A stretch of DNA of 33,595 bases from the NCBI GenBank assembly GCA_029882525.1, contig JAOUKO010000007.1, positions 1 through 33,595 on the forward strand, given 5' to 3'. This document shows positions 1 through 33,595 of the stretch, piece by piece. The notes beneath the pieces were generated by a model. It did not search any database, was not told the origin of the DNA, and was given only the letters and a program-made list of their open reading frames with translations. The DNA is from Candidatus Aminicenantota bacterium (GTDB lineage Bacteria > Acidobacteriota > Aminicenantia > Aminicenantales > Aminicenantaceae). The position numbers and the translations under genes were made by a program. Within the stretch, counting starts at the first letter, position 1; every line of letters starts with the position of its first letter.

Positions 1-1377
1 GCCTATCAAACCGACAGGTTAGGTATCCCTCTCATTGAAACAGTCACCCATCCGGACTTTGCAAACCCTGAAGAGGTGAGAGAGGGTGCCGAGTATATCC
101 GTTTTCTGAACAGAAGTACTGGCAAAGTACGGACAGGAATCGGGGCCGGAAGAGAAGATGTAAACGTCAGCTGCAGGGGAGGCACGCGCGTTGAAATAAA
201 AGGAGTATCCCGTAACAAACGTATCCCGGAAATTACTCACAACGAGGTTTTCCGTCAGTGGGCGTTATTAAGGGTAAGAGAGATCCTGAATAAAAAGGTG
301 AAAGATAACAATGATTGGAGAATCCATCATAAATTTTTGAATCCCGAAGGCTTCAACTTCACTTATGAGCCTCTGGTCTTCGCCAAGCAAAACAACCAGA
401 AGATCATTGTCGTAAACCTTCCGCAATTCAAAGGTATCCTTTCCCATTTCACCCAGCCAGGAAAAATGTTTGCCGATGAATTGAGTGACAGGCTAAAAGT
501 CATTGCCTGTCTAGAAAAGCCCAATCTTATCCATTCCGAACAGATCGAAAAAATCCTTCCGGACGATCAGCTCCACAGGATATTGGGTACGGTGAACACA
601 GGCGCAAATGATGCTCAGCTGATAATCTGGGGGCCTGAAGATGATATCTCCACAGCCTTAGAAACAATCGAAGAAAGATGCAAGATGGCCTTGGAAAGAG
701 TGCCCAATGAGAGTCGGAAATCCCGAGAAGATGGGACAACAATCTTTGAACGGGTCTTGCCCGGGCCTGACCGTATGTATCCGGATACGGATTCAGAGCC
801 CATCGCCTTGGAAAATGACACCATTGATAAGTTGAAAACAGATCTTCCTATGGAAATCCATAAGCGGTATGATCAGCTTCGAGGCTGGGGGATCCCGGAA
901 GACACCTATAACTTCATTCTGAAGAATAATCTCGTTCCTACTATCGAGAAGATCATTGAAAAACTGGGAGTGAACCCAAAATTCGCAGGGACACTGTTTG
1001 GACATGATTTAAAACATGTCGAAGGAAAGAATGCCTATTCTTCTGATTGGAATTATGAGAGGATGTTCGAGTTGATTAAATTTCTTAAACAGAGAAAAAT
1101 TGACCTGGCTATTACAAAACTCATGATTCCTGTTATTTTCCAGCATCCGGATATGGACTTCGATTCGACGTTGGCTCAGGTCAATTTTGTACAGACTCCG
1201 AAAGAAAATATACTGAACAAAATTCCTCAACTCCGAAAAAAATTTAAAGAGAATAACACATCACGAAATCAAGAAGCGGAATCACGCTGGATAATGGGAG
1301 AACTCAGAAAATCAGCCTTGGGAAACATTTCTCTGGCTGAATTAAAGAATTTCGTAGAACGTACGGAAAAGACTTGA
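1..1377 (+). CDS. gatE: Glu-tRNA(Gln) amidotransferase subunit E (archaeal-type GatE), 5' truncated by window edge
   Basis: Frame 1 is open from base 1 (AYQTDRLGIPLIETVTHPDFANPEEVREGAEYIRFLNRSTGKVRTGIGAGREDVNVSCRGG), so the ORF-track start at 76 is not the true start. GatB/GatE core motifs plus the GatE-type inserted domain (VPNESRKSREDGTTIFERVLPGPDRMYPDTDSEPI) and C-terminal tail domain. Confidence 0.93.
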   Translation, partial: AYQTDRLGIPLIETVTHPDFANPEEVREGAEYIRFLNRSTGKVRTGIGAGREDVNVSCRGGTRVEIKGVSRNKRIPEITHNEVFRQWALLRVREILNKKVKDNNDWRIHHKFLNPEGFNFTYEPLVFAKQNNQKIIVVNLPQFKGILSHFTQPGKMFADELSDRLKVIACLEKPNLIHSEQIEKILPDDQLHRILGTVNTGANDAQLIIWGPEDDISTALETIEERCKMALERVPNESRKSREDGTTIFERVLPGPDRMYPDTDSEPIALENDTIDKLKTDLPMEIHKRYDQLRGWGIPEDTYNFILKNNLVPTIEKIIEKLGVNPKFAGTLFGHDLKHVEGKNAYSSDWNYERMFELIKFLKQRKIDLAITKLMIPVIFQHPDMDFDSTLAQVNFVQTPKENILNKIPQLRKKFKENNTSRNQEAESRWIMGELRKSALGNISLAELKNFVERTEKT

Positions 1378-2780
1378 GTTCTGAGAATGAAATTATGAGT
1401 GAAGATATTTTTCAAGGTTATAAAGGCCAAGCCCTTTCAATGCTGCAAAAATTCAAGATAAAAGTCTGGAGTCAAGTGGAAATTGATACCACACGGGGAT
1501 TGTTCAGAGGGACAATCCTGCCCCGTTCGGAAAACGACGATGACAGACATATCGTCCTTAAAATCAGTACAGGCTACAATATCGGGATCAATGTGGAGAC
1601 AATACAATCGATAAAAAAATTTGGATACAAGAAAGCCAAGTATCAAATTCAAGAAAAGGAATTTCCTTATTCTGATGACAAGCCGAATGTGAAACTCTTG
1701 GGAACAGGAGGGACTATAGCTTCTCGGTTGGATTACAGAACCGGAGCAGTCATTCCTGCCTTTTCTCCTGGAGAGCTGTATGGCGCTGTTCCTGAACTGG
1801 CTGATATCTGCAATATCACAACAGAAAAGCTGTTTGCTGTGTTCAGTGAAAACATGGGGCCTGATGAATATAAAGCCCTTGCCGTAGCCATCGAAAAAGA
1901 GATTAAAAAAGGGATAGATGGAATCATCATCGGCCATGGGACAGACACTCTCCATCATACCGCAGCAGCCCTCACCTACATGATCCAAAATCCCCCCATA
2001 CCGATTATCCTTGTGGGCTCGCAGCGTTCCTCAGACAGGCCGAGTTCAGATGCAGCTCTGAATTTAATGCACGCTGCTTATGCTGCCGGGCATTCGGATA
2101 TTGCAGAAATCCTGGTCTGCATGTTTGGGCCGACATCGGACGAATACGGATTTCTCCATAGGGGAACTCGGGTAAGAAAAATGCATTCTTCCTACCGTTC
2201 CACCTTCAGGACCATAGGGGATATCCCCCTGGCCAAGGTCACAAAAAATAGTATCGAGTACTTGAAAAACTCCTATAATCACAGGAGAAAAGACAGAAAG
2301 GTTAAGATATTCCCTTATTTTAATGAAAAAGTGTCTATTGTCTTCTACTACCCCAACATGAAGCCAGATATAATCGATTCGCTGGTTGATAACGGATACA
2401 AGGGAATTGTCATCGCCGGAACCGGGCTCGGACATGTCAATAAACCGCTCTACCCTGCTATCGAAAGAGCCGTGGCCCGTAACGTGGCCATATACATGAC
2501 TGTCCAGACTTTGTGGGGTTATGTTCATATGCATGTCTATGAGACAGGCAGAGACCTTTTGGCAAAAGGGGTCATTCCCGCAGGAAACATGTTGCCTGAA
2601 GTGGCCTACATAAAATTGGGATGGGCTCTGGGTCAAACAGATGATCTCGAAGAAGTAAAGAAAATTATGCTGACTTTGATTCAAGATGATATCACGCTGC
2701 GTGAACCGTATAATGGCTATCTTATCTATCAAGGTGGTGTTCCAGAGGTCGAAGAGTTCATAAAAAAATTCCGGAAGTGA
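1374..2780 (+). CDS. gatD: Glu-tRNA(Gln) amidotransferase subunit D (asparaginase-like GatD)
   Basis: N-terminal GatD domain followed by asparaginase motifs LLGTGGTIASRLDYRTGAVIPAFSPGEL and IIGHGTDTLHHTAAAL. TTG start overlaps the gatE stop (TTGA); alternative ATG at 1395. Confidence 0.93.
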   Translation: MSSENEIMSEDIFQGYKGQALSMLQKFKIKVWSQVEIDTTRGLFRGTILPRSENDDDRHIVLKISTGYNIGINVETIQSIKKFGYKKAKYQIQEKEFPYSDDKPNVKLLGTGGTIASRLDYRTGAVIPAFSPGELYGAVPELADICNITTEKLFAVFSENMGPDEYKALAVAIEKEIKKGIDGIIIGHGTDTLHHTAAALTYMIQNPPIPIILVGSQRSSDRPSSDAALNLMHAAYAAGHSDIAEILVCMFGPTSDEYGFLHRGTRVRKMHSSYRSTFRTIGDIPLAKVTKNSIEYLKNSYNHRRKDRKVKIFPYFNEKVSIVFYYPNMKPDIIDSLVDNGYKGIVIAGTGLGHVNKPLYPAIERAVARNVAIYMTVQTLWGYVHMHVYETGRDLLAKGVIPAGNMLPEVAYIKLGWALGQTDDLEEVKKIMLTLIQDDITLREPYNGYLIYQGGVPEVEEFIKKFRK

Positions 2781-2796
2781 AGAGGCTTGATTCTGC

Positions 2797-2889
2797 CCTT
2801 CACCATGGGCTTCGGATGGAGAGGAACCGTCGCCACGCTTCCCCATTAGGCAAATGTTTACCTTATCACGGAAATAGAGATGATTACTT
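2797..2889 (+). repeat. Dispersed intergenic repeat, copy A
   Basis: CACCATGGGCTTCGGATGGAGAGGAACCG...TCACGGAAATAGAGATGATTACTT matches 10650-10739, with about 42/50 identity in the first block and 23/24 in the last block. Confidence 0.8.
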
Positions 2890-2965
2890 TTTTTCCAAAA
2901 AGATATTTGACAAAGGGTGAAAATTTTTATAAAAGAATAGAACAACTCCTTTAATTGGTGTTGGG

Positions 2966-2995
2966 TTGCTAGGGTAAAACAGATTCTGGTATAAT
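2966..2995 (+). promoter_or_regulatory. Predicted sigma70-type promoter for the downstream lipoprotein
   Basis: TTGCTA (2966-2971), 18-bp spacer, TATAAT (2990-2995). Confidence 0.5.
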
Positions 2996-3105
2996 GATTT
3001 CAACTTCTGGTTTCAAGAAGACATGGAAAGGGAAAATTATCACTTGGATGGTACAAGTTTTATCATATATTTATTAAATGTCACATTTAAACTAAGGAGG
3101 GCATC

Positions 3106-4089
3106 ATGAAAGGAGCGAGAGCCACTATGAAAAATTCGCTGGTCCTTAGTCTTTCTCTGCTTCTGATTTTTGGGTTTGTATTTTTAACTTCCTGTAAAGG
3201 CAAGCCTGGAGCGGGAGAGGCAGCTAAGGAAGGAGCGAAAACAACAGAACAGGCGAGAATAGAGGAACTGCAGAGAGAATTGAATGCCAAGAATGACCTG
3301 ATCAAGCAGCTACAGAGAGAGAATGCCGATCTCCAGAACAAAGTCCCAACACTCTGGGGGGTTCAGGAGGGGGATAATCACTGGAAGATCGCTTACAGCT
3401 ACCTTACTGATAAGAAGGGTCTATCAGATGAAGAAGCAAAGAAAATCCTGAAAAACGCCTACCTCTTCGATACTTTGCTTACCGGTTTCCAGGTGGGGAA
3501 TGTCAGTGATGGTACAGAGTACAGCGGTCTTATCTCTCAAGGAGATGCGGTTGCATCGCCAGGAAAAATGAAGAGAGTCGAGGACACGAAGAAGGAAGCG
3601 GAAAAAGTCGTTTTGAGGAACGATGTAACCCTGGCAGAAGTGGACACCATGAAGCTGGAAGCAGACATGAAAGACAAGATGATGATGATAAAGAAAGAAA
3701 TGGAAGCGCTCCAGAAGACGAACGCCTGGAATGAGGAAAGCGCCGAGAAATACAAAGATATCGCCACAGATTTCGAATCCAAGCTGAACTCGGTTTATTA
3801 TTACGCTGCGACCAAGGACAGCATGAAAGCTTCAGGAAAAACAGACCTCGGCAGTATGGGTTATAGTGACTTCCAGAACAGAGTTGACCTGCGAGAAGAA
3901 GATGTCATCGGATTGAGAGCCGGGGATTTCAACATTCCGGCGATCAAGAAATTGGAAATTGTTCCCAAGACATTAAATGAAGGCCTGGATTATCGGATTG
4001 AGATTGCAGCTGATGGGCAGTCGGCGAGTGTTTACTTGCTCAAGAAGGATAAATTCCGTCTGGCGCGCATCATCATTGCCGTAAGCTGA
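3106..4089 (+). CDS. Coiled-coil lipoprotein of unknown function
   Basis: AAGGAGG upstream of ATG; signal peptide with lipobox FLTSC; heptad-rich segment (EELQRELNAKNDLIKQLQRENADLQNK); internal alternative start at 3127. Confidence 0.85.
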   Translation: MKGARATMKNSLVLSLSLLLIFGFVFLTSCKGKPGAGEAAKEGAKTTEQARIEELQRELNAKNDLIKQLQRENADLQNKVPTLWGVQEGDNHWKIAYSYLTDKKGLSDEEAKKILKNAYLFDTLLTGFQVGNVSDGTEYSGLISQGDAVASPGKMKRVEDTKKEAEKVVLRNDVTLAEVDTMKLEADMKDKMMMIKKEMEALQKTNAWNEESAEKYKDIATDFESKLNSVYYYAATKDSMKASGKTDLGSMGYSDFQNRVDLREEDVIGLRAGDFNIPAIKKLEIVPKTLNEGLDYRIEIAADGQSASVYLLKKDKFRLARIIIAVS

Positions 4090-4156
4090 GCGGACTGAGT
4101 CTACAGGCCTTTTCGGGGCAAATATTTAACTGAAAAAAAGGGCCAAATCCATATAA

Positions 4157-4186
4157 GGGCTTTCCCCCCTGCTGGGGGGAAAGCTC
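4157..4186. other. Strong GC-rich hairpin
   Basis: GCTTTCCCCCC-TGCT-GGGGGGAAAGC, 11 perfect bp with a 4-nt loop, extendable by GU and GC pairs; no following T-tract. Confidence 0.6.
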
Positions 4187-4366
4187 CTTCTCAAAGATAC
4201 CCTCCAGAATCCAGAGGAATCTTTCTCACCATCAAGATGTTCTGCCGAGAAGGTTTTGAATGGATGTTTGAAGCATCACAAATTCCATGATCGAGAATCA
4301 CCCCGCCTGAGTCATGAATTTGCTATTCACACGGAAAATAGACTGCTTGCATTGAGGTTTCGGGAG

Positions 4367-4395
4367 TTGACTATTTCTCGAAAAATCAGTATTTT
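4367..4395 (+). promoter_or_regulatory. Predicted promoter immediately abutting the kinase start codon
   Basis: TTGACT (4367-4372), 17-bp spacer, TATTTT (4390-4395); ATG at 4405; no Shine-Dalgarno sequence before the ATG. Confidence 0.45.
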
Positions 4396-4404
4396 ATAAG
4401 CAAA

Positions 4405-7170
4405 ATGTCCAAAAAACAAAAAACTATTAAGTGTTCTAAGTGCAATTCGAGAAATCCTGTTAAAAATGCCTACTGTAGTAAATGCGGAACAAAGCTTACA
4501 CCTGTAAAAACAGGTTACGTTTCTCGGACAGCAACTGTCAGGGCCACCCAGGCTTCTACCATGGAATTGACAACCGGGAGCACTTTTGCCGATCGGTACC
4601 AGGTTATAGAAGAGCTGGGCAAGGGTGGAATGGGCAGAATCTATAAAGTTTACGATACAAAGATTGATGAGAAAATCGCTTTGAAGCTCGTGGATGTTGA
4701 GACAGCAGCAGACAAGAAAACCCTCGAGCGGTTCAGCAATGAACTCAAGCTTGCCCGTAAAGTATCCCATCGGAATGTCTGTCGCATGTTTGACCTTGGC
4801 GAGGAGCAGGGGATTCACTACATCACCATGGAGTTCGTGCCCGGAGAGGATTTAAAAAATTCGATCACGAGAATAGGTCCCTTGACGCCCGGGAAAGCCA
4901 TCTCCATAGCCAAGCAAATATGCAAGGGATTGGCAGAGGCTCATAAATTAGGAGTTATTCATCGTGACCTGAAGCCTCAAAACGTCATGATTGACAGTGA
5001 GGGAAATGCGCGGATCATGGACTTCGGTATCGCCCGGACTCTTAAAGGAGAAGGCATAACCGCAGATGGGGTGGTGATCGGAACTCCGGAATACATGTCT
5101 CCTGAACAGGTTGAGGGAAAGGAAGTAGACCCGCGCACGGATATTTATGCACTGGGGACAATCCTCTATGAGATGCTCACCGGGAGGGTTCCCTTCAAAG
5201 CAAAAAGTCCCATAAGCATAGCTTTTAAGCATAAAACAGAAAAGCCCAAAGACCCAAGGATGTATAATGATCAGATACCCGAAGAGCTCAGCCGTCTTGT
5301 TTTGAAATGTATGGAGAAGGATAAAGAAAAGAGGTATCAAAGCGCCGGAGAGCTTCTAGAAGAATTGGAGAGTGTCGAAGAAAACATCCCCACTACCGAG
5401 CAGATTCTGCCTAAAAGGATACAAACCACCACTCGACAGATTACTTTTACATTCAGCTGGAAGAAGTTTTTGGTGCCGGTTTTGCTCCTTTTGGTCGTAC
5501 TTGTTGTTTTGTTTATTCCCTTTGGGAGAAAAGGGCTGGGCCTTGATTCCAATCGGTTCATCGTGGCCATTTTCGAAAATCAGACTGGTGATGAACTTCT
5601 TGATTCTTACGGGCGATTAGCGGCTGATTGGATCACCCAGAGCCTGGCGCAGATAAAGGAAGGAGAAGCAGTGCCCGTAAACGAGACCTTAGAGTCTTTG
5701 CGCACGATGGGTTTCGAATCGGGAGGAACACAGAATATGGCTCAGCTCCGTGATTTGGCCAAGGAAACAGAGGCAGGAACGGTGATCTCTGGCTCTTATA
5801 GTCTAACAGAGAATGTGATCCGGTTTGAAACCAGGATCATTGATGCCAATAAAGGAAAGCCCATCCACACCCTTGAGCCAGTCAGCGGTCCAGAGGGATC
5901 ACCGATGGAAGTTATAGAAGTATTGCGCCAGAGGATAATGGGAACCCTGGCCATTTACTTCAGTCACATCCCCAGCCAGGCCCGACGCGTTTTGCAGCCG
6001 CCGCTTTTCGAGTCATACCAGGAATATCTGCTGGGTATGGATGAATTCGGCAAGGATTATTCCCGGGCCCTCACCCATTTTGAGCGTTCAGCTGAGCTGG
6101 ACCCGGAATTTCCGGCTCCCGGGTTGCGTATGGCCATTATCTTCAGTCACCAGAATGAGTTTGCCAAGGCTGACTCTATGGTGCGCTTGGCTGACCAGAA
6201 CCGGGACAGGTTGAGCCTCTTTGAACTACATCTTTTAGACGGATTTATGGCGAAGTTGCAAGGAAATTATGAGGAAGGCTTGAAATTTCTCCGTCAAGCG
6301 GAATCCCTGGCTCCCGTAGATTATTTTATCAATTACCTGATAGGTTTTGAGGTCCTCAGGCTGAATCGTCCTCAAGAAACAGTCGAGACCTTTACGAAAA
6401 TAGAGATTCCTGAATTCATCCACAACTCCGAACTAGGAGCTTGGCGCTTCAATGTGCTCGCTGAGGCGTTCCATATGCGGGGAGAGTATTTAAAGGAGCT
6501 GGAGGAGGTCACTAAAGGCCAGGACTATTTTCGGGACAATCCTTCATTTCGTCTGGGCAGAGTTCGGGCTCTGGCAGCCTTGGGCAGAATACAGGAAGTT
6601 TTGAAGGGAATCGATGATATTGCGGCTACAGCGCCTCAGACAGAACTTCCGGGACCTATTATGCTCGTAGCTGCCCAGGAATTGCGCGCTCATGGCTATT
6701 TGAATGAGGCCAAGGAGATAGCCGGACGTGCTGTGGCCTGGTATCAAGGCAGGACTCCTGAGCAGGAGGCGAGCGAGAAGCAACGCTCTGATCTAGCTCT
6801 TGCGCTTTATGTGAATGAACAGTGGAAAAATGCCCAGAAAATGTTCCAAGACCTTAAAGGAGAATTCCCCGAAAACATTGAATACAAAGGATTCCTGGGA
6901 AGGCTGGCCGCGCGTTTAGGAGACAGAAAGGCAGCGCTCAAGATTTCAGAAGAGCTTTCAGGGGTGGATCGTCCTTTTCTTTTTGGCTTTCATACCTATT
7001 CTCGAGCCTGCATCGCCTCACTACTTGGCGAGCAAGAACAGGCTGTAGAGTTGCTTCGGGAAGCTTTTTCCCAGGGCCGGCCTTACGGCGTCTATCTGCA
7101 CAGGGACCTGGATCTAGAACCCCTCCGTGAATTCCCTCAATTCCAGCAGCTCCTCTGGCCGAATAGATAG
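4405..7170 (+). CDS. Membrane Ser/Thr protein kinase with N-terminal zinc ribbon and C-terminal extracytoplasmic TPR region
   Basis: CSKCNSRNPVKNAYCSKCG zinc ribbon; kinase motifs GKGGMGRIYKVYD, HRDLKPQNVMID, DFGIAR, GTPEYMSPEQ; TM segment FLVPVLLLLVVLVVLFI; TPR-like C-terminus. Confidence 0.93.
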   Translation: MSKKQKTIKCSKCNSRNPVKNAYCSKCGTKLTPVKTGYVSRTATVRATQASTMELTTGSTFADRYQVIEELGKGGMGRIYKVYDTKIDEKIALKLVDVETAADKKTLERFSNELKLARKVSHRNVCRMFDLGEEQGIHYITMEFVPGEDLKNSITRIGPLTPGKAISIAKQICKGLAEAHKLGVIHRDLKPQNVMIDSEGNARIMDFGIARTLKGEGITADGVVIGTPEYMSPEQVEGKEVDPRTDIYALGTILYEMLTGRVPFKAKSPISIAFKHKTEKPKDPRMYNDQIPEELSRLVLKCMEKDKEKRYQSAGELLEELESVEENIPTTEQILPKRIQTTTRQITFTFSWKKFLVPVLLLLVVLVVLFIPFGRKGLGLDSNRFIVAIFENQTGDELLDSYGRLAADWITQSLAQIKEGEAVPVNETLESLRTMGFESGGTQNMAQLRDLAKETEAGTVISGSYSLTENVIRFETRIIDANKGKPIHTLEPVSGPEGSPMEVIEVLRQRIMGTLAIYFSHIPSQARRVLQPPLFESYQEYLLGMDEFGKDYSRALTHFERSAELDPEFPAPGLRMAIIFSHQNEFAKADSMVRLADQNRDRLSLFELHLLDGFMAKLQGNYEEGLKFLRQAESLAPVDYFINYLIGFEVLRLNRPQETVETFTKIEIPEFIHNSELGAWRFNVLAEAFHMRGEYLKELEEVTKGQDYFRDNPSFRLGRVRALAALGRIQEVLKGIDDIAATAPQTELPGPIMLVAAQELRAHGYLNEAKEIAGRAVAWYQGRTPEQEASEKQRSDLALALYVNEQWKNAQKMFQDLKGEFPENIEYKGFLGRLAARLGDRKAALKISEELSGVDRPFLFGFHTYSRACIASLLGEQEQAVELLREAFSQGRPYGVYLHRDLDLEPLREFPQFQQLLWPNR

Positions 7171-7200
7171 CATTCGAGGTAACGGAAAAACTCTTCGTTT

Positions 7201-8679
7201 TTATTTCTCTTTATTGATTTTATTCAACATCTCAATGGCGTTGGTGTTTTTCGGATTCAGCTCGAGTGATTTGGCGTAGTTTTTAATGGCAAGCTCCTTA
7301 TCTCCGCTGAGCATGTAGGCTTCTGCCAGGCTGTCATAACCGTTGGCATTCTTGGGATAGACCTCCACGTTCAATTTAAAAATCTCAATGGCTTCACTGA
7401 TTTTTTTCCTTTGAAGAAGATGGTACCCCAGCCGGTTCAATTCATTCGTTCCGAAGTCATAGTCTTCGGGATGTTTCTTCTTGAGTTCGTGGTAGTCGTT
7501 GATGGCTGACTCGACGTCTTTCTCCAGTATGGCCTTATAGATTGCCTCGGCTATTGATTTTTTTGGCAGGTCATACGGATGACCATAAAGAATATTTCTT
7601 ATCCCGTCGCCTATCGCCCCCAACGGAGCTCCCCCTGTGTTGTTGAACAGAACAATGAGATGCTTTTGGTCAACCAGCCTTTCAATGAGGGTGTTGAAAC
7701 CGTTGATTCCTCCGCCGTGGGCAATACTTGTCACCTGTTCTTTGGAGTTCGGGAAACCTTTTTGGCCAACGGCCCAGCCATAGCCATAGTGCGCACCCAT
7801 TGCAGATACGTGCGGCTTGAACAGGATGTCTTTCCATTTTTTTGAGAGCAGTTTATCCGAGTACAAAGCCTGGTCCCAGATGTAGAGGTCTTCCACTGTA
7901 GAGTACAGTGAACCAGCCGCATAAGGAAGAGACATGTCCAGATAAGGGGCATTTTCGTATCCGTCAAAATCCATGGAATAGCCCGCAGCGCGCCCGGGAA
8001 TGATCGTATCATGGTGGTCGTATCCTGTTCCTTTCATACCTAATGGTTTAAGAATATTTTCGGTTAAGACTTCTTCGTATGTTTTCCCTGAGACTTTTTC
8101 GATGACTGCTCCCAGCAGGAAATAGCCCGAATTGTTGTAAGAAAATTGCGAACCAGGTTCGAACTCCAGGTCGCCGCTGCAGTATTTTTTGATGAATTCT
8201 TCGACTGGATAAGGGTTGCGGCTCACTTCTTCGAAAAATTGGGGCAGGCTGGTATAACTGGGTATGCCCGAGGTATGAGTCAACAAATGATGGATGGTCA
8301 CTTTCTGGCCCGTATCCTGACGGTAATAAGGCAAATAATCTATCAGTTTGCCCTGCAAATCGATCTTTTTTTGTTCAACGAGCTGCATGATCAGCATGGA
8401 CGTGAACTGTTTGGTGATGGAACCTATCCTGAATTTGGTGTCTGGCGTGTTGGGGATATTCCATTCCATATTGGCCAGGCCGATTCCCTTTTTGTAGATG
8501 ACCTTACCCTCTTCAGCCACAAGGGCTGTCCCGTTAAACTGGCCGTTATTGTGATATGCTTGGAGTAACGTATCAATTTTGCTGGCCTTATCTTGTGGGT
8601 AGCCGCGATGGGGCAGGCAGAAGAGAATCACTGCGGTGAAGAGTAAAATCATTGCTGGTGAAGATTGAATTCGTTTCAT
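7201..8679 (-). CDS. Serine hydrolase, beta-lactamase (class C/AmpC-like) family, with C-terminal TPRs
   Basis: Signal peptide; SITKQFTS (SxxK), YNNSGYFLLG (YxN), HGGGINGF; C-terminal TPR repeats (VYPKNANGYDSLAEAYMLSGDKELAIKNYAKSLELNPKN); GGAGGT upstream. Confidence 0.92.
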   Translation of the reverse strand: MKRIQSSPAMILLFTAVILFCLPHRGYPQDKASKIDTLLQAYHNNGQFNGTALVAEEGKVIYKKGIGLANMEWNIPNTPDTKFRIGSITKQFTSMLIMQLVEQKKIDLQGKLIDYLPYYRQDTGQKVTIHHLLTHTSGIPSYTSLPQFFEEVSRNPYPVEEFIKKYCSGDLEFEPGSQFSYNNSGYFLLGAVIEKVSGKTYEEVLTENILKPLGMKGTGYDHHDTIIPGRAAGYSMDFDGYENAPYLDMSLPYAAGSLYSTVEDLYIWDQALYSDKLLSKKWKDILFKPHVSAMGAHYGYGWAVGQKGFPNSKEQVTSIAHGGGINGFNTLIERLVDQKHLIVLFNNTGGAPLGAIGDGIRNILYGHPYDLPKKSIAEAIYKAILEKDVESAINDYHELKKKHPEDYDFGTNELNRLGYHLLQRKKISEAIEIFKLNVEVYPKNANGYDSLAEAYMLSGDKELAIKNYAKSLELNPKNTNAIEMLNKINKEK

Positions 8680-8766
8680 GTTTGACCTCCGTAATCTCTA
8701 AATAAAGTGATTTTTTTCTTTTTAGACTTCCTGACTTGGCTGGTTTTGACCTATCCTTGTACTGGT

Positions 8767-10407
8767 TTACTTATTCTCCCATTCGTTCATGATTTCGCCG
8801 AAGCATTCCAGCCCGCTGGGAATAACAGCTCCGTATCCTCCGCCCGGATTCGTCCAGGCTCCGGAGAGGTAGAGGTTCTTGATCGGTGTCTTGTGGGGAA
8901 GCCGCCTGGGGACGGAGTTATCCAGGGTTTGGTCCCAGCCGTAGATGGCACCGCGATAATTTTTCGTATAACGCACGTTCGTCAGGGGCGTCCCGATTTC
9001 TTTGACCTCGATCGTTTTTCGGAGACCTGGCAGCAGCGTTTCTTCGACCTTATCGATCAGAATATCCGCCATCCGCTCCTTTTCCTTCCGGTAAGCTTTT
9101 TTCCTGCCCTGGAAGTAGTCCGCTTCGTATTTCTTCCAGAAATCATAGCCCTGGAGAATGATGATATTCAACGTGTTCTTTCCTTCAGGAGAGTACCCTT
9201 TGTAGAGGTTGTCGTAAAGGGTGAGGCCGAAGCCCGTGTTCTCCATATCCGCCTTCAACACGGCCTGGTAGCCGGCTTCGATGTCGTAGCCGGTCTCGTA
9301 AAAGATCTCGGTGTCCTTGATCCCGAGCTGGCCGACCAGGTCTTTTTTCAACCCCAGGAAGACCTGGAAGCTGGAGAGGCTGACGGAGAAAGTATCCATC
9401 CTTTCCAGATAGTCTTTTAAATAGTCGCCTTCATCCATCATGGCGTGAAATGTATCATAGGCGTTGGCGTTCGAAACGACCACCTTTCCTGTGAATTCCT
9501 GGCCGTCGGCTGTTCTCACTCCGTAGGCGGAGCGGTCTTTGACCAGTATTTCATCCACGCGCGCTCTGAGCATGACCTTGCCGCCGCGCTCTTCGACGAA
9601 TTTCACCAGGGCGTCGCTTATTTTCTGGGACTTGCCGACCGGATAATATCCCCCTTCCTGGAGATACCCTATGGTGGGAAGGGCGTAGTAAATGCTGGCC
9701 AGCCTGGACGGCGGCAGCCCGTAGTAGCCCCAGAGGCCGGAGATGATGGCCTTCAGTTTAAAGTTTTTCACCCGGTCGTCCAGCATCTGGCCCCATGTTC
9801 TGTTGAAGTTTTTGGCAAGAAGAGGGTAGTCACGGGGAAAGGTCATCATGTTTACCTGGCCTCCGGCTCTTGAGAACTTACTGATATCCTCGGCCAGGCC
9901 CTTCATGTCATCGAAAATACCCTGGATCCCCTCTTTTTCCTCAGGGAAGTGTCCGATCAGAGTTTTTATGTATTCGTCAAGGCTTTTCTGTGGAACCCGT
10001 ATGTCAAAGTCAGGGAAGATAATGCGGTAGAGATGGGGATGAGGCACAAACTCGACGTCTTTTATCTCGGGAAAACCGGGAATGAGGTTGTGCAGGCCGT
10101 TCCGCTCTCCGACTGCAGTGGAATGGAGGGAGACGTCAAAGACGAAGTCTCGCCGCTTGAAGGTTGTGGCATAGCCTCCGGGTTTATTGTGATGCTCGAG
10201 AACAAGAGCTTTGAATCCCTGCCTGGCAAAGGCCGCAGCACAGCTTAATCCCCCTAATCCAGAGCCGATGATCACGGCGTCGAAATCTGTTTTTTCTTTT
10301 TTTCCCTGATTGCCTTTGGGGAAGGCTTCCCAGTCCAGGGCGATTAAAGACAAGCTTCCTAAAAGAGTCTTCAGGAAGTCCCTTCTTTCTAGAGAATTAT
10401 CAGACAT
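8767..10407 (-). CDS. FAD-dependent oxidoreductase, phytoene desaturase/carotenoid isomerase-like, with Tat signal
   Basis: ERRDFLKTLLGSLSLIAL twin-arginine motif; FDAVIIGSGLGGLSCAAAFARQGFKALVLEHHNKPGGYATTF dinucleotide-binding fold; C-terminal NLYLSGAWTNPGGGYGAVIPSG. Confidence 0.9.
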   Translation of the reverse strand: MSDNSLERRDFLKTLLGSLSLIALDWEAFPKGNQGKKEKTDFDAVIIGSGLGGLSCAAAFARQGFKALVLEHHNKPGGYATTFKRRDFVFDVSLHSTAVGERNGLHNLIPGFPEIKDVEFVPHPHLYRIIFPDFDIRVPQKSLDEYIKTLIGHFPEEKEGIQGIFDDMKGLAEDISKFSRAGGQVNMMTFPRDYPLLAKNFNRTWGQMLDDRVKNFKLKAIISGLWGYYGLPPSRLASIYYALPTIGYLQEGGYYPVGKSQKISDALVKFVEERGGKVMLRARVDEILVKDRSAYGVRTADGQEFTGKVVVSNANAYDTFHAMMDEGDYLKDYLERMDTFSVSLSSFQVFLGLKKDLVGQLGIKDTEIFYETGYDIEAGYQAVLKADMENTGFGLTLYDNLYKGYSPEGKNTLNIIILQGYDFWKKYEADYFQGRKKAYRKEKERMADILIDKVEETLLPGLRKTIEVKEIGTPLTNVRYTKNYRGAIYGWDQTLDNSVPRRLPHKTPIKNLYLSGAWTNPGGGYGAVIPSGLECFGEIMNEWENK

Positions 10408-10471
10408 CGTTCCTCCTCTTAAAGGTCATAAAGGGTATTCATTTTTTTTTACGTACGGACACACTATAAGG

Positions 10472-10499
10472 TTTATATCAGGAAAAAAAAGAATGTCAA
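10472..10499 (-). promoter_or_regulatory. Predicted sigma70-type promoter for the Tat-signal oxidoreductase
   Basis: Minus strand TTGACA (10499-10494), 16-bp spacer, TATAAA (10477-10472); start codon at 10407. Confidence 0.55.
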
Positions 10500-10603
10500 A
10501 TTTGATTGAGATAGAGCAAGTATCTCCAAATCTGTGATAGAAAAAGTTTTTGGAAATTCCTCTGCTCCCTTCAGATTTTTTACGCCATTCCTTCATCTCC
10601 CTC

Positions 10604-10739
10604 TGCGGCGCCGGTTCCCCTCCATCCTAGCCAAGACCCTCCCACCCTCCACCATGGGCTCCGGATGGAGGGGAACCGGCGCTGCACTTCTCCATCAGGT
10701 CAGACATTTCCTCTGTCACGGAAATAGAGATGTTTACTT
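10604..10739 (+). repeat. Dispersed intergenic repeat, copy B, with long inverted repeat
   Basis: Homologous to copy A over 10650-10739. Perfect 20-bp arms GCGCCGGTTCCCCTCCATCC (10608-10627) and GGATGGAGGGGAACCGGCGC (10663-10682), extendable outward to 24 bp with one GU and inward via AGCC/GGCT. Confidence 0.85.
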
Positions 10740-10873
10740 AGATGGATATTGGTCTTCAGCGGGAGTGATTAAAAGGTTCTAATGAATGGTTTCGTTTCGG
10801 TCTTGATATTAATGAAAGATTTTTAATATTCCAGCAGACCGGGAAGAAAAGAATACAAAAAAAATTTAAAAAA

Positions 10874-10916
10874 AACTAAAAAAATAGTTGCAAAACTAAA
10901 TATTTAGTTATATAAT
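10874..10916 (+). promoter_or_regulatory. blaI promoter with two tandem 16-bp palindromic operator candidates
   Basis: AACTAAAAAAATAGTT (10874-10889) and AACTAAATATTTAGTT (10894-10909) start exactly 20 bp apart. TTGCAA (10888-10893), 17-bp spacer, TATAAT (10911-10916). Confidence 0.7.
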
Positions 10917-10925
10917 ATCAATGCC

Positions 10926-11312
10926 ATGAAAGAACTGACCAAGGCTGAAGAACAGATCATGCAGATTCTTTGGAAGCTGGATAAGGGTTTCGTCAAGGAT
11001 ATTCTTGCCTGTTTGCCCGCGCCAAAACCCGCTTATAACACTGTTTCCACGATTGTCAGGATCCTGGAAAAGAAGGGGTTTGTCTCGCACGAGGCATACG
11101 GAAAAACCCATGAGTATTACCCGACCATTTCCAAGGAAGAATACACCAGGAAATTTTTAAAAAGGTTCGTTGAGAATTATTTCAGTGATTCCTTCAAGGA
11201 GTTGGTCTCGTTTTTTGCCAAAGAAAAGGACATGAGCATCTCTGAATTGGAGGAGATTGTCAGAGCGATCGATAGGGAAATCCAGAAGCAGAAAGGGGAT
11301 AAAAATGAATGA
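10926..11312 (+). CDS. blaI: BlaI/MecI/CopY-family winged-helix transcriptional repressor
   Basis: MKELTKAEEQIMQILWKLDKGFVKDILACLPAPKPAYNTVSTIVRILEKKGFVSHE is the characteristic BlaI/MecI DNA-binding domain; directly followed by an M56 peptidase gene. Confidence 0.93.
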   Translation: MKELTKAEEQIMQILWKLDKGFVKDILACLPAPKPAYNTVSTIVRILEKKGFVSHEAYGKTHEYYPTISKEEYTRKFLKRFVENYFSDSFKELVSFFAKEKDMSISELEEIVRAIDREIQKQKGDKNE

Positions 11313-12651
11313 TTTCATTCTCTATCTCGTCGAATCGGGCGTTTGCCTCGCCTTTTTTTACATTGTCTATTGGATATTCTTAAAAAAGGAGACCTTTTTT
11401 AACCTGAATCGGCTTTTCCTGGTTTCCTCTATCGGCTTATCGCTTATCATCCCCTTGATCAGGATATCGGCTCCTATCACTTCCAGAGCGCTGTTTGAAA
11501 GAACATATCCTGCTGGACCCCCTCCCGCTTCCCAAACAGCCTCCTTGGGAGTTTCAGATGTCTTACTGCTGATTTACTTCACAGGAGTAGGATTCCTGCT
11601 CTTACGGTTTGGCTTTAAACTCCTGCTTGTATTCTTGATGATCAGGAAAAACGGAGTTCAGAAATATAACGGCCTAAAGGTGGTCTTTATTGAAAGGAGT
11701 TGTTCGCCGTTTTCGTTTTTTAACTATGTTTTCGTCAACAGATCAAATGTTTCAGACGATGATTTTCAGAGGATCATCTCTCATGAAATGATTCACATAA
11801 AGCAGTATCATTCCCTGGATTTAATTATCCTGGAACTGATCACAATTTATCAATGGTTTAATCCTTTTGTATGGCCGTACAAGGGATCGCTCAAGGAGAC
11901 ACATGAGTACTTGGCTGATGATGCAGTCATTGCGCAGGGCTGCAGTGCAGCGAAGTATCAACTGCTCATCTTCGAGCAGCATGTGGGCGCGAAATTGTTT
12001 GAGTTTGCAAACAATTTCAATCAATCACAAATCAAAAGGAGGATAACCATGTTAACCAGAGGCAAATCCAAGAGATGGGCAAAATTGAAGATGCTGACGA
12101 TGCTTCCGATCATTTGTTTGTTGGTATTCGCATTCGCTGATTCGAAAGCAGCCGCAACATCTTCCCAGGCCAGCCAGGACAATGCTGATGCCATTTTCCT
12201 TGCTCCCGAAGAAGGCAGGAGTCCAGTCCTAGATGACCAGAAGAAAGCAGAGGACCAGAAGAAGAAAGAGAAGTTGATGGAGATCGAAAAAGCGGTCCAA
12301 GAGCTGAAAATGAAGTATGAGAAGACGGATGACCCGGCGTTGAAGAAGAAGATAAAGGAAAAAATCACAGTTCTGGCGGAAGAGAGGGAGAAGCTTATGG
12401 GCAACCCCAATCCCGGATGGGCTGAAATGGACGAGCTGAAGAAGCTGTATGAGAAAACCGATGATCCCGAGAAGAAAAAAGAGATCAAGATGAAGATCGC
12501 CGAGCTGGAACATAAGAAACAGATGGAAGAAACGAAGAAGATCGACGCAGCCATCACGGAGCTGAAGAAGAAATACGAGCAAACGGATGATCCTGAGTTG
12601 AAAGAGCAGATAAAGCAGAAGATCGAACAGCTGAAAAAGCAGAAAAAATGA
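11305..12651 (+). CDS. M56-family (BlaR1-like) membrane metallopeptidase with C-terminal charged repeat domain
   Basis: ATG at 11305 overlaps the blaI stop; four N-terminal hydrophobic segments; HEMIHIKQYHSLDLIILELI (HExxH) and ETHEYLADDAV; C-terminus has three [x]LKxxYExTDDPxxKxxIKxKI repeats. The ORF-track start at 11257 lies inside blaI and is less likely. Confidence 0.9.
   Translation: MNDFILYLVESGVCLAFFYIVYWIFLKKETFFNLNRLFLVSSIGLSLIIPLIRISAPITSRALFERTYPAGPPPASQTASLGVSDVLLLIYFTGVGFLLLRFGFKLLLVFLMIRKNGVQKYNGLKVVFIERSCSPFSFFNYVFVNRSNVSDDDFQRIISHEMIHIKQYHSLDLIILELITIYQWFNPFVWPYKGSLKETHEYLADDAVIAQGCSAAKYQLLIFEQHVGAKLFEFANNFNQSQIKRRITMLTRGKSKRWAKLKMLTMLPIICLLVFAFADSKAAATSSQASQDNADAIFLAPEEGRSPVLDDQKKAEDQKKKEKLMEIEKAVQELKMKYEKTDDPALKKKIKEKITVLAEEREKLMGNPNPGWAEMDELKKLYEKTDDPEKKKEIKMKIAELEHKKQMEETKKIDAAITELKKKYEQTDDPELKEQIKQKIEQLKKQKK
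12301..12648 (+). repeat. Three-copy protein-coding repeat (about 42-44 aa unit) in the M56 protein
   Basis: Units begin at about 12301 (ELKMKYEKTDDPALKKKIKEKI), 12433 (ELKKLYEKTDDPEKKKEIKMKI) and 12559 (ELKKKYEQTDDPELKEQIKQKI). Confidence 0.9.
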
Positions 12652-12761
12652 AGGCCAGGAAGCTTCGAAGACGATGATGCCCAAAAGGAGGAAAGGTTAA
12701 GCCAGGATTCCCCCGGGGGGATCAGACTTTAAACTTGAGAACAAAGACTGACTCGGGTTTC

Positions 12762-12804
12762 GAGGGAAGCCAGGGCAAAGGCGCTGGCTTCCTTCTCATT
12801 TTAT
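12762..12804 (+). terminator. Probable Rho-independent terminator of the blaI-M56 operon
   Basis: GAGGGAAGCCAG-GGCAAAGGCG-CTGGCTTCCTTC stem (12 bp with one GU), followed by TCATTTTAT. Confidence 0.5.
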
Positions 12805-12988
12805 CCAAGACCTTCAGATTTTATCTTCCGCTCTTTCCACATCCCTAAAACTATTTATTTCTAAATAAAAGTAGCCTGTGCCCTTTACAAAAGCCCTTTT
12901 TTTTATATAAATTAGACTGTCTTTGATGGTACTCAGGGCGATTTTTTTTATGATGTTTGCTAAAACAATTCATTCAACAGGAGGAGGG

Positions 12989-13294
12989 ATGAGGCGAACG
13001 GCGATTCTGATCCTGCTTTTGGTTTTTGTTTTTGCCAGTTGTGCTCCCGGACCCAATACGGCGGAGAAAACTCCTGACAAAGAGGGGAAAGTCGCGGGTT
13101 TCTGGAAGGGGATATGGCATGGGCTCATCTCGCCCATAACCTTTATTATCTCCATATTCACGAAGAATGTCCGCTTTTATGAGGTCCACAACAGCGGCTT
13201 CTGGTACAATTTCGGGTTTGTCCTCGGTGCCGGTCTGTTCTTGAACGGCGGCATTCTTGGATCGAGGAAAGCCAGGAGAAAAAGAAAGCAGTAA
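12989..13294 (+). CDS. Small predicted lipoprotein/membrane protein of unknown function
   Basis: GGAGGAGG directly before ATG at 12989; MRRTAILILLLVFVFASCAPG lipobox; FWKGIWHGLISPITFIISIF and SGFWYNFGFVLGAGLFLNGG hydrophobic segments. Confidence 0.8.
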   Translation: MRRTAILILLLVFVFASCAPGPNTAEKTPDKEGKVAGFWKGIWHGLISPITFIISIFTKNVRFYEVHNSGFWYNFGFVLGAGLFLNGGILGSRKARRKRKQ

Positions 13295-13347
13295 TTTAAG
13301 CAGCAGAGAAACCGCTTCACTCCAGCCGGATTTTAACGCTATTCCCT

Positions 13348-14070
13348 TTATTTCAATTCGTGCCCGGTCCAGGGCGCGATTCTTCCCTTGGAGAGCTCTT
13401 CCAGGAAAGCGAGTTTCTTATCCAGATTATCAGGAAGCTCAGGGAACAGAAGAGCCTGTCCGTCTTTTATTGTTACTGCGTGAGAGACCAGATCAATGAA
13501 TTTTTCGATGAAATGGGAAACCACGATGACAGTTGCTCCTGCTTGAGTACGGCTGGAGATCCAGTCCTTGATTTCTTTCTGGATGCTGCGGTCCATCCCT
13601 TCCATTGGCTCATCGAGGAGAATGTACTTCGGTGTCCCGATAAGACAGGCGGCAAAGACGGCTCGTCTTCTCTGCCCCAGAGAGAGCTCGCGCACAGTCC
13701 GCTGGGCAGCGGAGTGAAGGCCGAAAAATTTCAAAGCTTCCTCTCCTGCTTTTAGCCTCTCTCCCCGCAGTCGGCAGACAAGGTTGATGATCTCCTTTAA
13801 GGTGGCGTATGGAGTCAGGTCTGGTTGTTCGGGGAGATAGGCCAGATTCCTTCGGGCCGATACTTCATCCTTCCAGAGGTCACGGCCGTCTATCGTGATC
13901 TGGCCAGAGTCAGGCTTTTCCACGCCTGAGGCGAGCTTGAGGAGAGTGCTTTTTCCACATCCGTTCGGGCCCAGAAGCAGCGTTAGCCCTGAAGAGAGTT
14001 CGAGGTCTATTGAATCGATGACTGGTGCGTCTTTTTCGTAGCCAAAAGTGACGTTTTTGAAACGGATCAC
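13348..14070 (-). CDS. ABC transporter ATP-binding protein
   Basis: Walker A LLGPNGCGKSTLL, signature ELSLGQRRR, Walker B KYILLDEPMEGMD, H-loop VIVVSHF. Confidence 0.95.
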   Translation of the reverse strand: MIRFKNVTFGYEKDAPVIDSIDLELSSGLTLLLGPNGCGKSTLLKLASGVEKPDSGQITIDGRDLWKDEVSARRNLAYLPEQPDLTPYATLKEIINLVCRLRGERLKAGEEALKFFGLHSAAQRTVRELSLGQRRRAVFAACLIGTPKYILLDEPMEGMDRSIQKEIKDWISSRTQAGATVIVVSHFIEKFIDLVSHAVTIKDGQALLFPELPDNLDKKLAFLEELSKGRIAPWTGHELK

Positions 14071-15329
14071 TGTTTGCTCCAGGAAAGAGAGTCGCCTGCT
14101 GCCAGATGATGCAGTTCCAGCCAGCGGCTGACCTTTTGTCGGCGTTCCTCTTTAGTCGCATACTTTAAAGCCAGGGGAGCCGATGCTAGATAGAGAATTG
14201 AAATAAAGGGAAGGAGAGTAATCAGGAATGATCCTGGAAGCCCGAGCAAAAATATTTTTCCTGACACACCCATCCTGTATTCAGAGGATCGCCTGATCAC
14301 AAGTGAGGTATAAAGTGTGAGCAACGGAAGACTGAGCGCAAGGGGAGCAGCTGCGGATAGATTCATGATCGCGACCAGAATAAGCACAGGAAGGGCATGA
14401 ACACCTAAAAATAAAGAGTCCATCACGATTCGCTGCCTGGCTGACCACGGCAAGGAGCGTGCCCAGGGCCAAGAAGGCCGTCTTGAGGCGAGTATGCTTC
14501 CGGTTCCTGCGCAGACAATGGCCAAACTTAAAGCCCCGCCGAAGAGGACCGCCTTTGTTGAAAGACGCGGGTTGAAGCTGTTATTGGAAATGAAAAGAGC
14601 GCTTGCCCCGATAACAAGCAAAGCAAAAATGTAGGATGCGAGAAACCTGAGCTTCAGAGCCCGCCAGGAAATGGTTGCATAGAAAAGATAGCCTTTAAGA
14701 CCTCTATGAAAATGCGGATGCTTTCGGACAGGCAAAAGAGGACCTGATACAAGATCACAGACAACTATCGCCAGGACTCCAGCCAGAAGAAGAGGCCATT
14801 TTCCCCAGACAGATAATAGGCAGGCAGCTACAGCCAGTGGTCTGGTCAATCGTTTTCTCTCGACTGGCAAAACACATAAAGCGGATGCCAGGCCGAGAAA
14901 AGGTAAACCAAGTATATAAACTGTAAATGGAATTTCGAGATTTTTAAGCAGAACAATGTGAGGGACGGCCAAGAAGATAAGAATAGGGATCAGCGCAGCG
15001 AAGACGGCCAAGCCAGCCAATCTGCGGTTTGTTTGACTGCTTAAAGGCAGATGCCGGATCCACCCTGTCAGTCCGAGACAGATTCTCGGGGCAGCTATTC
15101 CAGCCGTACCCAGGCTGACTGCAGAAAATAAGAGAGCATAGACAAGGTTCCCGCTGTCGATGAGAAGCGCCTGGGCCAGAAGAACAAAAAATTCGATCCT
15201 GAAGATGTAATACAAGGCAAAGATCAAGGCCACAACTGGAGCAAGTGTTCTTATAGCAATTCGGATACCGACGCTCAGATGGAAACGAAAAAATGCCAGG
15301 GCTGGGCGGTTGCTTAAGAAAGCAGCCAT
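14067..15329 (-). CDS. Polytopic membrane protein, likely permease partner of the ABC ATPase
   Basis: Many hydrophobic segments; its stop overlaps the ATPase start by 4 bp. The start is placed at 15329 (MAAFLSNRPALAFF) rather than 15353 because a promoter-like sequence overlaps the first 24 nt of the longer ORF. Confidence 0.8.
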   Translation of the reverse strand: MAAFLSNRPALAFFRFHLSVGIRIAIRTLAPVVALIFALYYIFRIEFFVLLAQALLIDSGNLVYALLFSAVSLGTAGIAAPRICLGLTGWIRHLPLSSQTNRRLAGLAVFAALIPILIFLAVPHIVLLKNLEIPFTVYILGLPFLGLASALCVLPVERKRLTRPLAVAACLLSVWGKWPLLLAGVLAIVVCDLVSGPLLPVRKHPHFHRGLKGYLFYATISWRALKLRFLASYIFALLVIGASALFISNNSFNPRLSTKAVLFGGALSLAIVCAGTGSILASRRPSWPWARSLPWSARQRIVMDSLFLGVHALPVLILVAIMNLSAAAPLALSLPLLTLYTSLVIRRSSEYRMGVSGKIFLLGLPGSFLITLLPFISILYLASAPLALKYATKEERRQKVSRWLELHHLAAGDSLSWSKQ

Positions 15330-15335
15330 GATTGG

Positions 15336-15364
15336 CTTATAACAGAGCCACATTTTTTAGTCAA
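15336..15364 (-). promoter_or_regulatory. Predicted promoter abutting the permease start codon
   Basis: Minus strand TTGACT (15364-15359), 17-bp spacer, TATAAG (15341-15336), then CCAATC-ATG with the A of ATG at 15329. Confidence 0.55.
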
Positions 15365-15407
15365 ACTTCTCTTCCTCAATGGAGTGAATACACATTTCTT
15401 TCCCTTT

Positions 15408-15436
15408 TTGACCTCGAATATCGGCTATGGTATAAG
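15408..15436 (+). promoter_or_regulatory. Predicted promoter for the MalT-like regulator
   Basis: TTGACC (15408-15413), 17-bp spacer, TATAAG (15431-15436). Confidence 0.5.
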
Positions 15437-15521
15437 ATATGTGGATTTCGGGAGGAACAGGAGATTCATCGACCTGCTTTCAAGCTGCGTTAAATTCATG
15501 TTATGGTAAGGTAAGACGGGC

Positions 15522-18293
15522 TTGCCCAAAAAAGATTCTTCCAAGACATTGACCAGCCGAGGGGAAAACCAGTATTCTCTTGTCACCACTAAACTCTATG
15601 TTCCGCGCCTCCGTCCTTACGTGGTGTCCCGCCCCCGTCTTCTGGATAAACTCGATGAAGTGAAAGACCGCAAGCTGGCCTTGGTCTCTGCTCCGGCTGG
15701 CTTTGGGAAGACGACACTTTTGAGCGACTGGATCAACCAGAGTCGTATCTCGGCGGCCTGGCTTTCGCTTGACAGTGGAGATAATGACCATGTGCACTTC
15801 CTGGTATATATGATTGCAGCGCTTCAAGGCCTCGGAAAAAATATAGGCCAGGCAGCAGCAATGATGCTCCACACTCCTCAGCCTCCTCCGGTTGAAACGG
15901 TGCTGGCCGCCCTGATCAATGATATTTCTACTCTTCCCAAAGATTTTGTCCTGGTTCTCGATGATTACCATGTGATCACTGCTGGACTGGTTCATCAGGC
16001 CATCCAGTTCCTGCTCGAACATCTCCCGCAAAACATGCATCTTGTCATCGCCAGCCGTTCTGATCCTCCCCTGCCGCTGGGCCGTTTACGCAGCCTGAAT
16101 CAGCTGGCTGAGTTACGGGTCACTGATCTCTGCTTTACCACTGATGAGACTTCTATTTTCTTCAACAAGAAACTGAACCTGGGGCTTTCTCGCGGAGAAA
16201 TAGTCATGCTGGAATCACGGATTGAAGGATGGATTGCAGGACTGCAGTTGGCGGCTCTTTCCATTCAGGATCGAGAAGACAGGTCAGGTTTCATCAGGGA
16301 CTTCAGAGGAGATAACCGCTACATCTTCGATTATTTGATGGAAGAAGTCTTGAGCCGCCAGCCAGAGGATGTCCAGAATTTTCTCCTGCAGACTTCCATC
16401 CTGGACCGCCTTTCCGGATCACTCTGTGATGCCGTGACCAAACAGAGGAACAGCCAGAAGATGCTCAATCACTTGGAAAGGGCTGATCTGTTCATATTCC
16501 CTCTGGATGACGGACGGCAGTGGTTCCGGTATCATAACCTTTTTGCAGATTTGCTTCAACATCGATTGGAACAGGCCCAGGGTAAGCTTGTGGCTGAACT
16601 TCACCGGAGGGCGGGTGAATGGTGTGTCAGTAACGGGTTAAAAGATCAGGCAGTCAATCATGCGCTGGCTTCAGGGGATGCAGAATGGGCGGCCCGCCTG
16701 ATCGAGGAGATCGCTGAGTCCATATGGGATCGTGGGCAGCAGATTAAGTTGTTGAAATGGTTTGAGGCTCTTCCTGACGAGAAGATCAATTCCAGTATTT
16801 TGCTTTCTGTCTTACATGCCCGAACACTCAATATAAGCGGCCGTCTTGAAGCTGCAGAGAAAATTCTTCAGCATGCTGAAAGCAGGCTGAAATCTGTAAA
16901 AGAAGGATTCGCTATAGATTTCTCACCCGATTCTGAGCATACGTACACACTTGGCAAGAATGAATTTCAGGGCCGGATTTCTGTGATTCGGGCATTCATA
17001 GCTGCCTATAGAGGGGAAATGCTCCGTGTCATGCAGCATGCCCGTCAGGCATTGGTATCTCTTCATGAGAAGGACTTGATGTGGCGTGCTGTGGCGGCGA
17101 CCACTTTGGGCTTTGTTCATGGCTGGAGTGGAGACGGTGATTTGATGTCGGCCCGGTACGCTTTTGCTGAGGCCGAAAAGGTCAGCGAAGAGGCTGGGAA
17201 CACCTATTTTTACCTGTTCGCCAGTTCCTGCCATGCTGGTATTGACGGTCTTCAGGGCCGGTTGAATCAGGCCGAGCAAGCCTATCAAAGGCTTCTGAAA
17301 TTTGCGGAAGAAAAGGGAATGCTGCAGACAAGCCTGGCCGGTTCGATTTATGCGGCCTGGGGAGGTATTATCCTTGAAAGGAATGACCTTGAGGAAGGAG
17401 CGCGCTTGATAGAGAAAGGACTCCGATTGGCCTTGTTGGGGCATGACGTTGTGGTCATCGCCAGCTCCCGCCTCCATCTGGCTCGAGCCCTGGCTGTCAA
17501 AGGAGATTTAGCCGGAGCCCAGAGAGTCATCGAGGAGATCGAGAAATCGGCTTCTGAATTTGCCATGCCTCCCTGGATCCAGCATGCTGCCTCTGCTTTT
17601 AAAGCTGAGATCTGGCTTGCCAGCGGAAACAGAGAGGCGGTTTCCCGTTGGGTACAGGAGCGGAACTTGGGAATCGATGATGAGCTGACGAACCGGAGAG
17701 AAAGTGAGCACATAGTCCTGGCGCGGTTTCTACTGGCCCAAGGCAAGTTGGATGAAGCGGAACATTTGCTCGACCGGTTGATCCAGAGCGCGGAGGCTGG
17801 GACTCGAATTGTGTCGCTGATATGGGTTATATTGCTCAAAACCCTGGCTCTGGATAGAAAAGGAAAAATGGATTTAGCCCTGGATGAGTTGAAAAAGGTC
17901 CTGTTCCTTGCCGAGCCGGGAGGTTTTATCATCAGTATTGTTCATGAAAGCTCCAGAATTGCCGAGTTATTGGAGAAGGTCCTTGAGCAGGCAGAAAGCG
18001 TGCAGAAGGGAAAAAGACCTGAATTTTCACGAAGCTATATAAAGAAACTACTGCTGGCGTTTAAAAGTACCGCTCCGCCAAAAACAGAAGGCATCCCGGG
18101 AGAGCCTCTGAGCGAGAGGGAACTGGAGGTTTTGCACTTCATCGCAGCCGGGCTGACAAACCAGCAGATTGCCAGAAAACTCTTTGTTTCCTTGAATACC
18201 ATCAGAAGCCATACCAAAAACATCCACAGCAAGCTCAACGTCCACAGCCGGACTCAAGCCGTTGCCCGTGCCAAAGAATTAGGGATTTTGTAA
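15522..18293 (+). CDS. MalT-like large LuxR-family transcriptional regulator (LAL/STAND ATPase)
   Basis: N-terminal TKLYVPRLRPYVVSRPRLLDKL; Walker A SAPAGFGKTTLLSDW; C-terminal LuxR HTH PLSERELEVLHFIAAGLTNQQIARKLFVSLNTIRSHTKNIHSKLNVHSRTQAV. TTG start (stop codon shortly upstream in frame). Confidence 0.95.
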   Translation: MPKKDSSKTLTSRGENQYSLVTTKLYVPRLRPYVVSRPRLLDKLDEVKDRKLALVSAPAGFGKTTLLSDWINQSRISAAWLSLDSGDNDHVHFLVYMIAALQGLGKNIGQAAAMMLHTPQPPPVETVLAALINDISTLPKDFVLVLDDYHVITAGLVHQAIQFLLEHLPQNMHLVIASRSDPPLPLGRLRSLNQLAELRVTDLCFTTDETSIFFNKKLNLGLSRGEIVMLESRIEGWIAGLQLAALSIQDREDRSGFIRDFRGDNRYIFDYLMEEVLSRQPEDVQNFLLQTSILDRLSGSLCDAVTKQRNSQKMLNHLERADLFIFPLDDGRQWFRYHNLFADLLQHRLEQAQGKLVAELHRRAGEWCVSNGLKDQAVNHALASGDAEWAARLIEEIAESIWDRGQQIKLLKWFEALPDEKINSSILLSVLHARTLNISGRLEAAEKILQHAESRLKSVKEGFAIDFSPDSEHTYTLGKNEFQGRISVIRAFIAAYRGEMLRVMQHARQALVSLHEKDLMWRAVAATTLGFVHGWSGDGDLMSARYAFAEAEKVSEEAGNTYFYLFASSCHAGIDGLQGRLNQAEQAYQRLLKFAEEKGMLQTSLAGSIYAAWGGIILERNDLEEGARLIEKGLRLALLGHDVVVIASSRLHLARALAVKGDLAGAQRVIEEIEKSASEFAMPPWIQHAASAFKAEIWLASGNREAVSRWVQERNLGIDDELTNRRESEHIVLARFLLAQGKLDEAEHLLDRLIQSAEAGTRIVSLIWVILLKTLALDRKGKMDLALDELKKVLFLAEPGGFIISIVHESSRIAELLEKVLEQAESVQKGKRPEFSRSYIKKLLLAFKSTAPPKTEGIPGEPLSERELEVLHFIAAGLTNQQIARKLFVSLNTIRSHTKNIHSKLNVHSRTQAVARAKELGIL

Positions 18294-18560
18294 AAATATC
18301 TTATTCCATTCCCGTGTATTTTTCACCCTTTAAAATCACATCTTCGTGTGATGACACTCACATTCAAGGTTTCGTATATTCTAAATGAAAAGAATGCGCG
18401 AGATGCAAAATGAAAGAAAAAATCATGAGTAGAAAAAGAGATTCCGAATTTATAAAAAAGGTAAAGCTTGAAGACATTCGTTTATCCACAAGAGATGGAA
18501 AGAGTTTAGCGTCGGTCATCGTTTTCATAAAGGCCAATAGCCTGGATGCGAGGAAAAAAA

Positions 18561-18806
18561 ATGAAAAAAGGAACAAAGCACATTCTCCCCATGTACTACA
18601 TAATTAAAGTGGAGGGATGCCTGGATAAAAAATGGGCAGATTGGTTTGAAGGGATGGCGATGAGCTGCGAAGGAGAAGTGACCGTCCTCGAAGGCCCGGT
18701 GAAAGACCAGGCCGCCTTGCACGGATTGCTTGCCCGGGTCCGGGATTTGAACCTGATATTGATATCAGTGGAGCGCGTCGAACAGGGTCAGAAGAGGAAG
18801 AAATGA
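18561..18806 (+). CDS. Small conserved protein of unknown function, typical partner of MalT-like regulators
   Basis: YYIIKVEGCLDKKWADWFEGMAMSCEGEVTVLEGPVKDQAALHGLLARVRDLNLILISVERVE; stop overlaps the next start (ATGA). Confidence 0.8.
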   Translation: MKKGTKHILPMYYIIKVEGCLDKKWADWFEGMAMSCEGEVTVLEGPVKDQAALHGLLARVRDLNLILISVERVEQGQKRKK

Positions 18807-19483
18807 ACGACAAGATTTTGAAGAGAACGCTGCAGATTCTGTTCCAGATCATTATGATCGCCACGATTCTGTTTGTGTCCTCAGGCCGGCTGGATTGGTG
18901 GATGGCCTGGATCTATATTAGCCTGTTTATTATCGGTGTAAGCATCAACATGATTATTTTGGTCCACAGAGATTCGGGATTGATCGAGGAACGCTCAGAG
19001 ATTAAAGCCGACACAAAGAAATGGGATTTTTGGCTCGCCGGTTTTTTCAGCCTTATGTCGAGTGTCACACTGCTCATTTCTGGATTGGACATCCGCTTCG
19101 GATGGTCTGAGGAGATTCCTTCTGTCCTCCAGTTCGCAGCAATGGTGTTAGTTGCGTTGGGATCTGCTCTTGGAAGCTGGGCCATACTCTCGAATCCTTT
19201 TTTTGCCTCGACTGTCCGCATCCAGTCCGAACGGGGACATGCTGTCATCTCGCATGGTCCTTATCATTATGTCCGACATCCCGGATACAGTGGATGGATT
19301 CTCACTGGGATGGCTTTGCCCGTGATGCTTGGCTCGTTATGGGCGCTCATCCCTGCAGGGTTGACAGCGATCATCCTCATCATCCGCACCGGACTGGAAG
19401 ACTGGACATTGAGAAGAGAATTACCTGGTTATGAGGAGTATTCACAGAATACTCACTTTCGTTTGGTCCCCTATGTGTGGTAA
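18803..19483 (+). CDS. Isoprenylcysteine carboxyl methyltransferase (ICMT)/PEMT-like membrane methyltransferase
   Basis: Several TM segments and C-terminal HGPYHYVRHPGYSGWIL and ELPGYEEYSQNTHFRLVPYVW motifs. Confidence 0.85.
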   Translation: MNDKILKRTLQILFQIIMIATILFVSSGRLDWWMAWIYISLFIIGVSINMIILVHRDSGLIEERSEIKADTKKWDFWLAGFFSLMSSVTLLISGLDIRFGWSEEIPSVLQFAAMVLVALGSALGSWAILSNPFFASTVRIQSERGHAVISHGPYHYVRHPGYSGWILTGMALPVMLGSLWALIPAGLTAIILIIRTGLEDWTLRRELPGYEEYSQNTHFRLVPYVW

Positions 19484-19528
19484 AAATATCCATTAAAAAG
19501 AGAAAAGCGAGTCATCGGAGGAAACGGG

Positions 19529-20290
19529 ATGAAAAAAATAATGATTTCGGGATTGATTGTTTTACTTATCGCTCCGGGTTTATTCGGACAGGAGCTGACC
19601 GGAGAGGAGATCATTCAAAAAGTCAATGACCAGTTCAATGTCGATACAAGCTATGCGAAATCGAAGATGACGATTACCACCTCTTCGGGTCAGAAGCGCA
19701 CTTTTATCTCCGAGTCTTGGAGCAAGGATAAAGGAGAGAAGAACCTTGTCCGCTATCTGGAGCCAGCCCGTGTCAAAGGGCAGGCTGTGTTGATGCTGAA
19801 CAACGCCGACGATATCTGGATGTACTTTCCCCGGACTCAGCGCGTCAGGAAGCTGGCCTCCCATGCCAAGAAGCAGAAGATGCAGGGAAGCGATTTCTCC
19901 TATGAAGACATGGGAGGCGGTGATGCTTTTATCGAGGAATTCACCACAAAAAGGCTCGAGGACGAAAAGATGGAGAGGCATGATTGTTACAAGCTGGAGC
20001 TCACCCGAAAACCGGACAGCGATAGTTCGTATTCACGCCTTATCATCTGGGTGGTTAAAGAGAATTTCGTGCCTATAGTCATCGATTATTATGACGAGGA
20101 TGATCCGGATTATCACCTGAAGCGGTTGGTTCAGAGCAATCTCCGGGTCATTGACGGCATCCCGACAGCGATGAAGGCGGTCATGCATAACAAAAACGAC
20201 AACACCCAGACGGAGATGGAAATTCTGGAAGTGAAGTTCAATGTCACCCTGGATGACACAATGTTCACTGAGAGGGAATTGAAAAAATGA
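19529..20290 (+). CDS. Outer-membrane lipoprotein-sorting (LolA-like fold) protein
   Basis: Signal peptide; MTITTSSGQKRTFISESWSKDKGEKNLVRYLEPARVKGQAVLMLNNADDIWMYFPRTQRVRKLASHAKKQKMQGSDFSYEDM is characteristic of this family. Confidence 0.92.
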   Translation: MKKIMISGLIVLLIAPGLFGQELTGEEIIQKVNDQFNVDTSYAKSKMTITTSSGQKRTFISESWSKDKGEKNLVRYLEPARVKGQAVLMLNNADDIWMYFPRTQRVRKLASHAKKQKMQGSDFSYEDMGGGDAFIEEFTTKRLEDEKMERHDCYKLELTRKPDSDSSYSRLIIWVVKENFVPIVIDYYDEDDPDYHLKRLVQSNLRVIDGIPTAMKAVMHNKNDNTQTEMEILEVKFNVTLDDTMFTERELKK

Positions 20291-21477
20291 AGAAAGGAAT
20301 AATTTTACTTGTCGCCACTCTTTTTACTTTGAGTTCGCTTTTTGCTCAGAAGGGGGTGGACATCTTTGGCTACTATGAATCTCAGGCGAGCGGCGCCCAG
20401 GTTCAGGACGATTTTTGGCTCCTTTACTCCAATAAACTCCGCGTGGATCTCAAATCCAGCCTGTCCGATAAAGTCACCTTTGCCGCCAATTTCGACTACA
20501 TCACCTATCACGGCAAGACCATGTGGAACATCCTGGATTTTCTGCCTGACCAAGCTGTGGCCGAAGTCCCGCCTGGAATGGAGGATTATTACGTGCTTCC
20601 GTTCTCGGACAGGCATTTTCTCGATAATGCCTACATCAAGCTTTCTTTCAAATATTTTGACCTGACTGCCGGGAAGCAGCAGATTTCTCTGGGAACTGGC
20701 TATGTCTGGAACCCGACCGATGTCTTCAACATCAAAGAGCTTTTCGACCCGACCTACGAGCAGCCCGGGCATAACGCAGTCCGGCTGGATGTTCCGCTGG
20801 GAACCGCCTATACCTTCACAGCTCTCTTCTCACCCGAGGATAACTGGCAGAATTCAGCCAAATTGGCTCAGTTGAAGGGAAGGATTTCTCATTTTGATTA
20901 CGCCATCACCGCCATCGAGAAAGTCTGGCTCTTTCATGATTACACACAGTTCGACCCGGCAAATATGTCCTTCCTGGAACTCCCTGAAAAACGGCAGCTC
21001 CTCGGAGCGAGCACAGCCGGCGAGCTTCTGGGGCTGGGTGTCTGGGCCGAGTACGCCTACAACTGGATGGAGAATTCCGATGATTTCTACGAGCTGGTGG
21101 TGGGCACGGATTACACCTTCAATTTTCAAACCTACCTGATGATTGAGTATTACCGCAACACCTTGGGCAAGACCGATTACATGGATTACAAGCTCAATGA
21201 CTGGATGCGTCTTATGGCCATGGAGCAGAAGGCCATCACCCGCGACCAGGTGTATGTCTCCATCCAGCATCCGGCCACTGATTTGCTGAATGTTGGACTG
21301 TCCGCAATCTACAGCATTTCCGACAAAAGCACAGCTCTGGTGCCCACCCTGAGTTACAGCTTCTCGGATAATGTGGAGATTTTTGCCTACCTGAATTTTA
21401 ACTTCGGCCAGGAAGGGAAGGCCTTTTCCAAAAAAATGGGGAACGGGGGATTGATAAGGGTCCGTGTCTATTTTTAG
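20287..21477 (+). CDS. Predicted outer-membrane beta-barrel protein
   Basis: Signal peptide ending FAQ; alternating amphipathic strands; terminal GGLIRVRVYF (aromatic C-terminus); ATGA overlap with the LolA-like gene. Confidence 0.75.
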   Translation: MKKGIILLVATLFTLSSLFAQKGVDIFGYYESQASGAQVQDDFWLLYSNKLRVDLKSSLSDKVTFAANFDYITYHGKTMWNILDFLPDQAVAEVPPGMEDYYVLPFSDRHFLDNAYIKLSFKYFDLTAGKQQISLGTGYVWNPTDVFNIKELFDPTYEQPGHNAVRLDVPLGTAYTFTALFSPEDNWQNSAKLAQLKGRISHFDYAITAIEKVWLFHDYTQFDPANMSFLELPEKRQLLGASTAGELLGLGVWAEYAYNWMENSDDFYELVVGTDYTFNFQTYLMIEYYRNTLGKTDYMDYKLNDWMRLMAMEQKAITRDQVYVSIQHPATDLLNVGLSAIYSISDKSTALVPTLSYSFSDNVEIFAYLNFNFGQEGKAFSKKMGNGGLIRVRVYF

Positions 21478-21502
21478 CTGATCAAGGGAAAGGAAAAGGA
21501 CA

Positions 21503-24355
21503 ATGAGAGAAAAAATCTTGAAGACACTGGCACATTGGCATACCGCTCATCCCTGGAGAATGACGCTTGTCGTTATTCTTTTAACCATCCTCTTTGCGGC
21601 CTTTGCCAGACGGCTCGCTGTCACCACTCGCACCTCAGACCTTTTGCCTGAAAAGGACCCTAAGGTCGCTCAATTCAACAGGATCATCGAAGAGTTCTCC
21701 ACGGCCACAAGCATCGTCGTCGTTATTCAAGGCGAAGAAAGACGCATCAAAGAGTTTGCCGATCAGCTGGCCCCCCGGATTCTGGAAGCCAGAGACACGG
21801 GCAAGAACGATTCGCTCCAGGAAAAGATAGACAAACTCCAGAGGAAGATAGATAAATTGGGGAAAAAAGAGAGATCAGAGGCAAAAATCGCAAAGCTGGA
21901 GTCCACGATCAGAGAGTTGCGCTCCCAGATGAATTATAAGCTGTTCCAGCGTGTCGACTACAAGGCGCCGATTGAATTCCTTAAAGAGCACATGCTGATG
22001 CTGGTCAAAGAAGAGGACCTGACAAATTTGAAGGACATCTTCATGGGTCCCAACCTGGTAGATTTGATCCCCAACATCAACAATTCCATGGAAAAGGAGT
22101 ATGTTGGACAGGAAGAATCCATATCCACAAGAGAGAAAGAAGACGGAGCCTGGGGATTCCTGGACGGGATCCAGAATCTCATTCTCCTGCTGCAGAAAGC
22201 CTCTGAAGGCGAGGAAGTTCCTGATGAGGATGTGCGCGCAGCTGCGGATAAGATTCTTTTTGGCGAGCCCTACCTTCTCTCCTATGATAAAACAGCTCTC
22301 CTACTGAACGTCATTCCCGCCTTCACTCTGATGGACAGGGATTACATCATGTCAGGGACAAGGACAGCTCAGTCTATTCTCGATGATCTGTTAAAGGATT
22401 TTCCGGATATCGAGGCAGGGTTGAGCGGGTCAATCCCCAAGGAACATGACGAGCAGGTCTATGCCCAGCAAAGCCTGGGCTACACCACGGTGATTGCCAT
22501 GCTGGCCATTCTCATCCTGCTCATGGTTTCCTTCAGGATGTGGGTGGCTCCGGTATTCGCCATAGCCAACCTTCTTGTAGGCGTGATCTGGGCGCTGGGA
22601 AGCGCCTTTATCGTGGTCGGCCAGCTGAACTTGGTCACCTCAACCATGGCTGTCATCATCCTCGGGCTGGGCATTGATTTCTCCATCCATCTGATATCTG
22701 GATTCACAGAGCACCGGGCCGCAGGAGAGAGCATCGCTCAGGCCATGGAGGCCGCGTTCATGAAAAGCGGGAAAGGGATCGTCACGGGTGCGGTAACGAC
22801 ATCCTGTGCGTTTTACGCCCTGGCTATCAGTCAATCTCGCGGGATGAAAGAAATGGGGCTTGTCATGGGAACAGGCCTGCTGGCCATCCTTCTCGCCACC
22901 TTTCTTGTGCTTCCTGTCCTGCTTGTCTTGCGCGCCAGGCTCAGGGATAAGAGGCTCCAGAAAAAAGGAGTGACAAAGCTCGAAAGAGACATCTCCTTCC
23001 GAGTTCTGGGGAGAGCGTGCGATTGGCTGGGCAGACATTATGTCTTCACCATCATCACATCGCTCGTCATAAGTGTCTTCTTGATCTGGGCCGCATTCCA
23101 GATCAGATGGGACTATGATTTTCGGAACATGGAGCCCAAAGGGCTCGTTTCCGTTGAGCTCATTGATACAGTAGTCGAAAAATTTGACCTGAGCATGGAC
23201 TACGCTCTGGTCACAACCGACAATGTTCAAGACTCCTATGAGCTGGCCAAAGAATACCGAGAGCTGGGTTCAGTGGCCATCACTGATGACATCTCGGTCT
23301 TCGTCCCCTCTCCAGAGCAGCAGCAGGAGAGGATTCCCCATATCGACGAGATCCGTGGAAAGATCCAGTCAGCCACGGTGAATCATGCCTTCCTCCCGGA
23401 TGAGCTGGAGACTTTCAAGAATGAGATCGAGCGTCTGGAGATGAACATCATGGAGATGCAGGATATGGCCTTTATCGGAGGACAGGATAAGGTGGATAAC
23501 AAGTGCAAGGAAATTGTCGGAGATCCCGAGAACCCGGATTCACCGAACATCATCCGAAAGCTCCTGCAGCTTCTGGATGGGGATGCTTCAGAGGTGAGAC
23601 AAGGACTGTCCACATTCCAGAAGAGCTTCGCGCCTCATTTCAAACAATCCATCATCAGGATGAGCTCCATTGAACCTATCCATCTGGAAGAGCTGCCGAC
23701 CTCCATCTTGGACCGGTACAGCAATAAGGCCAGGAATCAATTCCTGTTATCCGTCTATCCGGCTGGAAGCATCTACGATGGAGAGTTTCTCAAGCGCTTT
23801 GTGAACGACGTGGAAAGTGTCAGCGAGAGGGCCACAGGAGTACCGCCCTTATCCATAGCTCTGCTCAGAATTTTCGGACGCGATGGACGCAATGCCATCA
23901 TTTTGACCCTGATTGTCGTCTTCCTCCTTCTCTGGGCAGACTTCAGCAGTCCGAAGAGGTCACTGATAGCGATGATCCCCCTGGCCTTCGGTGTGTTCTG
24001 GATGGTCGGCCTCATGTATCTCGTGGGGATCAAGCTTTCCCTGATGAGCGTCATGGGCCTTCCTCTGATCATCGGTATCGGCATCGATGATGGAGTGCAC
24101 ATCATGCACCGCTGGAGGCACGAAGGAAACGGACGGCTGAGGATCGTTTTTGCCAGCACTGGAAAAGCGATCTTGCTTACATCCCTGACCACAATGCTCG
24201 CCTTCGGGTCTCTGATCTTCTCCGCCTTCCCGGCCTGGGGACAGTTCGGGGGAGCGCTCTTCTTGGGCGTAGGCGGATGCTTCATAACCACAGTGGTCAT
24301 CCTGCCTGGAATCCTGGGTTGGATCGGCAGAAGAAGCAACCGGAAAAAAGACTGA
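21503..24355 (+). CDS. MMPL/RND-family transporter
   Basis: 950 aa; two RND-type TM bundles, each with the typical GLGIDFSIHLISGF / GIGIDDGVHIMHRW motifs; two large periplasmic loops. Confidence 0.93.
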   Translation: MREKILKTLAHWHTAHPWRMTLVVILLTILFAAFARRLAVTTRTSDLLPEKDPKVAQFNRIIEEFSTATSIVVVIQGEERRIKEFADQLAPRILEARDTGKNDSLQEKIDKLQRKIDKLGKKERSEAKIAKLESTIRELRSQMNYKLFQRVDYKAPIEFLKEHMLMLVKEEDLTNLKDIFMGPNLVDLIPNINNSMEKEYVGQEESISTREKEDGAWGFLDGIQNLILLLQKASEGEEVPDEDVRAAADKILFGEPYLLSYDKTALLLNVIPAFTLMDRDYIMSGTRTAQSILDDLLKDFPDIEAGLSGSIPKEHDEQVYAQQSLGYTTVIAMLAILILLMVSFRMWVAPVFAIANLLVGVIWALGSAFIVVGQLNLVTSTMAVIILGLGIDFSIHLISGFTEHRAAGESIAQAMEAAFMKSGKGIVTGAVTTSCAFYALAISQSRGMKEMGLVMGTGLLAILLATFLVLPVLLVLRARLRDKRLQKKGVTKLERDISFRVLGRACDWLGRHYVFTIITSLVISVFLIWAAFQIRWDYDFRNMEPKGLVSVELIDTVVEKFDLSMDYALVTTDNVQDSYELAKEYRELGSVAITDDISVFVPSPEQQQERIPHIDEIRGKIQSATVNHAFLPDELETFKNEIERLEMNIMEMQDMAFIGGQDKVDNKCKEIVGDPENPDSPNIIRKLLQLLDGDASEVRQGLSTFQKSFAPHFKQSIIRMSSIEPIHLEELPTSILDRYSNKARNQFLLSVYPAGSIYDGEFLKRFVNDVESVSERATGVPPLSIALLRIFGRDGRNAIILTLIVVFLLLWADFSSPKRSLIAMIPLAFGVFWMVGLMYLVGIKLSLMSVMGLPLIIGIGIDDGVHIMHRWRHEGNGRLRIVFASTGKAILLTSLTTMLAFGSLIFSAFPAWGQFGGALFLGVGGCFITTVVILPGILGWIGRRSNRKKD

Positions 24356-24391
24356 ATGGCCGTCTGGCCGCTTTTTCCATGTTGTTAAAAA

Positions 24392-25870
24392 TCAGAAGGG
24401 ATTTTCACTTTTATACGGAACGTTTTCAGGCTGATTGTATCCCACATCCTCGATTCCCAACATCTTGAGGGCCGCAAACAGGGATTTGCCGGTGTGTTTG
24501 AAGGCCATTGCGGTGTGATGGGGAAATCTTTTTTCGATGAGAACGTGCCGGTAGAAGCGGGCCATCTCTTTGACGGCCAGTACTCCGATGCTGCCGAAAG
24601 ATTTGGGGTCGATATCCAGGACCTCGCCTTCGGCGATGTAAGCCCGGAGCCTGGCATCGGCTGTGGACTGCAGCCGGAAGATCGTGATCTCCCCGGGACG
24701 GATCCTCCCTTCCAGTGTTCCTCTGGTGATGTCTGGCTTTTTTCCCGGTTCCATCAAACGGTTCATGATCAGCTGGTATTTCATCTCAGGTCGAATAAGA
24801 CAGGATGAGGCTGTGTTTCCGCAGTGGAATCCCATGAACAGGTCACTGGATTTATACTTTTTGACCTTATCCTTCGCTACTCTGTACATGTCACCGGGGA
24901 CCGTGTTGTTGATATCGAGGAGTGTGGCGGGAAGCTCGGTAGCGCAGGTGGCCATGTATTCGCTCAGCGCTCCGTAGATATCCACCTCACAGGCCACGGG
25001 AATACCTCTGGAGGCCAGCCGGGAGTTGACATAACAGGGCACAAACCCGAAAAGGCTTTCGAACGCAGGCCAGCATTTATTGGCGAAAACGCCGTATTCC
25101 GAAGCCCCGAGGTTGTCATCATAGAACCTGGCCAGCGCCACCTCATACTGGGCGAGCTTCTCCAGCAGGTCCGGATAGGTATTGCCCTTTCCCAGCTCTT
25201 GGGCCATGTCTGCCGCGACTTTCTTGACTTCCGGGGAATTCTTGGCTTTAAGAAAAATGTCATAGAGGTCGAGCTCGCTGTTTTCCATGACCTCCACGCT
25301 CAGGTCGAACAGAGGCTTGATCGGCGCGTTACAGGCATAAAAGTCCTGAGGACGGGGCCCGAAGGAGAAGATTTTGAGATGCTTTAAACCGCAGATAACC
25401 CTGGCTGCAGGAATGAACTCAGCGATCATCCCTGCCACTTCGCCAGCCACTCCGACAGGATATTCGGGGATATGAGAGCTCAGGCCTCTCAACCCTAAGT
25501 TGTAGGACGCGTTGAGCATCCCACAGAAGGCATCTCCTCTTCCCTGGATCAGGTCTTTTCCGCTTTCCTCTGCAGCGGCCACGAACATGACCGGACCGTC
25601 GAACTTCTGGGCAAGAAGGGTGGTGGGACCTTCAGGCCCAAAATTGCCCAGATAGATGACAAAGGCGTTGATCTTCTTTTTCCTGATCTCCTCCAAAGCC
25701 TGGAGAGCGTCCTTCTCATTTTCAACGGTGGTTTCGATATCCATGACCGGAATTCTCTTTTTCTGGCATTCTTTGAGAACCCTGGCTTTTCTTTTCTGAG
25801 ACAGCTCTAGGGGAAAGCAGTCCCTGCTGACCGCAATGATCCCCAGGTTGATTTGAGGTATGTTATTCAT
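24392..25870 (-). CDS. L-fucose/L-arabinose isomerase family protein (FucI-like)
   Basis: FVIYLGNFGPEGPTTLLAQKFDGPVMFVAAAEES; LLDINNTVPGDMYRVAKDKVKKYKSSDLFMGFHCGNTASSCL; clustered with araD and araB. Confidence 0.82.
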   Translation of the reverse strand: MNNIPQINLGIIAVSRDCFPLELSQKRKARVLKECQKKRIPVMDIETTVENEKDALQALEEIRKKKINAFVIYLGNFGPEGPTTLLAQKFDGPVMFVAAAEESGKDLIQGRGDAFCGMLNASYNLGLRGLSSHIPEYPVGVAGEVAGMIAEFIPAARVICGLKHLKIFSFGPRPQDFYACNAPIKPLFDLSVEVMENSELDLYDIFLKAKNSPEVKKVAADMAQELGKGNTYPDLLEKLAQYEVALARFYDDNLGASEYGVFANKCWPAFESLFGFVPCYVNSRLASRGIPVACEVDIYGALSEYMATCATELPATLLDINNTVPGDMYRVAKDKVKKYKSSDLFMGFHCGNTASSCLIRPEMKYQLIMNRLMEPGKKPDITRGTLEGRIRPGEITIFRLQSTADARLRAYIAEGEVLDIDPKSFGSIGVLAVKEMARFYRHVLIEKRFPHHTAMAFKHTGKSLFAALKMLGIEDVGYNQPENVPYKSENPF

Positions 25871-26574
25871 TCCTTGCTCCTTTTTTTCTGGCCGTAGTAG
25901 GCATCAGGTCCATGCCTCCTCTGGTGATGTTTTTGCCGGAGATATTCAGGAACCTGATCGCACTGCGGGTTCAAAAAGAGCGTTCCCCAGGCCATCTTGG
26001 CCACTTTCTCCAGGGCCACACAGTTCTTCACCGCTTCATCCGGAGTTCTTCCCCAGGTGAAGGGACCGTGTCCAGCCACCAGCACCGCCGGCATCTCCAG
26101 AGGATTCAGGCCGGAAAAGCGCTCGATGATCACTTTGCCCGTGTTCCTCTCATAATCGCTTTCCACTTCCCTGGCGCTGATCAAACGGGTAACAGGAACG
26201 GGCCCGTTGAAATAATCGGCATGGGTCGTCCCCAGACACGGAATTTCTCTATTCGCCTGGGCAAACATGGTAGCATATTCACTGTGGGTATGAGCCACGG
26301 CTGATATTGCTTCCAGGGATGTATAGAGCTCAAGATGGGTGGGAGTATCTGATGAGGGATTCAGTGCTCCTTCTATAACTTTGCCTTCCAGATCAACGAT
26401 GACGATATCTTCTGGCATTATTTCTTCATAAGACATCCCGCTGGGCTTGATGGCCATTATTCCCTCATTCCGGTCATATCCACTGACATTTCCCCAGGTC
26501 AGGATCACCAGGTTGTGTTTGACTAAATCCAGGTTGGCCCGCCAGACCAGTTCTTTTAATTCTAATCTGTTCAT
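25867..26574 (-). CDS. araD: L-ribulose-5-phosphate 4-epimerase
   Basis: Class II aldolase/AraD motifs: LTWGNVSGYDRNEGIMAIKPSGMSYEEI, AVAHTHSEYATMFAQANREIPCLGTTHADYF, VLVAGHGPFTWG. Confidence 0.95.
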   Translation of the reverse strand: MNRLELKELVWRANLDLVKHNLVILTWGNVSGYDRNEGIMAIKPSGMSYEEIMPEDIVIVDLEGKVIEGALNPSSDTPTHLELYTSLEAISAVAHTHSEYATMFAQANREIPCLGTTHADYFNGPVPVTRLISAREVESDYERNTGKVIIERFSGLNPLEMPAVLVAGHGPFTWGRTPDEAVKNCVALEKVAKMAWGTLFLNPQCDQVPEYLRQKHHQRRHGPDAYYGQKKRSKE

Positions 26575-28271
26575 TCGGATTTCCTCCGTCTTTCCCTCAA
26601 GGCGATGAGCTCTTTCATCACGTTGTAAAGAGTGCCTGACCAGGATTCGGTCCCGAAGGCATCATGGAGCTGGCTGTACAGACGGAACAGTTCTTTGTAG
26701 ACCTGATGATTTTCAGGGTTGGGTTGGTGAGTTTCCTTGATTCCGGTCAGGACATTTTGGGCTTCTTCGACGCTCGGGAACCCGCCCTTCTCTTTCCCCG
26801 CGGCAACGGCTCCGAATATGGCAGCGCCCAGAGCACAGGTCTGCTCGCTTCTGGACACCTTCATCGGGCGTCCGGTGATATCGGCATAGATCTGCATCAG
26901 GAAAGGATTCTTTGCGGCCAGTCCTCCGCAGTTGACGATTTCTTCGACTCCCACTCCGTATTCCTCGATGCGGTTGATGATAGTCAACGCGCCGAAGGCA
27001 GTGGCCTCGATCAAAGCCCTGTAGATTTCATGCGCCTGTGTGTGAAGCGTCTGTCCGATAAGGAGACCGCTCAAGCGGACATCCACAAGTATGGTCCGGT
27101 TGCCGTTATTCCAATCCAGGGCCAGGAGCCCATGCTCGCCCGGTTTCTGTTTGGCAGCTTCGACTTCGAGGCCTTTGAATTTTTCATCAGGGGTTTTCCC
27201 GTATTTATCCGGAACCAGGTGGTTCACAAACCATAAAAAGATATCCCCGACAGCGGACTGTCCGGCCTCGATGCCATAATAATCCGGGAGCACAGAACCG
27301 TCCACGATTCCGCACACCCCTGGAATATCGGCCAGACTTTTCTGCTTGGGAAAGACCATGATGTCACAGGTGCTTGTTCCCAGGATTTTGACCAGGGTTC
27401 CTTCCTTCACCCCAGCGCCGACTGCTCCCATATGGGCGTCAAAGGCGCCGACAGCCACGGCGATTCCGGGCTGGAGCCCGAGTTTTTCTGCCCATTCCTG
27501 GGAGAGATGCCCGGCTAACCGGTCAGAAGGCACTGCCTTTTCGTACAGCCTGTCACGGAGCTTTCCCAGCTCCAGGTCAACGGAGGAGAGGAATTCTTTA
27601 TCCGGCAGGCCGCCCCATTCTTCGTTGTACATGGCTTTGTGGCCTGCGGCGCAGACACTGCGGATGATTCTGTCCGGGCGAGTGTCACCGGCCAGAAGGG
27701 CAGGAATGTAATCACAGAACTCGACAAAACTATGGGCAGCCTGGAAGACCTCAGGAGTCGTATTCTTGCAGTGGAGGATCTTGCTCCAGAACCATTCTGA
27801 GGAGTAGGTTCCGCCGACCTTTGCCAGGTACAGATGGCGGGTTTTTCTCGCCTGGGCTGTGATCTGGGCAGCTTCGGCATAGCTGGAATGGTCTTTCCAG
27901 AGCCAGACCATGGCATTCAGGTTCTCATTGAATTCCGGCAGAAGTCCTAAGGGCGTTCCCTCTTCATCGACCGGCATGGGGCTGCTCCCTGTGGTATCCA
28001 CGCCGATCCCGATGATGTTTTCAGGGGAAAATTCCGGGTCTTGTTTTCTCGCCAGGGCGATGGCCTCCTTAACAGATGCCGCAAGGCTCTCATGGTAATC
28101 CTGGGGATTTTGCCGGGCAACATTGGGGTCTTTGGGGTCGAGAAGAATGCCTTCGCTGCCAGAGGGATAGTTAAAAACATAGCTGGCCAGCTCGATGCCT
28201 TCCTCAAGGTCGACGATCAAGGAACGGCAGGAATTTGTCCCGAAATCTAAGCCTAATGCGTACTTTTTCAT
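26571..28271 (-). CDS. araB: Ribulokinase (FGGY family)
   Basis: GLDFGTNSCRSLIVDLEEG; MVWLWKDHSSYAEA; EFCDYIPALLAG; VNCGGLAAKNPFLMQIYADITGRP; overlaps araD by 4 bp. Confidence 0.95.
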   Translation of the reverse strand: MKKYALGLDFGTNSCRSLIVDLEEGIELASYVFNYPSGSEGILLDPKDPNVARQNPQDYHESLAASVKEAIALARKQDPEFSPENIIGIGVDTTGSSPMPVDEEGTPLGLLPEFNENLNAMVWLWKDHSSYAEAAQITAQARKTRHLYLAKVGGTYSSEWFWSKILHCKNTTPEVFQAAHSFVEFCDYIPALLAGDTRPDRIIRSVCAAGHKAMYNEEWGGLPDKEFLSSVDLELGKLRDRLYEKAVPSDRLAGHLSQEWAEKLGLQPGIAVAVGAFDAHMGAVGAGVKEGTLVKILGTSTCDIMVFPKQKSLADIPGVCGIVDGSVLPDYYGIEAGQSAVGDIFLWFVNHLVPDKYGKTPDEKFKGLEVEAAKQKPGEHGLLALDWNNGNRTILVDVRLSGLLIGQTLHTQAHEIYRALIEATAFGALTIINRIEEYGVGVEEIVNCGGLAAKNPFLMQIYADITGRPMKVSRSEQTCALGAAIFGAVAAGKEKGGFPSVEEAQNVLTGIKETHQPNPENHQVYKELFRLYSQLHDAFGTESWSGTLYNVMKELIALRERRRKSE

Positions 28272-28329
28272 TTTTTATTCCTTGTTTCTGCTGAAAATTT
28301 TCCTTTTGTCGATAGTACTCTTTTTGCAG

Positions 28330-29946
28330 TTATTTAGCTACAACAAGCGGAGAAAAAAGGATCATCACAGTAGCTATGATGGCCAGGACGATCAAGGACA
28401 GTATGACGTCCCGCTTGTTCCAGCTCGCTCGGGAGGTTTTTTTATCTTCGGCGACAGTCGTCGCATAGGTCAATCCCTGGATTTTTTCGTAAATGGGTGG
28501 TCGGGTGAACATGCTCACAACGATCATTGCCCCGATGCAGAGCAGGGTCAGGTAGACACAAAAGTAGAGGAAGTTGACATCGGCAAACGTATGCAGCCAG
28601 CCGCTCAATTTGTCTTTAAAGATTTCCGCGACAAGACGCAGCATGCCGATGACAAAGCCGCCGATGAGCGCGGTGAGCGCTCCCCGGGAATTGATCCTCT
28701 TCCAGAATATTCCCAGCAGAAAGACCGAAAAGATGGGGGGAGCGAAATAAGCTTGGACACTTTGCAGGTAATGATACAGCTCGCTGGAGATGAATTTCAT
28801 CAATGGGATCCAGAGGATGCCGCAGACAACCACCACTCCGGTGGCGATACGTCCCACCAGGACCAGTTTTTTCTCGGTTGTTTGTGGTCTGAGCTTTTTA
28901 TAGATATCCATGGTGAAGAGCGTCGAGCAGGAGTTGAAGACAGCGGCTAAAGAACTCATCAGCGCTGCCAGCAGACCTCCGACAACCAGGCCTCTGATGC
29001 CGACAGGCAGGAGCATTTTGACCATGGCAGGAAAGGCCTGGTCCGCGACAGGAAGCTCGAGCTGTCCGGATTTTGCCAGGGCATAGGCCGTCACTCCGGG
29101 AATGAAGAAGATGAAGAAAGGGAAGAGCTTGAAGTAAGAAGCCAGGATTGTTCCCCGCCTGGCCTGGGTTTCATTTTTGGCGGCCAGGACTCGCTGGACG
29201 ATGCACTGGTCAGTGCACCAGTACCAGATCCCGACGATCGGCGGGGCCAGGAGCATTCCCAGCCAGGGAAAATCCGGATGGTTCAGAGGCAGGAAAAGAT
29301 TGAGATGTTCTTTTCCTGCCACGGCAACCAGGTTGTTCCAGCCTCCGATCTTGATCAAGCCAACTATGGTGACAGTGATCGACCCGACTAAAAGAACGAT
29401 GGCCTGCAGAGCCTCGGTGTAAACGACTGCCCGTAGTCCTCCCAGGATGGTGTAGATTCCAGTCAGGACCACTGTGATGAGGGCTCCGGTCCAGAATTCG
29501 GTGCCGAGCAAGGTCTGGAAGACGATGGCGCCGGCATAGACCGTCACGGAGACTTTGGTCAGCACATAGGCCACCAGTGAGATCAAGGACAGAAACCAGC
29601 GGGCAGAGGGGGAGTAACGCCTTTCCAGGAATTCCGGCATGGTAAAGACCTTGCTCCGCATGTAAAACGGAACAAAAACCCAGCCGAGAAGCAGGATGCA
29701 CCAGGCATGTAGCTCGTAGTGCCCCATGGCCACGCCGGTCTTGGCGCCTGTGCCGGCCAACCCGACCAGGTGCTCGGAGCCGATGTTGGAGGCGAAAATG
29801 GCGGCGCCGATCACAAACCAGCCCACGTGCCGGCCTGCCAGAAAATACTGTGTCGGAGATTCCTGTTTCTGTCTGATCACCCACCAGGCGATGCCCAGGA
29901 TGATGCCAAAATAGATCGCGATGATTATCCAGTCTAGTGATTCCAT
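28330..29946 (-). CDS. Sodium:solute symporter (SSS/SGLT family), likely arabinose/arabinoside uptake
   Basis: FLAGRHVGWFVIGAAIFASNIGSEHLVGLAGTGAKTG; GGLRAVVYTEALQAIVLLVG; WYWCTDQCIVQRVLAAKN. Confidence 0.93.
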   Translation of the reverse strand: MESLDWIIIAIYFGIILGIAWWVIRQKQESPTQYFLAGRHVGWFVIGAAIFASNIGSEHLVGLAGTGAKTGVAMGHYELHAWCILLLGWVFVPFYMRSKVFTMPEFLERRYSPSARWFLSLISLVAYVLTKVSVTVYAGAIVFQTLLGTEFWTGALITVVLTGIYTILGGLRAVVYTEALQAIVLLVGSITVTIVGLIKIGGWNNLVAVAGKEHLNLFLPLNHPDFPWLGMLLAPPIVGIWYWCTDQCIVQRVLAAKNETQARRGTILASYFKLFPFFIFFIPGVTAYALAKSGQLELPVADQAFPAMVKMLLPVGIRGLVVGGLLAALMSSLAAVFNSCSTLFTMDIYKKLRPQTTEKKLVLVGRIATGVVVVCGILWIPLMKFISSELYHYLQSVQAYFAPPIFSVFLLGIFWKRINSRGALTALIGGFVIGMLRLVAEIFKDKLSGWLHTFADVNFLYFCVYLTLLCIGAMIVVSMFTRPPIYEKIQGLTYATTVAEDKKTSRASWNKRDVILSLIVLAIIATVMILFSPLVVAK

Positions 29947-29988
29947 GGCAAGAACCCTTCCTTTCTCAATTTCAGAGGGATATTTTTA

Positions 29989-30074
29989 CTATTAATTTCG
30001 TGGGTATGTCAAATAGTGTTCGTATATAATAGTTGTTTATTGATTTGACATTACAGATGGACTCTTTTTAAAAT
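29989..30074. promoter_or_regulatory. Divergent promoter region between the SSS symporter and GH51 genes
   Basis: Inverted ATGTCAAAT (30006-30014) / ATTTGACAT (30043-30051). Plus strand TTGACA (30045-30050), 18 bp, TAAAAT (30069-30074). Minus strand TTGACA (30012-30007), 18 bp, TAAAAA. Confidence 0.55.
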
Positions 30075-30114
30075 GACACGCGCCTCTTCATTAGGCACGA
30101 TAAGGAGGGATATC

Positions 30115-31686
30115 ATGAGAAATTGGAAAAATATCTCAGGAGGTCTGGCGTTAGCGTTGGTCATGGTCATCGGGTTTGTTTTTGCTGTGGACAAAGAGAG
30201 CCAGCCGGTTAGAAACAAAATAGTCATCAACGCTGACCTGGGAAAAGATACGATCGACAAAAACATCTACGGCCATTTTTCCGAGCACCTGGGCCGGTGC
30301 ATCTACGGGGGATTCTGGGTAGGGGAGGAGAGTCCGATAAAAAATACTCGCGGAATCCGGGATGATGTCGTGGAAGCCTTGAAAAAGACAAAGATAGCGG
30401 TCCTCCGTTGGCCGGGCGGATGTTTTGCCGATGAGTACCACTGGAAAGACGGGATCGGGCCGAGCGAAGAGCGTCCGAACATGGTCAACACCCACTGGGG
30501 GCGTGTAACCGAGAATAATCATTTCGGTACTCACGAATTTTTGGACCTCTGCGAGCAGCTCGGTTGTGAACCCTACATTTGCGGCAATGTGGGCAGCGGC
30601 ACGGTCCAGGAGATGCAGGAATGGATCGAGTACATGACTTTCGACGGTCAGAGTCCGATGGCCGACCTCCGCCGGAAAAACGGCCGGGAAGAGCCCTGGG
30701 AGCTGAAGTTCTTCGGCATAGGAAACGAGAACTGGGGATGCGGGGGCAACATGACACCGGAGCACTATGCGAATCTCTACCGCCGCTACCAGACTTATGT
30801 GAGGAACTTTTCCAAAAACCGGATTTATAAGATCGCCTGCGGAAGCTACGGTGAGAATTACAACTGGACCGATGTGCTGATGCGCGAGGCTGAACGGATG
30901 ATGTCGGGCCTGAGCTTTCATTACTACATCGTACCTGGCGGCTGGGGAAACAAGAACTCCGCCACCAAGTTCGAAGAGAAGGACTGGTTTGAGACCTTGC
31001 AGAAGGCGCTATTCCTGGATGAGTTAATCACCCGACATTCGGCCATAATAGACAGGTATGACCCGGATAAACGGGTGGGCATGATCGTCGATGAGTGGGG
31101 GACTTGGTACGAGGTAGAGCCCGGAACAAATCCCTCGTTCCTCTACCAGCAGAATTCGCTGAGGGATGCTGTTGTGGCAGGAGTGGTTTTGAATATCTTC
31201 AACAGCCACTGTGAGCGGGTCAAGATGGCTAACCTGGCCCAAACCATTAATGTGCTCCAATCAATGATACTCACCGAAGGGGAAAAGATGATAGTCACTC
31301 CGACCTACCATGTCTTCGACATGTACCAGGTCCATCAGGATGCAACACTGCTTCCTGTTGACCTGGAGTGTGTCCAGTACGAACATGAAGGCAACCGTAT
31401 TCCCTCTCTGAGTGTTTCGGCATCGCTTGATCGAGACGGAAAGATCCATGTCTCACTCTGCAACCTCGACCCCAATCATTCCGCAGATGTTATTCTGGAG
31501 TTTCGCGGTGTGAACCTAAAGAATGTCAAGGGACGGATTTTGACCGCTGAGCAAATGACAGCTCATAATTCCTTTGCCAACCCGGAAAATATCAAACCCT
31601 CTGCCTTCAACTCAGTTCAACTGAAGAAGGGGATGATAGTGACGACACTGCCGTCGAAGTCAGTTGTTGTCCTCGAAGTCACCTGA
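30115..31686 (+). CDS. GH51 alpha-L-arabinofuranosidase, secreted
   Basis: AAGGAGG before ATG at 30115; signal-like [54 protein letters not shown] (acid/base), [11 protein letters not shown] (nucleophile). The ORF-track start at 30073 overlaps the predicted -10. Confidence 0.93.
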
Positions 31687-33595
31687 CCCCATACAGGTAT
31701 ACTTTCCACTCATGGATTCCGGCGGAAAATTTTTCCTGGAGCTGGATTTCCAGCCGGAGTCCTGCTGTCCGGACAGGCTCGAAGGTCACCCGGTTATACT
31801 TGTCTTTCTCCACGCCGTAAGGGTCTTTGTTGACAACCGGAATCCATTCACTGTCTTTCCTGTACAGTACCCTCCAGGAGACTGGAACCCGGCATTCTCC
31901 CCGGCCTGTATCGTCGAACCAGTAGACTTCGACCGCGGAAACTATCTCCGGCTTCTTAAAGTCGTACTGCACCCACTCCGCGGTTCCTTTTGTGGGCCAC
32001 CAGTGAAGATAAGGATGGCTATGATCGTTGGAGTTTTTCGGCTCCCACTGGTCATTGATGGGTGATCCGTTTTTGCCGCGGGAGACGCTGACCTGGCTTG
32101 TCGAAGCGATCGATGGTTTTGGTAAGGCCCGCGCCAAGGATTCTTGACGGGGCAGCCAGACCGCCATTTCGCCCTGGCCGCGGTGGGCCCAGGCATAATA
32201 AGGGATGGCAATGAACTCCTGCTGCATTGTTATCGTTTCTTTTTCGTCTTTTCCCTGATGGAGAGCTTGAACCTGGCCTTTGATCACAGCAATACCATCA
32301 AACAGGCCTTCACGGCGTTCCACTTCCAGTTCAGTGCCATTCGGCAAAGCCAGGTTGCTAACAAAATCCAGGTTGTCGGGCCATTCCGCACAGAAGACGA
32401 TCGGACCCCGTTCAAGCGCCACTTTGCCGATGTTTTCTTTGACTTCAGGATGACTGATCAGCCGGCGGACCGGCATCGGAAGATCCAGTTCTACAGCGTC
32501 TCCTTTGTTCCAGGTGCGGCGGATACTCGCATATCCTTTATCCAGGTTAAGATCAATCAGTTCCCCGTTGACTTTGAGGACAGGCTCTTCATCGCTTCTG
32601 CTCAGATACTGATAGAGGTTGCTGGGGACCGGCTGATTTTGCGCCCATCCCGGAATCCGGATAAAGACAGCGAATTCGCCCGGCTTCTCCGGGTTCACGG
32701 TGATTTTTATGCTTCCCTCCCAGGGATATTCTGACTCCTGTTTGATGCTGACCTGTTGTCCCTTAAGGTCAACCTTGACTTCGCTGTCGATGAAGAGGTT
32801 GACATAAAGGATGTCATCCCGCTTGGCATACACATATCCAGGAACAGAAGGCATGAAGCGGGAGATGTTGCTCGGACAGCAGGCACAGGTGAACCAGGGA
32901 CTGCGCTGGTGCTGCCCATAAGATTCCAGCGGGTTGGGATAGAAGAAAAGTTTTCCGGTTAACGCCACTCCGGAGATCAGCCCGTTATACAGAATGCGCT
33001 CCAGCACATCGATGTACTTGGCATCTCCATGGAGGAGGAACATGCGGTGGTTCCAGAGGGCATTTCCGATAGAAGCGCATGTTTCCGCATAAGCAGTGGC
33101 ATTAGGAAGGTTGTAATCCCCGCCAAAGGCTTCGCCGGCACCAGTGGCCCCGATGCCTCCCGTGATATAGATTTTCCCCTGGACGACATCTTCCCATATT
33201 CTGTCGATGGCCTGAATGTAGGAGGAATCGCCGGTCAGGGCAGCCACATCCGCCATGCCGGAATACATGTAAGCCGCACGGACAGCGTGTCCAACCGCCT
33301 CGCTCTGCTCAGTCACTGGCAGATGGTCCTGGGAATACTCACCGAATAACTTGCGGTCCGCAGAGTTCCCCCGTTCATCCAGGAAAAACTTCGCCAGATC
33401 CAGGTGTTTTCGGTCTCCCGTGATCCTGTAGAGCTTGGCCAATCCGATCTCGATCTCCTGATGCCCGGGAGCACCGTGACTCTTGCCGGGGCCGAATACG
33501 CTGGCGATATAATCGGCGTTTTTGAGGGCCACATCCAGGAAAGTCCTTTTGCCCGTGGCCAAATAGTGGGCGACCGCGGCTTCATACATGTGCCC
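31679..33595 (-). CDS. GH127-family beta-L-arabinofuranosidase (DUF1680), N-terminus truncated by window edge
   Basis: [65 protein letters not shown]-terminal F5/8-type-C-like domain. Frame remains open to base 33595. Confidence 0.92.

What the first reader, a model, noticed from the sequence alone, without database searches (positions are those of the whole stretch)
10874..10926. Two tandem 16-bp palindromic operators interlocked with the blaI promoter
AACTAAAAAAATAGTT (10874-10889) and AACTAAATATTTAGTT (10894-10909, perfect palindrome) start exactly 20 bp apart, about two helical turns, and share AACTA/TAGTT half-sites. The second palindrome sits inside the 17-bp spacer between TTGCAA (10888-10893) and TATAAT (10911-10916), and the first overlaps the upstream edge of the -35. 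This geometry is what an autoregulated BlaI-family repressor would use, but the half-site differs from the well-known TACA/TGTA core of staphylococcal BlaI/MecI and CopY.
Basis: partly seen in the sequence, partly recalled or inferred. Interest (0 to 1): 0.7.

Follow-up and report, generated by a model that had tools for sequence, protein, structure and literature searches.

The report
Tandem operators of a BlaI-protease switch
Two matching palindromes inside the promoter of a BlaI-type repressor gene are almost certainly that repressor's own binding sites; the same pair sits in front of the same gene pair in Candidatus Aminicenantes and in many Bacteroidota, giving this poorly studied BlaI subfamily a testable DNA target that differs from the textbook one.

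Summary
AACTA-N6-TAGTT lies at 10874-10889 and 10894-10909, 20 bp apart, overlapping TTGCAA-17-TATAAT, with the BlaI ATG at 10926. The 36-bp pair never appeared in 100 shuffles, and these are the only two exact sites in the 3.5-Mb genome. All 17 of 60 related genomes with the orthologous BlaI (at least 60% identity) carry the pair just upstream of it; 1 of 43 others does. Of 77 mostly Bacteroidota loci, 64 have a site and 41 the 20-bp pair. In a blind scan of 119 genomes of the class of Marinifilum, 15 had an exact pair, all 12-72 bp upstream of a BlaI of this subfamily. Most likely it is the autoregulatory double operator of a BlaI-M56 protease operon. Two corrections: the site keeps the 16-bp frame and outer half (RNYKA) of CopY/MecI operators and lacks only the inner CA/TG; and the M56 partner has no recognised penicillin-sensor domain, so a beta-lactam role is unsupported. 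I found no description of this operator in the open literature searched. DNA binding is untested.

The parts
10874..10889 (.). Operator O1, AACTAAAAAAATAGTT (AACTA-N6-TAGTT)
   Evidence: conserved as the first member of the pair in 16/16 ortholog upstream regions
10894..10909 (.). Operator O2, AACTAAATATTTAGTT, perfect palindrome filling the promoter spacer
   Evidence: conserved 20 bp after O1
10888..10893 (+). -35 element TTGCAA (TTGACA in nearly all orthologs), first two bases shared with O1
10911..10916 (+). -10 element TATAAT, 17-bp spacer; 9 nt before the ATG, so the transcript is predicted to be (nearly) leaderless
   Evidence: leaderless reading is inference
10926..11312 (+). BlaI/MecI/CopY-family repressor, 128 aa
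   Evidence: Pfam PF03965 2.5e-32; PDB MecI 1okr 7e-11
11037..11051 (+). N38-T-V-S-T42 of the predicted recognition helix (MecI K43-T-I-R-T47), invariant in the ortholog set
   Evidence: helix assignment by alignment to MecI
11211..11216 (+). F96-F97, aligned with the MecI/BlaI cleavage site N101-F102
   Evidence: FF in 112 of 113 relatives read; that it is cleaved is inference
11305..12651 (+). M56 membrane metalloprotease, overlapping the end of blaI by 8 bp; coiled-coil C-terminus, no penicillin sensor domain recognised
   Evidence: Pfam PF05569 5.8e-10; AlphaFold model matches BlaR1 8exp/8exs in PDB
11782..11796 (+). HEMIH zinc-protease motif (residues 160-164)
   Evidence: H160, E161, H164 invariant in 31 sequences

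Best explanation
The two palindromes are the double operator of the BlaI repressor encoded immediately downstream. Shown by sequence: a tandem pair of AACTA-N6-TAGTT sites 20 bp apart, tied to the promoter and to this BlaI subfamily in Candidatus Aminicenantes and Bacteroidota. Inferred: each site binds one BlaI dimer; the two dimers sit on about the same face of the DNA, cover the -35 and the whole spacer, and block RNA polymerase, so blaI and the overlapping M56 protease gene repress themselves. A signal sensed by the M56 membrane protease (not a beta-lactam through a BlaR1-type sensor) activates it; it cuts or otherwise inactivates BlaI, and the operon switches on. In this genome the operon itself is the only target found; in two relatives a 6-bladed beta-propeller gene carries the same operator-promoter.
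For: Pair absent from shuffles, unique in the genome. 17/17 related genomes with BlaI of 60% identity or more have the pair, 1/43 without it does; Fisher p about 5e-14, shared ancestry not corrected for. 16/16 Aminicenantes-group and 41/77 mostly Bacteroidota loci have the 20-bp pair, 64/77 at least one site; Markov simulations of the latter give 1.7 with a site and 0 with a pair. Blind operator search: 15/15 hits at a BlaI of this subfamily, 13 of the 14 checked followed by an HExxH open frame, reversed control 0/119. Paralogous BlaI with a different helix (KPRTIKTL) instead carry TACANNTGTA. L027 is a natural variant that lost the spacer palindrome but kept TTGACA-17-TATATT, so the palindrome is not merely promoter sequence. 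The M56 partner matches BlaR1.
Against: No binding, footprint or expression data. 13 of 77 loci show no site at 1 mismatch within 150 bp (at least one of these, L058, has pairs just further upstream). The proteolysis step is by analogy; the aligned cleavage site is F-F, not N-F. One genome (G018) has the operator without a detected cognate BlaI (83% complete assembly).
Confidence: 0.9

Rival explanations
1. The palindromes bind a different regulator and merely happen to precede blaI.
For: No biochemistry links the protein to the site; G018 has a pair but no detected cognate BlaI.
Against: Presence of the site follows this one BlaI subfamily across two phyla (17/17 against 1/43; 15/15 blind hits), and apart from its M56 partner I saw no other gene common to the loci.
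Confidence: 0.05
2. The palindromes are a by-product of AT-rich promoter sequence under no selection as operators.
For: Region is AT-rich; -35 and -10 overlap the sites.
Against: Chance expectation is far too low; the conserved positions are the outer half-sites, not only promoter bases; the pair is retained in Bacteroidota where a TAnnTTTG-like element follows instead of TATATT; L027 keeps the promoter without the spacer palindrome.
Confidence: 0.01
3. The two palindromes form a transcribed hairpin or attenuator acting on RNA.
For: O1 and O2 are 81% complementary to each other over 16 nt, 4 nt apart.
Against: They lie upstream of the predicted start of transcription; no Rfam match and no terminator; the complementarity follows from both sites being palindromes.
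Confidence: 0.02
4. It is a true bla/mec system controlling beta-lactam resistance.
For: BlaI with an M56 protease as in bla/mec; a beta-lactamase-fold (PF00144) + TPR gene lies about 2.2 kb upstream at 7201-8679.
Against: The M56 protein has no recognised transpeptidase-like sensor domain; the PF00144 gene has no operator copy and is separated by an FAD oxidoreductase gene.
Confidence: 0.04

Closest known systems
CopR/CopY cop-box operators of Gram-positive bacteria (RNYKACANNTGTMRNY; PMC7253601)
   Same: 16-bp dyad, often two copies before the operon; positions 8 to 4 from the centre (RNYKA) match AACTA exactly
   Different: The inner CA/TG, necessary for CopY, is absent here; no CXC metal motif in this BlaI; the partner is a protease, not a copper exporter
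Staphylococcal BlaI/MecI operators (RNATTACAWNTGTARKNT; cited in PMC5341023)
   Same: Same winged-helix family, same register, A7-Y6-T5-A4 compatible, operator overlaps the promoter, repressor gene paired with an M56 protease gene
   Different: No TACA core here; the operator precedes blaI-M56 alone, not a resistance gene; no recognised sensor domain on the protease
B. licheniformis blaP-blaI-blaR1 with three operators (PMC3305447)
   Same: Multiple operators and autoregulation of the repressor-receptor operon
   Different: Divergent beta-lactamase gene and penicillin receptor there
BlaI-M56-TonB operons of Bacteroidota (no established name; loci L053-L131, L176-L190)
   Same: Same BlaI subfamily (PKPAYNTVSTI), same tandem operator, same operon order
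   Different: M56 proteins there usually end in TonB_C; in Aminicenantes they end in a coiled coil; Bacteroidota-type promoter instead of TTGACA-17-TATATT

Membership tests
BlaI/MecI/CopY repressor family (PF03965) | Penicillinase_R domain, winged helix plus dimerisation helices | tested here: met
   PF03965 E 2.5e-32, residues 4-116; MecI 1okr E 7e-11
BlaI/MecI/CopY repressor family (PF03965) | Operator with TACANNTGTA core | tested here: not met
   No inner CA/TG in the sites; position frequencies over 17 + 38 pairs. A variant of the operator; membership of the protein in the family rests on the domain
BlaI/MecI/CopY repressor family (PF03965) | Outer half-site RNYKA of the 16-bp operator | tested here: met
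   AACTA fits R-N-Y-K-A in register
bla/mec induction system | M56 metalloprotease encoded with the repressor | tested here: met
   PF05569, HEMIH, Foldseek to BlaR1 8exp/8exs E 3e-4 to 6e-4
bla/mec induction system | Extracellular penicillin-binding sensor domain on the M56 protein | tested here: not met
   Only PF05569 found; C-terminus modelled as helices
bla/mec induction system | Beta-lactamase or PBP2a gene under the operator | tested here: not met
   Only two exact operator sites in the genome, both at blaI
bla/mec induction system | Repressor cleavage at N101-F102 | tested here: inconclusive
   Aligned residues are F96-F97, FF in 112/113 relatives; cleavage cannot be tested here
CopY copper repressors | C-terminal CXC metal-binding motifs | tested here: not met
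   C-terminus is EIQKQKGDKNE; no CXC

The most novel reading that the evidence does not exclude
A BlaI-M56 module shared by Bacteroidota and Candidatus Aminicenantes uses its own operator code (outer half-site only, mostly as a 20-bp pair), controls little besides its own repressor-protease operon, and changed phylum together with its operators while the promoter around them was re-tuned from a Bacteroidota-type to a TTGACA/TATAAT-type element; in some Aminicenantes it has recruited beta-propeller genes.
Probability: 0.45. Interest if true: 0.6.

Novelty: new variant of a known kind. Interest (0 to 1): 0.45.

Why it matters
It gives a widespread but functionally undescribed BlaI-M56(-TonB) system a concrete DNA target, so its regulon can be read off genomes and tested. 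The exact operator marks the operon in a blind scan, which is useful for annotation. The comparison with TACANNTGTA-type paralogs in the same genomes offers a natural experiment on how the BlaI recognition helix sets specificity: N38/S41 here against K43/R46 in MecI and R/K in the paralogs. A system that regulates mainly its own protease also raises the question of what the protease is for.

Tried and rejected
RNA hairpin or attenuator: no Rfam match, no terminator, wrong side of the promoter. Regulon in the own genome: one-mismatch places exist elsewhere but were not examined gene by gene, and I do not call them operators. Other exact single sites in relatives: of 6 strays in 18 genomes, the 4 examined lie inside open reading frames, so read as chance. 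Horizontal transfer: Aminicenantes BlaI fall inside a 96/93-supported clade with Bacteroidota sequences, but their order inside it is unresolved with 128 columns and the outgroup branch is very long, so transfer is plausible, not shown. Viral contigs: one partial hit only. Literature searches for the motif string gave nothing, and for BlaI operators in Bacteroidota nothing relevant; only open-licence PMC papers were searched, so database predictions or subscription papers may exist unseen. The MecI-DNA complex paper was not held, so base contacts of the recognition helix are not cited.

Full report
Observation. The two 16-mers, their 20-bp register, the TTGCAA and TATAAT hexamers and the 17-bp spacer are at the stated coordinates. 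The exact site is expected 0.01 times per shuffled window and occurs twice; the 36-bp pair, even with 3 mismatches, never appears in 100 shuffles. The window is contig 351 of a 3.5-Mb, 508-contig assembly; in that whole assembly the exact site occurs only here.

Genes. 10926-11312 encodes a 128-aa PF03965 repressor (E 2.5e-32; nearest solved structure MecI) and 11305-12651 an M56 membrane protease with HEMIH. It is the only PF03965 protein found in the genome. The M56 model (mean pLDDT 83) matches S. aureus BlaR1 in Foldseek, and its C-terminus is helical, lysine/glutamate-rich, with no sensor domain recognised. The nearest named relatives of the BlaI are from Candidatus Aminicenantes and then Bacteroidota, so the host is taken to be an Aminicenantes bacterium (inference).

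Conservation in relatives. Among 60 related genomes, 17 (own included) encode a BlaI at least 60% identical to this one; the next-best homologs are at most 36% identical. All 17 carry the tandem pair (up to 2 mismatches) just upstream; one other genome of 43 carries a pair (G018); the reversed-pattern control is 0 of 60. In 16 ortholog upstream regions the 20-bp pair (1 mismatch or fewer per site) is present 16 times, and some have further sites upstream. L027 lost the spacer palindrome but kept TTGACA-17-TATATT and two upstream sites, which separates operator from promoter constraint.

Conservation in Bacteroidota. Of 77 mostly Bacteroidota loci brought in by protein similarity, 64 have a site (1 mismatch or fewer) within 150 bp and 41 have the 20-bp pair; first-order Markov simulations give on average 1.7 and 0. 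The converse, blind test is stronger: searching 119 genomes of the class of Marinifilum for the exact pair alone gave 15 genomes, control 0, and every hit lies 12-72 bp upstream of a BlaI of the same subfamily; 13 of the 14 checked have an HExxH open frame next (L177, helix HQNTVST, was recognised by eye and its next gene not checked).

Promoter. In Aminicenantes the pair is fitted to TTGACA (bases 15-20 of the pair) and TATATT directly after O2, with 9 nt from -10 to ATG in the 16 orthologs; a start about 7 nt after the -10 would make the mRNA leaderless or nearly so (inference). In Bacteroidota O2 is commonly followed by T-A-T-N-T-T-T-G, which fits the TAnnTTTG -7 element known for that phylum (element from own knowledge; frequencies). 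The operator geometry is thus the same around two different promoter types.

Operator code. In register from the dyad centre, the refined CopY operator is R8 N7 Y6 K5 A4 C3 A2 N1 (PMC7253601) and the MecI/BlaI consensus N8 A7 T6 T5 A4 C3 A2 W1 (PMC5341023). This operator is A8 A7 C6 T5 A4 with no C3 A2. Paralogous BlaI in the same family of genomes (L017-L019, helix KPRTIKTL) have GACTACAT/TTGTAATA-type sites that keep CA. The helix change (N38, S41 here; K43, R46 in MecI; R and K in the paralogs) is a candidate cause; this rests on few lineages and is inference.

Regulon. In 18 Aminicenantes-group genomes there are 38 exact single sites: 29 at blaI, 3 at two beta-propeller genes, and 6 strays of which the 4 examined are inside reading frames. 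The two off-blaI pairs precede 6-bladed beta-propeller/NHL proteins (L140, PF17170 2.6e-10; L146, NHL 3e-6) with a TTGA(C/A)(A/T)-17 promoter arrangement like that of blaI. Such propellers may be common in these genomes, so two cases are suggestive only.

Mechanism, step by step. Shown: sites, promoter overlap, operon, subfamily-specific association. Inferred from family knowledge: BlaI dimer binding at each site, repression by promoter occlusion, relief through the M56 protease. Unknown: the signal.

Origin. A tree of 93 BlaI places the Aminicenantes sequences in a 96/93-supported clade together with Bacteroidota sequences, without resolving how they branch inside it. A past transfer of the module with its operators is plausible but not demonstrated.

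Noticed in passing
window 10604-10686; half copy at 2814-2833 (-): A 24-nt inverted repeat (35-nt loop) whose arm GCGCCGGTTCCCCTCCATCC occurs 69 times on + and 73 on - in the own genome with up to 2 mismatches, reversed control 0; arms often lie about 55 bp apart in inverted orientation. Looks like a REP/REPIN- or MITE-like family.
   Followed up: partly
window 10911-10928 and L020-L034 upstream regions: 9 nt between -10 and ATG in the Aminicenantes orthologs: predicted leaderless blaI mRNA.
   Followed up: partly
L140:1501-2776 and L146:328-1536: The same tandem operator and promoter upstream of 6-bladed beta-propeller/NHL proteins, possible further targets of the repressor.
   Followed up: partly
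window 11305-12651 compared with L062, L068, L077, L086, L100, L113, L130: The M56 protein in Bacteroidota is usually fused to TonB_C, sometimes with a CarbopepD_reg or plug domain; in Aminicenantes that part is replaced by a lysine/glutamate-rich coiled coil.
   Followed up: partly
L094 (JACTVG010000101.1): A contig binned as a Methanoregulaceae archaeon carries a BlaI with zero branch length beside Bacteroidales sequences; likely a binning error.
   Followed up: no
window 7201-8679 (-): Beta-lactamase-fold (PF00144) protein with C-terminal TPR repeats near the blaI operon, without an operator copy.
   Followed up: no
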